From Bacteroidota bacterium (GTDB taxonomy: Bacteria; Bacteroidota; Ignavibacteria; Tepidaquicellales; Tepidaquicellaceae): a stretch of DNA of 64,000 bases. Position 1 is the first letter of the stretch. Each line of letters starts with the position of its first letter. Below the pieces are notes generated by a model. It made no database searches. It worked only from the letters and a program-made list of their open reading frames with translations, and was not told the DNA's origin. The DNA lies in assembly GCA_018266845.1 (NCBI GenBank), contig JAFDZO010000002.1, positions 62,001 through 126,000 of the forward strand. The letters are read 5' to 3'. Position numbers and translations under genes: made by a program. This document shows positions 1 to 64,000 of the stretch, one piece after another.

Positions 1-1
1 T

Positions 2-268
2 CAGGGCGGCTCGACAAGTTTTTCTATTCTTTCGGGACCAAGCACTGTTTATGGAGGTGAATTGATTTCGGTAAACGGCAGATGGTGTATGTACAGCGGT
101 GATATTAATCAGGACGATGTAGTTAACGGGAATGACTTTACGATTTTCTCGCAGCAATTCGGGCAGAGCGGGTATCTTGCTTCTGACTTAAACGGCGATG
201 GAGCCGTAAACGGAAACGACTTTACTGTCTTTAGCACGGGATTCGGGCGGCAGACTTTGCATCCGTAA
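2..268 (+). CDS. Dockerin-like secreted protein, C-terminal part (5' end outside window)
   Basis: The reading frame is open from the left edge and ends at TAA 266-268, so only the C-terminus is visible. It holds two tandem dockerin type I-like calcium-binding repeats, DINQDDVVNGNDF and DLNGDGAVNGNDF, each followed by a short helix with FG. Dockerins bind cohesin modules or act as calcium-folded tails. No T9SS sorting domain follows; the protein simply stops after the second repeat. A TTG at 62 opens a shorter frame, but the coding pattern continues upstream of it, so I treat this as a truncated gene. The substrate or catalytic part is not visible. Confidence 0.7.
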   Translation, partial: QGGSTSFSILSGPSTVYGGELISVNGRWCMYSGDINQDDVVNGNDFTIFSQQFGQSGYLASDLNGDGAVNGNDFTVFSTGFGRQTLHP

Positions 269-361
269 TGAATGATTTTTCTCTACTAATTAAAAAATAA
301 AATTTAGACTTTATCCTCAATAGGATTAAGTTGAAAAAATTAAGTAAACTTAATTACAAAA

Positions 362-1573
362 ATGAACAAAAATCTTTTATCCCTTGTATTGTTATTTTTC
401 ATAAGCTGTAATGCTTTCAGCCAATGGAACGTGCAATACAGAACGCAGGTTCTTAAGCAAGGTCCTGACACACTGAAAATCTCCCTTCAGGTGCGATGGA
501 CAGGAGCCGGCGGTTCAGATTTTACAATGAATCAAGGAACTATCAGAGTAAGATGGTCAAATGCAAGCTTTGCAAACATAAGAAGCCTTTCGGCAATTGG
601 AAGCTGTATAGTATTTACCGGCGCAACAAACGGAATGGGATATACATCATCTATCCGCCAGAAGACTGCCGTCGGTTCGGATAGCGCTTATGTAATTTCT
701 CCGCTTGCATTATCTTCTGCCGTGAACTCTAACGGATGGAATACCCCCGCAGAGCTTACCGGCGCAGGAGACCCGGACAGCGGATTTGTTGTTACCAATG
801 CTTACAGGGAAATAGCTCAATTAAAATGGCTGGTATTGAATGCAGGCGGCGCGGCTCAGATAACGATTGATAATGCTGCTTCAGGATTTTTAACAGCGGG
901 AAGATTTGATAATCCGCGAAACTGTCCTTCCGCAAATGCAACCAATTTTGCGTCGGGGAGTTTATTATCCGATGATTCACAAACTTCAAACACTACTCCG
1001 CTTCCTGTTGAGTTAGCTTCTTTTGTTTCATCTGTAAATAAAAACGCAGTTACACTTAATTGGACAACTATAAGCGAGCAAAACAATAAAGGCTTTTCAA
1101 TAGAAAGGACGAAATCAGGAAACGAGCTTCAATGGAACGAAGTAAAGTTCGTAAATGGAGCAGGCAGTTCTTCAAATCCTGTAAACTATTCCTTTGAAGA
1201 TAAAAATTTAACAACGGCAAAATATAAATACAGATTAAAGCAGGTTGACTTCAACGGCAATTACAAGTATTACGAATTGCAAAACGAAGTGGAAGTCGGC
1301 ATTCCGGCAAAATTTGAAATAAGCCAGAACTATCCTAATCCGTTTAATCCGTCAACGAAAATAAATTTTGCTCTTCCTAATGATACTAAGGTAGTGATGA
1401 AAGTCTATGACATTACAGGAAGAGAAGTGCAGACAATATTTAATGATGAGTTAAAACCTGCCGGGTATTATACAGTAGATTTTAACGGCGCGGGGCTTTC
1501 AAGCGGTATCTACATTTACAGAATCCAGACAGATAAAGATGCTGTAACAAAAAAAATGGCTTTGGTTAAATAG
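362..1573 (+). CDS. Secreted T9SS cargo protein, type A sorting domain
   Basis: 403 residues with a signal peptide (MNKNLLSLVLLFFISCNAFSQ, cleavage probably after FSQ). The middle (about 25-215) is a beta-rich domain that I do not recognise. From about 218 (PVELASFVSSVNKNAVTLNW) comes the fibronectin-like linker common before T9SS tails, then the sorting domain with QNYPNPFNPSTKINF, VYDITGREV and a final KKMALVK. The tail should direct export across the outer membrane by the type IX system. It lies 93 nt after the dockerin-like gene on the same strand, so the two may be co-expressed surface proteins. The same C-terminal architecture recurs at 60476-63409. The specific function is unknown. Confidence 0.85.
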   Translation: MNKNLLSLVLLFFISCNAFSQWNVQYRTQVLKQGPDTLKISLQVRWTGAGGSDFTMNQGTIRVRWSNASFANIRSLSAIGSCIVFTGATNGMGYTSSIRQKTAVGSDSAYVISPLALSSAVNSNGWNTPAELTGAGDPDSGFVVTNAYREIAQLKWLVLNAGGAAQITIDNAASGFLTAGRFDNPRNCPSANATNFASGSLLSDDSQTSNTTPLPVELASFVSSVNKNAVTLNWTTISEQNNKGFSIERTKSGNELQWNEVKFVNGAGSSSNPVNYSFEDKNLTTAKYKYRLKQVDFNGNYKYYELQNEVEVGIPAKFEISQNYPNPFNPSTKINFALPNDTKVVMKVYDITGREVQTIFNDELKPAGYYTVDFNGAGLSSGIYIYRIQTDKDAVTKKMALVK

Positions 1574-1580
1574 ATGAAAT

Positions 1581-1621
1581 AAAAACGGCAGGTACTGTTT
1601 GTTTGTATCTGCCGTTTTTTT
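1581..1621 (+). terminator. Rho-independent terminator after T9SS cargo gene
   Basis: Perfect 11-bp stem AAAAACGGCAG (1581-1591) with CTGCCGTTTTT (1609-1619), a 17-nt loop and a run of T to 1621, starting 8 nt after the stop codon of the upstream gene. Confidence 0.85.
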
Positions 1622-1632
1622 GTTAAACAAAA

Positions 1633-1755
1633 ATGGAATTAAAAAAATATAATTACAGCAGCAGAGGTGCCGGAAAAATAAAATTTGCAAAAGAAATTTT
1701 TCTTGTTTGCGCAGGAATAATTTTTTCAATAATTGTCTTCTTGCTTACCCGCTGA
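1633..1755 (+). CDS. Possible 40-residue single-span membrane protein
   Basis: An ATG at 1633 opens a 40-codon frame. The first 20 residues are basic and polar (MELKKYNYSSRGAGK...). Residues 22-38 are strongly hydrophobic (IFLVCAGIIFSIIVFLL), followed by TR and TGA. This is the layout of a small single-span membrane protein. It sits just after a strong terminator and before the MFS gene. There is no clear ribosome binding site and I have no family for it, so it may be chance. Confidence 0.3.
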   Translation: MELKKYNYSSRGAGKIKFAKEIFLVCAGIIFSIIVFLLTR

Positions 1756-1809
1756 AAAGTGAATTACAATTTACAACTTCCTTAACTACCTTTCCGAAAA
1801 ATAAACCTC

Positions 1810-2994
1810 TTGGCTTCAAAAATTTTCTCACGAACTGTATGGATACTTTGCTTTGTCAGTTTGTTTAATGATATTGCAAGTGAAATGCTGTACCCTATTC
1901 TGCCTGTTTATCTAAAAGAAATAGGATTTTCTGTTTTCCTTATCGGACTTCTTGAAGGATTGGCAGATGTAACAAGCGGTATCAGCAAAGGATATTTCGG
2001 TAAGCTCTCCGATATTTCTGGAAGGCGTTTACCATTCATACGAAGCGGGTATTTATTGAGCGTTATTGCAAAGCCAATGTTCGGCATGTTTATCAATCCT
2101 GTTTGGATTTTTTTCGCACGAACTTTTGACAGGTTTGGCAAAGGTATTCGCACATCAGCAAGAGATGCGATGCTTTCAGATGAAACCACAAAAGAAAACA
2201 AAGGCAAAGTATTTGGTCTTCATAGGGGTATGGATACAACCGGGGCGTTTATCGGTCCTATTTTTGCGCTGGTTTACATTTACTTCAATCCCGGAGACTA
2301 CAAGACGATGTTCTTCCTCGCTTTTGCGCCCGGAGCAGTCGGGCTTTTGCTCACTTTTTTAATAAAGGAAAAAAAGCACACAGAAAATTCTAAAAAAGCG
2401 GATTACAACTTTTTTTCATTTTTAAAGTACTGGAAAAATTCTCCTGCCGAATACAAAAAAGTAGTGATTGGTTTTTTATTTTTTGCTTTGATGAACAGCT
2501 CGGACATTTTTCTTTTGCTAAAGGTTAAATCAATGGGATACGATGATACTTATGTAATCGGAGCTTACATTTTTTACAATTTTATATATGCAGTTGTTTC
2601 TTATCCGGCGGGAGTTATTGCCGATAAGCTTAGCATGAAAACCGTTTTTATTTCAGGAATGATAATGTTTGCAGTGGTTTACTTTTTGATGTCGCTGGAG
2701 CTGAGCTTTGTTTTCATAATTGCAGCATTTGTTATTTACGGGCTTTTTGCCGCTTCCACCGAAGGTATTTCCAAAGCGTGGATTACAAACATAGTTTCCA
2801 AAGAAGATACAGGAACTGCACTGGGATTTTTCTTATCGTTTAACAGTATTTGCGCAATGCTTGCAAGCGCTATGGCGGGATTTTTATGGAGCAGCTACTC
2901 TCCTTCGGTAACATTCACATTATCTTACTTAGGGGCAATAATAACCGCTTTTTACTTCATTTTTATGAAATCAAAAAAAATAGCCTTTGAGTAA
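1810..2994 (+). CDS. MFS family permease
   Basis: 394 residues, almost entirely hydrophobic segments, consistent with 12 membrane spans. The loop between spans 2 and 3 carries an MFS motif A-like sequence (GKLSDISGRR, residues about 64-73). The start is a TTG at 1810; no in-frame ATG lies upstream, and the first downstream ATG would remove part of span 1. The N-terminus (LFNDIASEMLYPILPVYL) matches the bacterial MFS_1 group often annotated simply as MFS transporter. The substrate cannot be read from the sequence. A central basic loop (KEKKHTENSKK) separates the two halves. Confidence 0.85.
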   Translation: MASKIFSRTVWILCFVSLFNDIASEMLYPILPVYLKEIGFSVFLIGLLEGLADVTSGISKGYFGKLSDISGRRLPFIRSGYLLSVIAKPMFGMFINPVWIFFARTFDRFGKGIRTSARDAMLSDETTKENKGKVFGLHRGMDTTGAFIGPIFALVYIYFNPGDYKTMFFLAFAPGAVGLLLTFLIKEKKHTENSKKADYNFFSFLKYWKNSPAEYKKVVIGFLFFALMNSSDIFLLLKVKSMGYDDTYVIGAYIFYNFIYAVVSYPAGVIADKLSMKTVFISGMIMFAVVYFLMSLELSFVFIIAAFVIYGLFAASTEGISKAWITNIVSKEDTGTALGFFLSFNSICAMLASAMAGFLWSSYSPSVTFTLSYLGAIITAFYFIFMKSKKIAFE

Positions 2995-3176
2995 TTTATC
3001 CCTTGAAATTATTAAGGTTTTGTAATAGTTTTAGACAACATCAATTAACTCATCTATTTCTTTCTTACTTTATAAATTTAAGATTTGTTAATCGCCTAAT
3101 AAAAGAATTATTTTTTTTATAAAATTATTACCCCCATTTCATTTATCCCGCGAAAGGAAATTTTTTAACTTAACCA

Positions 3177-4502
3177 ATGGATTCGAAAACAGAAACAAGG
3201 AGCAGGGCTTCAGCATCTTCTAATGGAAGCAATTCCATAACAGACACAAAATCTAAAAATGTTACCGATTTAAAGTCGAAAAAAGTTGCTGAACTTATTG
3301 AAATTGCTAAAGGGCTTGGAGTAGCAGGTTATAGCGACCTGAAAAAGCAGGAACTGATATTTAAAATTATTGAAGCGCAGACAAAGAATGACGGCTTTGC
3401 ATATGCTGTAGGTGTTCTTGAGGTATTGCCGGACGGATACGGATTTTTACGCTCTGTTGACTACAACTATCTGCCTTCACCTGATGATATTTACGTTTCA
3501 CCCTCACAAATAAAGAAATTTTTACTCAGAACCGGAGATACGGTAAGCGGACAGGTACGCCCGCCTAAAGAAGGCGAAAGATTTTTCGCTTTGCTAAAAG
3601 TAGAAGCAGTAAACTTTGAAAGCCCTGATACAATAAGGGACAGAATACTTTTTGATAACCTCACACCATTATATCCTAATGAGAAAATAAATCTGGAAAC
3701 AACTCCCGGCGAGTACGGAATGAGAATAATGGATTTATTTACTCCTATCGGAAAAGGTCAGAGAGGTCTTATAGTATCACCGCCGAAAAGCGGTAAAACA
3801 ATTTTACTTCAGACAATTGCTAACAGCATAACAAAGAACCATCCTGAAGTTCATTTAATCGTATTGCTTATTGATGAAAGACCTGAAGAAGTAACGGATA
3901 TGGAGCGCCATGTTAAGGCAGAGGTAATAAGCTCCACATTCGATGAACCACCGGAAAGACACGTTCAGGTTTCAGAAATAGTTCTTCAAAAAGCAAAAAG
4001 ACTTATCGAAGCTAAAAAAGATGTTGTAATACTTCTTGATAGTATTACCCGTCTTGCAAGAGCTCATAACACAGTAATTCCGCATAGCGGAAAAATTCTC
4101 TCCGGCGGTGTTGATGCCAACGCATTGCACAAGCCGAAAAGATTCTTCGGCGCTGCCAGAAACATTGATGAGGGCGGCAGCTTAACAATCATTGCTACTG
4201 CTTTGATAGAAACCGGCAGCAGAATGGACGAAGTTATCTTTGAAGAATTTAAAGGCACGGGTAATATGGAAATTGTATTGGATAGAAGATTATCCGATAG
4301 AAGAGTATTCCCGGCAATTGATTTAAACAAATCCGGCACAAGAAAAGAAGAGCTTCTTATGGCTCCTGATGTGCTTACAAGGGTATGGCTGCTCAGAAAG
4401 TTATTATCTGAGTATAACCCGGTTGAAGCAATGGAATTCCTTCTCGAAAAAATGAGGGGAACAAAATCAAATAAAGAGTTCCTTGCTTCAATGAATTCGT
4501 AA
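3177..4502 (+). CDS. rho: Transcription termination factor Rho
   Basis: 441 residues. After a Ser/Lys-rich extension of about 30 residues comes the Rho N-terminal helical domain (about 31-70), then the cold-shock-like primary RNA-binding domain with [15 protein letters not shown] (79-93). The ATPase core carries Walker [10 protein letters not shown] (about 200-208) and Walker [17 protein letters not shown]. The hexameric helicase loads on untranslated RNA and ends transcription. The extension is modest compared with the long inserts of some Bacteroidota Rho proteins. The gene is preceded by about 180 nt of AT-rich non-coding sequence. Confidence 0.98.
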
Positions 4503-4527
4503 AGGAATTCCTGGTTGGGATTTCGGA

Positions 4528-4550
4528 TAAAGCCCATCGTTTGGGCTTTA
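4528..4550 (+). terminator. Hairpin after rho, weak terminator
   Basis: Perfect 9-bp stem TAAAGCCCA (4528-4536) with TGGGCTTTA (4542-4550) and a 5-nt loop, 25 nt after rho. No T tract follows, so intrinsic termination is uncertain. A second, imperfect hairpin (TATCCCCGC 4562-4570 with GCGAGGGATA 4579-4588) lies just downstream and could belong to the leader of the RNase G gene. Confidence 0.5.
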
Positions 4551-4702
4551 TATTAATGCAATATCCCCGCTTTTTGGCGCGAGGGATAAAAACGTTCTCT
4601 TATATAATAGAGGAAGGTTATTAAGTAAACCTTAACACTATGATTTTCAAAAATTTTATTTGCGATAATCAGATTTGATGATTTGAACTAACGATATTCA
4701 CG

Positions 4703-6304
4703 ATGAGAAAAGAAATACTGATTAATGCTACTTCTGATGAAACAAGGATAGCGATTACGGAAGACGGCAGAATAGCCGAACTTTTTTTAGAAACACCTGA
4801 AACAGAAAGAAATGTAGGTGATATTTACCTTGGCAAAACCGGAAAAGTTATTCCCGGCATACGCGCGGCTTTTATTGATTTAGGTTTTCCGCAGGACGCT
4901 TTCCTTCATTTTTCAGATATTAGCGATTCGCTTGACGAATACTCTTCCATCATTGGAGATGATTCTGACTTCGAAGACGAAGAAGATGATGAAGAAGAGG
5001 AGCAGCAGGCAAACGGGAACCGCGCAGTTACTAAAAGCGGCAGCCGTCAAAACGGAAATAGAAACTCTTCTAAAGAAATTAATCTTGAACGCGGACAGGA
5101 TATAGTCGTTCAGATTACTAAAGAGCCAGTAGGTAAAAAGGGCTTCCGTGTAACTTCAAAAGTATCCATTCCCGGACGATACCTTGTGCTGATGCCTTTC
5201 GGCAGCCGCATTGGTATTTCCAAAAAGATTTACAATTCCCGCGAGAAAAGAAGATTAAGAGGACTGGTAAAATCTTCCCTTCCAAAAGGGTTCGGAATAA
5301 TTATCAGGACAGTTGCGCAAAATCAGGATGACAAGCTTATCCTTGACGACCTTAATAATCTTATCACAACCTGGAATGACATTTCAACAAAGTTAAAAAC
5401 TGAAAAGCCCCCTTATCTTCTGTATAAAGATGCTTCCACTTTAAACTCCGTAATTAGGGATTTATTCCGCGAAGATGTTAACAAAGTTATAGTTGATTCC
5501 AAAAAACTTCATAAAGAAATTGTTTCTTATTTAGAGATAACTTCGCCGGAATTTTTATCACGCGTTCAGCTTTATTCGGGCAATCAGCCGTTATTTGATT
5601 CCTACAATATAGAGAAGCAGATACAGGAAACAATGCGCCGCAAGGTGTGGCTGAAAAACGGGGGATATATTATTATCGAGCCGACGGAAGCTATGACTGT
5701 AATTGATGTAAACAGCGGAAAGTATGCAAAGTCAAAAGATCAGGAAGTAAACTCGCTTGCAACGAACATTGAAGCTGCGATGGAAATTATCCGGCAGGTA
5801 AGGCTGCGCGATATTGGCGGAATCATTGTGATTGATTTTATTGATTTGTACGATGACAGGAACAAGAAAAAGCTCTATGAAGAAGTAAGGCGCGAATTCA
5901 GAAAAGACCGCGCAAAAGTTACCGTGCTTCCGATTAGCGATTTTGGTCTCTGTCAGATTACAAGGCAGCGTGTAAGGCAGAATATAATTCACACTGTTTC
6001 CGATACATGTATGATGTGTAAGGGAACGGGAAGAATTTCTTCACGGGCAGGATTCCTCACACGCCTTGAAAGAATTTTGCAAAGATATAAAGGCGGCAGC
6101 AACGGATTTTTTATTACACTTAGAGTTAATCCTTATCTTAAGGCATATCTTCAGTCAGGATTTATCAGCGCGATTACAAAATTATCATTAAAATATTTTG
6201 TATGGATAAAGCTTGAAGAAGACGAATCGCTTGCCTTCGATGACGTTAAAATTATTTCTTCAAAGCAGGATAACAAAGACGTAACGGAAGAGTACGACCA
6301 CTAA
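4703..6304 (+). CDS. rng: Ribonuclease E/G family endoribonuclease (RNase G type)
   Basis: 533 residues. An S1 RNA-binding domain occupies the N-terminus (VGDIYLGKTGKVIPGIRAAFID), interrupted at about residues 82-127 by a very acidic, low-complexity insert (DFEDEEDDEEEEQQ). The DNase I-like catalytic region carries the metal-binding aspartates D335 (VIDVNSGK) and D378 (IVIDFIDL). The Zn-link motif CMMC is at 436-439. The length fits RNase G (about 490) plus the insert, and the long scaffold tail of E. coli RNase E is missing. It processes rRNA and mRNA 5' regions. It follows rho by 200 nt. Confidence 0.95.
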   Translation: MRKEILINATSDETRIAITEDGRIAELFLETPETERNVGDIYLGKTGKVIPGIRAAFIDLGFPQDAFLHFSDISDSLDEYSSIIGDDSDFEDEEDDEEEEQQANGNRAVTKSGSRQNGNRNSSKEINLERGQDIVVQITKEPVGKKGFRVTSKVSIPGRYLVLMPFGSRIGISKKIYNSREKRRLRGLVKSSLPKGFGIIIRTVAQNQDDKLILDDLNNLITTWNDISTKLKTEKPPYLLYKDASTLNSVIRDLFREDVNKVIVDSKKLHKEIVSYLEITSPEFLSRVQLYSGNQPLFDSYNIEKQIQETMRRKVWLKNGGYIIIEPTEAMTVIDVNSGKYAKSKDQEVNSLATNIEAAMEIIRQVRLRDIGGIIVIDFIDLYDDRNKKKLYEEVRREFRKDRAKVTVLPISDFGLCQITRQRVRQNIIHTVSDTCMMCKGTGRISSRAGFLTRLERILQRYKGGSNGFFITLRVNPYLKAYLQSGFISAITKLSLKYFVWIKLEEDESLAFDDVKIISSKQDNKDVTEEYDH

Positions 6305-6332
6305 AATTTTATCAAATAGATTTTGTAAGAAG

Positions 6333-6368
6333 AGCTTATCGGTTTAAATATTGATAAGCTTTTTTTAT
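6333..6368 (+). terminator. Rho-independent terminator after RNase G gene
   Basis: 8-bp stem AGCTTATC (6333-6340) with GATAAGCT (6353-6360), followed directly by TTTTTTTATTTTG. It sits between the RNase G stop codon and the glyoxalase-like gene. Confidence 0.8.
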
Positions 6369-6386
6369 TTTGTTAAAAACAAACTG

Positions 6387-6758
6387 ATGAATAAAGTAAA
6401 ACCCATCTTCAGAATTTTTGATTATAAAAAAGCAATTGAGTTCTATGTAGATTTTCTCGGCTTTAAAATTGACTGGGAAAACGGAGGAGGTGAAGCTCCC
6501 GTTTATATGCAGGTTTCGCGCGGAGATGTAACGCTGCATTTATCGGAGCATCACGGAGATGCCTCGCCCGGTTCAAATGTTTTTGTGGAATACAAAAATG
6601 TGAAGGAGCTGCATAAGGAATTAAACGGTAAGGAGTACAAATACAATCGCCCGGGTATTCAGGAAACGGAGTGGAATACTTTGGAAATGAAAGTTAATGA
6701 TCCCTTCGGGAACAGAATTTCTTTTAATCAATATCTTGATAGCAGAAATGAAGGGTAG
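6387..6758 (+). CDS. Glyoxalase/bleomycin resistance (VOC) superfamily protein
   Basis: 123 residues starting at ATG 6387. An upstream in-frame TTG at 6351 would start inside the preceding terminator stem, so I reject it. The fold signature is the VOC pattern: IFRIFDYKKAIEFYVDFLGF at the start, a LHLSEHH metal-ligand strand in the middle and a C-terminal VNDPFGNRISF. The layout resembles the bleomycin-binding protein subgroup (length, acidic patch, PVYMQVSRGDVTLHL). It could bind a small toxic compound or act as a lyase/isomerase; the substrate is not evident. Confidence 0.85.
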   Translation: MNKVKPIFRIFDYKKAIEFYVDFLGFKIDWENGGGEAPVYMQVSRGDVTLHLSEHHGDASPGSNVFVEYKNVKELHKELNGKEYKYNRPGIQETEWNTLEMKVNDPFGNRISFNQYLDSRNEG

Positions 6759-6771
6759 TAAATAATAATTC

Positions 6772-6866
6772 TTCCCTTGAGGGGAGTACTCCTCAAAGCG
6801 GAGGGTGGGGTGTTTGAGAGAACACCCACCGTCTCGCCTTTGGCGAGCCACCTCCCTCAAGGGAGG
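6772..6866. repeat. Dispersed repeat R1 with palindromic ends
   Basis: About 95 bp. The left end is the palindromic TTCCCTTGAGGGGAG region and the right end is CCTCCCTCAAGGGAGG. Between them are a direct pair of hairpin arms (GGGTGTTT...GAACACCC-like) and GTCTCGCCTTTGGCGAG. Its reverse complement matches the element at 28197-28296 over nearly the whole length and a diverged one at 28501-28595. It lies 6 bp from the stop codon of the large outer-membrane gene. ORFs across it are chance. Confidence 0.8.
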
Positions 6867-6872
6867 AATTTT

Positions 6873-9800
6873 TTAGAAGAACGCCCTTATCTCCGCTCTG
6901 CCGGTGTGAACTGCTTTTCTGCTGCCCTCTATTCTTCCGTCATAGTTAAGAGATGCCTGAATGTTTTTGCTGATGCTGTAATCGAATATTCCTCTCCAGA
7001 AATAACTCTTTCCTTCTACTTTTCCATTCGTTAATTCAAACGGAATTGTTGCAAGCGGGTTTGAAAGTCTTACCTCATCACGTTCAAGCTCAAGTCTCAC
7101 CCTCCCAAGTGTAGCGAAAGAATAAATCATTCTTAAAATTTGCTGGTTAATATCGGCTTTGTTAGAAGGCGCGGGATATGTGTCATCTGCCCGGGTAAAA
7201 TTTAACGTGAAGCCGCTTTCAATCTGCTGAACAGGTCTGTAAGAAAAATCAAAATTTATTCCGTCCGAATCTATGTTCCTGTTCCTTACCGATGCAACGG
7301 GAGCAATGTTTCTGTCGGTTTTATTCAGATACTCTATGTTGGTAGTAACATCTTTTGTAAGCCCCACTTTAAGCTTTGCAGAGCGCTGTATGCTAAGCGA
7401 GCGTTCATTCCCGCTGGTGTATTGCGTGAACCCCTTTTGCTGAATATATCTTAACCGCAGTGAATATTCAGGATTGAACTCAAAAAAATTAACATCCTGC
7501 TGGAACACCTGCGAGCCGGCAAGTGTATTGCTGTCGTTAAGAAAAGTGCCTGTATGGAGAAAATATAAATCAGAGGTATTAGGGTTTTTACTTTTTTCAT
7601 CAATCCGGTAATATGACTCAAGCGAAAGATTATTTATAACATCGCTTAAAAAATTATTGCTGTTTAAATACAAAAATCTCGAAGGCCTGATTAGAAGGCG
7701 CGCCGAAGTTTTTACATCTACAATAGGGAATAACTGGTCAGTCGGTAGATTTACTTTTATGTAATTACCGTCATTGTTTGTTGCAAGCTGGAATTCATTT
7801 TCATCCTGCAATCCGTTGCTGTTTAAATCTCCCAGATAGATATAGTTTCCCTGTCCTGTTTGCACAAGCACAAATAATTTTTCAATCTTAGCCGTTCTTT
7901 CACTGGATACATTATAAAGTAAATCTGTTTGTGCGCCGGAATTAAACGGGTCTATTCTCATAGTTGAATTTACAAGGATAGTCTGGTTATCAGAAAATCC
8001 TTTCTGAACATAGGCATCGGAATATTTTTTATCTCTAATGGAAATATCGAAAGCAGAGTTCAGCCATGAAAGCCCGTTGTATTTCAATCCATAAATCTGC
8101 GTGTAAGTTTTTGATTCATTCTGAAGAATGCCTAAATCGGTTAAGTCATCATTTCTGAAATTGAATTCGGCATACAATCCAAGATTATAAAAATTGCTTA
8201 GAGTAATTCTCGGCTTTACTTCATTGAATGCAAAGCTGCCGTACTTTACACTATCGCCGAAAATTTTTTGAAACACATCATTTCTGTTTTCTCCGTAGTA
8301 ACTCACTTTAAATTCAAACGCAGCGGGATTATCTTTCTGAATATGAAGCTCTTTTAAAAGACTTAAAGAAGCTTTTTGTTTTATCCACCGGCTTTTGGAG
8401 TTATCTGTAGTGTAATCGGAGTTTACTATATCAATATTGTATGATACTTCGGGAAGTTTTAATGAATCATTTTTGAAAACAAATCCCGCATTAGTTCTTA
8501 AAGCGTTAAAAAAATCCCCGCGTTTTAGCTGACCGAATAATCCGCCTATGGTAAGATTTTTTACAGGCTGAATTTTTAACGTTCCCTCACGCAAATCTTC
8601 CGTCGCATTAGAAGAATCCTGAATGTCGTAAGTTCTGATAAATTCCACGGAGTTTATTCTATCCAGTGAAGTGAAAGATTCATTCACATACCTTTCCCTG
8701 AAACTCAGCTCTAAACTATGAAAATTCATCCCGAATAAACCAACCTTCTCTTTTTTAAAGCCAATCTGACCTAGTATTGCAGCGCCTTTTGTATCTATCA
8801 ATGGGTCATTCGAAAATTTATTCCGGTTAAGTAATGAATATGCCGATTCCACATTTACATAAAATTCATTTTTAGGAGTGCTATAGGTCAGCTTTAAATC
8901 TCCCATCTGATAAGCAGTAGGAATTGGAATAAAAACTATCGGAGCATAGTTGCCCTGATTAGTCCCGACAAAAGTATATTCGTAAATTGTTTTTTTGATG
9001 TAATCACCTAATCCGCTGCCTACCAACGAAAACGCCACATTATAAACTGCGTTTGGGTTTCCGGGGGCGTACCTGTAAACTGTATCCCGCGCTTCGCCGA
9101 TAAGTGTATCCACCTGAATGTATAAACCTTTGCTGTTTCCCAATGAGTCAAGCCCAACATACGTTACACCTGACTTCACTGCTTTATTTTTATCAGCGCC
9201 TGCTTGCGAAAGTATCTGTCTATCAGTATCGGTTAAATCAAAATCTATTGTCTTCCCTTCATTATCATTTTCGTTTACGTAAGATGCCTTCAGTAAAATT
9301 CTGTCACTGAATAAACTCCACTGGTTTCTGCCTGAAATAAGCGCGCGCGAATATTTCCTGTCGGAGTACTCAAAGTCAACAGTTATTCTTGTTGCATTAG
9401 TAATAATTCTCCTGCTTGTGAAAGTTACTTCTCCGATACCATAGTCTATAGTATAGTCTGCCTGGTCGCCGCGTACCATTAAAATTCCGTCTATGTAAAC
9501 GCGTTCCGAGCCGGAAAGCACAAGTATATTTATCTCGTTTTCTTTACCGATGAGGCGGTAAGGTCCCTGCACTCCGTCGGAACCGTTGAATTTGTTTGTA
9601 TTAAACTTACCCCTGCTGATTGCACCCGTCAGCTGCGCATCGCCTATCCCGTAATCTAAGTATCCTTTTACACCCTGAATTTTTCTTGTGAAGTTTGCGA
9701 ATTCCGTATTGGTAAAGTTCACATTGATGTCGCCCAATGTACCCGTTACATTTTTGCTGCGAAGCTCAATAAATACTTTATCAAGCTCCTGCAATTTTTG

Positions 9801-10415
9801 TGTGTTGCCTTCGGGTTGTATGGGAGTGTTTTCATCGGTCAATGCTGCGACAATATCAATATCACTGGAGAGCTTGCCGTTTAATTGAAGGCGGAAGCCC
9901 GAGTTTAAGCTTAGGTCGCGGTTAGAGCCGACCGTAAACCCTCTGAAAAGGCTTCCCGATTTTTCCAAGTCGGTTCCTTCAAACAAACTTTCGACAAAAT
10001 CTTTTTTCTGCGTTGCAATTTGTATTGTATCGCCCGTTAATGAATCAAGAGTGTTGGTAAATTCAAAGTTGGAGTATTCGTCTTTGAAATTGTAAGGAAA
10101 GATGTCATATTCGATTTTTAAATCGTAAACGCGGAATGTATCAAGCGCGTATTTTTGGAAAATAAATTTATTTAATGAAACCGTTCCTTCGCGGTAATTG
10201 AATTTATAATCATCGCCGGGCTTTAAAATAATTTTATCATCTAATGTAAGAATATCCGTAAATTGAATTATGAATTTATTGCCGGTATTGATAAGAGTAT
10301 CCTGAAAGGTAATTTTAGCGTTGTAAACTTTGCTGCCGGGATTTTGCTGCGCAATCAATAAAACAGGCGCAAAAAATACCAAAAGTAATATTTTCGTGAA
10401 GCGGGTTAAATTCAT
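6873..10415 (-). CDS. Large outer-membrane beta-barrel-type protein, SprA-like in style
   Basis: 1180 residues with a signal peptide (MNLTRFTKILLLVFFAPVLLIAQQ). The chain is rich in alternating beta-strand patterns throughout and ends in the aromatic IRAFF, as many outer-membrane barrels do. An early block (about 155-220: SGSLFRGFTVGSNRDLSL, then ALTDENTPIQPEGNTQ) resembles the conserved region seen in SprA-type T9SS translocon proteins and related Ignavibacteria outer-membrane proteins, but this protein is about half the usual SprA length. A full SprA role is therefore uncertain. It reads away from rpsT and is alone on this strand. Confidence 0.7.
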   Translation of the reverse strand: MNLTRFTKILLLVFFAPVLLIAQQNPGSKVYNAKITFQDTLINTGNKFIIQFTDILTLDDKIILKPGDDYKFNYREGTVSLNKFIFQKYALDTFRVYDLKIEYDIFPYNFKDEYSNFEFTNTLDSLTGDTIQIATQKKDFVESLFEGTDLEKSGSLFRGFTVGSNRDLSLNSGFRLQLNGKLSSDIDIVAALTDENTPIQPEGNTQKLQELDKVFIELRSKNVTGTLGDINVNFTNTEFANFTRKIQGVKGYLDYGIGDAQLTGAISRGKFNTNKFNGSDGVQGPYRLIGKENEINILVLSGSERVYIDGILMVRGDQADYTIDYGIGEVTFTSRRIITNATRITVDFEYSDRKYSRALISGRNQWSLFSDRILLKASYVNENDNEGKTIDFDLTDTDRQILSQAGADKNKAVKSGVTYVGLDSLGNSKGLYIQVDTLIGEARDTVYRYAPGNPNAVYNVAFSLVGSGLGDYIKKTIYEYTFVGTNQGNYAPIVFIPIPTAYQMGDLKLTYSTPKNEFYVNVESAYSLLNRNKFSNDPLIDTKGAAILGQIGFKKEKVGLFGMNFHSLELSFRERYVNESFTSLDRINSVEFIRTYDIQDSSNATEDLREGTLKIQPVKNLTIGGLFGQLKRGDFFNALRTNAGFVFKNDSLKLPEVSYNIDIVNSDYTTDNSKSRWIKQKASLSLLKELHIQKDNPAAFEFKVSYYGENRNDVFQKIFGDSVKYGSFAFNEVKPRITLSNFYNLGLYAEFNFRNDDLTDLGILQNESKTYTQIYGLKYNGLSWLNSAFDISIRDKKYSDAYVQKGFSDNQTILVNSTMRIDPFNSGAQTDLLYNVSSERTAKIEKLFVLVQTGQGNYIYLGDLNSNGLQDENEFQLATNNDGNYIKVNLPTDQLFPIVDVKTSARLLIRPSRFLYLNSNNFLSDVINNLSLESYYRIDEKSKNPNTSDLYFLHTGTFLNDSNTLAGSQVFQQDVNFFEFNPEYSLRLRYIQQKGFTQYTSGNERSLSIQRSAKLKVGLTKDVTTNIEYLNKTDRNIAPVASVRNRNIDSDGINFDFSYRPVQQIESGFTLNFTRADDTYPAPSNKADINQQILRMIYSFATLGRVRLELERDEVRLSNPLATIPFELTNGKVEGKSYFWRGIFDYSISKNIQASLNYDGRIEGSRKAVHTGRAEIRAFF

Positions 10416-10473
10416 TATTAAAATAAAATATCCAAAGATATTTTGCCTTTCAATACATTAGGTTTTATTTCAC

Positions 10474-10741
10474 CACACGACAAAAAGAATTCATACTTGT
10501 AAATATGTATTTAACCGCAAAGAACGCAAAATATGACTGCAAAGTCCGCATAGACCTTAAAAACGAACTCAAAATATGATTTCTCAAACTCGAAATTGTT
10601 CTACCAAAACAGACATTAAAGCGCAGTTAGTTTTATGTTTGAGATATTTTGGAAAAATATTTTATATTTCTTGCGTGCTTTGCAAAAACTTTGCATCTTT
10701 GCGGTTAAATTCAATTTTTTAAGAAAAATTTTTGTCGTGTG
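10474..10741. repeat. 268-bp nested palindromic element
   Basis: Outer arms CACACGACAAAAA (10474-10486) and TTTTTGTCGTGTG (10729-10741). Second arms ATTTAACCGCAAAGA (10509-10523) and TCTTTGCGGTTAAAT (10696-10710). Third arms TCTCAAAC (10582-10589) and GTTTGAGA (10637-10644), extended after a bulge by CAAAATA and TATTTTG. All are in order, so the strand can fold into one long interrupted hairpin. It lies in the 498-bp space between the outer-membrane gene and rpsT, which holds no other gene I can see. Confidence 0.75.
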
Positions 10742-10913
10742 ATAAGAGGTTTTATAAGTGCGCGCTCAATTTTAACGATGTTTTACCTGAAAATGTTCTG
10801 TTTTTTGTGAAAATCCTTAGAATTTATGGACGGAACCGGCTATTAGAAATGGATTGAATAATTTTTAAATAATTGTTAAATTGTTTCTTGTCAAAAAAAT
10901 AATCATTAAGTAA

Positions 10914-11171
10914 ATGCCATTAAGACATAAATCCGCTCAAAAAAGAGCAAGACAGACTGTAAAAAGAACTGATAGAAATAAAAAATACAAAGCTCTTATT
11001 AAAGGTTCGGTAAAGAGAGTTCAGACAGCAGCAGACAAAAGTGCAGCAACAGAAGAATTGAAGAAAACCTCTGCTATTCTTGACAGGGCAGCAGTAAAAG
11101 GTATTATTCACAAAAACAAAGCTGCTAACACAAAGTCAAAGCTTACAAAACACGTTAACAAATTAGCATAA
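10914..11171 (+). CDS. rpsT: 30S ribosomal protein S20
   Basis: 85 residues, very basic and helical, with MPLRHKSAQKRARQTVKRTDRN at the N-terminus and KGIIHKNKAANTKSKLTKHV near the end, the pattern of S20. It binds 16S rRNA early in small-subunit assembly. It is transcribed alone, with a 498-bp upstream region containing a long palindrome and a terminator 15 nt downstream. Confidence 0.96.
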   Translation: MPLRHKSAQKRARQTVKRTDRNKKYKALIKGSVKRVQTAADKSAATEELKKTSAILDRAAVKGIIHKNKAANTKSKLTKHVNKLA

Positions 11172-11186
11172 TTTTTTTCATAAATA

Positions 11187-11226
11187 AAAAATGCCTCGAT
11201 ATATTTATATTGAGGCATTTTTGTTT
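11187..11226 (+). terminator. Terminator between rpsT and the convergent SRPBCC gene
   Basis: 11-bp stem AAAAATGCCTC (11187-11197) with GAGGCATTTTT (11212-11222), flanked by A and T runs so that it can work in both directions. The genes on either side converge here. Confidence 0.85.
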
Positions 11227-11249
11227 TTAAAAAATAAGCTTTTTTCTTC

Positions 11250-11717
11250 TTAGCTTTTTAAGAAAGCAATGTTATGCTCCAGATAAATTTTCAGAGCATT
11301 TACAAATTCAGTCCACCCTCCGTTGTTTGCCAATGCGCTTTTAATCCCAATTTCATCGTTGTACCATCCTTTTTCTTTTATCTTTAGACGGGTATAAGTT
11401 TTCATGTCTTCAAAAATAAATTCAGCAGTTACCCTGTACTCAGCATTGTAAGCATTCCATTCGAAGACAATCTTTTCGCCCGGATAAACTTCAAGGATAT
11501 TTATCAAAGCGCCTTCATCTCCCCAAACCCATAAAACTTCACCGCCTTTATCCAAATCTCCCTTAGCATCGGTTGTAAAATATTTTTTTACTAAGTCAGC
11601 TTTGCAAACGTGGTCCCACAATGTCTGAACATCTTTTTTTATTGTAGTGCCCACTGTAAAGCTGATACTGCCTTCCCCCAATTTTTCGTGCAGATTGCTG
11701 TAAGTTGGACTGCTCAT
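11250..11717 (-). CDS. SRPBCC / START-like (AHSA1-type) domain protein
   Basis: 155 residues in a single helix-grip fold: an N-terminal strand and helix (SFTVGTTIKKDVQTLWDHVCKADLVKKYF), a central GGEVLWVWGDEG turn, ILEVYPGEKIVFEWNA and a long C-terminal helix (GGWTEFVNALKIYLEHNI). Such domains bind hydrophobic ligands or act as Hsp90-activator-like modules. The specific ligand is unknown. It sits 21 nt downstream of ridA on the same strand and is probably co-transcribed with it. Confidence 0.8.
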   Translation of the reverse strand: MSSPTYSNLHEKLGEGSISFTVGTTIKKDVQTLWDHVCKADLVKKYFTTDAKGDLDKGGEVLWVWGDEGALINILEVYPGEKIVFEWNAYNAEYRVTAEFIFEDMKTYTRLKIKEKGWYNDEIGIKSALANNGGWTEFVNALKIYLEHNIAFLKS

Positions 11718-11738
11718 TATTATTTTAAATTTGAAAAA

Positions 11739-12116
11739 TTAGTCTTTGTAAGCAATAACTTCAATCTCAACTTTTGCATCTTTCGGCAGGCGCGCAACTT
11801 CCACTGTGCTTCTGGCAGGCATAACTTTATCGAAAAACTCATTATATACTTCGTTCATCGCTGCAAAATCATTCATATCTTTTAAAAATACGGTTGTCTT
11901 GATAACGTTAAATAGTGATGAGTCTGCCGCAGCAAGGATTTTTCTTATATTGCCGATAACAATTCTTGTCTGCTCTTTTACGTCATCAGCTGCTATTACA
12001 CCCTGCTCGTTCAAAGCAATCTGTCCTGACGTAAATACAAATTTTTTAAAATTTACAGCCTGTGAATATGGTCCGATTGGCTTCGGAGCGGATTCAGTAT
12101 ATATATTTTTTTTCAT
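11739..12116 (-). CDS. ridA: RidA family enamine/imine deaminase
   Basis: 125 residues, the family length. Conserved marks are PKPIGPYSQAV near the N-terminus, FTSGQIAL, and the C-terminal PARSTVEVARLPKDAKVEIEVIA block with the substrate-binding arginine. RidA hydrolyses reactive 2-aminoacrylate and other enamines from PLP enzymes, as a cytosolic trimer. It begins 6 nt after the parB stop codon, suggesting one transcript with parAB. Confidence 0.93.
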   Translation of the reverse strand: MKKNIYTESAPKPIGPYSQAVNFKKFVFTSGQIALNEQGVIAADDVKEQTRIVIGNIRKILAAADSSLFNVIKTTVFLKDMNDFAAMNEVYNEFFDKVMPARSTVEVARLPKDAKVEIEVIAYKD

Positions 12117-12122
12117 GTTTGG

Positions 12123-13010
12123 TTAGTTACATTTATCTATTATTCTTTCAAGGTCATCATCATTGTAGTACTCAATAACAATTTCCCCTGATTTGTTTTT
12201 CTTCGTATTGATTTTTACTCTTGTCCCGAAAAATCTCATCAGCTTTGTTTCGAGGTCTCTAATGTACGAATCGCTAAAATCTATCTTAGCAGTTTTTTTC
12301 TTCAGCTTTGGCTTTATTTCCGACTGAGTTAAATCTTCCAGCTTTCTTACCGATAACTTGTTTTCAATCGTGCTTCTCCATAGTATCTTCTGCTCTTCAG
12401 GGTTTTCCATCCTAAGCAAAATCCTTGCATGCCCTTCGCTGATTTCATTTTCTCTTAATGAAACCTTCACTTCGGGAATAAGTTTTTGCAGCCTTAAATA
12501 ATTTGCAACTGTTGCTCTGTTCTTTGAAACTCGCTTTGCAATTTCTTCCTGCGTTAAGTTAAAATCATCAACCAGTTTTTGATACGTGTCTGAAAGCTCC
12601 ATTGCATTCAAATCATCTCTCTGGATATTTTCAATCAATGCAAGCTCAAGCATGGTTTGCGGCGAGTCGGCTTCTTTCTCGTAAATATATGCAGGAATTT
12701 TTTTCAGTCCCGCTTTTTGCGATGCTCTTAATCTTCTTTCACCTGAAATTAATTCATATCCCGTAAGGTCTTTTGTGCGCTTTACCGTTATCGGCTGGAT
12801 AACTCCATTTGATAAAATCGAATCGGCAAGCTCCAGCAGTTTCTCTTCATTAAAATTAACTCTCGGCTGAAACGGATTGGTTTTTATCTTATCTATTTCA
12901 ATCTCTATAAGCGAAGTCTTGTTATCGCCATCGGGCTTAATGTTCGGGTCAATATTTCTTTCCGTGAACAGCGCAGAAAGTCCTTTCCCCAATCCTGTGT
13001 TTCTTTCCAT
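12123..13010 (-). CDS. parB: Chromosome partitioning protein ParB
   Basis: 295 residues. It starts with the GLGKGLSALF box, followed by the ParB/Srx domain with NPFQPRVNF and the CTP-binding-type GERRLRA motif (ISGERRLRASQKAG). A helix-turn-helix follows (TQEEIAKRVSKNRATVANYLRL). The C-terminal dimerisation segment ends IEYYNDDDLERI. ParB loads at parS sites and spreads, working with the ParA ATPase encoded just upstream. No canonical parS (TGTTTCACGTGAAACA-like) was seen in the surrounding intergenic DNA. Confidence 0.96.
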   Translation of the reverse strand: MERNTGLGKGLSALFTERNIDPNIKPDGDNKTSLIEIEIDKIKTNPFQPRVNFNEEKLLELADSILSNGVIQPITVKRTKDLTGYELISGERRLRASQKAGLKKIPAYIYEKEADSPQTMLELALIENIQRDDLNAMELSDTYQKLVDDFNLTQEEIAKRVSKNRATVANYLRLQKLIPEVKVSLRENEISEGHARILLRMENPEEQKILWRSTIENKLSVRKLEDLTQSEIKPKLKKKTAKIDFSDSYIRDLETKLMRFFGTRVKINTKKNKSGEIVIEYYNDDDLERIIDKCN

Positions 13011-13028
13011 AAAATAACTTTTGTGTAT

Positions 13029-13083
13029 TAATTATATATTAATTTTGAGTAACTTGAAACTCGTAACTTGACACTTGAAACTC
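13029..13083. repeat. AT palindrome and ACTTGAAACTC direct repeats between parA and parB
   Basis: The 71-bp gap holds ATTAAT-TATAT-ATTAAT and then two exact copies of ACTTGAAACTC (13052-13062 and 13073-13083), with a partial ACTTGAC between them. The second copy reaches into the parA stop region. Whether this is a binding site or a decayed intergenic repeat is unknown. Confidence 0.45.
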
Positions 13084-13909
13084 AAAACGGATGATGATAC
13101 CCCGGCTGCATATTGTTTTCCAGAGCCATTCCGTTTTTTTCAAGAAGCTCCCTTCCTAAATCAATGTAGTTCATTGCGCCTGTGGAAGTAGGGTCGTAAG
13201 TTAAAACAGGCTTGCCAAAGCTAGGAGCCTCGCCTATTTTCACGTTCCTGAAAATTTTATTTTTAAAAACTTTCTCACCGAAAAATTTATTCAGCTCTGC
13301 TTCTACCTGATTTGATAATCGCAAACGGGAATCAAACATCGTCATTAAATATCCTTCAATGTTCAGTTCGGTATTAAAAGAATTTTTTACGTTCTTTATT
13401 GTATTCAATAATTGTGATAATCCCTCCAATGCATAATACTCGCATTGAACGGGAATGATAACTGAGTTGGCTGCGGTTAAAGCATTCAGCGTGATAAGCC
13501 CCAGCGATGGCGGGCAGTCAATAAAAATAAAATCGTATTTATCCTTGCCTTCATCACTGTTGATAAAACTTTCCAGCTTATTTTTTAAAACTCTTTCGCG
13601 CGATTGAATCTCAATCAGTTCAAGCTCTGCCGCAACAAGATTTATTGTAGAAGGGATTAAGTCAAAATTTCCTATCGGAGTGTTTTTTATGCACTCGGAA
13701 ACTTTTTTATCCGTTACCAATATTTCGTAAACTGTATTGCCGTCATCATAGGGCTGAATGCCTACCCCTGTAGTTGCATTTGCCTGCGGGTCGGAATCTA
13801 TCAGCAAAACTTTTTTGCCAAGCGTTGCAATAGCCGCAGCAAGGTTCACTGCAGTTGTGGTCTTTCCCACTCCGCCTTTTTGATTAGCTATGGATATTAT
13901 CTTTGTCAT
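13082..13909 (-). CDS. parA: Chromosome partitioning ATPase ParA/Soj
   Basis: 275 residues with the deviant Walker A motif KGGVGKTT at 11-18 (signature lysine K11), the Walker A' region [18 protein letters not shown] and [15 protein letters not shown], all diagnostic of Soj/ParA. It forms ATP-dependent dimers on DNA and drives origin segregation with ParB. The C-terminal tail [10 protein letters not shown] is unusual for the family and looks species-specific. The gene is first in the parA-parB-ridA-SRPBCC run, with the UPF0173 hydrolase only 6 nt upstream. Confidence 0.96.
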
Positions 13910-13915
13910 TCAATA

Positions 13916-14590
13916 TTAAAATTCTATGGATTCGCCCGGATTTAAAATCTGACATTTTTTAAAGACGGATTCAACTTTCCTCTTAAATTCATTCTCATCC
14001 ACAGTTATTACAGGAAAAGTATTGTAGTGGATAGGAATTGTAATCTTTGGATTTAAAAAATCTACAGCTTTAACTGCGTCATCAATTCCCATAGTGAAGT
14101 TGTCTCCAATCGGAAGAAACGCATAATCTATTTTGCAAGCTTCTCTTATTAATCTCATATCATAAAATAAAGCCGTATCGCCTGCGTGATAAATATTTTT
14201 TCCTTCGATAGTAAGAATCACTCCGGCAGGGTCGCCTGCATATCTTCCGTCAGGAGTAGAGGATGAATGGTGAGCAAGTGTAAGCTTCACTCTTCCGAAA
14301 TCAAAATTATATCCGCCGCCTAAGTTCATTCCGTGCGATTTCACTTTTTCTCCCACAATTGTTGCAAGCTCTGCTGTAGCAATAATTGTTGCATCATTTT
14401 TTTGTGCGATTTCAATGCAGTCGCCAAAATGGTCGCCGTGTCCGTGAGTGAGAATAATATAGTTGCATTTTGCATCTTCAACTTTAATATCGCATTTTGG
14501 ATTTCCTGAAATAAACGGGTCAATTAAAATCGTTTTGCCGTTAGTCTGAATTTCCAGAAACGAATGACCGTGAAAAATAATTTTTGCCAT
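13916..14590 (-). CDS. UPF0173 metal-dependent hydrolase (metallo-beta-lactamase fold)
   Basis: 224 residues. The beta-lactamase fold signature is THGHGDHFGD at about 49-58, with further ligands in LAHHSSS, HAGDTALF and IPIHYNTFP. The N-terminus (IIFHGHSFLEI...ILIDPFISGNP) is characteristic of the UPF0173/YtkL group. It is a cytosolic zinc hydrolase of unknown natural substrate. It is followed after 6 nt by parA, so it heads that probable operon. Confidence 0.92.
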   Translation of the reverse strand: MAKIIFHGHSFLEIQTNGKTILIDPFISGNPKCDIKVEDAKCNYIILTHGHGDHFGDCIEIAQKNDATIIATAELATIVGEKVKSHGMNLGGGYNFDFGRVKLTLAHHSSSTPDGRYAGDPAGVILTIEGKNIYHAGDTALFYDMRLIREACKIDYAFLPIGDNFTMGIDDAVKAVDFLNPKITIPIHYNTFPVITVDENEFKRKVESVFKKCQILNPGESIEF

Positions 14591-14912
14591 AATTTCTATT
14601 TAATTTTCAAGTTACCCATAAATTGAAATTTATAAAAGTCTAAAAGGGTATTGTGAAACAAATAAATCGTATTGTTTCTAATATTATCAAATGAAACTGA
14701 AATTTCTTGCAGGCTACGGCGGGAGATGATTATCTTAAGGTGAGAAAGTGAAAATTTACCGATTAATGTATTGAAAAAACAGGGCGTATTAGGGTGCGCA
14801 TCTCTTTGATGCTAAACAGAAGGTTTTTGGTATAAAAACGTAACTTTTTAATGGTTTTTAAAAAAATTATATTTGAAGTTGTCCACAAAAATATACACTA
14901 TCAAATAAAAAT
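14591..14912. other. 322-bp divergent intergenic region
   Basis: No gene is visible. It separates the minus-strand hydrolase/parAB run from the plus-strand citrate synthase, so it should hold promoters for both. GAAACAA (14655-14661) and TTGTTTC (14672-14678) form a small inverted repeat. TATATTTG at 14868-14875 fits the Bacteroidota -7 consensus TAnnTTTG upstream of the citrate synthase, though I see no clear -33 TTTG at the right spacing. Confidence 0.4.
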
Positions 14913-16193
14913 ATGGGAAATTTACTAAAGAACAAGTTGGCATCAATTCTCCCTGCATTAAGAGAGGAAGCGAAATCAATTGTAAAAGAGCACGGTAAGA
15001 AAAATATCAGTGAAGTTACAATTGACCAGCTTTACGGAGGGATGCGCGGAGTAAAAGGACTTGTATGCGATACTTCAGAAGTTGGCTTGGATACAGGCTT
15101 AGTTATCAGGGGAATTCCAATCCTCGAGCTTACAGACAAATTACCTGAAGAAATTTTTTACTTGCTATTAACAGGAGAGCTTCCAGATGCTGAAGCTCTT
15201 AAAGATTTACAAGACGGATTGAAAAGCAGGGCTCAGCTTCCGCAATATGTAATTGATATGCTTAATGCTCTTCCTGCCGATACACATCCGATGGTAATGC
15301 TCAATACCGGTATTCTTGCTATGGAGTATGATTCGGAATTCAGAAAGGCATACAACACCGGCGCTGCTAAGGCAAACCTTTGGGAGTTTATGTACGAAGA
15401 CTGCCTGAACATTATTGCGCGTGTTCCGGTTTTGGCTGCATATATCTACAGAAAAAGATTTAACAAAGGCGATATGATTCAGCCGGATAAAAATCTTGAC
15501 TGGGCAGCTAACTATGCAAAGATGCTCGGCATACAGGATGATAACGGAAAGCTTGCTGACCTGATGAGATTATACATGGTTCTTCACGCAGACCACGAAG
15601 GCGGAAATGTCAGTGCGTTCACGACTTATACAGTCGGCTCTGCACTATCTGATGCCTACTATTCAATCAGTGCAGGACTGAACGGTCTTGCCGGTCCGTT
15701 GCATGGACTTGCAAATCAGGAGTGTCTTGCATTCATCGTTAAAATGAGAAATGACTTCGGTCATTCTCCAACTGACGACGAAGTAAGAGATTACTGCCAG
15801 AAACTTCTTGATAGCGGAAGAGTAATTCCGGGATATGGTCATGCAGTGCTTCGTGTAACTGACCCAAGATTTACTGCGTTCCTTGAGTTCGGAAACAGCT
15901 GCATACCTGATGATGAAATATTCAAAATAGTAAAGCAGTTGTTTGAAATCGTGCCGGATATATTAATCAAACAAGGTAAGGCAAAAGACCCATGGCCTAA
16001 TGTTGATGCAGGCAGCGGCTCAATGCTTTATCACTATGGATTGGTTGAATATGAATACTACACTGTTTTATTCAGTGTCTCGCGTATATTAGGTTTATCT
16101 GCTCAGTTGATTCTTGCAAGAGGCATGAACGCTTCTATTGTAAGACCAAAATCTGTAACAACTAACTGGGTAAAAAAGCAAATAGTATCATAA
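14913..16193 (+). CDS. gltA: Citrate synthase, eukaryotic/mitochondrial type
   Basis: 426 residues. The N-terminus (LKNKLASILPALREEAKSIVKEHG, then EVTIDQLYGGMRGVKGLVCDTS) follows the long-helix pattern of mitochondrial citrate synthases rather than the E. coli hexameric type. Active-site blocks are LHADHEGGNVSAFTTY, LAGPLHGLANQE, VIPGYGHAVLRVTDPR and DAGSGSMLYHYGL. It condenses acetyl-CoA and oxaloacetate to open the TCA cycle. This type is known in some bacteria, for example Geobacter. It is monocistronic, with a strong terminator after it and succinate dehydrogenase subunits encoded nearby. Confidence 0.95.
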   Translation: MGNLLKNKLASILPALREEAKSIVKEHGKKNISEVTIDQLYGGMRGVKGLVCDTSEVGLDTGLVIRGIPILELTDKLPEEIFYLLLTGELPDAEALKDLQDGLKSRAQLPQYVIDMLNALPADTHPMVMLNTGILAMEYDSEFRKAYNTGAAKANLWEFMYEDCLNIIARVPVLAAYIYRKRFNKGDMIQPDKNLDWAANYAKMLGIQDDNGKLADLMRLYMVLHADHEGGNVSAFTTYTVGSALSDAYYSISAGLNGLAGPLHGLANQECLAFIVKMRNDFGHSPTDDEVRDYCQKLLDSGRVIPGYGHAVLRVTDPRFTAFLEFGNSCIPDDEIFKIVKQLFEIVPDILIKQGKAKDPWPNVDAGSGSMLYHYGLVEYEYYTVLFSVSRILGLSAQLILARGMNASIVRPKSVTTNWVKKQIVS

Positions 16194-16207
16194 TACAACT
16201 CTTATTT

Positions 16208-16234
16208 ATCAAGGGAGAGCTTCTCTCCCTTGAT
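16208..16234. terminator. Bidirectional terminator between gltA and surE
   Basis: 12-bp perfect stem ATCAAGGGAGAG (16208-16219) with CTCTCCCTTGAT (16223-16234) and a 3-nt loop, between convergent stop codons. Confidence 0.8.
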
Positions 16235-16238
16235 TATC

Positions 16239-17045
16239 CTATTTTCTTATATTCCATTCGGAAAGCTCATCCAGCATTTTATAGTCGGTCAAATCATAAT
16301 GTATCGGTGTAATGGAAATATATCCTTCCATAATTGCCTTATGGTCTAAGTCGTTTGTTTTATCGGAAAGCACGTGGTCGCCCACAAGCCAGTAGTAAGG
16401 TTTTTTGTTGGGGTCAATTCTTTTATCATAAAAATCGTCCCAGTCTGATTTCCCCTGCTTAGTAACAAGCACACCTTTGATTTTATTCTGCGGCACCGGC
16501 GGAAGATTTACGTTAAGCAGTGTGCCTTTAGGCAATCCTTTTTTCAATACAAGCTTAGCCATCTTTGCTGCAAATTTAGCGGCGGGTTCAAAATCAAGAA
16601 ACGTAAAGCTTCCCAATGAAACCGCGATGGAGGGAATACCAAGTATAGTTGCCTCAGTAGCAGCGGAAACTGTTCCTGAATAAATTATATTGATAGCCGT
16701 ATTTGCTCCATGGTTAATTCCCGAAATGCACAAATCAAACTTCCGGTTTTTCATCAGCTCTTTTACTCCAAGCTTTACGCAGTCAGCGGGAGTGCCTTCA
16801 ACGGCATAGCCGAAAAACTTTTTGTTCTTATAAATTTCCGTTGCTCTTATAGGGTTTGATACGGTAAGCGCATGCCCCTGCCCGCTCTGCTGTGTGTGCG
16901 GAGCAGCTACAATTACTTCGGCAAATTTGCTTATTTCTTTTACGAGCGTGTTTAATCCTTTTGCCTCTATGCCGTCATCATTGGAAATAAGTATTAAAGG
17001 TTTTTTGCTTTTCTTCTTCGTTTCTTTTTTTGTTGCTTTAGGCAT
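16239..17045 (-). CDS. surE: 5'/3'-nucleotidase SurE
   Basis: 268 residues. After a lysine-rich leader (PKATKKETKKKSKKP) comes the SurE metal-binding signature LISNDDGIEAKG, then APHTQQSGQGHALTV and SGINHGANTAINIIYSGTVSAA, which hold the conserved Asp and Asn ligands. It dephosphorylates nucleoside monophosphates in a divalent-metal-dependent reaction. The start overlaps the end of the FkbM methyltransferase gene by 8 nt, so translation is probably coupled. The basic leader is longer than usual, and a later start is possible. Confidence 0.95.
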   Translation of the reverse strand: MPKATKKETKKKSKKPLILISNDDGIEAKGLNTLVKEISKFAEVIVAAPHTQQSGQGHALTVSNPIRATEIYKNKKFFGYAVEGTPADCVKLGVKELMKNRKFDLCISGINHGANTAINIIYSGTVSAATEATILGIPSIAVSLGSFTFLDFEPAAKFAAKMAKLVLKKGLPKGTLLNVNLPPVPQNKIKGVLVTKQGKSDWDDFYDKRIDPNKKPYYWLVGDHVLSDKTNDLDHKAIMEGYISITPIHYDLTDYKMLDELSEWNIRK

Positions 17046-17733
17046 CTTTATCCTTATTAAATATTTTTCTTTTTAGTTTTTGTATAGAATGATTCAACTC
17101 TACGCCCAGGTTGTTAAATGAATTTGAAATCTCATCTCCAATAGAAATTTTAATTGCGCCTTCTTTATAATAAATGCTGTCGGTATCATCGTGGAGTAAT
17201 AACCTGTAACTATTTTTTTGAAGCCATTCTTCAATTTCGTGCTTATGAGGATTTACATATTTTCCCGCTCTCAGTTCAATGTTAATCAGCTTCGGTCTTG
17301 ATACCAAATGCTTCAGTACAAACCACTCTGCGCCTTCTATATCAATTGAAAGAATATCTATATCTCCTGCATCGAACGTGCTGAATAATTTTGATTCAAC
17401 TGTAAAGCTGTCTTTATCGTTTAGCTTGTAGTTATCGTTTACTATGGCGGGACTTTCATTTATTCCCGAAAGAAATGTAGATGAATTGGAGCGGTACAGC
17501 GTAACCGTTTCTTCCTTATCCCAAACTGCATAAGGAAAAATTTTTATATCTTTGTCTTTGAAGTACTCTTTTATTTTTTCAACGCAAAGAGGGTCTGCCT
17601 CTACTAAAATTGCCTTTATTCCTTTTTCAATAAACTCTTTCAGCTTAGATGTTTCAGGATAATAAACACCTACTTCACACACAACTTTTACATCAAGCTT
17701 TTCACGTTCGGCAATTTCAAAAAGCTTATTCAT
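17038..17733 (-). CDS. FkbM family methyltransferase
   Basis: 231 residues with a Rossmann SAM-binding core: VVCEVGVYYPETSKLKEFI, then AILVEADPLCVEKIKEYF, a central ILSIDIEGAEWFVLKHL and INIELRAGKYVNPHKHEI. The DIEGAEW segment is the FkbM hallmark. The family O-methylates sugars and polyketides, and here the acceptor is unknown. It overlaps surE by 8 nt downstream and abuts the HNH nuclease gene upstream (3-nt gap), placing it between a housekeeping gene and the restriction-modification pair. Confidence 0.85.
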   Translation of the reverse strand: MNKLFEIAEREKLDVKVVCEVGVYYPETSKLKEFIEKGIKAILVEADPLCVEKIKEYFKDKDIKIFPYAVWDKEETVTLYRSNSSTFLSGINESPAIVNDNYKLNDKDSFTVESKLFSTFDAGDIDILSIDIEGAEWFVLKHLVSRPKLINIELRAGKYVNPHKHEIEEWLQKNSYRLLLHDDTDSIYYKEGAIKISIGDEISNSFNNLGVELNHSIQKLKRKIFNKDKDA

Positions 17734-17736
17734 ACA

Positions 17737-18738
17737 TTAAAATTTCCATCCTCTTAACCTGTTTGCTCTCTCTACAAACTCAATATTAGGTCTATCATTA
17801 ATCGCTGGGGGTACAAAGATAATGGGTCGAATCAAACTTCGAAATTCTGCTAACCCTCCATCAAAACCTATTTCTCCAAACTTATTTAATTCATATTCAT
17901 TTAAAACTATTTGATAATTTTGATTAAAAGTTACAAGACCCTTGTCGTAAGCTCTATGGAATAATGCTGAAAGTGCAATACCATTAAAAGTATCGTCGGT
18001 AGAACCTTCGTAACTTACAGGTAAAATATGAGCGGCATCAACTAATTTTAATTGCATTCCACTAAATGCACATTTGTTTCCATATGCGTTTAATACTCTA
18101 GCTTTAAAACTATTATCTCTTAACTTTTTACTAACTTGTATTATTGTAGTTTGTCGGGAAGTGCTAACAGATTCTAAGGTAGTATTATTTACTTCAAACT
18201 GATTTTCAGTAACGTCTGTTAATATTTGGAAATCATTATTTGAATCTCCAAAACTGTGAAGTTGAGCTATATTTTGAATGTAAGTGACAAAAAAATCTGG
18301 TCTAAAAGCAATTGCAATTTCGTGATTACCTTTATCACACGGCGCAAAACCATTTATTAATGCTTTTCTGAGATATTCTTCACGAATCTGAATAGAAGGA
18401 GAAAATCCTAATTTTCCACGATGTTTATGGAAATCAAAACCTGCGAATACTCCTACATCTTTCCACCAACCTAAAATTAATGTTGTTTCATTTTCTCTTT
18501 GTTCAAATTCGCTTACGCCTGTAATTTGAATTCTATATTCATCTTGAGGTCTTGCTATGCCGCCCCCGTGAGTTAAATTCCAAATATATACTCTTAACAG
18601 ATAGCTTTCTTGTTCTTTATAAATTTTAATGAGAAAAGGGTGGGAAGAAGTATCCGCTACATATAAAACATTCCAACCACAATCATTTATTGATTGGGAA
18701 ATTATTTCTAATAAGTCATATTTACGATGCCTTGCCAT
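17737..18738 (-). CDS. HNH restriction endonuclease, partner of the adjacent methyltransferase
   Basis: 333 residues from the ATG at 18738. An upstream ATG at 18774 would add 12 residues lying inside the methyltransferase gene. The C-terminal HNH_2-type nuclease domain has YGNKCAFSG (C223), VDAAHILP (H237), NGIAL (N252) and FHRAYDKG (H261), an HNH catalytic layout. The N-terminal 200 residues probably recognise DNA, but I know no family for them. It overlaps the methyltransferase gene by 17 nt. Codons are more AT-rich than in flanking genes, in line with recent acquisition. Target specificity cannot be read. Confidence 0.8.
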   Translation of the reverse strand: MARHRKYDLLEIISQSINDCGWNVLYVADTSSHPFLIKIYKEQESYLLRVYIWNLTHGGGIARPQDEYRIQITGVSEFEQRENETTLILGWWKDVGVFAGFDFHKHRGKLGFSPSIQIREEYLRKALINGFAPCDKGNHEIAIAFRPDFFVTYIQNIAQLHSFGDSNNDFQILTDVTENQFEVNNTTLESVSTSRQTTIIQVSKKLRDNSFKARVLNAYGNKCAFSGMQLKLVDAAHILPVSYEGSTDDTFNGIALSALFHRAYDKGLVTFNQNYQIVLNEYELNKFGEIGFDGGLAEFRSLIRPIIFVPPAINDRPNIEFVERANRLRGWKF

Positions 18739-19651
18739 TCTGAATGATTTTATTAAAAAGACTTTCTTCTTCAAATCTTACCTTGCTCGATACTAAGTAT
18801 GGTTCACTAATTTCAAATGAAATCCAATTCCTATTTAATAGCTCTGCTGAATATCCGGTTGTATTTGAACCAGCAAATGGGTCTAAAACTAAATCTTCTT
18901 TATTGGTTAAAAATTTAATAAAAAAATCAGCAAAATCTCTTGGGAAACGAGCAGGGTGTGGCTTAAGACCTAGCTTTTTACATTGTCGAATGTAATATGA
19001 ATTACTCTCTGTATTTGCTATTTCAAGTAAATTAGGTGGAATTGCTCCTCCATTATCAGTTGCAAATTTATCTGAAATATCATGACCACTGGGTCTCATT
19101 TGAGCTTTGTAACCATTTTTGAGGAGAAGTTTCATACTTTCACTATAGGGTTTCAAAACTTTCCTATTATCTGATTTAGGATATTCGGATTTAGATAGCC
19201 ACCATACCAAATTAACTGAATCCTTAACCCGTATTCTTCTAATTGTTACCCATTCGGCAGGAGTTGGTAGTCTTGATGGATTATAGTGAAAAAATTCTTG
19301 CGCTAAGAAGAAATTTTGTTCTCTGCACATTCTCACCAATAATTCGTATTGGTAAATGCTTCTTGTTGGATGTCCAGGCAGGTAAGCGCCTCCTAGGTCG
19401 ATTACAAGAGAACCATCATTTTTAAGAATTCGATAAAATTCTGATGAAAACTCTAAAAACCAACTTATATATTCTTGTTCTTGCTTATTGCCATACTCTT
19501 TTTTCCGTGTTAATGCAAACGGTGGAGAAGTTAATATTAAGTCAATTGAATTATCACTAATTGATTTTAGCAATTCTGAACTATCACCTAAATATGCTGC
19601 CCCTTTATCAGTTTTATAATAAGGTTCTATTTTTAACAATTTGTCAATCAT
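18722..19651 (-). CDS. Type II DNA methyltransferase (beta class, N4-cytosine or N6-adenine)
   Basis: 309 residues with catalytic motif IV (TSPPFAL, residues 41-47) before the SAM-binding motif I (DPFAGSNTTG, 257-266), the order of beta-class DNA methyltransferases. SPPF rather than DPPY favours N4-cytosine methylation, and the TSPPFAL context recalls the PvuII methylase family, though that is from memory of the family. It protects host DNA from the HNH nuclease encoded downstream with overlapping reading frames. The pair interrupts the stretch between obg and surE/FkbM, which supports horizontal entry. Confidence 0.9.
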   Translation of the reverse strand: MIDKLLKIEPYYKTDKGAAYLGDSSELLKSISDNSIDLILTSPPFALTRKKEYGNKQEQEYISWFLEFSSEFYRILKNDGSLVIDLGGAYLPGHPTRSIYQYELLVRMCREQNFFLAQEFFHYNPSRLPTPAEWVTIRRIRVKDSVNLVWWLSKSEYPKSDNRKVLKPYSESMKLLLKNGYKAQMRPSGHDISDKFATDNGGAIPPNLLEIANTESNSYYIRQCKKLGLKPHPARFPRDFADFFIKFLTNKEDLVLDPFAGSNTTGYSAELLNRNWISFEISEPYLVSSKVRFEEESLFNKIIQNGKAS

Positions 19652-19695
19652 TAGTTGTAATATCCAAAAATTTTCATTAAATAAAATTGCAAAAA

Positions 19696-20715
19696 TTATA
19701 ATTCATCTTCAGCTTTTATCTCCTGTATTTTATCCCATAATAAATCTTTCAGCTTGTCTAAGCCCTCGCCGCTTACTGCTGAAATTAAAATTTTTGTTTC
19801 ATCCGTTTTCATCTTAGAGAGTTTCTTTTTCAGTTCTTCAGTGATAGCATCAATTTTTGTAAAGCAGATTATTCTCGGTTTCTTTAAAAGCTCCTCCGAA
19901 TAATTTTCAAGTTCTTTTAATAAAGTCTTATATTCTTTTAAAAATTCTTTTTTAGTCGTGGCTTCTAATAAGTTCGTAGTATCAATTAAAAATAAAAGTA
20001 TCTTCGTTCTTTCAATATGCCTTAAAAACTGAATGCCTAAGCCCTTTCCATCTGATGCTCCCTCTATAATACCCGGAATATCTGCAACAACGAATGATTC
20101 ATATTCCTTGTATCTTACAATTCCCAGATTGGGAACTAATGTTGTAAAAGGATAATCCGCTATCTTCGGTTTTGCAGCAGAAATTTTTGAAATTAAAGTT
20201 GACTTGCCTGCATTGGGAAATCCTACGAGTCCCACATCAGCAATTAGCTTTAATTCAATCACTACATCTTTTTCTTCTCCGGGCTTACCTGTTTCGCAAT
20301 ATCTCGGTGCTTGATTAGTTGGAGTCTTAAAATGATTGTTTCCTCTTCCGCCTCTTCCGCCTTTTAGCACAATTTTCGTCTCGCCGTTTTCAGTTAGGTC
20401 GGCAAGTATATCACCTGTTACCGCATCTTTTATAATGCTTCCGCACGGCACTTCAATTACTTCATCATGTCCGTCTTTGCCGGTTTTTAATCCGCCTTCC
20501 CCGTGCTTACCTCTGCCGGCTTTGTAATGCCTTTTGTATGAGAAATCAATTAAGGTTGAGAGCTGTGCATTCGCTTTGAAAATTATATCTCCGCCTTTGC
20601 CGCCATCGCCGCCGTTGGGTCCGCCTTTGGGAACGAATTTTTCTCTGCGGAAACTTACTACTCCGTTGCCGCCGTCTCCTGACTTTATGAATATTTTTGC
20701 GTGGTCTAAAAACAT
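19696..20715 (-). CDS. obg: GTPase Obg (ribosome assembly and stress)
   Basis: 339 residues. The glycine-rich Obg domain ([21 protein letters not shown], then [15 protein letters not shown]) is followed by the G domain with G1 GFPNAGKST (165-173), the G3-type DIPGI, TKID (G4) and SAVSGEGLD (G5). The E. coli-type C-terminal extension is absent, ending EIKAEDEL. Obg binds the 50S subunit. The start codon overlaps the stop of the upstream acidic protein gene by one base, so the two are co-translated. Confidence 0.96.
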
Positions 20716-21959
20716 TATTTTTCTTTACTGTTAAAATGCTCCTGCAGGGCATCAATAAATTTTACAACCTGTTTATTATAAATATTTACTTTCTGTTCGT
20801 TGAAAAGATTTTTTAAATGCGATGAAGCTTCTTTCCACGAATCTGATTTAGCAAGCTCCCTGAATGAGTTTCTCATCGCAGTCTTGCTTCCCCCGTAAAC
20901 TTTATCTCTTAATGTATTCAGTTCTTTTTCGTTGAATAATCTTTTTATCTGATATTGGTCGCCAATTTCGTTTTCATCCGATTCAGTGAAAATCTCTGTT
21001 TCTTCTTCTGATTCTTTTTCCTTCTCTTCTTTTTCTTTTGCATCACGCTCTTTTACTAAATCATCGGAATAAATATCGTACTTAGTATAGTTGATTTCTT
21101 TCTTAGGAGTTTTCTCTTCTTTGATTTCCTTTTTAGGAAGCTCAACTTCTATTTTTTCTTTCTCAATTTTTTCTTGAGGCTGTTCAGGAATTATAATCGG
21201 TTCAAACACTTCATCATCAGACTGCGCGTCAGTTTTTACTTCTTCATTGTGTTCAATTTTTTCTTCAGTTTTTTCTTCATGCTTTGTTTCGTGAGTAGTG
21301 TATTTATCGGTGAGAACTTTAATTATATCCTTGTATGAAACTAATGTGTTTTCTTTTAAGCTTGAGATTATATCAAACTTCTCTAATAAATCATTGTAGT
21401 CCTTATCCTCAAGGAAAATTTTTATGAATGAAAACGGTATTGCCGATTCAAGATTTATATCCGCTTCATTCTCATACTTCAGCTTGAATACATTCAGCAG
21501 GAAGTTTTTTATTTTTACCCCTGAAATATCCGTCGTGAGCTTATTGTATAAAACTTCATTGGTGTCATTTATTAATAACTCAACCTTGCCTTTGGAAACA
21601 TATAAATGCGTTTCTTCATCCAGGTAATTTAAAATTGTATCGGGATAAAATTTATAAAACGTAAAAACTTTCAGCTTATGTCTCAATTCGTTATCCGACT
21701 TTGATTCCATGCTTCCGTAAACATAATTTAGCATAGTCCATTTCGGTCTGATTGTATAATTAAACATCAGCTTCACGCCTTTTTCAATCAGCTCATCTAA
21801 AAAATCGTTCTCTGTAATTTCCTGCGTTTCATTAAAAATAAAATTTTTAACAAAAGGTGAAAGCTCGCTTTTGCGGACGTTATCTCTCGAAACCGGAAAC
21901 AGCCCGATTACTTTCTTTTTTTCCGAATTAATTTTTTCTCTTACAAGATTTTCAAACAT
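20715..21959 (-). CDS. Acidic protein of unknown function, in operon with obg
   Basis: 414 residues. An N-terminal folded-looking domain (about 1-230, mixed helices, [14 protein letters not shown]) is joined to a C-terminal helical domain (about 340-414, [23 protein letters not shown]). Between them is a highly charged Glu/Lys linker ([17 protein letters not shown] and [14 protein letters not shown]) that is probably disordered. No signal peptide or membrane span is present. It overlaps obg by one base, so a link to GTPase or ribosome function is plausible but is only positional inference. Confidence 0.75.
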
Positions 21960-21990
21960 CTTTCGTTTTATCTTAACTGATTATCTTAAT

Positions 21991-22020
21991 GAAAAAGCCC
22001 GCGAGCGGGCTTAAATTTTT
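21991..22020 (-). terminator. Terminator after sdhB
   Basis: The stem AAGCCCGC (21995-22002) with GCGGGCTT (22005-22012) is read on the minus strand and followed by TTTTTC. It lies 24 nt past the sdhB stop codon and separates the sdh genes from the obg operon. Confidence 0.8.
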
Positions 22021-22043
22021 TATCAATATTGCTTATGAAATTA

Positions 22044-22754
22044 TCAAATTTCCCTTGTTGATATTTTTTTCTTTAGCTGAGAAATATGCCATGTAATATT
22101 AATTTCCTTCGGACATGCTTCAATACAATTGAAAATTGTATGGCATCTCCAGATACCGTCAGGATTATCTACTATATCCATTCTTTCATCTCCTGCATCA
22201 TCTCGTGTATCGAATGTAAATCTGTATGCTTTCAAAAGCGCAGCAGGTCCCAGATAATTTTCATTTGACCATGTAGAAGGGCATGATGTTGTGCAGCATG
22301 CGCAGAGAATACACTTAGCAGATTCAAAAAGCATCTCGGCATTTTCATTCGATTGCAGTCTTTCGCTGTTCGGCGGAGGCGGAGTTTTATTTATCAGATA
22401 CGGCTTTATCACTTCATACTTCTGGAAGAAGCTGGACATATCTACAACTAAATCCTTTATTATCGGCAGTGAAGGCAGCGGCTCAATTGTAATCGGCTTT
22501 GAAGTATTAATGTCCTTTAAAAGCAGCGAGCATGCAAGCCTGTTCTTGCCGTTTATTTTCATCCCGTCGCTTCCGCAGATTCCGTGAGCGCATGAACGTC
22601 TGAAAGTAAGAGTACCATCGTGTTTCCATTTTATCTCGTGAAGAACGTCAAGCAGACGCCAGTCTTCACTTATGCCCTTTAATGTGAAATCCTGAAAATA
22701 TGGCTGTGAATCTTTCTCAGGGTTATATCGCAAAATTTTTACTGTAATATCCAT
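22044..22754 (-). CDS. sdhB: Succinate dehydrogenase/fumarate reductase iron-sulfur subunit
   Basis: 236 residues. The [2Fe-2S] plant-type domain has RRSCAHGICGSDGMKINGK and a later cysteine in RLACSLL. The C-terminal part carries two cysteine clusters, CILCACCTTSCPSTW and CHTIFNCIEACPKEI, for [4Fe-4S] and [3Fe-4S]. It passes electrons from the flavoprotein to quinone through a membrane anchor. Here sdhA lies upstream, separated by one secreted-protein gene, and no anchor (sdhC/D) gene is visible in the window. Confidence 0.95.
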   Translation of the reverse strand: MDITVKILRYNPEKDSQPYFQDFTLKGISEDWRLLDVLHEIKWKHDGTLTFRRSCAHGICGSDGMKINGKNRLACSLLLKDINTSKPITIEPLPSLPIIKDLVVDMSSFFQKYEVIKPYLINKTPPPPNSERLQSNENAEMLFESAKCILCACCTTSCPSTWSNENYLGPAALLKAYRFTFDTRDDAGDERMDIVDNPDGIWRCHTIFNCIEACPKEINITWHISQLKKKISTREI

Positions 22755-22782
22755 TGTATGATATATTAATAATAATAATTTT

Positions 22783-23550
22783 TTATTTCAATTTATAATC
22801 TTCTTTTAAAATCTTTACAAAGCTCTCTTTATCCGGGCACTGATAAACCTTGTCAATCAACTCATATCCTTTATAAACCTCGCCTAGATAGTAATAATTT
22901 GCAGTTATTGCTGCGAGCAGTGTTTTTACCGAGCCTGCATCGGTGTTGAAACCGTCTTCTCCTTCAGGAGGACACTGGAAAGTGCTATCTCGAAAAACCT
23001 GCAAGTCCTTCATCCATTCATCAATCTGTTCGCGAAGAGGAGCAGGAAAATTTTTCGTTATGTCTAAAAACTTGCCGTCTTTAACGGTGAAAGTAACTGC
23101 CGGCGCTCTTGTTTCGGCAAAATTTGTAAACGCATAAGCGAACATCATATTCGCAGCGGCAATTTCGTACTTCTTATTGTTATCCAAATCAACAATATCA
23201 AAACCGGAATCAGCAAGATATAACGTATCGGTAATTACAAGCTTATCATATTTTATTTTTGCAGCCATTAAATAAGTGCAGCAATGCGCGCCGCCCGTGT
23301 AAGCTGCTATCAGATAAGTCTTAACGCCGTCGTTATTAAAATCTGCTTCTTTAATGTCTGTTATTCTCTCTTCAAATTCGCCTTTGAAAATAACGTCGTT
23401 TCCTTCCGTAACTTTCAGAGTCGTGGAATAATTTGTGTCAATGTATATTGCTCTGAACCTGTACTTGCCGAGCTTAACATCCATTGTGTCGCTCTGCGCA
23501 AATACTAAACTGCCGGAAAAGAAAAACAAAATTATAAGAAAATATTTCAT
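22783..23550 (-). CDS. Secreted protein of unknown function between sdhA and sdhB
   Basis: 255 residues with a signal peptide (MKYFLIILFFFSGSLVFAQ). The mature protein is beta-rich. A motif DFNNDGVKTYLIAAYTGGAH followed by CC resembles the calcium-binding turn of FG-GAP/VCBS proteins, and DLDNNKKYEIAA repeats the idea. The family is unknown to me. Its stop lies 28 nt from sdhB and its start 4 nt from sdhA, so it is part of the same transcript. This is unusual for a succinate dehydrogenase locus. Confidence 0.8.
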   Translation of the reverse strand: MKYFLIILFFFSGSLVFAQSDTMDVKLGKYRFRAIYIDTNYSTTLKVTEGNDVIFKGEFEERITDIKEADFNNDGVKTYLIAAYTGGAHCCTYLMAAKIKYDKLVITDTLYLADSGFDIVDLDNNKKYEIAAANMMFAYAFTNFAETRAPAVTFTVKDGKFLDITKNFPAPLREQIDEWMKDLQVFRDSTFQCPPEGEDGFNTDAGSVKTLLAAITANYYYLGEVYKGYELIDKVYQCPDKESFVKILKEDYKLK

Positions 23551-23554
23551 TGAA

Positions 23555-25315
23555 TTAGTACTTTCTCTCCATCGGTTTAAATCTTGTTACAACAACGGGC
23601 TTGTATTTTAAAATCGGCGCTCCGCCGTTTTCGTCCTTAAATGCAAATGTATGCTTCATCCAGTTTTCATCGTCTCTCTTCGGGAAGTCTTCTCTTGTAT
23701 GAGCTCCGCGCGATTCCTGTCTTGCATAAGCGCTGTTCACCGTTGCCTCTGCTGTTTCAAGAAGGTTGTCTAATTCAATCGCTTCGATTAAATCAGTATT
23801 GAAAACTTTTCCTTTATCCTGAATTGAAATATTTTTTGCTCTTTCCTTCAGCTCTTTTACTTTTTCGACCATTCTCTTTAAGTCAGCTTCGTTTCTGAAT
23901 ACTCCGCAATCGTTCATCATTGTATCCTGAAGTTCAGTTCTTATATCTACAACTTTTTCATTTCCGTTTTTATTAAATATATCATTGATGATTTTCTTTG
24001 ATCTTTCATCTTCGTTACCGGAAATCGGAGCGTAGTCAGCAGTCTTTATAAAATCTGTTACTGCTTTTCCTGTTCTTCTTCCAAAAACAACTAAGTCTAA
24101 CAATGAATTTGTGCCGAGTCTGTTTGCGCCGTGCACAGAAACGCATGCGCATTCACCTGCGGCATAAAGACCTTTTACAACATCGCCTTTTTCATTTAGT
24201 AAAACTTCGCCGTTTACGTTTGTTGGAATTCCGCCCATAGCATAGTGTGCTGTCGGTTGAATCGGAATCGGCTCTTTTGTCGGCTCAACGCCTAAGTATG
24301 TTCTTGCAAAGCCGGTAATTTCAGGTAACTTATCATCAATAACTTCTTTGCCTAAGTGAGATACATCAAGGTAAACAAAGTCCGTGCCGTCGCTTCCTCT
24401 TATTCCTCTTCCTTCTCTTATTTCTGAAATAATTGCGCGCGATACCATATCTCTCGGGGCTAAGTCCATAACAGTTGGAGCGTATCGCACCATGAACCTT
24501 TCGCCGTCTTTATTCTTTAAAATACCGCCTTCACCTCTTGCAGCTTCGCTGACAAGAATTCCAAGCTTCCACAAACCTGTCGGGTGGAACTGGAAGAATT
24601 CCATATCTTCAAGCGGAAGTCCGTTCTTGTAGCATAATGCAAAGCCGTCGCCTGTTCCTACGTGTGCGTTTGATGTAATTCTGAAAACTCTTCCGTAACC
24701 GCCGGTGGCAAATATAACTGCCTTAGCGTGGAAAGTGTGCAGTTCGCTTGTTGCAATATCCATTGCAACTACACCTTTGCATACTCCGTTTTCTATAAGT
24801 AAATCAGTTACAAAATATTCTGAGAAAAAGTTAACCTGATTTTTTATACATGTCTCATACAAAGTATGAAGCATTACGTGGCCTGTTCTATCGGCTGAGT
24901 AGCATGAGCGCTTTACGGGAATTCTCTTTCCGTAAGGGTCGTTTGGGTCGGCAGGTTTTGTGTGTCCGCCGAAATTTCTCTGTGCGATTTTTCCTTCTGC
25001 GTTTCTTGAAAACGGCATTCCCATGTGCTCAAGCTCCATGATGGCTCTGATGGCATCTTTGCACATTACTTCAATGCTGTCCTGGTCGCCGAGGTAGTCG
25101 CTTCCTTTTACGGTATCGAATGCATGGTTTTCCCATGAGTCATCTTCCATATTTGAAAGAGCTGCGCATACTCCGCCCTGCGCCGTGCCTGTGTGTGAAC
25201 GCGGAGGAAATACTTTTGATAGAACTGCGCAAGAATATTCTTTCGGAATTTCTACCGCTGCGCGAAGCCCCGCGCCGCCTGCGCCTATTATAACAACGTC
25301 AAAATTTTGTACCAT
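23555..25315 (-). CDS. sdhA: Succinate dehydrogenase flavoprotein subunit
   Basis: 586 residues. FAD dinucleotide-binding motif VVIIGAGGAGLRAA at the N-terminus; the covalent-FAD histidine is H41 in PRSHTGTAQGG. Substrate and active-site blocks are FHPTGLWKLGILVSEAARGEGG, QPTAHYAMGG and GECACVSVHGANRLG. SHTGTAQGG differs from the common SHTVAAQGG. It oxidises succinate to fumarate. It starts the sdhA-unknown-sdhB run; upstream lie only repeats and then the HtrA-like gene, so the membrane anchor must be elsewhere. Confidence 0.96.
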   Translation of the reverse strand: MVQNFDVVIIGAGGAGLRAAVEIPKEYSCAVLSKVFPPRSHTGTAQGGVCAALSNMEDDSWENHAFDTVKGSDYLGDQDSIEVMCKDAIRAIMELEHMGMPFSRNAEGKIAQRNFGGHTKPADPNDPYGKRIPVKRSCYSADRTGHVMLHTLYETCIKNQVNFFSEYFVTDLLIENGVCKGVVAMDIATSELHTFHAKAVIFATGGYGRVFRITSNAHVGTGDGFALCYKNGLPLEDMEFFQFHPTGLWKLGILVSEAARGEGGILKNKDGERFMVRYAPTVMDLAPRDMVSRAIISEIREGRGIRGSDGTDFVYLDVSHLGKEVIDDKLPEITGFARTYLGVEPTKEPIPIQPTAHYAMGGIPTNVNGEVLLNEKGDVVKGLYAAGECACVSVHGANRLGTNSLLDLVVFGRRTGKAVTDFIKTADYAPISGNEDERSKKIINDIFNKNGNEKVVDIRTELQDTMMNDCGVFRNEADLKRMVEKVKELKERAKNISIQDKGKVFNTDLIEAIELDNLLETAEATVNSAYARQESRGAHTREDFPKRDDENWMKHTFAFKDENGGAPILKYKPVVVTRFKPMERKY

Positions 25316-25370
25316 GATTTATAAAATTACCTTTGAATTATTTATTGAAAATTTTCTTTTGTACAAATCT

Positions 25371-25416
25371 AACCACAGAATGCACAGATATTATCTCAGA
25401 GAACACAGATAAAATT
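25371..25416. repeat. CACAGA-type intergenic repeat, copy 1
   Basis: AACCACAGAATGCACAGATA followed by TTATCTCAGAGAACACAG. It aligns with 42869-42916 with few differences. A downstream TGTGGTTT (25451-25458) can pair with AACCACAG, so this copy may be one arm of a longer inverted element. Confidence 0.6.
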
Positions 25417-25492
25417 TTATTATGAAAAATTGTTTTATTCTCTTTGTTACTGTGGTTTATATTTTTTAAAAAATTAACCTTTATGTATTTCC

Positions 25493-25557
25493 CTCGTTAC
25501 CACGCTCCCGCGTGGTAACGGTTCCCATTCGTTCCACTGCCGGAGCGTTGGAACGAG
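25493..25557. repeat. Paired hairpins, CGTTACCACGC family
   Basis: Hairpin CGTTACCACGC (25495-25505) with GCGTGGTAACG (25510-25520), then a smaller hairpin GTTCCA (25531-25536) with TGGAAC (25549-25554). An outer pair CTCGTT/AACGAG encloses both. No gene lies in this stretch between sdhA and the protease gene. Confidence 0.65.
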
Positions 25558-25576
25558 CAGGATTAACATCATAAAG

Positions 25577-27193
25577 CTACTCATCCATTTTTTTTATAGC
25601 CTTGTAAAGCTCGGATTTCTTTTTATTCTCTTCAGGTGTAGGAGCATAAACATTTTTCATATCCATATAAGAAAGTATAGCATCAAATTTTCTTCCCTCT
25701 CTTACCGCTATCATTCCCAAATAATAAAGCAGGTCAAGATTGTACGGCACGTTGCCGTAAAGATTTACCTCACGCTCATAAGCTCTCTCTAAAATGTTCT
25801 TTGCCTTTGAAAAATTTTTATACTTTTCATAGTAAATTTTTCCCAGACCGACGTAAGCATTGGTATAGCTCGAATCCCTGTTTATTACATCCGAATAAGT
25901 TTTTTCGGCTTTTTTATAATCTCCCATCTGGTCATACATAGTTGCAATAGAATATCTTATAAAAGTATCGGTTGTATCCGCCCTTAACATTTTTTCATAG
26001 AATGTAAGCGCCTTCTTATAATCTTTTGATGAAGAATATGCGCTTGCAAGAGAAGAGCTTAATGAGTTTACCAAGCTGTCTGAAGTGAATTTTTCTCTTA
26101 CAGTCTTAAATAAATCTTCCGCCTTTTGATAAGAGTCAGTCATCACATATAAATCGAGAAGGTCTTTGTATATATAGAAACTATCGGGGCGCATCTCAAT
26201 ACACTTATAGTAATAGCTTTCCGCTTTTGCAAAATTAATTTTATTTACTGAATCTTTTTTCACCGCAAAAGTATCTAAGGTTTTCATCGTATCTTTCCAT
26301 TTTGAATAATACCAGTCGTAAGTCAGCTGCGATTTTAAGTTTCCGGCTATTCTGTAATTTGAATTAAATAAGCTTTCCTCTTTTTTCCTCTGAAGCTCTT
26401 CGTTATCGGATAGATTTGTTGTATTAATTAAGGAAGCCGTTCTTTTAAAAGCGTTTATTGCCACGGCAAAGTTAAGATTGCCGTAACCCATGTAAGTATA
26501 AGTTGTGATACCTATTACTTCACCTTTTGAATTAAAAAGAGCGCCGCCGCTGTTGCCCGGCGAAATTGCCGCCGTTATCTGAATTACTTTTTCAAAAGTT
26601 TTCGTAACCGGCATATAAGTTACGGGATCGTTGAAATCAACTTTCTCGTTTGTTCTTATCGCTGCAACAATTCCCTGTGAAATTGTGTATTCAAAGCCCA
26701 ACGGACTTCCGATAGCGTAAACATCCTGCCCCTGCTTTACATCATCCGAGTTTCCGAATTTTATTGTTTGAAAATTCAGCGCGCTATCAGAGACAATTTT
26801 TAAAATTGCAAAGTCGTTTTTTTCGTCTATCAATACTATTTGAGCATAGTAAAAATTTCCGTCGCTTGTTTTTACTATTAAGCTGTCTATTCTTTCAACA
26901 ACGTGAAAGTTTGTGCCGATAAGACCGTCGTTTCTGAAAATAAATCCGCTGCCATTCAGAAGAGTTGTATCTCTTCCCGTATAAGAATAATAACTGTAGC
27001 TTTCATTGGTGTGATACCAGATAGAAACTAAAGCCGGTTTATTTTTTTCAATAATCTCCTGCGCGTTTAAATCGCCGTCCTTCGGTCCCGGAGATATTTC
27101 AGCGGTCTTTTCCTGAGCATAAATGATACCGGAGAAAAAGATAAGCAGTGCGGAAAAGGCTAAACGAATTTTACTTCTTAATTCATAATTCAT
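25577..27193 (-). CDS. HtrA/DegP-like serine protease fused to TPR repeats
   Basis: 538 residues from the ATG at 27193, which gives a proper signal peptide (LAFSALLIFFSGIIYAQ). The longer frame from 27238 overlaps the hydratase gene and is less likely. A trypsin-like domain (about 45-260) has H97 (TNFHVVE), D127 (KNDFAIL) and S215 (SPGNSGGAL). No PDZ domain follows; instead, at least four TPR units (about 320-530, for example GDYKKAEKTYSDVI) form a helical repeat tail. It is presumably a periplasmic quality-control protease with a protein-interaction tail. It follows the enoyl-CoA hydratase gene. Confidence 0.88.
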   Translation of the reverse strand: MNYELRSKIRLAFSALLIFFSGIIYAQEKTAEISPGPKDGDLNAQEIIEKNKPALVSIWYHTNESYSYYSYTGRDTTLLNGSGFIFRNDGLIGTNFHVVERIDSLIVKTSDGNFYYAQIVLIDEKNDFAILKIVSDSALNFQTIKFGNSDDVKQGQDVYAIGSPLGFEYTISQGIVAAIRTNEKVDFNDPVTYMPVTKTFEKVIQITAAISPGNSGGALFNSKGEVIGITTYTYMGYGNLNFAVAINAFKRTASLINTTNLSDNEELQRKKEESLFNSNYRIAGNLKSQLTYDWYYSKWKDTMKTLDTFAVKKDSVNKINFAKAESYYYKCIEMRPDSFYIYKDLLDLYVMTDSYQKAEDLFKTVREKFTSDSLVNSLSSSLASAYSSSKDYKKALTFYEKMLRADTTDTFIRYSIATMYDQMGDYKKAEKTYSDVINRDSSYTNAYVGLGKIYYEKYKNFSKAKNILERAYEREVNLYGNVPYNLDLLYYLGMIAVREGRKFDAILSYMDMKNVYAPTPEENKKKSELYKAIKKMDE

Positions 27194-27203
27194 AACTCTG
27201 AAT

Positions 27204-28016
27204 TCAACGTCCTTTCCACTCCGCTTTACGTTTCTCAACGAACGCCTTCATCCCTTCAAATTTATCCTCTGTTGCAAATAGCAGATAGAAATTTTTTCTT
27301 TCGTATTCAAGACCTGATTCTATTGTAAGATCTAAAGCTTTATTAACAGATTCTTTGCCGAGCATTACTGCAAGGTTTGGCTTGCTCGCTATTTCTTTTG
27401 CAAGCTCAATTGCTTCATCCAGATAAACCGCATCTTCAACTACTCTTGTAAGAAGTCCCGCCTCATACATATCTTTGGAAGTCATCATTCTGCCAGTTAA
27501 AATCATTTCCATTGCGCGCGCCTTGCCGATAGCTTTTGTGAGACGCTGAGTACCGCCTGCTCCCGGAATAACTCCGAGATTAATTTCCGGCTGTCCGAAC
27601 TTTGCGGACTCTGCTCCGATAATCATATCGCAGCTCATTGCAAGCTCGCATCCGCCGCCTAAGGCAAATCCGCTGACGGCTGCAATAATCGGCTTTCTTA
27701 TTTTTCTTATTCTGTCCCATCTTGCAAAACGGTTGCTTAGCTGCATTTCAATTGCAGTGGCATCTGCCATTTCTTTTATATCTGCGCCCGCTGCAAAAGC
27801 TCGTGCATTTCCGGTAAGTACAATGCACCCGATTTCATCGTCAACGTCCATGTTTTCCATAGTGTCAACAACTTCCTTCATCAATGGAATATTGAGAGCA
27901 TTTAATGCTTCAGGGCGGTTTAATTGTATCAAGCCGACTTTAAGTCCGTTTTTATTTTCTATTGCTGAAACTAAAATATTATTGTATGAAGCTGAAAGGT
28001 AAGATTTATCACTCAT
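27204..28016 (-). CDS. Enoyl-CoA hydratase/isomerase family protein
   Basis: 270 residues in the crotonase fold: LNRPEALNALN at the start, the oxyanion loop ARAFAAGADIKEMAD, GFALGGGCELAMSCD and the catalytic-glutamate block FGQPEINLGVIPGAGGTQRL. A C-terminal helix ends FVEKRKAEWKGR. It hydrates trans-2-enoyl-CoA in fatty acid or amino-acid oxidation; both glutamates expected of a hydratase appear to be in place. It is the first gene of this minus-strand run, downstream of a repeat-rich intergenic region. Confidence 0.92.
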   Translation of the reverse strand: MSDKSYLSASYNNILVSAIENKNGLKVGLIQLNRPEALNALNIPLMKEVVDTMENMDVDDEIGCIVLTGNARAFAAGADIKEMADATAIEMQLSNRFARWDRIRKIRKPIIAAVSGFALGGGCELAMSCDMIIGAESAKFGQPEINLGVIPGAGGTQRLTKAIGKARAMEMILTGRMMTSKDMYEAGLLTRVVEDAVYLDEAIELAKEIASKPNLAVMLGKESVNKALDLTIESGLEYERKNFYLLFATEDKFEGMKAFVEKRKAEWKGR

Positions 28017-28196
28017 TATATTAGAATATTGTAAAAAATGTGGAATGATTGTAAAAAATGAAATTAAGGGTATTGAATTTTAATTACAATGAAGAAGGGA
28101 GGGCAAGTGACTCACGGTGTATTTGCCCGCTTTGTTAAAATGTGGTACTCTTCCCTTTGTAATAGTGATTATATATTTTGGATAAATATGGAAGAC

Positions 28197-28296
28197 TCCT
28201 CCCTTGAGGGAGGTGGCGAGCCAACGGCGAGACGGAGGGTGTTCTCCAAACACCCCTCCCTTTCGCTTTGCGAAAGTACTCCCCTCAAGGGGAGAG
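28197..28296. repeat. Dispersed repeat R2
   Basis: It starts with palindrome CCTCCCTTGAGGGAGG, continues with GTGGCGAGCCAACGGCGAG and a GGTGTTCTCCAAACACC hairpin, and ends with the palindrome CTCCCCTCAAGGGGAG. It is the best-preserved copy and the reverse orientation of R1 (6772-6866). Confidence 0.8.
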
Positions 28297-28500
28297 TTTT
28301 AACCTCATTCCGATATGGAACATCCCGATTTATCGGGGCTCCGGCGTCGGAACGGTTCATATTGTTCCCGACCACCTCTAACCCTCCGCAAAAAAATTTC
28401 AGGCAAGCTCACCTCAACAGAGGAGGGGAACACTGTTAAATCACTTCCCCCTCCTTAGTTAAGGAGGGGGACTGAGGGGGTGGTCAAATTAATAATAAAC

Positions 28501-28595
28501 TTTCCTCTTGAAGGAAGTGCCTCGCAGAGTGGGACAGAGGTTTCTCTAAACACACCTCCCTTTCGCTTCGCAAAGTACTCCCCTCAAGGGGAGAG
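28501..28595. repeat. Dispersed repeat R3, diverged
   Basis: Same orientation as R2. Its left half has drifted (TCCTCTTGAAGGAAGTGCC) while the right half (CACCTCCCTTTCGCTTCGC, then CTCCCCTCAAGGGGAG) is nearly unchanged. Confidence 0.7.
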
Positions 28596-28770
28596 TTTTT
28601 TTACAAAGCAATATATAGCTTTTTTATTGAATGGGCATAGTAGTGAAATAATGTTCAACGGAACAAACATTTAAAATATTCCTTTGTGCTTTTTGCAGGA
28701 ACCTTTGCTTCTTTGCGTTTCAGTTCACACAATCAGAAAAATCCTGTCAAGCGATTTTTTAATATTTCTC

Positions 28771-28788
28771 CCTATTAGTACTAATAGG
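28771..28788. promoter_or_regulatory. 18-bp perfect palindrome, operator-like
   Basis: CCTATTAGTACTAATAGG is a perfect inverted repeat with no loop, about 300 bp upstream of the aldo/keto reductase gene. The form suggests a dimeric protein binding site, but no regulator is encoded next to it. Confidence 0.4.
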
Positions 28789-28879
28789 CATGATTGTATT
28801 TGAAAAGTGTTTGCTGGTTGTTAAATTATGGAAGTTCTTTTCCAATACTTGAGATTCAGCAAAATTCTCAAAAACACTC

Positions 28880-28951
28880 ATTATTGTTTAAACAATAATT
28901 TAACGCAAAACTTACGAGGGGGCGTAAGTTTTGATATATGTTTTTACAGTA
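28880..28951 (-). repeat. Double-palindrome element, copy A
   Basis: Perfect 20-bp palindrome ATTATTGTTTAAACAATAAT (28880-28899), then an 11-bp stem CAAAACTTACG (28906-28916) with CGTAAGTTTTG (28923-28933) and the loop AGGGGG. The reverse complement aligns with 60073-60144 over about 70 bp, including the flank ACTG-AAAAACAT. Confidence 0.75.
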
Positions 28952-29086
28952 TTTATAGCTCTCGAAAATCACGTTTTTTCAACGTGAATACTTAGAAACC
29001 GGCACATTTCATAGCAAAATAGGGCAAATAAGAGAAGCAAATGCGATTTGAATTTAATTTTCCAAATACTCTTTCTATTTTGAACT

Positions 29087-30520
29087 ATGAAAAATTTTCC
29101 AATTCTCGGCTTCGGCTGCTACAGGGTGGATTACCGTGTAGAAGAGCATCAGAAATCTTTAGAAAAAGCGATATTAGAAGGCATTACACTAATTGATACT
29201 TCGGCAAATTATGCTGACGGCAAAAGTGAAATTTTAGTAGCTCAGGTTTGTAAAAAACTAATTGATGAAAATAAAATTAAACGTGAAGATTTGATAGTAG
29301 TAACAAAGGCGGGATATATTCAGGGCACAAATTACAAAACCGCCTCGGAAAGAAAAGCTGCCGGAAATCCTTTTCCTGAAGTTACAGAATACGGCGAACG
29401 ACTCTGGCACTGCATCCATCCCGATTTTCTCGCTCATCAAATTGGCGGTCAGTTCAAAAGATTAGATATGAATTATGCAGATGTGTACCTTCTTCACAAT
29501 CCCGAATACTTCCTCGGCTGGGCTGAACATGAAGGTATGAAGTTAGAGGATGCTAGGGATGAATATTACAGAAGGATAAAAAATGCTTTTGTATTTCTGG
29601 AAGAGAAGGTAAAAGAAGGCGTGATAAAATCTTACGGAATCTCTTCGAATACTTTTCCCGGAATGCAGAATGATTATAATTTCACTTCACTGGAAAAAGT
29701 TCTGGAGATAGCAAATGAAGTCAGCGTTGAAAATAATTTCAAATGTATTCAGCTTCCGTTTAATCTAATGGAAAGCGGGGCTGCGCTGAATAAAAATCAG
29801 GCAAACGGCACCAAGACGGTTCTTGAGCTTGCAAAAGAAAATAATCTCAGGGTTTTGATAAATCGCCCTCTGAATGCAATTACGGCTAAAGGCTTATTAA
29901 GACTTGCCGATTTTGAAGTTACAAGCGCTTACATTGAAAATGATTTTGTAAAACAGAACAAACTGGTAATGATGATGGAGCAGGATATTATAGATGAAAA
30001 ACTTGTTAACATGGAAAATTCAGAGGAGCTTGAAAAAGCGAAGAAATTTCTTTCGTTCGGGAAACTGATTGACGAGAACTGGAAGTTCTTCGGTACGCTG
30101 GAGCATTTTAATGATAATATAGAATATAACATTGCGCCGCGGATAAATTTTCTTACGGATTTTTTTAATAATAAAGTTGAAGACGAATCAGCAAAAGAAC
30201 TTTATGCAAAATATCTCCGCGAAACATATAAGCTTTTTAATTTTATTTCCACTTATTACAAGATAAATGCAAATTCAAGAAATGCTAAAATTCATGCTGT
30301 GATTAATTCAATTATTCCTGAAGAATATCATTCGCTTAGTCTTTCGCAAAAAACGATTTTGCTTATTTCTTCTACAGAGGGAGTTTCAACTGTTTTAATA
30401 GGGGCAAGAAAAGAAAAATATGTGGACGATGCCGGAAAAATTTTAAGTTTGAAAAAACTTCCTGAGGTAATTTCCGTATTTAAAAAAATAAAAAGCGAGA
30501 TAGCTGACCATATAAATTAA
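29087..30520 (+). CDS. Aldo/keto reductase family protein with internal insertion
   Basis: 477 residues, against about 320 for most of the family. The catalytic tetrad is visible: D37 and Y42 (LIDTSANYADGKSE), K74 (VVTKAG) and H137 (VYLLHNPE). The C-terminal NADPH-binding motif STVLIGARKEKYVDDA is present but lies near residue 445. Roughly 120 extra residues (about 290-410, helical and charged) sit before it. It probably reduces or oxidises a carbonyl compound; the substrate is unknown. It begins after the long repeat-rich region and is followed after 9 nt by the next gene. Confidence 0.85.
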   Translation: MKNFPILGFGCYRVDYRVEEHQKSLEKAILEGITLIDTSANYADGKSEILVAQVCKKLIDENKIKREDLIVVTKAGYIQGTNYKTASERKAAGNPFPEVTEYGERLWHCIHPDFLAHQIGGQFKRLDMNYADVYLLHNPEYFLGWAEHEGMKLEDARDEYYRRIKNAFVFLEEKVKEGVIKSYGISSNTFPGMQNDYNFTSLEKVLEIANEVSVENNFKCIQLPFNLMESGAALNKNQANGTKTVLELAKENNLRVLINRPLNAITAKGLLRLADFEVTSAYIENDFVKQNKLVMMMEQDIIDEKLVNMENSEELEKAKKFLSFGKLIDENWKFFGTLEHFNDNIEYNIAPRINFLTDFFNNKVEDESAKELYAKYLRETYKLFNFISTYYKINANSRNAKIHAVINSIIPEEYHSLSLSQKTILLISSTEGVSTVLIGARKEKYVDDAGKILSLKKLPEVISVFKKIKSEIADHIN

Positions 30521-30529
30521 TTTTACACT

Positions 30530-31717
30530 GTGCCTTTTAAAGAACTCAAAATAAAAATAATTTTAATTGCCTCTCTTGTGGTTATATCGGGAGTGCTGTT
30601 GTATTTTTATTTGAACAGAGCCGATGAAAATAAGGATAGTGTTTCGGATACAAGGACTGAAAAAAAATATACTGACGATGAGCTAAAGAAAAGAATTCCT
30701 GTTGAAATTGATTCGCTGCTGTTTTCTTTCGGTATAAAAAAGGAATGGATAAGAGATATAAAGAGCGACAAAAAAAATGAAAAAGCTCTACAGGAACTAT
30801 GGTTTGCGAAGGATGCTGCTATTCCGCTTGACCTCGGAACAATAGGCGTAACAAACAACCTTACAAATATGCTCCGATACTTCGGGCTTGAAGGCATAAT
30901 AAACGAAGACCCGAAAACCCGCAATGTAAACGCCGATATTTATTTCAAAAAGGACAGTTTAAAAAAAACTGTCGGAGTATTAAGGCTTACCTATAATGAT
31001 AAGATAAAACGCGATGCTTCCGATATTTGTATTATATTAAACAACATTTCCGATTTTAAATCGTCTGACCTGAACGATGTGTTAAACTCTCCCGAAAGTT
31101 TCTCTGTCGTTTTGCCGCTCACCAATGATAAGTCGGATGTTCAGTCTCAGATAATTAACTCGAAAAAAGATTTTATTTTGAAGTTTTCTATAGGTAAAGA
31201 GGATGATGTTGAAGCAGATTTTAAATCAGGGCAGGAAGGCAGCCGTGAATGGCGCGCCAAGATAAAAAGTATGTCGTATGAATTTGCAAAAGCCGGCGGA
31301 ATAATTCTTGAAAATCCTGTGAAGGATTTTGTATTTGAAGACAAAATCAAAGATGAGTTTCAGAAGTATAAAATGACTGCATACAAAGATACTATATTTA
31401 TGAAGTTTGCTTCTTCCAATATAGATGAAAAGAAAATTTATGATTTATTCTCACATATAATCAGCAGAACGAAAAATGGTTTCGTTAATAATTTTTATAT
31501 TCTGAATCTAACTCCTGCCGAGTTTACTTTTCTTGATAAAGAAATCACAAACTTAAAAAAACGGGGATATAAATTTTATTCATTCAAAGATATGGTGAAA
31601 AAAATGACAGCTCCGATTGTGAAAGCAAGTAACCTCCCGCAAAATGAAAATCCGCAGGGCGTAAAAGCAGATTCACTTAATCCTGTATCAAAAACTCTAC
31701 AAAAGAAAAAGAAATGA
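30530..31717 (+). CDS. Membrane-anchored protein, possibly degenerate polysaccharide deacetylase (YibQ-like)
   Basis: 395 residues from a GTG start. One N-terminal membrane span (IKIILIASLVVISGVLLYFYL) is followed by a charged linker. The C-terminal half has an order of elements that resembles divergent polysaccharide deacetylases (YibQ/DUF610): DICIILNNISDF in place of the usual IVIDDLG, then SFSVVLPL, KKDFILKF and a final RGYKFYSFKDM. The metal-binding aspartates are not conserved, so it is probably inactive if related. It overlaps tadA by 4 nt. Function uncertain. Confidence 0.6.
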   Translation: MPFKELKIKIILIASLVVISGVLLYFYLNRADENKDSVSDTRTEKKYTDDELKKRIPVEIDSLLFSFGIKKEWIRDIKSDKKNEKALQELWFAKDAAIPLDLGTIGVTNNLTNMLRYFGLEGIINEDPKTRNVNADIYFKKDSLKKTVGVLRLTYNDKIKRDASDICIILNNISDFKSSDLNDVLNSPESFSVVLPLTNDKSDVQSQIINSKKDFILKFSIGKEDDVEADFKSGQEGSREWRAKIKSMSYEFAKAGGIILENPVKDFVFEDKIKDEFQKYKMTAYKDTIFMKFASSNIDEKKIYDLFSHIISRTKNGFVNNFYILNLTPAEFTFLDKEITNLKKRGYKFYSFKDMVKKMTAPIVKASNLPQNENPQGVKADSLNPVSKTLQKKKK

Positions 31718-32163
31718 ACACGCAGGAAATATGGATGAAGTATGCCTTCAAAGAAGCGGAGAAGGCGTTTGAAAAAAATGAAGTTCCCATTGGATGTATA
31801 ATAACTTTTCAGAACACAATAATTGCAAAAGCTCATAATCAGGTAGAGACTTTAAAAGACCCGACAGCCCACGCGGAAATTATGGCAATCACTTCCGCCG
31901 CTGAATATTTGCAATCGAAGCAGTTAATCGGATGCAGCATGTATGTTACGCTTGAGCCGTGCCCTATGTGCGCCGGTGCAATTGTGATGGCAAAAATTGA
32001 TAACCTTTACTTTGGAGCTTACGATAATAACTTCGGCGCTTGCGGTAGTGCGTTCAACATCACAAATAATGATAAGATGAATCACAAAGTAAATGTTTAC
32101 GGAGGGATAATGGATAAAGAATGCGCAGGGATATTGAAAAGTTTTTTTGAGGTGAAGAGGTAG
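31714..32163 (+). CDS. tadA: tRNA-specific adenosine deaminase (TadA type)
   Basis: 149 residues with the cytidine-deaminase zinc signature: HAEIMAI (zinc His and catalytic Glu) and EPCPMCAGAIVMAKI (PCxxC). FGAYDNNFGACGSAFN follows, as in TadA. It converts A34 to inosine in tRNA-Arg. The start codon overlaps the previous stop (ATGA). A guanine deaminase-like role is possible in this superfamily but less likely given the length and motifs. Confidence 0.92.
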   Translation: MNTQEIWMKYAFKEAEKAFEKNEVPIGCIITFQNTIIAKAHNQVETLKDPTAHAEIMAITSAAEYLQSKQLIGCSMYVTLEPCPMCAGAIVMAKIDNLYFGAYDNNFGACGSAFNITNNDKMNHKVNVYGGIMDKECAGILKSFFEVKR

Positions 32164-33024
32164 TTATCCGCCACAGAAACACATTCTGCTTTTCTTTTTT
32201 ATTATCCATTTGTTTTCATTTTTACACATATAATAATAGACTATGCAATTATCATCTATTGTTTTAACTATGGAGTAATTTAAAGATTTATCAATATGAA
32301 TTTCGTGAATAGAATATTTTGAAAGCAGTTGTAAATATTTGTTGTAATAATAAATATCATTCTTGTCATATATTCTGTCCCCTGATTCTATTACATTAAA
32401 ATAAGATTTTAAAAATTCTAATTTCGCAAGAAATTTATCAGGTCTATCTTTCAAATCTTTTACTAAATTTGTCCAATACTCTTTTCTGTATTTTCCGACC
32501 AAAAATGAGTTAATTCTTGCGACATATAATGAATCTAAGAATAAAGTTTTTGCCTCGGTTATCTTGGGTCTAAAATTAGTAATCTTGGCATTGTATAAAA
32601 GTTTTTCTGTATGCGCCTCAATTAAAATTTCAGGACACTGTAAAGTATCTCTTCTAAGGTTATTTTTTTCAATTTCAAAAAAAGCACTATCGAGATACCA
32701 CTGAAAGCACATTACATAATTTACTATTCCGTACTCTAAATCATTTGGCAGTAAATTAATTTTGTCTTTCTTAAAAAATTCTAGAGAATCATAAAATGAT
32801 TTATAGATTTCTTTAATTGCTTTTATAGTATCATTAGCTTCTTCATAATTATTGTACTGGAATGGTGTCATACTTTTCCAATTATTAAAGAAAATCTGCA
32901 TCAAAGAATCAGAATTTTCCTTATATGCTCTTTCTAATAATTTAATTTGTGATTGAGAGAAAATTTGTGAGGTGAAAAGTATGAGGGAAATTAAAATGAG
33001 GTATTTAGTTAATTTCCGTTCCAT
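32164..33024 (-). CDS. Secreted or lipid-side protein of unknown function
   Basis: 286 residues from the ATG at 33024, which begins a good signal peptide (MERKLTKYLILISLILFTSQIFSQ). An upstream ATG at 33039 would add only 5 residues. The body is helical and rich in Lys, Asn and Tyr, ending RMCFCGG. Composition is more AT-rich than most neighbours. I recognise no domain. Its stop is immediately adjacent to the tadA stop (convergent). Confidence 0.7.
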   Translation of the reverse strand: MERKLTKYLILISLILFTSQIFSQSQIKLLERAYKENSDSLMQIFFNNWKSMTPFQYNNYEEANDTIKAIKEIYKSFYDSLEFFKKDKINLLPNDLEYGIVNYVMCFQWYLDSAFFEIEKNNLRRDTLQCPEILIEAHTEKLLYNAKITNFRPKITEAKTLFLDSLYVARINSFLVGKYRKEYWTNLVKDLKDRPDKFLAKLEFLKSYFNVIESGDRIYDKNDIYYYNKYLQLLSKYSIHEIHIDKSLNYSIVKTIDDNCIVYYYMCKNENKWIIKKKSRMCFCGG

Positions 33025-33068
33025 AGGGAAAAGTAACAAAAATTTTAGAAAAGAAAAGTGTTTTTTTA

Positions 33069-33094
33069 CGTTGCGAAGCTTGAGCTTCGCAACG
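33069..33094. repeat. Hairpin, CGTTGCGAAGC family
   Basis: 12-bp perfect stem CGTTGCGAAGCT (33069-33080) with AGCTTCGCAACG (33083-33094). It lies between two minus-strand genes, downstream of the M15-like gene. No T tract follows on either strand, so it is not a standard terminator. It resembles the hairpins at 25495-25520 and 44304-44331. Confidence 0.65.
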
Positions 33095-33112
33095 AGAAGT
33101 CAACCATGGATT

Positions 33113-34063
33113 TCAAAGAACGCCTATCAGTTTTTCTTCGAGAAGTCCTTCTTCCGTTGTAATGATTAGCTTGTAAATTCCCGGCTGAAGAAAATCAGTG
33201 AATACATTTATCGTGTGCTCGCCTGCTTCATACATTCCCGATAAAAAGTGCGCTTTATCCCTTCCATATACATCGTAAAATTTTATTTTTAATCTTGCGC
33301 AGTTTTTAATGGAGAACTTATAATTGAAATTATTTACCACATCAGATTTTTTATTGGCTGCATCGCAGGGGCTTGCAAGCGTGCAGATTTTTTCTGATAT
33401 GATTTTGTTAAGATTTGTGCTCAATTCATTTGCATAATTTGAAACATCCATGTTCCAAATTCCATTGTCCTGTATGTGAACATGTCTGTTTCCTCTATGT
33501 CCGTGTTCTAAATAGTGAACATTGATAGCGTCTATCAACGATAAAATTTTCTTTTTATCTTCCGGCGCAGTATAAGCTAAATCCATTGCTGCTCCTATGA
33601 TATGAGGCGATGCTTCAACATTTGACCAGCCCCTGCGCTTATACAACAATTGGCTTTCGTTTGTGCGCATTGCATCTGAAATTCTCGGCTTTGTTTTTAC
33701 TTTATCCAGCAGATATAAAAATTTTATTAAAGCCGGAGCCTGAAGATATGGGATGACATTATACTTTAATTCAAAGAAAGGAAAAGAAAATTTTACCATT
33801 GAATAACTTCCTTTTTCATTGGTAAAATTTATGGAATTAAAATCTGGGACGCAAAGTACCGAATCTGTTTTTGTAATTATCTGAAACTGATTTTGTACAC
33901 TTCCGTCATCATTAAAGATTTTCAGATGACCTGAAATTAAATGGTTTTCCGTTGTATAAAAAAATGGAGTGTCTGATTCGGCTGAACGGTCAATGAAAGT
34001 ATCTGCTTTGCATAACGCCAAAAAAACAAATAACAGTATTAAAGGGGTTAGTTTTAACTTCAT
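33113..34063 (-). CDS. Secreted M15/LAS-type peptidase-like protein with sorting-like tail
   Basis: 316 residues with a signal peptide (MKLKLTPLILLFVFLALCKA). The middle (about 115-200) carries zinc-peptidase features of the LAS/M15 type: SPHIIGAAMDL (H154, D161) and NRHVHI (H194/H196), with R133 in DAMRTNE upstream. This pattern fits D,D-carboxypeptidases that trim peptidoglycan. The C-terminal about 70 residues (KIKFYDVYGRDKAHFLSGMY, then QPGIYKLIITTEEG) look like a T9SS type A sorting domain lacking the YPNPFNP start. HPr is encoded 8 nt away on the same strand. Confidence 0.7.
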   Translation of the reverse strand: MKLKLTPLILLFVFLALCKADTFIDRSAESDTPFFYTTENHLISGHLKIFNDDGSVQNQFQIITKTDSVLCVPDFNSINFTNEKGSYSMVKFSFPFFELKYNVIPYLQAPALIKFLYLLDKVKTKPRISDAMRTNESQLLYKRRGWSNVEASPHIIGAAMDLAYTAPEDKKKILSLIDAINVHYLEHGHRGNRHVHIQDNGIWNMDVSNYANELSTNLNKIISEKICTLASPCDAANKKSDVVNNFNYKFSIKNCARLKIKFYDVYGRDKAHFLSGMYEAGEHTINVFTDFLQPGIYKLIITTEEGLLEEKLIGVL

Positions 34064-34071
34064 AAAAAATA

Positions 34072-34338
34072 TTACAGTTCGCCGAATCCTTTCGCAAAAA
34101 AATCCACCATTTCTTCAGCAAGCTGCGCTTCGTCTTCGCCTTCGAATTTCAGCATCAGCTTAGAGCCTTTTTCAGCTGCAAGAGTCATTACGCCAATGAT
34201 GCTTTTTCCGTTCACTTCAAAATTATCCCGTGAAATAAAAAAGTCGGCTTTGTATTTAGCGGCAATTTTTACAATTGAAGAGGCAGGTCTTGTGTGCATG
34301 CCTGCATTATTTATTATCTCAACTTCTTTTTCAATCAT
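34072..34338 (-). CDS. ptsH: HPr family phosphocarrier protein
   Basis: 88 residues, the exact HPr size. The phosphorylatable histidine is H15 in NAGMHTRPAS and the regulatory serine is S46 in GKSIIGVMTLAA. HPr carries phosphate from enzyme I, and S46 allows control by HprK. No PTS permease or enzyme I gene is near; it sits 1 nt after the polyprenyl synthase gene, so its role here is more likely regulatory than sugar uptake. Confidence 0.93.
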   Translation of the reverse strand: MIEKEVEIINNAGMHTRPASSIVKIAAKYKADFFISRDNFEVNGKSIIGVMTLAAEKGSKLMLKFEGEDEAQLAEEMVDFFAKGFGEL

Positions 34339-34339
34339 G

Positions 34340-35329
34340 TTAAAAATTTCTTTCGAGCAGCATTTGAGAAAATGCTTTCAGCATATTTTTATGTTCGGAA
34401 GGAAAATCTTTTATGAAATGTTCTGCTTTCTCTGTAAATTTTTCAATTTCATTTTTCGCAGATTCAATTATTCCATACTCTTCATAGATTTTCTTAATTC
34501 TCAAAATTTCCTCTTCCTGATTTTCTTTAATGCCGGAATTTTTTACAATAGCTTCTATTCTTTCCCTGTCTTCTTTTTTATTTACAACTTCAAGAGACTT
34601 CAAAAGCAGATATGTTTTTTTACCTTCGATTAAATCTCCGCCAATTTTTTTACCGAATTCTTTTTCATCTGCAATTATATCGAGCAGGTCGTCCTGAATC
34701 TGAAAAGCAAGCCCGGAATTGACCGCAAAATTTCTTATGTTTTCAATCTGCTCATCAGTTCCTCCGCCGATAATTGCCCCCATTACGGCGCTTACCTCTA
34801 TCAGCTTAGCGGTTTTTTTCTGTATCATCATCAAGTATTTATCTATAGTAACATCCGGTTCGTTTTCAAAATCCTTGTCATAGCTTTGCCCTTCACAGAC
34901 TTCAATTACGCCGTCCGTAAATTCGCCGGCAATTTTTTCTATTACAGGAGATTTTGTCTTTAATAGCGATTTGTAAGCAATAGCAATTAAATTGTCTCCG
35001 GCTAATATTGCCGTGTTCACGTTCCATTTTTTATGAACGGTTGCATTGCCTCTGCGCGTATCGGCATTATCCATTATGTCATCGTGAACTAAAGTAAAGT
35101 TGTGCAGTATCTCAATCGCTGCTCCGGCATCAAGGGCTTCATCGGCATTTCCTCCAACGGCTTCGCATGTAAAAAGCAATATTGCCGGACGGATTCTTTT
35201 TCCGCCGCCTGAAATTATGTAGTTCACCGGATCATATAGACTCTTTGGCTCTTTTAAAACAAGAAGGGTGTTTAACCTTTCATCTATTTTCTTTTTATAC
35301 TCACTGTATTTATCTGCAAAATTTTTCAT
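34340..35329 (-). CDS. Polyprenyl diphosphate synthase
   Basis: 329 residues with both aspartate-rich motifs: DDIMDNADTRRG starting at D83 and QDDLLDI with D213/D214. A GGGKRIRPAI block binds the diphosphate. The residue five places before the first aspartate is F78 (HNFTLVHDD), which usually limits the pocket and suggests a short product (C15-C20) rather than an octaprenyl chain; this is inference. It supplies isoprenoid precursors for quinone or cell-wall carriers. It is first in a run with ptsH and the peptidase gene. Confidence 0.9.
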   Translation of the reverse strand: MKNFADKYSEYKKKIDERLNTLLVLKEPKSLYDPVNYIISGGGKRIRPAILLFTCEAVGGNADEALDAGAAIEILHNFTLVHDDIMDNADTRRGNATVHKKWNVNTAILAGDNLIAIAYKSLLKTKSPVIEKIAGEFTDGVIEVCEGQSYDKDFENEPDVTIDKYLMMIQKKTAKLIEVSAVMGAIIGGGTDEQIENIRNFAVNSGLAFQIQDDLLDIIADEKEFGKKIGGDLIEGKKTYLLLKSLEVVNKKEDRERIEAIVKNSGIKENQEEEILRIKKIYEEYGIIESAKNEIEKFTEKAEHFIKDFPSEHKNMLKAFSQMLLERNF

Positions 35330-35462
35330 TGTTTTTCGCGAAGCATGAAACTTTTATTTGAAATAAGAATTTAATACAAAAAGATTGGCTCTATACAGCA
35401 AGGCAGTTGTATTTCTATTGTAAATAAAACTGTTAATATATAAAATAAAATCCGTTAGAAAT

Positions 35463-37145
35463 ATGAAATTAATATTGTTCAAATACATGCGTAAAAATAA
35501 AGTTTTCATTTATTTTATCCTCGGCTTAGTTTTGGCATCTGCCTCCTACGCCTTTATTCCCGGTTCGGAGAATAAGTTTACTGAATTGTTAAAAGAGAAG
35601 ATTTCTGAAAGATTTAGCAAAACTTCCTATGAACTCCCCGATTGGGCATTGGCTGACCCGAAAGACGGCTATGAAGGCACGCGCACTCTTGCTTTTAGAG
35701 AATACATAAAGAATTCCGGCAAGACGATAAACTCACCAAAGCCGGTAGTCGTGGCTGTAATTGACGGCGGAATTGATATTAATCACCCTGCTTTAAAAAA
35801 TAATATTTGGCAGAATTTAGCTGAAGTTAACGGACAGCACGGAGTTGATGATGACGGTAACGGCTACATTGATGATTTTAACGGATGGAATTTTCTCGGA
35901 ACACAGGAAAATTTGGGACTGGAAGTTACCCGTGAGTATTTCAGGCTGAAAAAAGAAGGTGTGCCTGTTTCGGATTCTTATTATATAAAAGTTAAAGACG
36001 AATACACTAATGAAAAAAGCGAGGTGATGTTTATGAGGGTTGGCATTAACTCATCTGTGGAAGAGATAGAAAATGCTGAAAGAATTTTAAAAGAAAGAAA
36101 CTACCCGACTGACCCGGAGAAGCTGCAGAAAATATCAAATAACCTTACCGGAAAATACGAAGAGGCAGCTTCGGTAATTTTGAATTCCTATTTTTTATAT
36201 GGTGTGAAAAAGGACGAATTGCTTGAGCTTCAAAAAGAATATAATATTAAAGCAAAATTTATCAACGATTCAACAAGCACTCACTTTTACATCGGAGATA
36301 ACCCGAACCTATTTGTAGAAAAGGGTTACGGAAACAATAAGCCCAATACGGGACAGATGGACCATGCCACACACGTTGCAGGAATTATTGCGGCAAATGT
36401 AAGCACTATTGGGCAATCGCCGTATGCGCAAATTATGTGTCTTCGCGCAGTGCCGGATGAAGGCGATGAAAGAGATAAAGATGTTGCAAATGCTATATAC
36501 TATGCAGTTGATAATGGAGCCAGTATAATAAACATGTCTGCCGGAAAATATTTTTCACCGCAGCCTGAAAAAGTTGTGCAGGCGATTAAATATGCTGAAG
36601 AAAAAGGCGTTGTGTTTGTGAGTTCTGCCGGGAATGAATCAAGTGATATTGAAGATAAAATTAATTTCCCCAGAAAATTTGTAATGGAAAATGGGCAGAT
36701 GAAATTTTTCAGCAATATGATTGTAGTTGGCGCATCAACATGGATGAAAGAATGGTCGCAGGCAAAAGACCCTGAAGATTTTGCCGGACGCTTTGACCTT
36801 GCAGCATCCTTTTCAAATTACTCCGATAGAGTTGTTGATGTTTTTGCTCCCGGTCTTCAGATAAATAGCTCATATCCGAATCCTACATATAAAAAACTTG
36901 ACGGCACAAGCATGTCAGCGCCGGAAGTATCGGGCGTAGCAGCGAATCTCAAAGCATATTTTCCCAATCTTACCGCTGCTCAAATTAAGGAAATTATTGT
37001 AAGCTCTGCGCGGACTTATCCGGGGCTTAATGTAAAAGTTAAGGGCAAGAATTCAAGAGTGCCTTTTTCCGAATTATCAAAGTCAGGCGGAGTTGTAGAT
37101 ATGCTGAATGCTTATAAAAGAGCTTATGAGTTTGCGCAGAATTAA
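35463..37145 (+). CDS. Subtilase (S8) family serine protease
   Basis: 560 residues with an N-terminal signal/anchor (KVFIYFILGLVLASASYAF). The catalytic triad is D101 (VIDGGIDINHP), H301 (DHATHVAG, Ala in place of the usual Gly) and S483 (DGTSMSAP), with oxyanion N391 (SAGNESS). About 200 residues separate D101 from H301, against about 35 in subtilisin; this insert starts with a calcium-type loop (DDDGNGYIDDFNGWNF) and then is helical. No T9SS tail is present, so it is probably periplasmic. An internal ATG at 35487 is an alternative start. Confidence 0.92.
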   Translation: MKLILFKYMRKNKVFIYFILGLVLASASYAFIPGSENKFTELLKEKISERFSKTSYELPDWALADPKDGYEGTRTLAFREYIKNSGKTINSPKPVVVAVIDGGIDINHPALKNNIWQNLAEVNGQHGVDDDGNGYIDDFNGWNFLGTQENLGLEVTREYFRLKKEGVPVSDSYYIKVKDEYTNEKSEVMFMRVGINSSVEEIENAERILKERNYPTDPEKLQKISNNLTGKYEEAASVILNSYFLYGVKKDELLELQKEYNIKAKFINDSTSTHFYIGDNPNLFVEKGYGNNKPNTGQMDHATHVAGIIAANVSTIGQSPYAQIMCLRAVPDEGDERDKDVANAIYYAVDNGASIINMSAGKYFSPQPEKVVQAIKYAEEKGVVFVSSAGNESSDIEDKINFPRKFVMENGQMKFFSNMIVVGASTWMKEWSQAKDPEDFAGRFDLAASFSNYSDRVVDVFAPGLQINSSYPNPTYKKLDGTSMSAPEVSGVAANLKAYFPNLTAAQIKEIIVSSARTYPGLNVKVKGKNSRVPFSELSKSGGVVDMLNAYKRAYEFAQN

Positions 37146-37204
37146 TTTTAATAAGCTGTGAACCCGTTACTAAGCCCTGTATTGTAACGTTAATTACCCT
37201 TGAT

Positions 37205-38251
37205 ATGAAAAAAGCATTTTTCGTTTTTTTATTATTCGTCTTGCTGGCGTGTTCCTCTGAAAGTTTTGCAAACGCCGCAGCTCCCGGATTTTACAATAAC
37301 GGGGGAAGCAGTAACTTTATTCCTTTCTTCTCTTCAGATGCGGACTATCTCGATAAAATTCAGATGCAAAGTGAAGTTATAACAGTGCTTTTGTATCCCG
37401 ATTTTGCAGTTGTCCGCGGTGAGTATAACATGCTCAATCTTTCTAATAAAGAAATTGTATTTAATACAGGTTATCCTATAAACGCTTCATTTGAAAATGA
37501 GCAGCTAACGAGAGTTAGTTATGAAGATATTTATAACCTCAAAGTTTTTGTAGATAATAAAGAAGTGCCTAATGAAAAATTAAGAGCAGGGGACTCGACT
37601 TATTCATTTGACGGCAGACAGCAAAATCTTTATAATAACTGGTACGTGTGGAAATCTACTTTTAAATCCGGTATTACAAAAATCAAAGTTTACTTCATCG
37701 TAAATAATTCCAAAAGCATCTTAAGAAAAGGATACAGCAGGGATAAGGATAACGGTTTCCTTTATATTCTTGAAACAGGGAAAGCATGGGCAAAAAATAT
37801 TGAGAACGGAAGAATAAACATTCAGTTGATGGACGGCTTAAAGGCATCGGATATAATGGGTGTCTCTCCGCAAAGTAAATTTACAATCAACGAAGACGGC
37901 ACGAGCCTTATATATGATTTTAAAAATCTTGAGCCTTCTCCTAACGATAATGTTTTAGTCAGGTATAAAAAATTAAAAGAGAATTTTGATTTTCAATCTG
38001 TTGTTTCGCAATCGCAAAAGTATTATGACGATATTGACCGCATCCAGCCCTCAAATATTTTTGCTGAATCGTATAAACCTTTTACCGCAAGTGATTTTAA
38101 AGTCCACGATAGCTCGTCAGATTGGTTTGGGTTTCTATTAATTTTCGGAATCTTCGGAGTTCCCACGTTAATATTTCTTGCAATTGCCATTACAGTTATT
38201 TTTATTTTTGTCCACAGAAGAAAAAAGAAAAAACAAAGCCTTAACCCCTAA
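37205..38251 (+). CDS. Exported protein with C-terminal membrane anchor, unknown function
   Basis: 348 residues. The N-terminus (MKKAFFVFLLFVLLACSSES) could be a lipoprotein signal with C16. The middle is beta-rich (about 40-250). Near the end is one long hydrophobic span (WFGFLLIFGIFGVPTLIFLAI) and a basic tail HRRKKKKQ, giving a cytoplasmic stop-transfer. The order of strands recalls DUF4424-like proteins, but I cannot confirm this. It is 59 nt downstream of the subtilase and may be its partner or substrate. Confidence 0.7.
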   Translation: MKKAFFVFLLFVLLACSSESFANAAAPGFYNNGGSSNFIPFFSSDADYLDKIQMQSEVITVLLYPDFAVVRGEYNMLNLSNKEIVFNTGYPINASFENEQLTRVSYEDIYNLKVFVDNKEVPNEKLRAGDSTYSFDGRQQNLYNNWYVWKSTFKSGITKIKVYFIVNNSKSILRKGYSRDKDNGFLYILETGKAWAKNIENGRINIQLMDGLKASDIMGVSPQSKFTINEDGTSLIYDFKNLEPSPNDNVLVRYKKLKENFDFQSVVSQSQKYYDDIDRIQPSNIFAESYKPFTASDFKVHDSSSDWFGFLLIFGIFGVPTLIFLAIAITVIFIFVHRRKKKKQSLNP

Positions 38252-38377
38252 TTTCGCAGAAGTTTCCGTTTTAAGTTCAGTTCTGAATAACACACTTTTT
38301 GCGCCCCTTTTCTCATTGAAACTCACGTCTTAAATTGTTATATTACTAATTGCTTAAATTTAATTTTAACTATTTAT

Positions 38378-38869
38378 ATGTCATTGAACATCGGCGATAC
38401 AGCCCCTGATTTTACTTTAAAAAGTAAAAATGAAACAGGAGACGTAAAAGATTACAGCTTATCTGAATTTAAAGGAAACAAGAACGTTGTTCTTTTTTTC
38501 TACCCGCAGTCTTTTACCGGAAAATGCACAGATGAAATGTGCTCTATCACAAAAGATTTTGAAGATTATTCATCAATGAATGCAGTTACATTCGGAGTAA
38601 GCGTTGACTCTATCTTTACTCAGGATGCATGGGCTAAAGCAAACGGAATTACAATTCCATTGTTAAGCGATTTCAATAAAGAAGTTATCAAAAAGTACGG
38701 AACACGATATGCTGACGGCGGCTTTGTTCACAATATGAACGGAGTTTCAAAAAGAGCAGCATTTGTGATTGATAAAGAAGGCAAGATACAATATGCAGAA
38801 ATTCTTGAGAGCGCAGGTGATTTACCGAATTTTGAAAAGATAAAAGAAGTCTTAAAATCTTTGAATTAA
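38378..38869 (+). CDS. Peroxiredoxin (AhpC/TSA family, AhpE/Bcp-like)
   Basis: 163 residues in a thioredoxin fold: [11 protein letters not shown] at the start and the active site [18 protein letters not shown] with the peroxidatic cysteine (FTGKC) and a second cysteine four residues later. The [15 protein letters not shown] helix and [16 protein letters not shown] complete the domain. It reduces hydroperoxides in the cytosol using thioredoxin. It lies 15 nt before ribF on the same strand. Confidence 0.92.
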
Positions 38870-38884
38870 TTTCGGATTTTTTAA

Positions 38885-39820
38885 ATGATAGTTGTAAGAG
38901 AGCCTGATAAAATTGTTTACAATAAGAAAACTGTAGTTACGGTAGGAACTTTTGACGGAGTACACATAGGGCATCAGCAGATAATCGGCGAGCTGAACAG
39001 GCTTAAAGAAGAAAAGGGATTAAGAAGTATTCTTATCACTTTTGATCCGCATCCGCAGATTGTTCTGAAGAACCGCTCTAAAGAAGTAAAACTTTTAACT
39101 TCAACAGAGGAGAAACTTGAATTGCTTGAGAAATTTCCTCTGGATATGGTTTACATAATTAATTTCAACAGGGAATTTGCAGCAACTCCCGCCGAAAATT
39201 TTATTATAGATTACATCTATAACGGAACAGGGCTGAATGATTTAGTCATCGGCTACGACCACATGTTCGGCAAAAACAGGGAAGGCAGCATTGAAACTGT
39301 AAACGCTCTTTCGAATAAGCTCGGCTTTGCAGTGCACAAAGTGCCGGAATTTAAAATCGATGATAAAAACATCAGCAGCACGGAAATTAGAAATCTCCTC
39401 GAACAGGGGAACGTAGATGCTGCAAAGTTTTTCCTAGGAAGATTTTACGAAATAGAAGGCATTGTTATAGAGGGAGCGAAAAGAGGCAGGGAGTTAGGTT
39501 ATCCTACTGCTAATCTTAAAATAAACGATGAGAATAAACAGATTCCGAAAAACGGAATTTACGCAGTGGAAGTTATTTACGGCGGAGAGATTTTAAGAGG
39601 AATGATGAGCATAGGGCATAACCCTACAGTGAACGATACGGATGAAATTTTTATAGAAGTAAATGTTTTTAATTTTGATAAAAATATTTACGGCAAAAAA
39701 TTAAAAATAAGATTTGTCAAATACATAAGAGATGAAGTAAAATTCAACTCTCTTAATGAGCTGAAAAAAAAGCTCGATGAAGACAAACAAAAAACATTAA
39801 ATATATTCAGTAACATTTAA
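38885..39820 (+). CDS. ribF: Bifunctional riboflavin kinase/FAD synthetase
   Basis: 311 residues. The N-terminal nucleotidyltransferase has TVGTFDGVHIGHQQII and FDPHPQIVL, and ISSTEIRNLLEQGNV marks its second signature. The C-terminal flavokinase has GRGRELGYPTANL-like text (KRGRELGYPTANLKI) with the conserved PTAN. It makes FMN and FAD, the cofactor of SdhA. The following rpsO-pnp order is common in many bacteria. Confidence 0.95.
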   Translation: MIVVREPDKIVYNKKTVVTVGTFDGVHIGHQQIIGELNRLKEEKGLRSILITFDPHPQIVLKNRSKEVKLLTSTEEKLELLEKFPLDMVYIINFNREFAATPAENFIIDYIYNGTGLNDLVIGYDHMFGKNREGSIETVNALSNKLGFAVHKVPEFKIDDKNISSTEIRNLLEQGNVDAAKFFLGRFYEIEGIVIEGAKRGRELGYPTANLKINDENKQIPKNGIYAVEVIYGGEILRGMMSIGHNPTVNDTDEIFIEVNVFNFDKNIYGKKLKIRFVKYIRDEVKFNSLNELKKKLDEDKQKTLNIFSNI

Positions 39821-39832
39821 TAAACAAAACAC

Positions 39833-40105
39833 GTGGCATTAACAAAAGAAGAAAAAAACGAGATTGTAACTAAGTACGGTTCATCTGCAAACAATTCAGG
39901 AAAGACAGAAGTTCAGGTTGCAATTCTTACAAAGAGAATCAACGAGCTTTCAGCAACACATTTCAACACTCATGCAAAAGACAATCACTCAAGAAGAGGT
40001 CTTTTAAAGATGGTTGGCAAAAGAAGAAAGCTTTTAAAATATCTCGAAAACAAAGATGTTACAAGATACAGAGGCATCATAAAAGAATTAAACATCAGAA
40101 AATAA
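39833..40105 (+). CDS. rpsO: 30S ribosomal protein S15
   Basis: 90 residues starting at GTG 39833, with the S15 signature [19 protein letters not shown] and [20 protein letters not shown]. It binds 16S rRNA near helices 20-22. It is only 12 nt after ribF and is followed by a terminator and pnp, the usual neighbourhood; in many bacteria S15 and pnp mRNA are co-regulated. Confidence 0.97.
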
Positions 40106-40130
40106 TTTTTCAATTTTAATTCGTTTTCAC

Positions 40131-40165
40131 AAATGCCCGTCCCTTGTTAATCAGGACGGGTTTGT
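40131..40165 (+). terminator. Terminator or attenuator between rpsO and pnp
   Basis: 7-bp stem CCCGTCC (40136-40142) with GGACGGG (40154-40160), extended after a 2-nt bulge by ACAAA/TTTGT. The T run is short, so some read-through into pnp is expected. Confidence 0.6.
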
Positions 40166-40220
40166 CGTTTATATAAACAAACGATAATTTTTATAATTTT
40201 ACCAGAAAGGTATTAAATAC

Positions 40221-42461
40221 TTGATAAGAAAAAGCATAGATATTGGCGGAAAAAAACTCACCTTAGAAACAGGACGCCTTGCTAAACAGGCAAACGGCTC
40301 AGTACTTGTTTCAATTGAAGACACATGGGTATTATGCACAGCAGTAGCAAAAGATGAAGCGGCTCCCGGGCAGGATTTCTTTCCTTTAAAAGTTGACTAC
40401 AGGGAAAAAACGGCTGCAGTGGGAAAAATTCCGGGCGGATTTTTTAAACGCGAAGGAAAGCCGACAGAGAAAGAAATTCTTTCTTCACGATTAATAGACA
40501 GACCTATCAGACCGATGTTCCCTGAGGGTTACTTCAATGAGGTTGATATTCAGGCAGGCGTATATTCAGGAGACGGCGAGAACGATGCAGACGTAATAGC
40601 AACAGTAGGCGCTTCGGCTGCTCTATTAATTTCCGATATTCCATTTGACCTTGCGGTTTCGGAAGTTCGTGTAACAAGATTAGACGGCGAGCTAATTGTA
40701 AACCCTACACATCAGCAGACAGATAACGGCGATTTTGAAATCGTTGTTGCCGGAACTGAAGATTCAATCGTGATGGTTGAAGGTGAAGCAAAGGAAATAT
40801 CAGAAGCTGAGTTCATTGATGCTGTAAAGTTTGCTCACAGGCATATTGCCGAGCTTTGCAGATTCCAGAAAGAATTCGCAACGGAAGTATCAAAGCAAAA
40901 AAGAGAAATTCCTGCTGCTGAAGATAAATCAGAATTAATCAACGAAGTAAAAGCTCTTTATCTTGACGACATAAAAACAGCTATCAGAACTGTTATGTCT
41001 AAAGAAGAAAGACATGAAAAATATAAATCTCTTTCAGAGAAAGTAAAAACTGCTCTTGGCGAAAAGTACGGCGATGCTTTCAAAGATATGGAAAAAGAAG
41101 TTTCGACAATCATGCACGATATTCAGTATGTTGAAATGCGCGAAATGATTTTAGAAGAAGGCAGAAGACTTGACGGAAGAAATACAACTCAGATAAGACC
41201 TATTACCTGCGAAGTAGGAGTTCTCCCAAGAACGCACGGCTCGGCTTTATTCACTAGAGGTGAAACACAAAGCTTAACGACCGTAACATTAGGAACAGGA
41301 AACGATTCACAGACTATAGAAGGATTAAGAGACGAAATTCAAAAGAAATTTATTCTTCACTACAACTTCCCTGCATTCAGCACGGGAGAAGTAGGCGGAA
41401 GACCCGGACCGGGAAGAAGAGAAATCGGGCACGGAAATCTTGCAGAGCGCGCTTTGAAAAAAATGGCTCCCGGCGAAAAAGATTTCCCGTATGTTCTTCG
41501 TATCGTATCCGATATTCTTGAGTCAAACGGTTCTTCTTCCATGGCTACAGTCTGCGCTGGTTCATTGGCTTTAATGGATGCCGGCGTACCGATGGCAAAA
41601 CCTGTTGCAGGTATTGCTATGGGACTTATAAAAGAAGGCGATAGAGTAGCAGTGCTTTCAGATATTCTCGGCGATGAAGACCACTTCGGAGATATGGATT
41701 TCAAAGTTGCAGGAACTACAGATGGTATTACTGCAATTCAGATGGATATTAAAATAAGAGGAATTTCGTTCGAAGTTTTTGAAAAAGCTCTTGCTCAGGC
41801 AAAAGACGGAAGACTTCATATTCTCGGAATTATGAATCAGACTCTTTCAGCGCCACGAGAGAACTTATCGAAGTACGCTCCGCATTTATATTCGATGCAG
41901 ATTCCTGTAGATATGATAGGAACAATCATCGGACCCGGCGGAAAAATGATAAGACATATTATTGCAGAATCAGGATGTGAATTGAATATTGACGATACAG
42001 GAATGTTAACCATTGCAGCTATCAATGAAGCAAATGCTACAATTGCTAAAACAATGGTAAGCAGATTGATAGAAGTTCCTGAAAAAGGAAAAATCTATGA
42101 TGGTATTGTTAAGTCTATAAAAGAGTTCGGCGCATTCATTGAAATCATTCCGGGCAAAGAAGGGCTTCTCCACATCTCTGAAATAGATTACAAGAGAGTT
42201 GCTAAAGTTGAAGATGTCTTAAAAATGGGAGACCCTATTCAGGTTCAGTTGCTTGATATTGATAGAGACGGAAAGCTAAAGCTTAGCAGAAAAGTTTTAA
42301 TGCCGAAACCAGAAGGTTATAAAGAACCTGCTCCGAGAGAAAGAAGAGAAGGACCAAGACACGACGGACCGAGAAAAGACGGACACAGAAAAGAATACCA
42401 TAAGAAAGATACACATCATAAACCTGATTTCGACAGAGAACAGCCAAAAAACGAAAACTAA
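40221..42461 (+). CDS. pnp: Polyribonucleotide nucleotidyltransferase (PNPase)
   Basis: 746 residues from a TTG start (AGAAAGG lies 11 nt upstream). Two RNase PH domains (first with RETAAVGKIPGG-like text at about 70, second with GETQSLTTVTLG), a KH domain (MIGTIIGPGGKMIRHI) and an S1 domain (GIVKSIKEFGAFIEI) appear in the usual order. A basic, His-rich tail (RKDGHRKEYHKKD) follows S1 and is not part of the core family. It degrades RNA 3' to 5' with phosphate. The STAS gene follows after 12 nt. Confidence 0.97.
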   Translation: MIRKSIDIGGKKLTLETGRLAKQANGSVLVSIEDTWVLCTAVAKDEAAPGQDFFPLKVDYREKTAAVGKIPGGFFKREGKPTEKEILSSRLIDRPIRPMFPEGYFNEVDIQAGVYSGDGENDADVIATVGASAALLISDIPFDLAVSEVRVTRLDGELIVNPTHQQTDNGDFEIVVAGTEDSIVMVEGEAKEISEAEFIDAVKFAHRHIAELCRFQKEFATEVSKQKREIPAAEDKSELINEVKALYLDDIKTAIRTVMSKEERHEKYKSLSEKVKTALGEKYGDAFKDMEKEVSTIMHDIQYVEMREMILEEGRRLDGRNTTQIRPITCEVGVLPRTHGSALFTRGETQSLTTVTLGTGNDSQTIEGLRDEIQKKFILHYNFPAFSTGEVGGRPGPGRREIGHGNLAERALKKMAPGEKDFPYVLRIVSDILESNGSSSMATVCAGSLALMDAGVPMAKPVAGIAMGLIKEGDRVAVLSDILGDEDHFGDMDFKVAGTTDGITAIQMDIKIRGISFEVFEKALAQAKDGRLHILGIMNQTLSAPRENLSKYAPHLYSMQIPVDMIGTIIGPGGKMIRHIIAESGCELNIDDTGMLTIAAINEANATIAKTMVSRLIEVPEKGKIYDGIVKSIKEFGAFIEIIPGKEGLLHISEIDYKRVAKVEDVLKMGDPIQVQLLDIDRDGKLKLSRKVLMPKPEGYKEPAPRERREGPRHDGPRKDGHRKEYHKKDTHHKPDFDREQPKNEN

Positions 42462-42473
42462 ATTTTATCAGAA

Positions 42474-42779
42474 ATGAAATTTGAAATAGATAAGCAGAAA
42501 GATAAAACCATATTCAAGCTTGAATCCAAAGTGCTTGGGCATGAAATAGCGGCAGATTTAAAAGCTGAACTGATTTTCCTCCAGAAGGAAGTTGATAACC
42601 AGTTTATAATAGATCTTGCAGATGTAACCCGCTGCGACAGTTCAGGACTTTCATGCCTCCTTCTTGCAGAAAGAATGGAACGTGAAAAAGGCAATAAGCT
42701 TGTGCTTATTAATGTGAATAAAGCTGTTGAAGATTTGATTAAAATTGCAAGATTAGACAGAGTATTCGATATAAAATAA
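42474..42779 (+). CDS. STAS domain anti-sigma factor antagonist-like protein
   Basis: 101 residues covering a single STAS fold. The phosphorylation loop is VTRCDSSGLSCLLLAERM, with S56/S57 as the candidate site. Such proteins release sigma factors or regulate partners when unphosphorylated. No kinase or sigma factor is next to it; it follows pnp by 12 nt and is ended by a strong terminator, so it is co-expressed with pnp. Confidence 0.88.
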   Translation: MKFEIDKQKDKTIFKLESKVLGHEIAADLKAELIFLQKEVDNQFIIDLADVTRCDSSGLSCLLLAERMEREKGNKLVLINVNKAVEDLIKIARLDRVFDIK

Positions 42780-42806
42780 GTATCATATAAAAGTCTCTCC
42801 TTCAAG

Positions 42807-42855
42807 TCCCGTTTGATTAGAACGAATTTTTTTGTTTCAAACGGGATTTTTTATT
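42807..42855 (+). terminator. Terminator after the STAS gene
   Basis: 10-bp stem TCCCGTTTGA (42807-42816) with TCAAACGGGA (42837-42846), a 20-nt loop and the tract TTTTTTATTT. Confidence 0.85.
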
Positions 42856-42868
42856 TCTATTCGTTTTT

Positions 42869-42916
42869 AACCACAGAGTTCACAGATTATTATCGCAGAG
42901 AACACAGAATAAAATT
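42869..42916. repeat. CACAGA-type intergenic repeat, copy 2
   Basis: AACCACAGAGTTCACAGATT continuing ATTATCGCAGAGAACACAG. It matches 25371-25416 with a few substitutions and the same trailing AAAATTT. Located in the 246-bp gap between the STAS and Rieske genes, which has no other recognisable content. Confidence 0.6.
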
Positions 42917-43025
42917 TGTTTGTAAAAATCGGGTTTGTTAACCAACGCAATTTATTTTTGTTAACGGGTGTAATTATACAACGAAATTTTACTTTATACT
43001 TACTACATTCTACAGAATACTAAGC

Positions 43026-43370
43026 ATGAAAGACGAATACGTAAAGACATATAAGCTATCCGACCTTTCCAATAAAAGAGGGAAAGCATTCAAATTAGAT
43101 GATGACCACGAAGTTGCGATTTTTAAAATCTACGATAAGGTATATGCAGTAGATAACATCTGCCCGCACAATCATGTGCCGCAGATTTTTGACGGATACA
43201 TAGAAGAAATGTATGTTGCATGCCCGATTCACGGATTTAAATTTCATCTTGAAACAGGTGAACAGCCGACTAAAACAGGATGCAAACTGAAAACATACGA
43301 AATAAAAATTGAAGAGGATTATATCTATGTTAAGAAGCCCAAAAGAAAATTATTTGATTTTCATTTCTGA
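43026..43370 (+). CDS. Rieske [2Fe-2S] ferredoxin (NirD-like)
   Basis: 114 residues with the two Rieske ligand pairs C46/H48 (NICPHNH) and C66/H69 (ACPIHGF), plus the FHLETGEQP turn typical of stand-alone Rieske ferredoxins. It is cytosolic, with no signal. Its stop codon overlaps the queG start (TGATG), so translation is coupled, and it could be an electron donor to QueG, though that is inference from position. Confidence 0.92.
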   Translation: MKDEYVKTYKLSDLSNKRGKAFKLDDDHEVAIFKIYDKVYAVDNICPHNHVPQIFDGYIEEMYVACPIHGFKFHLETGEQPTKTGCKLKTYEIKIEEDYIYVKKPKRKLFDFHF

Positions 43371-44302
43371 TGGATAAACTCACCTTATCACACTTCATAA
43401 AACAAAAAGCAAAAGACTACGGCTTTGCGCTTTGCGGATTTGCAAAAGCGGAAGTGCTTGATAAGGAAAAAATATATCTTTCAAAGTGGCTTTCCGAAAA
43501 AAAGAATGCTGGCATGGAATGGATGAATAACTCATTTGAAAAACGGGTAAATCCTTTTCTTATTTTTCCCGAAGCCAAGTCAATCATTTCACTTGCCTAT
43601 GTGTACGATACTCCCTTTGAACATTCCGAAGATAAAAACATTGCGAAAATTTCCCGTTACGCCTGGGGAGAAAAAGATTATCACAAGGTAATCAAAAAAA
43701 AGTTAAAACCGTTTTGCGCAGAGATAGAATCACTCTTGCCTGAAATAAAAACCCGCGCTTATGTAGATGACGGTCCCATGATGGATAAAGTTTGGGCAAT
43801 TAAAAGCGGAATTGGTCAGCAGGGAAAACATACGAATATTATAAATCCTGAAATCGGCAGCTTCTTTTTCCTCTGTGAAATTCTAATCAACATTGAACTT
43901 GAATACGATAAGCCCATTGAAGCTGACCTGTGCAAAAGCTGTATGCTTTGCATTAATGCATGTCCCACCGGAGCGATTTATGATGAATACAAAGTTGATG
44001 CGAATTTGTGTATATCATATCAGACGATTGAAAACCGCGGAGAAATTCCGCCGGAAATAAATTTAGATAACTGGATTTATGGCTGCGATACCTGCCAGGA
44101 CGTATGCCCTTACAATTCAAGAAATATTTTTACCGAAGATAAAAGGTTTTATCCCCGCGAAGAAATATTTAATAAGAGTGTAGATGAGCTATCAAAATTA
44201 TCAGAGGAAGAATTTAATAAAATGTTTGAAGGAACGCCCGTGAGAAGAACGAAATATGCGGGATGGGTGAGGAATTTAAAAAAAGTGAAAGAGAGTTTAT
44301 AA
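43370..44302 (+). CDS. queG: Epoxyqueuosine reductase QueG
   Basis: 310 residues. The N-terminal cobalamin-binding domain (LTLSHFIKQKAKDYGFALCGFAKA, then RYAWGEKDYH, YVDDGPMMDK, SGIGQQGKHTN) is followed by two [4Fe-4S] clusters: CKSCMLCINACPTGAI and YGCDTCQDVCPYNS. It reduces epoxyqueuosine to queuosine in tRNA. The last segment has no HEAT-repeat extension, so it is the short form. Start overlaps the Rieske gene. Confidence 0.95.
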   Translation: MDKLTLSHFIKQKAKDYGFALCGFAKAEVLDKEKIYLSKWLSEKKNAGMEWMNNSFEKRVNPFLIFPEAKSIISLAYVYDTPFEHSEDKNIAKISRYAWGEKDYHKVIKKKLKPFCAEIESLLPEIKTRAYVDDGPMMDKVWAIKSGIGQQGKHTNIINPEIGSFFFLCEILINIELEYDKPIEADLCKSCMLCINACPTGAIYDEYKVDANLCISYQTIENRGEIPPEINLDNWIYGCDTCQDVCPYNSRNIFTEDKRFYPREEIFNKSVDELSKLSEEEFNKMFEGTPVRRTKYAGWVRNLKKVKESL

Positions 44303-44303
44303 A

Positions 44304-44331
44304 TCGTTACGACGCATCAGCGCCGTAACGA
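44304..44331. terminator. Bidirectional hairpin between queG and msrA
   Basis: TCGTTACGACGC (44304-44315) pairs with GCGCCGTAACGA (44320-44331), one A-C mismatch, loop ATCA. It sits exactly between two convergent genes but has no T tract. It belongs to the CGTTRC hairpin family also present at 25495 and 33069. Confidence 0.55.
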
Positions 44332-44343
44332 GTATAACTTTTA

Positions 44344-45000
44344 TCAGTCAAATTTCTTCTTATAAACGTGGCAGTAAGGTGTGCCGTTTTTGTTTTCATA
44401 ATAATTCTGGTGATAATCTTCTGCCTTCCAGAATGTAGTTGCCGGAGTAACTTTTGTCGCTACATCGTATCCTTTATCTTTCAAAATTTTTATCAGCTTC
44501 TCTGCCGTTGCTTTTTGTTCATCGTCTAAATAAAAAATTTCCGTTCTGTATTGCGTTCCTATATCAGGTCCCTGCCTGTTTACCTGCGTCGGGTCGTGAG
44601 TTTCAAAGAATAATTTTGTCAACTCTTCGTAGTTTGTTTCGTCCGGGTTATATACCACTAAGCACGCTTCAGCATGTCCTGTTTTTCCGGTGCAAACTTC
44701 TTTATAGGTCGGATTATCTTTTGTTCCGCCGATAAATCCAACTTCGGTTGAAACAACTCCTTTTGCTTTCTGCATGTAGTATTCAGTTCCCCAGAAGCAT
44801 CCCGAGGCAAAAATAGCTTTCTTATATTTTGTGGTGTCGCCTGACATCTCTTTTTTATCTCCTATGTTTGATTTTTCTTTTGGCAAATCGCTTCCGCCTG
44901 CATGGAGTTTTACCTGCGAGCATGCGATGAAGTTAAAACTAATAAAAAGCATAATTAAGCTAAGCCTAAAGATACCCTGGTAAAACGATGTGTTTTTCAT
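44344..45000 (-). CDS. msrA: Peptide methionine sulfoxide reductase A, exported lipoprotein form
   Basis: 218 residues. A signal sequence ends in a lipobox-like FIAC with C27, then a linker, then the MsrA core with the catalytic cysteine C68 in SGCFWGTEYY, GGTKDNPTYKEVCTGKTGHAE, FFETHDPTQVNRQGPDIGTQY and a C-terminal DYHQNYYE. It repairs oxidised methionines; the lipoprotein signal places it on the periplasmic face, where it would protect envelope proteins. Confidence 0.94.
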   Translation of the reverse strand: MKNTSFYQGIFRLSLIMLFISFNFIACSQVKLHAGGSDLPKEKSNIGDKKEMSGDTTKYKKAIFASGCFWGTEYYMQKAKGVVSTEVGFIGGTKDNPTYKEVCTGKTGHAEACLVVYNPDETNYEELTKLFFETHDPTQVNRQGPDIGTQYRTEIFYLDDEQKATAEKLIKILKDKGYDVATKVTPATTFWKAEDYHQNYYENKNGTPYCHVYKKKFD

Positions 45001-45233
45001 TATTATAAATTGGTTTCAATTTATAACAAAAAAATGGAAGAAATAATTCTGTTTTGAGTACTTTTTTGAAACTTACGCTTAATCTGAGTTTTGCGAAATA
45101 AATAACTATTAAAACATAAATTTATTTTGCCATTTTTTGAGCGCGCCTATAAAGCCCTGTTTTAACTTTACATATTTTTACACAAACCGGTCATTTTGCT
45201 TTCGTTCTGCTGTATTTTTGTTCTATGAATTTT

Positions 45234-48200
45234 TTATGCTTTGGCTGGTTCGGGTTCGGCGTTTGGATTCTCTTCCTCTTCCTCTACGATGTTCGGTTTG
45301 CTTTTGGCAATGTATGAGTATATCGCAGGCACTATAAAAAGTGTCAGCACAGTCGAAAACAAAAGCCCGCCCACTACTGCTATACCGAGCGACACACGGC
45401 TTCCTGCTCCAAAGCCAAGCGCAATGGGAAGAATGCCCAGCACAGTTGCAAGTGTTGTCATGATGATAGGTCTGAATCTCGCTTCGGCTGCTTCAATAAC
45501 TGCTTCAAGTTTTGTAAGCCCTGCCTGCTTTCTTTGATTGGCAAACTCTACAATAAGAATAGCATTTTTCGTTACAAGCCCGATGAGCATAATTATTCCA
45601 ATCTGGCTGAAGATGTTGAAGGTCTGCCCGGTAAGCCAGAGACTTAAAACCGCTCCGGTGATAGCAAGCGGCACTGTGAGTAAAATAATAAACGGGTCAA
45701 CGAAGCTTTCAAACTGGGCTGCGAGCACAAGGAAGATAATTACAATTGCAAAGATAAATGTAAACAGAAGGCTGGATGAGCTTTCGGCAAAATCTCTTGA
45801 CTCTCCTGTAAGCGCCGTTGTATAATTTTCATTCAAAACTTTTTTTGCAACATCCTGCATTGCTTTTAGTCCGTCTCCCAATGTATTTGGCGGTACGGGC
45901 GCAGCGGTAATTGTTATTGAAGAAAATCTGTTAAACCTGAATCTCGAAGGCGCAGTTGCCTGTTCGTTTAGCGAAATCAGGCTGCTTAGCTGCACAAGCT
46001 CGTTTCTTTTATTTCTAACATAAATATTGTCAAGGTCGCCGGGCTTATCCCTGTATTCTCTTTCAAGCTGCCCTATAATCTGATACTGCTTCTCATCCTG
46101 AATGAAATATCCATAGCGGATTCCCGCCAAAGCGGACTGAAGGGTCTGCGCAATATCCTGTATCGAAACGCCCAAAGCATCAGCTTTATCCCTGTCTATT
46201 GTTAAAGCAAGCTCCGGCTTATTTATTTTTAAGTTTGCATCTACAAACTGAAGCACGGGGTTTTTCTTTGCTTCATCTAAAAATTTCGGAAGAATTTTTG
46301 TAAGGCTGTCAAAATCGGCTGACATAATTACAAACTGAATCGGCTGTCCGCCCGTCCTTGCGCCGATAGTAGGAGGCTGAGAAGGCAAAGCCCTTACTCC
46401 GTAAAATTTGTTCAGCTCGCGCGAGAGCTGCGCAAAAATTTCTTTCTGAGTTCTGTCTCTTTCCTTAGGGTCTTTCAGGTATAAATTCAGAGTTCCAGTA
46501 TTTGCTGCGCTGTTCCCTCCGCCTATTGCCACTAAAGTTAAAGGAGCAGAAACTTCCGGCACTGAATCAATTACATACTTTGTCATTTCATCCATATACT
46601 TTGAGGTAAACTCAAAAGATGCTCCTTCCGGCGCAAGAGCGGAAATTCTGATATTGGAACGGTCTTCAAGCGGGGCAAGCTCTGATTTTATCTGCGAGCC
46701 GGCAAAATAAATAACGGCAAGAGCGGCAGCTATAATTATAAAGCTAAGCCATCTTGCCTTCATAAATGATTCTAAAGTTCTGTTATACGATTTTGTAAGC
46801 CATACAAAAAATGGTTCAGTCATTTTATAAAACTTATTCTCCGAATCGTGCCTTTTTAAAATATAGGCGCTCAGCATCGGGCTTAAACTTAAAGCAACAA
46901 AAGCAGAAATTAAAACCGATACGGCAATAACAACTCCGAACTCCCTGAATAATCTTCCCGTCTGCCCCTGTATAAATAATATTGGAAGAAACACTGCTGC
47001 AAGTGTAATTGTGGTGGAAATAACTGCAAAGTAAATTTCTTTTGCGCCTTTAAATGCTGCCTGCCGCGGAGGCATTCCCTCTTCAATTTTTGAATAAATA
47101 TTTTCAAGCACAACAATTGCATCATCGCACACTAATCCTATTGCGAGTATTATTCCAACAAGTGTAAGAACATTTATGGAAAAATGCAGGAGATACATTA
47201 TAAAGAATGTAGCAATGATAGAAACAGGAATGGCAATTACGGGGATAAAGGTCGAACGCCAGTCTCTAAGGAACATGAAAATAATAAATACTACAAGTCC
47301 GAATGCGATAAAAATTGTTTCTTCCACCTCTTTAAGAGTGCTTCTGACAAAAGAAGAGAAATCAAAACCTAAATCTAAAACAATATCCAGCGGCACTTCT
47401 TTTTTTAACTGCTCAAGGCGTTTACGAAATTCATTTGAAATTTCAATAACGTTAGCTCCGGCTTGAGGCAGAACTGCTACACCTACGCCCGGCATTCCGC
47501 TTCGCTTAAAGGATGTTCTTTCGTTTTCCGCGCCGTACTCTGCAAAGCCAATATCGCTTAGCTTTACAATTTTTCCTTTATCTTCTTTTATAGTAAGATT
47601 GTTGAACTGATTTATATCGTTTAATCTTCCGAAAGTTCTTATCGTAATTTCAGTTGACCAGCCTTCTATTTTTCCCGAAGGAAGCTCGACATTTTGCTTT
47701 GACAGAACATTTTGAACATCTAAAGGTGTAACCTGATATGCTGCCATTTTATCGGGATTCAGCCTCAGCCTGACGGCAAGCTTTTTCTCTCCGAAAATTC
47801 TTACAGAGCCTACGCCGTCAATTGTCTGCATTCTTTCCGCAATCACATTTGAAGCAAATTTGCTTACCTCTATTATGTTTCGTGCATTGCTGTAAACAGT
47901 GAGAACAATTATCGGAGTAGCATCGGCATCGGCTTTTTCTATTACGGGAGGGTCAACATCTCTCGGCAGATTTCTTTGAGCGCGGCTTACTCTGTCGCGG
48001 ACATCATTTGCAGCAGATTCCAAATCTCTTTCAAGATTAAACTCTACTGTAATAATACTGACACCTTCTCTTGAAACGGAGGATAAAGTCCTTATCCCTT
48101 CTATTCCGTTTAAGTTCTGTTCAAGCGGCTCGGTAATCTGAGTTTCGATAACATCGGCATTCGCTCCGGGATAATTTGTGGTAACTGTAACAATAGGAGG

Positions 48201-48323
48201 GTCTATGCTTGGGTACTCTCTGACCTGTAAATATCTTAAGCCTACAAATCCGAAGAGAACAAGAATGATGCTCATTACAATTGCAAATACAGGTCTCCGT
48301 ATGGATGTATCGGATAGGCTCAA
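45234..48323 (-). CDS. RND family efflux transporter, inner-membrane pump (AcrB-like)
   Basis: 1029 residues with two repeats of one span plus a large periplasmic loop plus five spans. It starts MSLSDTSIRRPVFAIVMSII, the family pattern. Proton-relay residues are in GLVCDDAIVVLENI (paired aspartates) and GLVTKNAILIVEFANQ (lysine). The final GAGSRVSLGIAVVGG and FIVPAIYSY are also typical. It exports small amphiphilic compounds with the adaptor at 49552-50616. No TolC-type channel gene is in the window. It is the last gene of a tight three-gene operon. Confidence 0.95.
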   Translation of the reverse strand: MSLSDTSIRRPVFAIVMSIILVLFGFVGLRYLQVREYPSIDPPIVTVTTNYPGANADVIETQITEPLEQNLNGIEGIRTLSSVSREGVSIITVEFNLERDLESAANDVRDRVSRAQRNLPRDVDPPVIEKADADATPIIVLTVYSNARNIIEVSKFASNVIAERMQTIDGVGSVRIFGEKKLAVRLRLNPDKMAAYQVTPLDVQNVLSKQNVELPSGKIEGWSTEITIRTFGRLNDINQFNNLTIKEDKGKIVKLSDIGFAEYGAENERTSFKRSGMPGVGVAVLPQAGANVIEISNEFRKRLEQLKKEVPLDIVLDLGFDFSSFVRSTLKEVEETIFIAFGLVVFIIFMFLRDWRSTFIPVIAIPVSIIATFFIMYLLHFSINVLTLVGIILAIGLVCDDAIVVLENIYSKIEEGMPPRQAAFKGAKEIYFAVISTTITLAAVFLPILFIQGQTGRLFREFGVVIAVSVLISAFVALSLSPMLSAYILKRHDSENKFYKMTEPFFVWLTKSYNRTLESFMKARWLSFIIIAAALAVIYFAGSQIKSELAPLEDRSNIRISALAPEGASFEFTSKYMDEMTKYVIDSVPEVSAPLTLVAIGGGNSAANTGTLNLYLKDPKERDRTQKEIFAQLSRELNKFYGVRALPSQPPTIGARTGGQPIQFVIMSADFDSLTKILPKFLDEAKKNPVLQFVDANLKINKPELALTIDRDKADALGVSIQDIAQTLQSALAGIRYGYFIQDEKQYQIIGQLEREYRDKPGDLDNIYVRNKRNELVQLSSLISLNEQATAPSRFRFNRFSSITITAAPVPPNTLGDGLKAMQDVAKKVLNENYTTALTGESRDFAESSSSLLFTFIFAIVIIFLVLAAQFESFVDPFIILLTVPLAITGAVLSLWLTGQTFNIFSQIGIIMLIGLVTKNAILIVEFANQRKQAGLTKLEAVIEAAEARFRPIIMTTLATVLGILPIALGFGAGSRVSLGIAVVGGLLFSTVLTLFIVPAIYSYIAKSKPNIVEEEEENPNAEPEPAKA

Positions 48324-48338
48324 GGTATATAAAAAAAT

Positions 48339-49559
48339 TTATTTTATTAAAAGCATCTTAATCGTTTGACTGCCTGTTTCAGTTTCAATTTTGCAAAAAT
48401 AAATTCCCGAAGGCTTTTCATCTGCGCGCCACTCAATAGAATAATCGCCCTGTCTGTAAAAGCCGTCTGAAAGAACGGCGTTCAATTTTCCCGCAGCACC
48501 AAACACGGATATTTTAACGGATGAAGATTTGTTTAGAGAAAATTTTATATTTGTAGAAGGATTGAACGGGTTTGGAAAATTTTGATGAAGTATAAAATCA
48601 CCGGGGATTACGGCTGTATTGTTTTCGATTCCGATAGGAACGCCCAGCCCGCCTCCATTGGTTGTTTTAATAATTATGCCTTCACGCCCTACTGCCCATC
48701 CTGTTAAATTGTTTACAAACTTAACAGATTTTAAGGCAGTTGTTGTGCTGCTGTTAAGGGATTCCCACGAGTTGCCTGCATCGGTTGTGCGCACAATATT
48801 GCCCTGCTCTCCTACTGACCACCCCGTATTTCCTAAGAAAAAGCAATCATCCAAAGCCCAGCCTTGAGTTAAGTAAACTGTATCGTGATTCCAGTGGTTT
48901 CCGAAATCATGAGTTCTGAAAAAGGAGCCGCAGCATCCGAAGATAAGCCCGTATCCGCTGCTATAAAAGTGCGCTGATGAAAGTGAGTTTGGCATACCTG
49001 CATATATAGAATCCCACGATGTTCCGTAATCGGTTGACTTAAATAATGCTCCGTCAGTCCCCAAAATAAACATGTAATTCTCTAAGACGAATGTCTGCCG
49101 CCACATATAATAAGCGCTGCCGAACGTATTGGAAAAAGTAGTTCCTCCGTCAGTAGTTTTTAGAAAAGTTTTTCCCCATCCAGTAACGTAGCCGGTATTT
49201 TCATTAATGAATTTAAGGCTTGTAAGATTAGATGTTACGCCTGTATTAAGCTGAAACCAGTTATTTCCTTCGTTTGTGGTTTTTAAAATTTTTCCGGCGT
49301 TTCCGCAAAGATAGCCTGTGGAAGAATTAACAAAGCAGATGAAATTCCACACTCCGGGAAAAGCGGTTTTGTTCCAGCTGCTGCCCGCGTTTGTTGTTTT
49401 TAATAATACGTCATCGCCGCAAACATATCCAGTATTTGCATTAACAAATGCAGCGCATGATAAATTATTTACCGTTCCGCTTTGCTGCTGAAACCACTGC
49501 GAATAGGAATAACTGAACGGTAAAAGAATTAATAATAGAGCGTAAAATTTTTTATTCAT
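48339..49559 (-). CDS. T9SS cargo protein with Ycf48-like beta-propeller repeats
   Basis: 406 residues with a signal peptide (KFYALLLILLPFSYSYSQ). About seven propeller-like units follow, each with a version of TGYVCGDDVLLKTTNAGSSW (STGYLCGNAGKILKTTNEGN, TGWSVGEQGNIVRTTDAGNS, TGWAVGREGIIIKTTNGG). The tail is a T9SS type A domain (LHQNFPNPFNPSTNIKFSL, final IKMLLIK). The gene overlaps the RND adaptor by 8 nt and is 15 nt before the pump gene, so it is translated as part of the efflux operon. Confidence 0.9.
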   Translation of the reverse strand: MNKKFYALLLILLPFSYSYSQWFQQQSGTVNNLSCAAFVNANTGYVCGDDVLLKTTNAGSSWNKTAFPGVWNFICFVNSSTGYLCGNAGKILKTTNEGNNWFQLNTGVTSNLTSLKFINENTGYVTGWGKTFLKTTDGGTTFSNTFGSAYYMWRQTFVLENYMFILGTDGALFKSTDYGTSWDSIYAGMPNSLSSAHFYSSGYGLIFGCCGSFFRTHDFGNHWNHDTVYLTQGWALDDCFFLGNTGWSVGEQGNIVRTTDAGNSWESLNSSTTTALKSVKFVNNLTGWAVGREGIIIKTTNGGGLGVPIGIENNTAVIPGDFILHQNFPNPFNPSTNIKFSLNKSSSVKISVFGAAGKLNAVLSDGFYRQGDYSIEWRADEKPSGIYFCKIETETGSQTIKMLLIK

Positions 49560-50616
49560 TTATTTTTGCTATTTTAACTTTTGCATCAGGTTTTATTCTG
49601 AGGATATTTGTTGTTATCAGCGTATCTCCAGCCTGAATGCCGCCTAATATCTGAACTTTTTCTTCGAGCCGTTTGCCTAACTCAACATCTACAGATTTTA
49701 CTTTTCCGTTTTTGCAAACGTAAACACTCTGTCCTTTTAAGCCCGGAACAATTGCCTCTGTGGGCACAAGGATAGCGTCTTCTATTTCTTTTAATAAAAG
49801 CCTTACTTTTGCAAAGCTGCCCGGCAATAGCTTTGTATTGGCGCGGCTGCTGATAGCCCGCAGCACGAGAGTTTTTGTGCCGTTCTCAAGCTTAGGCTCA
49901 AACGCATAAACTTCGCCGTCATACTCTTCATCTATGCCTTCCACTTTGAAATAAATTTTCTGCCCGGTTTTAAAGTAGTTTATATATTTTTCAGGGATGG
50001 AAAAATCAATTTTTAATTTGCTCAAATCCTGCATAGTGGTCAGAACATTCGCGGGCGTAACATAGCTTCCAATGCTGATATTTCTAAGCCCTGCATATCC
50101 GGTGAACGGAGCTTTTATATTTGTTTTTGAAATTTGAATTTTTGTAGCATCTATATCGGCTCTGATTTTTTCTAAATTAGTTGACTGTTTATCGTACTCT
50201 GATTGCGGTAAAAGACCTTTATCCAAAAGCTCCTTTTGTCTTTTTTCTTCAATCATAGAAAGGTTTTCGTCAAGATATAATTTTTTTAGGTTAGCGGATA
50301 AATCTGAATCATCGAGCTTAAATAAAGTTTTTCCTTTTGAAACGACCGTTCCCTCTTTGAAATAAATTCCGGTAATTTTTCTTGAAAGCTCGCTTCTTAT
50401 TTCGACTTCTTCATTTGCGCGGATAGTGCCCACTGCCTGAATTTCATTATCGAGCGTTGTTGGTTTTATAATATAGCCGTCAACGGAAGTTATTCCATCG
50501 CCCGGATTTTGATTTTGCGAGACAGGCTTTTCCTTTGAGGAGATTTTCGGAATAATAAAATACAAAGCGGCGCCAATCACTGCTAATACAATCGCAACTT
50601 TTAGATATTTATTCAA
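49552..50616 (-). CDS. RND efflux membrane-fusion (adaptor) protein
   Basis: 354 residues. One N-terminal membrane span (LKVAIVLAVIGAALYFII), a biotinyl-lipoyl hairpin region (VGTIRANEEVEIRSELSRKI and TNIKAPFTGYAGLRNIS), a helical hairpin around residues 115-150 and beta-barrel segments ending LITTNILRIKPDAKVKI. This is the HlyD/AcrA layout that links the pump to an outer-membrane channel. Its end overlaps the following T9SS gene by 8 nt. Confidence 0.93.
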   Translation of the reverse strand: MNKYLKVAIVLAVIGAALYFIIPKISSKEKPVSQNQNPGDGITSVDGYIIKPTTLDNEIQAVGTIRANEEVEIRSELSRKITGIYFKEGTVVSKGKTLFKLDDSDLSANLKKLYLDENLSMIEEKRQKELLDKGLLPQSEYDKQSTNLEKIRADIDATKIQISKTNIKAPFTGYAGLRNISIGSYVTPANVLTTMQDLSKLKIDFSIPEKYINYFKTGQKIYFKVEGIDEEYDGEVYAFEPKLENGTKTLVLRAISSRANTKLLPGSFAKVRLLLKEIEDAILVPTEAIVPGLKGQSVYVCKNGKVKSVDVELGKRLEEKVQILGGIQAGDTLITTNILRIKPDAKVKIAKINE

Positions 50617-50749
50617 AACCTGATCTTTCGGTTAACAACAATTATGGAAAATATACAGTTCACCAAAGGTATAAAATAGAAAAATATTTCTGTATAGCTG
50701 CCACAGTTTCTTTCATTTACACTTTTTAGGGCATTGTATATTTTACATT

Positions 50750-51193
50750 GTGCTAAAAAGTATTATAGTTAATAAAAAAGTACTCGTATTCGGCGCTGCG
50801 CTTGCGTTTATATTAATATTAGTCAAAATCTTCGAGTATTTTTTCTTCCATTATAAATTCTCGCTTGAAACATATCTTGGAATTATTGCCGTTATTTTTT
50901 TAATACTCGGTATATACTTCGGCAGCAAGCTGGGCAGAAAGAATATTGTAGCTAACATAGAGCCTCAAAATTCCGCTTCAATAAATAATAACACAGAAAC
51001 CGACCTTAGCGGCAGGGAACTTGAAGTTCTTTTGAATATCGCCAACGGGCTAACAAATCAGGAAATAGCCGATAAACTTTTTGTATCTCTGAATACCATA
51101 AAAACGCACACCACAAACATCTACTCTAAACTGGGAGTTAAAAACCGCACTCAGGCTGTCTCCAAAGCAAAGGCGCTAAACCTGTTAAATTAA
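50750..51193 (+). CDS. Membrane-anchored LuxR-type transcription regulator
   Basis: 147 residues from a GTG start. Two hydrophobic spans (VLVFGAALAFILILVKIF and YLGIIAVIFLILGIYFG) occupy residues 10-63. A linker leads to a LuxR/GerE DNA-binding domain (about 83-147) with LSGRELEVLLNIANGLTNQE, IADKLFVSLNTIKTHTTNIY and SKLGVKNRTQAV. No sensor or receiver domain is present. It likely controls the next genes (DUF4199, DUF1579), a common Bacteroidota arrangement; this is inference. Confidence 0.88.
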   Translation: MLKSIIVNKKVLVFGAALAFILILVKIFEYFFFHYKFSLETYLGIIAVIFLILGIYFGSKLGRKNIVANIEPQNSASINNNTETDLSGRELEVLLNIANGLTNQEIADKLFVSLNTIKTHTTNIYSKLGVKNRTQAVSKAKALNLLN

Positions 51194-51308
51194 ACCCGAA
51201 AAAACGTGTAAAACCTCACTAAATAGTATGAATTTTTAAAAAATCATACTTTAGGGTGATGCATTCAGCCCTGAATCTGCGTATTTTTGTAGAAAAAAAA
51301 ATAATTTT

Positions 51309-51854
51309 ATGACAAGACCATCTTTCAAGTTCGGCTCAATTTCGGGAATTATCATGGCAGTAATCTTCCTGATTCCATTCCTTTTTATGAGAGACAGCAA
51401 AAACCTGTACAGTTATTTTCAAGTCGGAGAAATCATAGGTTACTCCACAATGATTCTTTGCCTGCTTTTTGTTTTTTTTGGAATCCGCTCTTATAGAGAT
51501 ACGGAGCTTGGAGGAATGATTTCATTCGGAAGAGCATTTTCAGCGGGGCTTATGATTACTTTTGTTGCTTCGCTTATTTTCGGAATTTTTACAATTATTC
51601 TTTACAAGTTCATTTCGCCGAATCTCGGCAACGAAATGATAGAGTTTTACAAGCGCTCAATTATGGAAAGCGGAAAACCGCAGGAGTTTATAAATGAGCA
51701 GCTAACTCAAATGGAAGCGCAGAGAGAGCTTTTTAACAATTCTCTCTTTCAATTTTTTACAATGTTCTCAACCGTTTTTATAATAGGTACGATAATAGCT
51801 ATAATCTCAGCATTAATCCTCAAAAAAAATAATCCAAAAACTCAAACAGCATAA
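51309..51854 (+). CDS. DUF4199 domain membrane protein
   Basis: 181 residues with four predicted spans (SGIIMAVIFLIPFLF, IIGYSTMILCLLFVFFGI, AFSAGLMITFVASLIFGIF, FFTMFSTVFIIGTIIAII). The SYRDTELGGMISFGRAFSAG loop and the coiled segment with MEAQRELFNNS match the DUF4199 family of the Bacteroidota. Function unknown. It is 115 nt after the LuxR-like gene and 3 nt before the DUF1579 gene. Confidence 0.88.
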   Translation: MTRPSFKFGSISGIIMAVIFLIPFLFMRDSKNLYSYFQVGEIIGYSTMILCLLFVFFGIRSYRDTELGGMISFGRAFSAGLMITFVASLIFGIFTIILYKFISPNLGNEMIEFYKRSIMESGKPQEFINEQLTQMEAQRELFNNSLFQFFTMFSTVFIIGTIIAIISALILKKNNPKTQTA

Positions 51855-51857
51855 AAA

Positions 51858-52418
51858 ATGATAAAAAAAATTTTCGCATTAATGTTTTTTACTTTTACCG
51901 CTTCCTTATTTGCGCAGGAAATGAATGTGGAAGAAGCAATGAAATTAGCACAGCCCGGACCTCAGCACAAACTGCTCACAGATATGGCAGGGAAATTCAA
52001 GCAGAAAATAAAATTTAACTACGCTCCCGGAAAATCAATGGAGGGCGAAGGCTCCGGTGTAACGGAATCCATTATAGGCGGAAGATTTATTCAAATTAAG
52101 AGTACCGGTAAAATAATGGGAATGGAAACGGAAGTAATGACAATATTGGGTTACGACAGAAGGAAAAATAAATACACTTTGTTCTCAATTGACGGCATGG
52201 GAACATATTCAGTTTCCGCAGAAGGTGATTATGATGAATCAAAAAAAATAATGACTCTAAAGGGTACTGAAGATGACCCGACTATGAAAATGAAAATGGA
52301 TTTCAAATTCGTATTCGATTTATCAAATTCCAGCGAGAGGAAAATGGATATTATATTTATTAATCCTGACGGTTCAGAAAATAAAATGGTAGAAGTAACC
52401 TCGATAAAAGCAGATTAA
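51858..52418 (+). CDS. Secreted DUF1579 family protein
   Basis: 186 residues with a signal peptide (KKIFALMFFTFTASLFAQ). The DUF1579 beta-barrel pattern is visible: LLTDMAGKFKQKIKFNY, GGRFIQIKSTGKIMGMETE, LGYDRRKNKYTLFSIDGMG and FINPDGSENKMVEV. Function unknown; similar proteins act in lipocalin-like roles. Same transcript as the DUF4199 gene. The next gene starts 10 nt later. Confidence 0.88.
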   Translation: MIKKIFALMFFTFTASLFAQEMNVEEAMKLAQPGPQHKLLTDMAGKFKQKIKFNYAPGKSMEGEGSGVTESIIGGRFIQIKSTGKIMGMETEVMTILGYDRRKNKYTLFSIDGMGTYSVSAEGDYDESKKIMTLKGTEDDPTMKMKMDFKFVFDLSNSSERKMDIIFINPDGSENKMVEVTSIKAD

Positions 52419-52428
52419 TTTTTTATTT

Positions 52429-53136
52429 ATGGCTTATAGCGAAAAACTGGCTTCACGTATTGAAAAAATTTTTAATACGGGAAAAGTAAAATTTGAAAGC
52501 AAAAAAATGATGGGCGGGTTATGCTACATGGTGAACAATAAAATGTGTTTAGGTGTGGAGAAGGATAGGATAATGGCGCGCGTCGGTCCTGAAAGCTATG
52601 ACGAGGCTATGAAGATAAAAGGAGCAAAGCCGATGGACTTTACCGGCAAAGTTATGCGTGGATTTGTTTTTGTTAATGAGAAATATCTCGAGAAAGAAAC
52701 TGATTTAAAAAAATGGGTTGCGCTGTGTCTAGAATACAATCCAAAGGCAAAAATTTCAAAAAAGAAAAAAATGGCATCTGAAAATATCTTAGATAAATTT
52801 GCTAAGATAATTCTTAAACGGGATAAGAAAGTAAAAAGCAGCAGCGGAAAAATTATGGGAACGGAAGGAACTGTTTTCAATGAAGAGGGAGTATTTAAAT
52901 ATGCTCTCGCTAAAACAAAGACGGGATATACTTTTCACTCGCTTGTAATTTATGCCTGCGCTCCTCTGCACGCAGATTTAAAATCAAAAATAAAGAGCGC
53001 AAAATTTCAAAAAGGATGCGTTAACTTTAAATCCGGGGAAGAATTCCCGCTCGATATATTCGATGAGCATATGAAAAAAGCATCGGAGTTTGATTTCTCC
53101 GGCATAATAAATCACTACAAGAGCAAAAAGAAGTAG
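52429..53136 (+). CDS. TfoX N-terminal-like domain fused to a DUF1801-like domain
   Basis: 235 residues without signal or span. Residues 1-105 look like TfoX-N (FESKKMMGGLCYMVNNKMCLGV, DRIMARVGPESYDEAM, DFTGKVMRGFVFVNEKYL). A lysine-rich linker leads to a second domain (about 115-235) resembling DUF1801/YdhG (FEKLAK... style AKIILKRDKK, then AKFQKGCVNFKSGEEFPLDI). TfoX-like modules are linked to competence and cell-cycle control, but stand-alone versions are uncharacterised. Domain assignments are by pattern only. Confidence 0.7.
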   Translation: MAYSEKLASRIEKIFNTGKVKFESKKMMGGLCYMVNNKMCLGVEKDRIMARVGPESYDEAMKIKGAKPMDFTGKVMRGFVFVNEKYLEKETDLKKWVALCLEYNPKAKISKKKKMASENILDKFAKIILKRDKKVKSSSGKIMGTEGTVFNEEGVFKYALAKTKTGYTFHSLVIYACAPLHADLKSKIKSAKFQKGCVNFKSGEEFPLDIFDEHMKKASEFDFSGIINHYKSKKK

Positions 53137-53146
53137 CGCGAGATTG

Positions 53147-53255
53147 GGGGGCGGCGCCTTCCGCTTGAAAAGCGGAAGGCGCATACAGGGAAAGAATTGA
53201 ATTCTTCAATTCTTTCCCTGTGCGCAGCCCGGCTGCCGCCGGGCGCGCCGCCCCC
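53147..53255. ncRNA. GC-rich multi-hairpin element, possible structured RNA or mobile palindrome
   Basis: Outer stem GGGGGCGGCGC (53147-53157) with GCGCCGCCCCC (53245-53255). Inside: hairpin 1, 13-bp stem 53154-53166/53170-53182 (arm CTTCCGCTT); hairpin 2, 17-bp stem 53185-53201/53205-53221 (arm ACAGGGAAAGAATTGAA), loop TTC; hairpin 3, GCCCGGC/GCCGGGC (53227-53233/53238-53244). Outer stem and hairpin 1 share four bases, so they compete. It is far more GC-rich than the genome around it and occupies most of the 196-bp gap before the dioxygenase gene. Confidence 0.55.
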
Positions 53256-53332
53256 AGTGCGCCCTCAAAAAAAACTCCCCCCTCGATTTTTGTTGCTATT
53301 AATTAAAGGTAATAATTTCTATTTTTATCTTT

Positions 53333-54430
53333 ATGAAAAAAGACCTTTACCCGCCGGTTTACTATGCGGAATACCTTGAGTTAAATAAAATTCTCAACGC
53401 GCAAAATCTCAAAAGCGATGAGTATCATGACCATGCTCATGATGAGATGCTTTTCATTATTATTCACCAGACTTACGAGCTTTGGTTTAAACAAATATTG
53501 TTTGAGCTTGACGATATTGTAAGGATTTTCAGCGGCGATTTTGTTGATGAGAAAAATCTGTCAGTTGCTCTTGCTAGAATAAAAAGGGTAACCGAGATTC
53601 AGAAAATTATGATTGAGCAGCTTCATGTGCTTGAGACAATGACTCCGCTCGATTTTCTTGATTTCAGGGACTATCTTGTTCCTGCTTCGGGATTTCAGAG
53701 CTTTCAGTTTAGATTGATTGAGAATAAGCTCGGATTAAAAAAAGAGGACAGATTAAAATATAATAGTATAGACTATGATAACACTCTGAAGGGAGAACAT
53801 AAAGAACAGGTAACCTCTGTAAATGTTTCATTGTTTAATCTCGTTCAGGACTGGCTTGAGCGTATTCCTTTTATTAAGACAGATAACTTTGATTTCTGGC
53901 AGAAATACAGAGAAGCTGTTGATAAGCTTCTGCTTCAGGATAGGGCGATAATTGAAAATAATAAATCTCTCTCCGATGAAAAAAGAAAAAGTCAGTTGGA
54001 ATCTTTTGAAAGAACTAAGGAAAGTTTTCTTTCTCTTTTCGATGGAAATTACCACAACAGTCTTATCGAAAAAGGGGAGAAGAGACTTTCGTTTAAAGCA
54101 ACTCTCTCTGCGCTATTTATAAATCTTTACAGGGACGAACCGATTTTGTTTACTCCGTTTCAGTTTCTTACAGCTATAGTAGAAATGGATGAACAGTTTA
54201 CAATCTGGAGATACAGGCATGCAATCATGGTGCATAGAATGATTGGCGCAAAAATCGGAACGGGCGGCTCTTCGGGGCAGCATTACCTGATGTCAACAGT
54301 TGAGAAGCATAGAGTATTTGTTGATTTATTTAATCTCTCTACTTATTTAATTCCGCGTTCCGAACTGCCTTCACTGCCCGATGATTTACTGACTGAATTA
54401 GGGTTTTATTATGATAAAATAAAACGCTGA
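53333..54430 (+). CDS. kynA: Tryptophan 2,3-dioxygenase
   Basis: 365 residues. Conserved TDO blocks: YPPVYYAEYLELNKIL, DEMLFIIIHQTYELWFKQI, LETMTPLDFLDFRDYL, ASGFQSFQFR and the heme-region IWRYRHAIMVHRMIGAKIGT followed by GGSSGQHYL. Opens tryptophan to N-formylkynurenine using heme and O2. It starts a plus-strand run with an SDR (1 nt later), DUF4286 and an ALDH8-like dehydrogenase, consistent with kynurenine-pathway catabolism. Confidence 0.95.
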   Translation: MKKDLYPPVYYAEYLELNKILNAQNLKSDEYHDHAHDEMLFIIIHQTYELWFKQILFELDDIVRIFSGDFVDEKNLSVALARIKRVTEIQKIMIEQLHVLETMTPLDFLDFRDYLVPASGFQSFQFRLIENKLGLKKEDRLKYNSIDYDNTLKGEHKEQVTSVNVSLFNLVQDWLERIPFIKTDNFDFWQKYREAVDKLLLQDRAIIENNKSLSDEKRKSQLESFERTKESFLSLFDGNYHNSLIEKGEKRLSFKATLSALFINLYRDEPILFTPFQFLTAIVEMDEQFTIWRYRHAIMVHRMIGAKIGTGGSSGQHYLMSTVEKHRVFVDLFNLSTYLIPRSELPSLPDDLLTELGFYYDKIKR

Positions 54431-54431
54431 T

Positions 54432-55220
54432 ATGAATGTAAATCTTGACGGGAAAAATGCGCTTGTATGCGGCAGTACTCAGGGAATCGGCAAAGCATCT
54501 GCAATGGAACTTGCTTCGTTGGGCGCTAATGTAACTTTAATAGCTCGCAACGAAGAAGCGCTGAAATTCACTTGCGCTGAGCTTTCAAATAACGGAAATC
54601 AAAAGCACAATTTTATTGTTGCAGATTTTTCTAATCCCGATTATCTGAAAGTAATAATTAATCATCATCTGGAATCGAACTCCCCGTTTCATATTCTTGT
54701 AAATAATACTGGCGGTCCTAAAGGCGGAGAAATAATCAATGCCGATACTTCGGAATTTATAAGCGCTTTCTCAAATCATTTAATCTGCAATCATATTTTA
54801 GTGCAGGCATTAGTAGAGGGGATGAAGTCTGAAAAGTATGGAAGAATAATAAATATTATTTCCACTTCCGTGAAACTACCTCTTGCAAATCTCGGAGTAT
54901 CAAACACAATCCGCGGGGCAGTTGCTAACTGGGCAAAAACCCTTGCGAACGAATTAGGCAAATATAACATTACAGTTAACAATGTTCTTCCCGGCGCAAC
55001 GGCAACAGGAAGGCTTGAAACGATAATAAAAAATAAATCGAATGTTTCCGGTAAAACGGTTATTGAAATAGAAGAAGAGATGAAAGGTGAAATCCCTATG
55101 AGAAGATTTGCAAAGCCGGAAGAAATAGCTAATGCAGTTGCATTTCTTGCTTCACCTGCTGCATCTTACATAAACGGAGTTAACGTTCCGGTTGACGGCG
55201 GCAGAACAGGAAATTTATAA
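54432..55220 (+). CDS. SDR family oxidoreductase with altered active site
   Basis: 262 residues. Cofactor motif VCGSTQGIGKAS (normal TGxxxGIG has C for T), ILVNNTGGP, a catalytic serine in IINIISTSVKLP and a C-terminal PVDGGRTGNL. The usual YxxxK is replaced by SNTIR, so Tyr becomes Ser and Lys becomes Arg. Either it uses a different mechanism or it is non-catalytic. It begins 1 nt after kynA stops and precedes DUF4286 by 10 nt; a role in the same pathway is likely but not shown. Confidence 0.85.
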   Translation: MNVNLDGKNALVCGSTQGIGKASAMELASLGANVTLIARNEEALKFTCAELSNNGNQKHNFIVADFSNPDYLKVIINHHLESNSPFHILVNNTGGPKGGEIINADTSEFISAFSNHLICNHILVQALVEGMKSEKYGRIINIISTSVKLPLANLGVSNTIRGAVANWAKTLANELGKYNITVNNVLPGATATGRLETIIKNKSNVSGKTVIEIEEEMKGEIPMRRFAKPEEIANAVAFLASPAASYINGVNVPVDGGRTGNL

Positions 55221-55230
55221 TAAAAATTTT

Positions 55231-55536
55231 ATGATAATTTATAACGTAACAATGAGCATCGAGGAAAGCATACACAACGAGTGGCTTGACTGGATGAAAA
55301 ATATTCACATTCCCGAAGTGCTTGCAACAGGACTTTTTGTCGAAAGCAAAATTTTAAAGCTGAGAAGTCCTGAACCTGAAGAAGGTTTTACCTATGCAAT
55401 TCAATACACTCTTAATTCAATGGCTGAACTTGATACATATCAGACGCAGTTTGCTCCAGCTCTGCGCAAAAAAACAGATGAAAAATTCGGCGGAAAATTT
55501 CACGCATTCAGAACTATACTTGAGACGATAGACTAA
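55231..55536 (+). CDS. DUF4286 family protein
   Basis: 101 residues from ATG 55231; an upstream in-frame start at 55192 would overlap the SDR gene and is rejected. The N-terminus MIIYNVTMSIEESIHNEWLD followed by WMKNIHIPEVLATGLF is the DUF4286 hallmark, with FTYAIQYTLNSMAELDTYQ after it, giving a ferredoxin-like (dimeric barrel) fold. Function unknown; members occur widely in Bacteroidota, and here it is between SDR and ALDH genes. Confidence 0.88.
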   Translation: MIIYNVTMSIEESIHNEWLDWMKNIHIPEVLATGLFVESKILKLRSPEPEEGFTYAIQYTLNSMAELDTYQTQFAPALRKKTDEKFGGKFHAFRTILETID

Positions 55537-55542
55537 TTTTCT

Positions 55543-56997
55543 ATGGAGAAACTTCAGAATTACATCAATGGTAAATTAGTCGAACCAGTATCAAAAAATT
55601 ATTTTGATAACTTTGAACCGGCAGCAGGGAAAGTATATTCTTTAATACCGGATTCCGATGAAAGAGATATTCAGCTCGCCTATGAAGCCGCTGAAAATGC
55701 TTTTGAAAAATGGTCTTCGATGACAAATGAAGAGCGCTCAAAAATTCTTTTGAAAGTATCTCAATTAATTTCAGCTAATCTTGAAAAATTTGAGCATGCA
55801 GAAAGTAAGGATAACGGAAAACCTGTTTCGCTTGCCCGTGAAGTTGATATTCCAAGAGCCGTAAAAAATTTTGAATTTTTTGCAACTGCCATTCTGCACT
55901 TTGCAAGCGAATCACATTTTACAAACCAATCAATTTTTAATTATACTTTACGGCAGCCAATTGGAGTAGTCGGCGCAATATCTCCGTGGAATCTCCCTCT
56001 GTATTTATTCACATGGAAAATCGCTCCTGCTCTTGCTGCGGGGAATACAGTTGTTGCAAAGCCCTCAGAAGTTACTCCATATACTGCGTATCTTCTTTCT
56101 CAAATTTGTATAGAGGCAGAAATGCCCGAAGGAGTTTTAAATATTGTTCACGGACTTGGCGGCAAAACTGGCTCTGCAATTTCTTCTCATCCCGGAATAA
56201 AAGCAATTACTTTTACAGGAGGAACTAAAACAGGCGCGGAGATAGCTAAGGTTGCTGCTCCTATGTTTAAAAAATTATCTCTGGAGCTTGGCGGAAAAAA
56301 CCCCGTACTCATTTTTGATGATTGCAATTATGAAAAAATGCTTGATGTTACCGTCCGCTCTTCCTTTTCAAATCAGGGAGAAATTTGTTTATGCGGCTCA
56401 AGAATTTTTATTCATAAAAATATTTACGATAAATTTAAAAACGATTTTGTTGAGAAAGTGAAATCGTTAAAAGTCGGCGACCCTAACGATGAACAAACAC
56501 AGCAAGGCGCAATTGTTTCAAAACAGCATTACGAAAAAATTCTTTCCTATATTGAGCTTGCCAAAGAAGAAGGGGGAAGGATTTTATGCGGCGGGTTACC
56601 CGCTTCAGATTTCACTTCTTCAAATGAAAGATGCAAAGACGGATGGTTTATCGAGCCGACCGTAATAGAAAACCTACCTTACAACTGCAGAACAAATCAG
56701 GAAGAAATTTTCGGTCCTGTTGTAACTCTTCTTCCATTTAATAACGAAGAAGAAGCATTGCTGATGGCAAACTCAACTGAGTATGGTCTTGCATCAGTAA
56801 TTTGGACTGAAAGCATTTCACGCGCGCAAAGAATTTCTCAAGGAATAAAATCGGGAATTGTCTGGGTAAACTGCTGGATGGAGCGCGATTTAAGAACTCC
56901 TTTCGGCGGGGTGAAAAGTTCAGGTGTGGGTCGCGAAGGCGGCTTGGAAGCATTGCGGTTTTTTACCGAGCCGAAAAATGTAACTTATAAAATCTAA
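55543..56997 (+). CDS. NAD-dependent aldehyde dehydrogenase, ALDH8/aminomuconic semialdehyde-like
   Basis: 484 residues. GAISPWNLPLYLFTWKIAPAL and KPSEVTPYTA bind the cofactor; ITFTGGTKTGAEI follows; the general base is in LSLELGGKNP and the catalytic cysteine in NQGEICLCGSRIF. That NQGEICLC block matches 2-aminomuconic/hydroxymuconic semialdehyde dehydrogenases. Following kynA, it would act late in the kynurenine pathway. It ends FFTEPKNVTYKI. Confidence 0.9.
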   Translation: MEKLQNYINGKLVEPVSKNYFDNFEPAAGKVYSLIPDSDERDIQLAYEAAENAFEKWSSMTNEERSKILLKVSQLISANLEKFEHAESKDNGKPVSLAREVDIPRAVKNFEFFATAILHFASESHFTNQSIFNYTLRQPIGVVGAISPWNLPLYLFTWKIAPALAAGNTVVAKPSEVTPYTAYLLSQICIEAEMPEGVLNIVHGLGGKTGSAISSHPGIKAITFTGGTKTGAEIAKVAAPMFKKLSLELGGKNPVLIFDDCNYEKMLDVTVRSSFSNQGEICLCGSRIFIHKNIYDKFKNDFVEKVKSLKVGDPNDEQTQQGAIVSKQHYEKILSYIELAKEEGGRILCGGLPASDFTSSNERCKDGWFIEPTVIENLPYNCRTNQEEIFGPVVTLLPFNNEEEALLMANSTEYGLASVIWTESISRAQRISQGIKSGIVWVNCWMERDLRTPFGGVKSSGVGREGGLEALRFFTEPKNVTYKI

Positions 56998-57173
56998 TCT
57001 AATTACTTTTCTTCAATCACTTTTCTATCGGTTTTTAATTTTTATGAATGGAAGTGCCGAAACTATGCTAAAACCTTAATTTCTGCAAAATAATTAACTT
57101 TTTTAAATAAATTGTTAATAAATTTTTAATTCTTTAAATTCTCCTTTAATTATATCTATACTTGTTTCTATAA

Positions 57174-58535
57174 ATGAAGGAAAAAATACGAATTGCATCA
57201 GGTCAGGGTTTTTGGGGCGATTTAATTGACGCTCCGATGAATCAGGCAACCGGCGGACCTGTGGATTATATTATGATGGATTATCTCGCTGAGGTAACTA
57301 TGTCTATTTTGCAAAAGCAAAAGCTGAAAGATTCCAGATTCGGATATGCACGGGATATTCCCGCATTGATGGAAAGAATGCTGCCTGTTATAAAAGAAAA
57401 AGGAATAAAAGTTATCACAAACGGAGGCGGTGTAAATCCCACTGCTTGCAGAGATGCGATTTTTGAAGTCGCAAAGAAGCTGAACATTAAAGATTTAAAA
57501 ATCGGAGTTGTACTCGGAGATAATATTTTAGATAATGTAGATGAGCTTGTTAACAGAGGTGTAGAACTTAAAAACATGGAAACCGGCGAGAGCGTAAAAA
57601 CCGTTCAGGATAAAGTGCTTAGCGCAAATGTTTACTTCGGCGCTGCGCCTGTCGTAGAGTGCCTGAAGCAGGGCGCAGATATAGTGATAACAGGTAGAGT
57701 TACAGATACAGGTCTTACACTTGCTCCAATGATTTATGAGTTCGGATGGGATATGAACGATTTTGATTTAATGGCAGCAGGTACTGTCGCTGGGCATATA
57801 CTTGAGTGCGGCGGTCAGGCATCAGGCGGAAATTTCTGCGGAGACTGGAAATCAATTCCTGATTTAGCGCGCATTGGTTTTCCTATAGCGGAAGCATATC
57901 CAAACGGCGAAGTGATTATTACTAAGCACGAAAACACAGGCGGAAGAGTTTCGGTTGATACAGTAAGTGAACAGCTTGTTTATGAAATAGGAAATCCAAG
58001 AGATTATATTACCCCTGACTGCATAGCTGACTTTACTTCCATTCATCTTGAAGATGCCGGTGAAAACAGGGTGAGAGTTTATAACGTAAAAGGTTTGCCG
58101 GCTACACCATTCTATAAAGTTTCAATGTCTTATTCGGATGGATATTCAGCTTCAGGTTCTTTAACTTATTCCTGGCCCGAAGCATTGGAAAAAGCCGAAG
58201 CGGCAGATAAAATTTTAAGAATCAGATTAGATGATTTAGGATTGAAGTTCGATGAGGTGCGCTCGGAGTTTCAGGGTTATAATGCCTGTCATGGTCCGAT
58301 TGCAAAAAAAATAGATGACCCGAATGAAGTTGTATTAAGATTTTCAGTCCGTTCGCATGATAAAAATTCAGTCGAGCGTTTCGGAAAAGAATTAGCGCCA
58401 TTAATTTTAACCGGACCCCCCGGAGTAACGGGATTTGCCGGAGGCAGACCAAAGCCTTCTGATGTTGTTGCTTATTGGCCTGCGCTTATACCGAAGACTG
58501 AAGTTACGCCGCAAGTTGTGGTAGAGAACTTATAG
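57174..58535 (+). CDS. AtuA/DUF1446 family protein (acyclic terpene utilisation-like)
   Basis: 453 residues. Start IRIASGQGFWGDLIDAPMNQ, then VDYIMMDYLAEVTMSIL, KVITNGGGVNPTACRDAI, DIVITGRVTDTGLTLAPMIY, AGHILECGGQASGGNF and HENTGGRVSVDTVSEQL. This is the DUF1446/AtuA pattern. The family is linked to acyclic terpene and some acyl-CoA catabolism, but its reaction is not firmly known. Here it is alone, 176 nt from the ALDH and 66 nt before the hydrolase. Confidence 0.9.
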   Translation: MKEKIRIASGQGFWGDLIDAPMNQATGGPVDYIMMDYLAEVTMSILQKQKLKDSRFGYARDIPALMERMLPVIKEKGIKVITNGGGVNPTACRDAIFEVAKKLNIKDLKIGVVLGDNILDNVDELVNRGVELKNMETGESVKTVQDKVLSANVYFGAAPVVECLKQGADIVITGRVTDTGLTLAPMIYEFGWDMNDFDLMAAGTVAGHILECGGQASGGNFCGDWKSIPDLARIGFPIAEAYPNGEVIITKHENTGGRVSVDTVSEQLVYEIGNPRDYITPDCIADFTSIHLEDAGENRVRVYNVKGLPATPFYKVSMSYSDGYSASGSLTYSWPEALEKAEAADKILRIRLDDLGLKFDEVRSEFQGYNACHGPIAKKIDDPNEVVLRFSVRSHDKNSVERFGKELAPLILTGPPGVTGFAGGRPKPSDVVAYWPALIPKTEVTPQVVVENL

Positions 58536-58574
58536 TCTTTGAGCTTCTCAAAAATGCTGTACATATTTTAAGGG

Positions 58575-58596
58575 GGATTTTATTAAAGTAAAATCC
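58575..58596 (+). promoter_or_regulatory. Hairpin covering the ribosome binding region of the hydrolase gene
   Basis: 8-bp stem GGATTTTA (58575-58582) with TAAAATCC (58589-58596), loop TTAAAG, ending 5 nt before the ATG at 58602. The SD-like AGGGGG starts at 58571 and partly lies in the stem, so folding could lower initiation. Confidence 0.35.
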
Positions 58597-58601
58597 GAAA
58601 T

Positions 58602-59561
58602 ATGGTTCAAACAAATTCAAAATTACCTGTGTGGTATTTTAACTGGAAAGAAGAACTAGAAAAGCAATTAATTGCAGGGAGTAAAATTGTAGAGACTCCT
58701 GCGGGAAATATCGAGTATGCCGTTAAGGGCAACGATGGTCCCGTAATAACCGGCATTCACGGTTCTCCCGGCGGGTATGATCAGGTGTTTGCCCATTTTC
58801 CGGGATTGATAGGAAGGGGTTTCCGCTTCCTTTCGTGGTCGCGACCGGGCTACCTAAGAACTCCTATTACGGTCGGAAGGACTTTTGAACAGCAGGCAGA
58901 TGCTCTTGCCATGCTGCTTGACCACTTCAAAGTAAAACGTACAGGATTAATTGCCAGCTCTACAGGCGGACCGATTGCCCTCCAATTTGCAATCAGGCAT
59001 CCTGACAGGATTTTTGCTCTTGTGCTGGAGTCATGCGTGAGCCAGAAATATTATGTGAATTCCGGCAAGAAAAGCGAAAAGGTTTTATCGAAGCTTACCT
59101 TCAATGATCCGACTATTTGGCTGTATAATGTATTTGCTAAATATGCTTCATCTTCAGTGGTGAAATCTATGGTGAAAATGGAAAGCGATTTTGATTCGCG
59201 CAGAATAGATGAAGTAGCCGATGATATAATGAAGAATAATGATAAGCTTGCATATATTTTTAACCTGATAAAATCTATGAGTCCTATTGGCATAAGGAAA
59301 ATAGGGCTTGAAAACGATATAATTCAAAACTCAAATATAGAGGCTTTTGATCTCGCAAAAATTACCTGCCCGACACTTATTATTCATGGCAAGCACGATG
59401 CTGATGTTACCCTGCACCATGCAGGTTACCTTGCAACAAATATTCCTCATGCAGAAAAAATTATAGTGGAGGATGGCTTCCATATTTTACCGGTTTCAAA
59501 CTCGTATTTGGATGTTCACAAGAGAAGGCTACAATTTTTGAATAAATACAGACCTTATTAG
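58602..59561 (+). CDS. Alpha/beta hydrolase
   Basis: 319 residues in the alpha/beta hydrolase fold. The oxyanion region is GIHGSPGGYDQVF; the nucleophile elbow is IASSTGGP, an Ala variant of GxSxG; the acid is in IHGKHDADVTLHH and the histidine in VEDGFHILP. A lid segment (about 150-230, helical) precedes the acid. Substrate unknown; no signal peptide, so cytosolic. It follows the AtuA gene. Confidence 0.88.
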   Translation: MVQTNSKLPVWYFNWKEELEKQLIAGSKIVETPAGNIEYAVKGNDGPVITGIHGSPGGYDQVFAHFPGLIGRGFRFLSWSRPGYLRTPITVGRTFEQQADALAMLLDHFKVKRTGLIASSTGGPIALQFAIRHPDRIFALVLESCVSQKYYVNSGKKSEKVLSKLTFNDPTIWLYNVFAKYASSSVVKSMVKMESDFDSRRIDEVADDIMKNNDKLAYIFNLIKSMSPIGIRKIGLENDIIQNSNIEAFDLAKITCPTLIIHGKHDADVTLHHAGYLATNIPHAEKIIVEDGFHILPVSNSYLDVHKRRLQFLNKYRPY

Positions 59562-59635
59562 TGCTAAGAAAGTTTTGAGCCGGAGTCTTCGGCAATGTAT
59601 TGATTAATTTATCCCGTAATCTTTAAAAATAAGTT

Positions 59636-59992
59636 ATGAAAAAAATCTCATTTTTGCTTTTTATCGTTATTGCGCTTTTTGTTTTAAATTCAGGAGCTAA
59701 AGCGCAGAATTACTACACTTATGACGGAACTGATTTTTCAGTGCTATTAACTTGTGATTCATACACTAATGCCGTTACGAATGTCGAGTTTTCAGCAAAT
59801 GGCAAATGGTACTCTTATACTATTTTAGATTATACCGATCTTGAAGATGCCTCCGACGGCGGATTTGCTTATACATGCTTAGACGGCAAAGGGGTCAAGT
59901 TTATCGTGGATTACTACCGCAAGCAGGATTATATCAAAGTTACCAGAGACGATACCGGCAAGCAGTGGACGCTTTATAGAAGAAATGAGTAG
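59636..59992 (+). CDS. Small secreted protein of unknown function
   Basis: 118 residues with a signal peptide (KKISFLLFIVIALFVLNSGAKAQ). The mature part is about 95 residues, beta-rich and Tyr/Asp-rich (YYTYDGTDFSVLLTCDSYTN, DASDGGFAYTCLDGKGVKF), with two cysteines that could form one disulfide. No family recognised. Followed by a terminator. Confidence 0.75.
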   Translation: MKKISFLLFIVIALFVLNSGAKAQNYYTYDGTDFSVLLTCDSYTNAVTNVEFSANGKWYSYTILDYTDLEDASDGGFAYTCLDGKGVKFIVDYYRKQDYIKVTRDDTGKQWTLYRRNE

Positions 59993-60035
59993 CTCTTGAG
60001 TATAAAGCAGCAAGCAGTATGTGTAAAGTATAAAG

Positions 60036-60060
60036 AAGCGGATGAGAGTCCGCTTTTTTT
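60036..60060 (+). terminator. Terminator after the small secreted protein
   Basis: 7-bp stem AAGCGGA (60036-60042) with TCCGCTT (60049-60055), 6-nt loop and a run of T to 60060. Confidence 0.85.
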
Positions 60061-60072
60061 ATGCGCTTTAAT

Positions 60073-60144
60073 TACTGGAAAAACATGGAGCGAAACTTAC
60101 GCCCCCTCGTAAGTTTTGAGATAAATTACTGTTAAAACAGTGAT
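60073..60144 (+). repeat. Double-palindrome element, copy B
   Basis: AAACTTACG (60093-60101) pairs with CGTAAGTTT (60108-60116), loop CCCCCT; then ATTACTGTT (60125-60133) with AACAGTGAT (60136-60144). Compared with copy A (28880-28951), one arm pair changes T-A to C-G on both sides and another to a T-G pair. It lies in the 483-bp gap before the FG-GAP gene. The rest of that gap (60145-60475) is AT-rich with no gene seen. Confidence 0.75.
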
Positions 60145-60475
60145 GCAAAGGACTGTAACGGATTATAAGTATTGAAAAAATAATTATTTGTATGGTTTAC
60201 GGACATAAAAAATTGCTGTGAAATGAATAACATAGTTCTACTTAAAAGAAGAGCCGTAATTAGTTGAAATAATCCAACTTTTTTCCACCCTGCGTGTTGT
60301 TTTCAAAAATCCTACTAATACAACAAGTGCACTATCTATGAAACATTACTTTAAGCAATTCGAAAAATAGTCTTAATTTTTTTTGATAATTGTTTAAAAA
60401 AATATAAAACTGTATTTTGTGCTACTCATACTTCTGTCGAACTCCCATTTTACAATTAACCAATTTATCCTCTAA

Positions 60476-63409
60476 ATGACACAAAAAATTACTCTCCTTT
60501 CTTTTTTTATTTTCACGATTTTATTTTCATGTATTGTTTCTCAAAAAGTTTATTCCCAGTTAACATTTTCAGCGAAAACTGATTTTACTCTTACTGCTTC
60601 AACGGGCGCGCAGCATTTGATATTTGCAGATATTAACTCCGACGGTATTCCCGATGCAATTACAGGAAATCAAACACAGGGAGGAATCACGATTCTTTTG
60701 AATACCACTACTCCGGGGGCATCTACGCCAACGTTTCCTACAAAAACAAATTTTGTTTCAGGCGCGCAATGCCATGGAGTAGCGGCGGGAGATATTAACG
60801 GAGACGGAATTACTGACTTAGCTACAGCTAACACAACTGCCGGCAATGTTACCGTATTCTTAAACACTACAACTCCCGGAGCAGCCGCGCCTACGTTATC
60901 AGCTGGAGTAAATTTAACTACGCTTTCTGCTCCGTATGTAACATTCTTAAAGGATATTAACGGAGACGGTAAGCCTGATATAATTGTAAGCCAGCAGTCA
61001 GGAGCATCCATTGGAGTATTTCTAAATACTACTACACCAGGAGCTTCTACACCGACTTTCTCTTCAAGATTTGATTTTAATACTGCGGCGGGTCCTACTT
61101 ATATTGCAGTTGGAGATTTGAACGGAGACGGCAAACCTGATGTAGCTGCAGCTTGTAATACTGCCGGAAGTATTTCTGTTCTGCTGAACACTACAACTCC
61201 CGGCTCGGCAACGCCTACATTTACAACCCATTCGGATTTTTCTTCAGGAACAACTGTATGGTCTGTAATTTTCGGAGATTTTAATTTAGACGGGAAGCCT
61301 GATATGGCAGGTGTAAATAAAGGCGCAAATACCATGTCTGTTTTTCTCAATACAACTACTTTAGGAAGCTCAACTCCGGCATTTGGCACAAAGACAGATT
61401 TTACTCTTGGAAGCACACCTGTTGGCGCAGTGGTTACTGATTTTAATAATGACGGAGCGCCTGATATATTAGCAGCTTCAAGCACAGGTCCTTTTGTTTC
61501 AGTATTTTTGAATACGACGACTCCCGGAGCATCTACTCCTACTTTTTTAGCAAGGCAGGATTTTACAACCCCTTCGCAGCCGTATTTTGTTGCAGCAGAA
61601 GACTTAAACGGAGACGGATTAACAGATATAGGAACCTGCACATCATCAGGAAATACTTTCTCAGTATTTTTGAACACCACAATCCTTGGCTCATCTCCGG
61701 TACCATCTTTTGGACCAAATACGGATTTTGCTTTGGCAGCTAACACTTTCAGCATAATTAGCGCTGATTTGAATGGAGATGGAAAACCTGATATTATAAG
61801 CGCACATAGAAGTCTTAAAAAAGTTTCAATAAGGATGAATACAACAACTCCCGGCTCAGCAACTCCCACATTTGGTTCTGAAACGGATTTTCCTACAGAC
61901 ACTTTGCCTACTTCAATCGGTACTTGCGATTTAAACGGAGATGGTAAACTGGATTTTGTTATATTGTACAATTTTATTGATACAGTTTCAGTTTATATGA
62001 ATACAACAACTCCCGGTTCATCAATACCTTCATTTACATCAAAGACTGATTTTGCAACAGGAAACGGCTGCACCAGAGTATCTTTTGATGATATAAACGG
62101 AGACGGGAAACAAGATATGGTAACTTGCAGTCCTCTTTATTATTACATTTTCCTAAACACAACAACTCCCGGCGCTTCCGTTCCAACTTTTTCATCATAC
62201 ACTAGTATAAATAGTGGAGGTTTTAATAATGTTTTTAGCTTTGTACTTGTAGATTTAAATGGAGACGGAAAAAAAGATTTAGCCGGTTGTGGCTCTGAAC
62301 TTGGTGTCCAACTTAATACAACAGCTCCCGGCGCATCTACTCCAACATTCTCTTCTAATTCACGCTTTTTTCACGGACTTGGTTATAATTTTGGTTCAAT
62401 AATTGCTGTAGATGTAAACGGTGACGGGAAGCAGGATTTAATCATGCGGTTTGCAAGTGTACTCGGAAAAGCGGCGTTGGTAGCTATAAATACAACTGCT
62501 ATTGGCGCTTCTACACCATCTTTTACTTCAACGGAGATTGCCTTGCCGGTAGCAAACACAATAGGTAGTGGCGCATTATCAGATGCTGATTTGAACGGTG
62601 ATGGGAAAAAGGATATTACGATTGCATATTCAGATAATGGTACTTATGCTATAGGTCTATATATCAATACAACAGCTCCCGGTTCAGTTTCAGCCTCCTT
62701 TGACTTGTTTCCGTTAACAACTGTAAATTTTCTATATTCTCCGGTAGTTAATTTAGATTTTAATAGCGACGGTAAACCGGATATTGTAACCAAAAGGCTT
62801 AACATAGACACATTTTCAGTTTTCCTAAATACTGCTTTTTACCCAATGCCTGTAGAGCTTTCCTCTTTTACATCAAGCGTAAACGGAAATAATGTTATGC
62901 TTAACTGGAATACAGTAAGCGAAGAAAATAATAAAGGATTTGAGATAGAAAGAAATTCATTCGGCATTGGATGGACGAAGACAGGGTTTGTGAGCGGCAG
63001 AGGAACAGTAAATACTCCGCAGACTTATACATTTACAGATAACGGATTAAACAGCGGGAGATATTCTTACAGATTAAAACAAATAGACTATAATGGAAAT
63101 TACAAATATTATGATTTGCAGAATGAAGTTGTAATAGGTGTTCCTAATAAATTTGTATTGGAGCAAAACTATCCTAATCCATTTAATCCTGCAACAGTTA
63201 TCAGTTTCCAGCTGCCCGCTGCCGGGTTTGTATCGTTGAAAGTTTATGATATAAGCGGCAGGGAAGTTTCATCATTGGTGAATGATGTGAAAGAAGCAGG
63301 ATATTATAATGTATCATTCGATGCAAAAAATTTATCAAGCGGAACATACTTCTATAAATTAAGCACGGATAAATTTTCTGATGTGAAGAAGATGGTGGTG
63401 GTGAAGTAG
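60476..63409 (+). CDS. Secreted FG-GAP/VCBS-repeat protein with T9SS sorting domain
   Basis: 977 residues with a signal peptide (TLLSFFIFTILFSCIVSQKVYSQ). There are 14 units of about 57 residues, each with a DxNxDG calcium-binding loop (DINGDGITD, DLNGDGKPD, DFNNDGAPD, DLNGDGKKD) and a LNTTTPGASTPTF-like strand; they build a beta-propeller-type surface. The end has PVELSSFTSSVNGNNVMLNW and the T9SS type A tail with EQNYPNPFNPATVISF and VYDISGREVSS. Secreted and surface-attached adhesin-like role is inferred. Tandem repeats create long antisense frames that are not genes. Confidence 0.92.
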   Translation: MTQKITLLSFFIFTILFSCIVSQKVYSQLTFSAKTDFTLTASTGAQHLIFADINSDGIPDAITGNQTQGGITILLNTTTPGASTPTFPTKTNFVSGAQCHGVAAGDINGDGITDLATANTTAGNVTVFLNTTTPGAAAPTLSAGVNLTTLSAPYVTFLKDINGDGKPDIIVSQQSGASIGVFLNTTTPGASTPTFSSRFDFNTAAGPTYIAVGDLNGDGKPDVAAACNTAGSISVLLNTTTPGSATPTFTTHSDFSSGTTVWSVIFGDFNLDGKPDMAGVNKGANTMSVFLNTTTLGSSTPAFGTKTDFTLGSTPVGAVVTDFNNDGAPDILAASSTGPFVSVFLNTTTPGASTPTFLARQDFTTPSQPYFVAAEDLNGDGLTDIGTCTSSGNTFSVFLNTTILGSSPVPSFGPNTDFALAANTFSIISADLNGDGKPDIISAHRSLKKVSIRMNTTTPGSATPTFGSETDFPTDTLPTSIGTCDLNGDGKLDFVILYNFIDTVSVYMNTTTPGSSIPSFTSKTDFATGNGCTRVSFDDINGDGKQDMVTCSPLYYYIFLNTTTPGASVPTFSSYTSINSGGFNNVFSFVLVDLNGDGKKDLAGCGSELGVQLNTTAPGASTPTFSSNSRFFHGLGYNFGSIIAVDVNGDGKQDLIMRFASVLGKAALVAINTTAIGASTPSFTSTEIALPVANTIGSGALSDADLNGDGKKDITIAYSDNGTYAIGLYINTTAPGSVSASFDLFPLTTVNFLYSPVVNLDFNSDGKPDIVTKRLNIDTFSVFLNTAFYPMPVELSSFTSSVNGNNVMLNWNTVSEENNKGFEIERNSFGIGWTKTGFVSGRGTVNTPQTYTFTDNGLNSGRYSYRLKQIDYNGNYKYYDLQNEVVIGVPNKFVLEQNYPNPFNPATVISFQLPAAGFVSLKVYDISGREVSSLVNDVKEAGYYNVSFDAKNLSSGTYFYKLSTDKFSDVKKMVVVK

Positions 63410-63540
63410 TTGGCAGTTTCCGGTTGTCAGCTGTCAGAACAAGGTTTTGAAAAATATTCACTGTAGGTCTGCTGTTCGGATTGACTATTCGCTGCTGATA
63501 ACAAACGGATAACTGTATCTGCTAATTGTTCTTAACTTTT

Positions 63541-63579
63541 GACCTGATTTTCTTAAAATAGGAAGTCAGGTCTTTTTTT
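63541..63579 (+). terminator. Terminator downstream of the FG-GAP gene
   Basis: 7-bp stem GACCTGA (63541-63547) with TCAGGTC (63566-63572) and a run of T on the plus strand. It overlaps the stop codon of the minus-strand gene that follows. Confidence 0.75.
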
Positions 63580-64000
63580 CATATTGTTGTTTTATTTTCT
63601 CCACAATATAAAGCTTGTGATAGTATCTTCCTGCGGCAAAAGCCTCGTTATAATAAGCCTCATCAAAGTGATTTCCCTCCTCTTCGCATTTAATTATTTC
63701 GTTAAAGTATTTTAATGAGGTAGGGATTAATACTGCGAACATTTCCGGTATTTCATCTCGTCTGTCCCTGTAAAACTGCCGGATTGTGCTGAGAGACGAA
63801 AGCGCGCTTTCATAAGCTTTCAGCTCGATAAAATTCATCATGTAATAAAAGCGGATATTTATTTTTTCAACTATATCTATCTGCTCTACATTGTTAAAGT
63901 AGCTCAATGACTCTTCATAGCTGCCCCGCTTAAAGCTCAAAATTCCTTTCCAGTAGTTATATTCATTTTTTCTGTATTCTGCTCCAATGTAGTTTACATA
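63566..64000 (-). CDS. Helical TPR-like protein, C-terminal part (N-terminus outside window)
   Basis: The minus-strand frame is open to the right edge (145 codons including TGA), so the true start is beyond 64000; a TTG at 63940 is inside the gene. Visible residues are helical with repeat-like spacing: YWKGILSFKRGSYEESLSYF, then IRFYYMMNFIELKAYESALS, the A/B helix pattern of TPR motifs. Residues EYRKNEYNYWKGIL upstream of the TTG continue the same pattern. Function unknown. Confidence 0.65.
   Translation of the reverse strand, partial: YVNYIGAEYRKNEYNYWKGILSFKRGSYEESLSYFNNVEQIDIVEKINIRFYYMMNFIELKAYESALSSLSTIRQFYRDRRDEIPEMFAVLIPTSLKYFNEIIKCEEEGNHFDEAYYNEAFAAGRYYHKLYIVEKIKQQYEKKT

Follow-up and report, generated by a model that had tools for sequence, protein, structure and literature searches.

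Between the genes for a TfoX_N-domain protein and tryptophan 2,3-dioxygenase, the 64,000-nucleotide stretch of DNA analysed here (the window) carries one member of a family of palindromic intergenic elements that is confined, among the genomes searched, to two genomes of one genus. What the copies of this family share is a shape, a four-way cloverleaf made of an outer stem and three hairpins (HP1, HP2 and HP3) that meet at a junction where almost every base is paired. Our preferred reading, to which we give a probability of roughly 0.6, is that the element is a genus-specific, non-autonomous, dispersed DNA repeat that is conserved in shape, in which template-switch correction, selection for the DNA fold, or the two together keep the arms complementary. 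The family is a clear example from nature of dispersed copies that have conserved a DNA fold and not a sequence. It also provides a system for measuring the co-evolution of palindrome arms, that is, template-switch correction against selection, and for tracking down an enzyme able to recognise a four-way junction.

Architecture and copies of the cloverleaf

The window element has a 109-base core at 53147-53255 and extends over 53146..53257 when delimited by the covariance model R2; no strand is assigned to it or to its parts. The 5' arm of the outer stem, GGGGGCGGCGC (53147-53157), is the perfect complement of the 3' arm, GCGCCGCCCCC (53245-53255), and forms with it an 11-bp stem that is conserved in the family. 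Enclosed are HP1, GCGCCTTCCGCTT-GAA-AAGCGGAAGGCGC (53154-53182, 13 bp, loop GAA), HP2, ACAGGGAAAGAATTGAA-TTC-TTCAATTCTTTCCCTGT (53185-53221, 17 bp, loop TTC), and HP3, GCCCGGC-TGCC-GCCGGGC (53227-53244, 7 bp, loop TGCC). An earlier sequence-only reading had described an 11-bp outer stem around perfect hairpins of 13, 17 and 7 bp with four bases shared between the outer stem and HP1, and direct inspection of the sequence bears out both points. The shared bases are 53154-53157, and the lower 4 bp of HP1 compete with the outer stem. The same reading saw in this overlap two alternative folds, as in switches or cruciform mobile elements. The overlap arises because GGCGC is repeated around the four-way junction, which can therefore migrate; bases common to both stems for this reason need not imply a switch.

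The predicted RNA fold of the element reaches -96 kcal/mol (z -10.7) and the DNA fold of its minus strand gives z -11.1, with 0 of 200 shuffles matching in either case. No other perfect hairpin in the window, whose GC content averages 37%, is as long as HP2 or HP1, and a cloverleaf descriptor matches the window exactly once and 2 Mb of Markov-shuffled sequence not at all. Model R2 scores the two strands almost equally (68.8 vs 67.8 bits), so that orientation is not fixed by score; a conserved orientation at the kynA site, considered at one stage, was dropped on this ground.

How many such elements are there? BLAST of the element against its own genome (G000) recovers one partial relative, G000:C35, with an identical fold and different stems. 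HP2 of the window element is the long, sequence-variable arm of the cloverleaf; its tip, AATTGAATTCTTCAATT, is common to other copies and occurs exactly 4 times in the genome, every time inside a cloverleaf. Covariance models were built from five copies (R1) and then from 24 (R2), and the copy counts rest on searches with these short-calibrated models, whose E-values are rough. In G000 they give 14 copies that are intact, two that have decayed (C19, C1) and one that has collapsed to a single hairpin (C22:43240); G001, the one further genome of the genus examined, has 14. A covariance-model search for further structure-conserved copies, as the sequence-only reading had proposed, thus returned about 30 across the two genomes.

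Beyond the genus, 27 other genomes of the family contain no covariance-model match at E <= 0.01; wider searches of 391 genomes from the class and 395 from the phylum, run with stricter filters that may have let weak relatives escape, yielded nothing more than a different repeat (in G117). A sequence-independent descriptor applied to 200 kb from each of three other genera gave no convincing cloverleaf and one AT-rich chance match, and the same search in 200 kb of G001 recovered one known copy. An exact pattern matched genome contigs at 44 places, none of them a cloverleaf, and two patterns matched nothing in viral contigs. The weak model match in G117 was rejected as a different repeat with TGTCATTCTGA ends, and those in G032 and G034 as hairpins beside a tRNA. 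The G117 repeat (L078, 1501-1603) has the ends TGTCATTCTGA/TCAGAATGACA, contains GTCCCGAC...GTCGGGAC and adopts another three-hairpin fold; in G032 and G034 (L027, L024), which belong to another family of the same order, three hairpins directly adjoin a tRNA gene.

Every intact copy has this four-way cloverleaf in near-perfect form, and elements are about 101-122 bp long. In a common orientation, the outer stem is about 8-13 bp and begins GGGGCGC, HP1 is 7-10 bp and usually GTCCCGAY-nnn-RTCGGGAC, HP2 is mostly 19-22 bp with a tip that is usually AATTGA/TCAATT, and HP3 is mostly 7-9 bp and often CGAACC-nnn-GGTTCG; loops are mostly 3-4 nt and the junction usually has 0-2 unpaired bases. The HP1-type hairpin GTCCCGNYNNNRNCGGGAC is all but confined to these elements in the two genomes: of its 17 occurrences, 16 fall within listed elements (8/8 in G001, 8/9 in G000). 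The stem sequences are otherwise almost wholly different between copies, above all in HP2, where mid-arm identity over all pairs averages 0.535 vs 0.521 after shuffling. Copies with 84-91% identity in the frame have HP2 mid-arms that are 57-79% identical, and shuffled arms give 52 +/- 11%. Judged from its sequence, HP2 looks like a length-constrained, largely sequence-free arm. HP2 arms were also compared with sampled G000/G001 DNA, in case they had been copied from elsewhere in the genome; this gave 30 additional 12-mer matches vs 15 expected and pointed to no clear source. In three copies (L135, L145, L151) a CG/GA or CG/AA 2x2 internal loop recurs in HP2, 3-4 bp above the junction, and could mark one strand.

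Proposed dispersal between intergenic sites

Non-orthologous copies align over the element only, with no match in the flanks, at 74-82% over 105-113 bp (L128/L131, 82% over 105 bp; L135/L151, 79% over 108 bp; L125/L145, 74% over 113 bp). Of 30 elements, only one lies inside an open reading frame of >150 aa; that frame is 218 aa long and possibly spurious. By contrast, open reading frames cover ~85% of the flanking DNA. At several of the G000 sites compared with G001 (C41, C11, C19, C1 and kynU) both flanking genes are neighbours in G001 and no element lies between them there; the alignments of such sites show gaps and no base-exact empty site, the intergenic flanks being too diverged. Two sites, kynA and C22b, keep the element across species, with flanks at about 73-81% DNA identity, and at both the stems have been rewritten between the species with pairing still intact. 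A further pair, C42/g1_C5, was rejected as orthologous, the element being inverted relative to the shared gene, and was counted as the same gap only. Target-site duplications are absent from 25 of 27 copies, which resembles random pairings, and neither a target motif nor a common tag in the flanks of the 27 copies was found.

Could these elements instead be sites that benefit the host? Under this explanation, a DNA-structure site that binds a protein as a junction or cruciform, with a role in nucleoid organisation, supercoiling relief or replication, would be selected at ~15 places per genome and would not now be mobile. Fixed geometry with free sequence, pairing by Watson-Crick pairs only and the presence of ~15 copies in each of two species all agree with it, as do the two positions retained since the species diverged. 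However, most tested sites are not common to both species, similar copies with sharp ends stand at non-homologous loci, decayed and collapsed copies exist, and the rest of the family lives without the element. We therefore regard a host-beneficial site as unlikely.

For a dispersed repeat of this kind, the following sequence of events can be proposed. In single strands during replication, or by extrusion under supercoiling, the element would fold into a Holliday-junction-like cruciform with three closed arms, and a putative recombinase or transposase acting in trans would read the fold and disperse the element to new intergenic sites. The enzyme would also read a few sequence cues, namely the GTCCCG-type HP1, the AATTGA tip of HP2, the CGAACC-type HP3 and the GGGGCGC ends, with the HP2 arms serving as a spacer of fixed length and free sequence. 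Diverging arms would stay complementary through intrastrand template switching, which copies mismatches out, and/or through selection on the DNA fold, which eliminates them. A more extreme form of this proposal, possible but held with low confidence, is an element addressed by shape, in which the recombinase would act on a perfect four-way junction in DNA while ignoring most of its sequence. HP2 would change faster than the other parts of the element, possibly whenever the element is mobilised, and would come out every time as a near-perfect palindrome of unchanged length.

A search for Y1 transposases (PF01797) revealed no mobilising enzyme. They are absent from G001, represented in G000 by a single fragment (profile positions 52-121) and present in most other genera of the family, a distribution that argues against mobilisation of the RAYT/IS200 type today. 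SbcD (TIGR00619) gave no match above cut-off in 29 family genomes, whereas 12 of 14 control genomes match. The missing SbcD may make palindromes tolerable; since it is missing family-wide, loss of SbcCD was rejected as the reason for restriction to one genus and is permissive at most.

Several known systems resemble the element in part. Integron attC sites are recognised as folded single-stranded DNA and conserve structure while their sequence varies. The likeness would be one of principle, as the copies here are solitary and dispersed, with no cassette arrays, and have a four-way junction in place of attC's one bulged hairpin. Like bacterial MITEs, the elements are small, dispersed and without coding capacity, and the outer stem of about 8-13 bp supplies terminal inverted repeats in nearly every intact copy; unlike classical MITEs, they show no target-site duplication, conserve fold rather than sequence and contain three internal near-perfect hairpins. 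REP/REPIN sequences with their RAYT (TnpA-REP) are short, intergenic, palindromic, dispersed and non-autonomous, and paired units can fold into larger hairpins (PMC3733652, PMC3116915). These are the points of likeness, and the earlier suggestion of a REP-like mobile palindrome stands in kind, given the many structure-conserved copies. It does not stand in detail: REPs are 20-40 bp with a GTAG or CGTC tag at the hairpin foot, whereas the element is a 101-122-bp four-helix cloverleaf, several times REP size, with no such tag, with sequence-free arms and with no Y1/RAYT gene in G001.

Pairing at the DNA or the RNA level

The arms of the cloverleaf covary strongly, with a score of 0.590 vs 0.183 after shuffling and at most 0.168 after sliding. 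Double changes occur at 39 of 46 pairs (260 double-change cells), and 1371 Watson-Crick pairs stand against five isolated G.T and six isolated A.C imperfections. Selection on RNA is expected to retain G.U over A.C. Here G.T and A.C are equally rare, and there is therefore no sign of selection at the RNA level. These sequence comparisons lead us to conclude that the arms are kept paired as DNA. One arm may be copied onto the other, the DNA fold may be under selection, or both; the controls do not separate the two processes.

The sequence-only reading had also offered a structured RNA, and a cis-acting or small RNA (a 3'-UTR stabiliser, an RNase III site or an sRNA) would agree with the strong predicted RNA fold and with the several copies that lie 1-30 nt past a stop codon. 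This explanation is nevertheless quite improbable, because the imperfections lack the G.U preference expected for RNA, both strands fold and score alike, copies are present in divergent gaps too, and Rfam at gathering and relaxed thresholds returned no credible match, the best (BTH_s1) reaching 28.6 bits vs a cut-off of 74. Strong covariation alone is thus no proof of a functional RNA; here it comes with no G.U component and with two strands that fold. An intrinsic transcription terminator or an insulator between genes is very unlikely: GC-rich hairpins do follow stop codons and some copies lie between convergent genes, but at the window copy no T-run follows the stems and no terminator-like site is called, in divergent gaps there would be nothing for a copy to terminate, and termination does not need a four-way junction.

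Template switching is documented as a cause of arm homogenisation (PMC8794818, PMC8604942, PMC7202029) and can yield perfect arms and multi-base compensatory change (PMC8794818, PMC8604942). Perfect inverted repeats with arms kept perfectly complementary are found in nematomorph mitochondrial genes; unlike the element here, they lie within coding genes of a eukaryotic organelle and do not form a cloverleaf family (PMC6649704).

Neighbouring genes and other repeats

The element follows the stop codon of the upstream gene for the TfoX_N-domain protein (52429..53136, + strand, assigned by domain match) by 10 bp and, as had been noted, precedes kynA (tryptophan 2,3-dioxygenase, PF03301; 53333..54430, + strand), which starts 77 bp downstream and is taken to lie outside the element. 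That the element is a leader or operator of kynA or of the kynurenine pathway, as the sequence-only reading had suggested for kynA, is highly improbable. In its favour, both species retain a copy upstream of kynA, and in G000 a copy precedes a kynurenine-monooxygenase-like gene by 103 nt and the collapsed copy precedes kynureninase by 88 nt. Against it, the remaining neighbours of the ~30 copies are mostly unrelated to the pathway, copies occur in either orientation and in gaps of tandem, convergent and divergent kind, no element is detected near the G001 orthologues of the monooxygenase-like gene and kynureninase, and the association was spotted post hoc. Given the site conserved in the sister species and the two kynurenine-type genes in G000, a local effect of the element at kynA is conceivable.

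In G000 an element or a remnant precedes each of three kynurenine-type genes by 75-105 nt. A rough count makes such an overlap improbable as a chance event, but the overlap was spotted post hoc and fails in the sister species. Besides kynA, they are the monooxygenase-like gene (L131:2605-3957, - strand; element at 4060-4168) and kynureninase (TIGR01814; L138:4176-5438, + strand; remnant at 4041-4088). Other palindromic repeats were noticed as well. A second family, CTCCCTTGAGGGAGGTGGCTCGC...GCGAGACGGYGGGTGTTC (fold z -6.8), occupies 6760-6880 of the window and recurs in L132 just beyond 4140, and L271 (G000:C12 near 34415) carries GTAG-tagged, REP-like GTAGAGACGCAATACATTGCGTCTC repeats together with a solo GTCCCGATaaaATCGGGAC hairpin within another palindrome.
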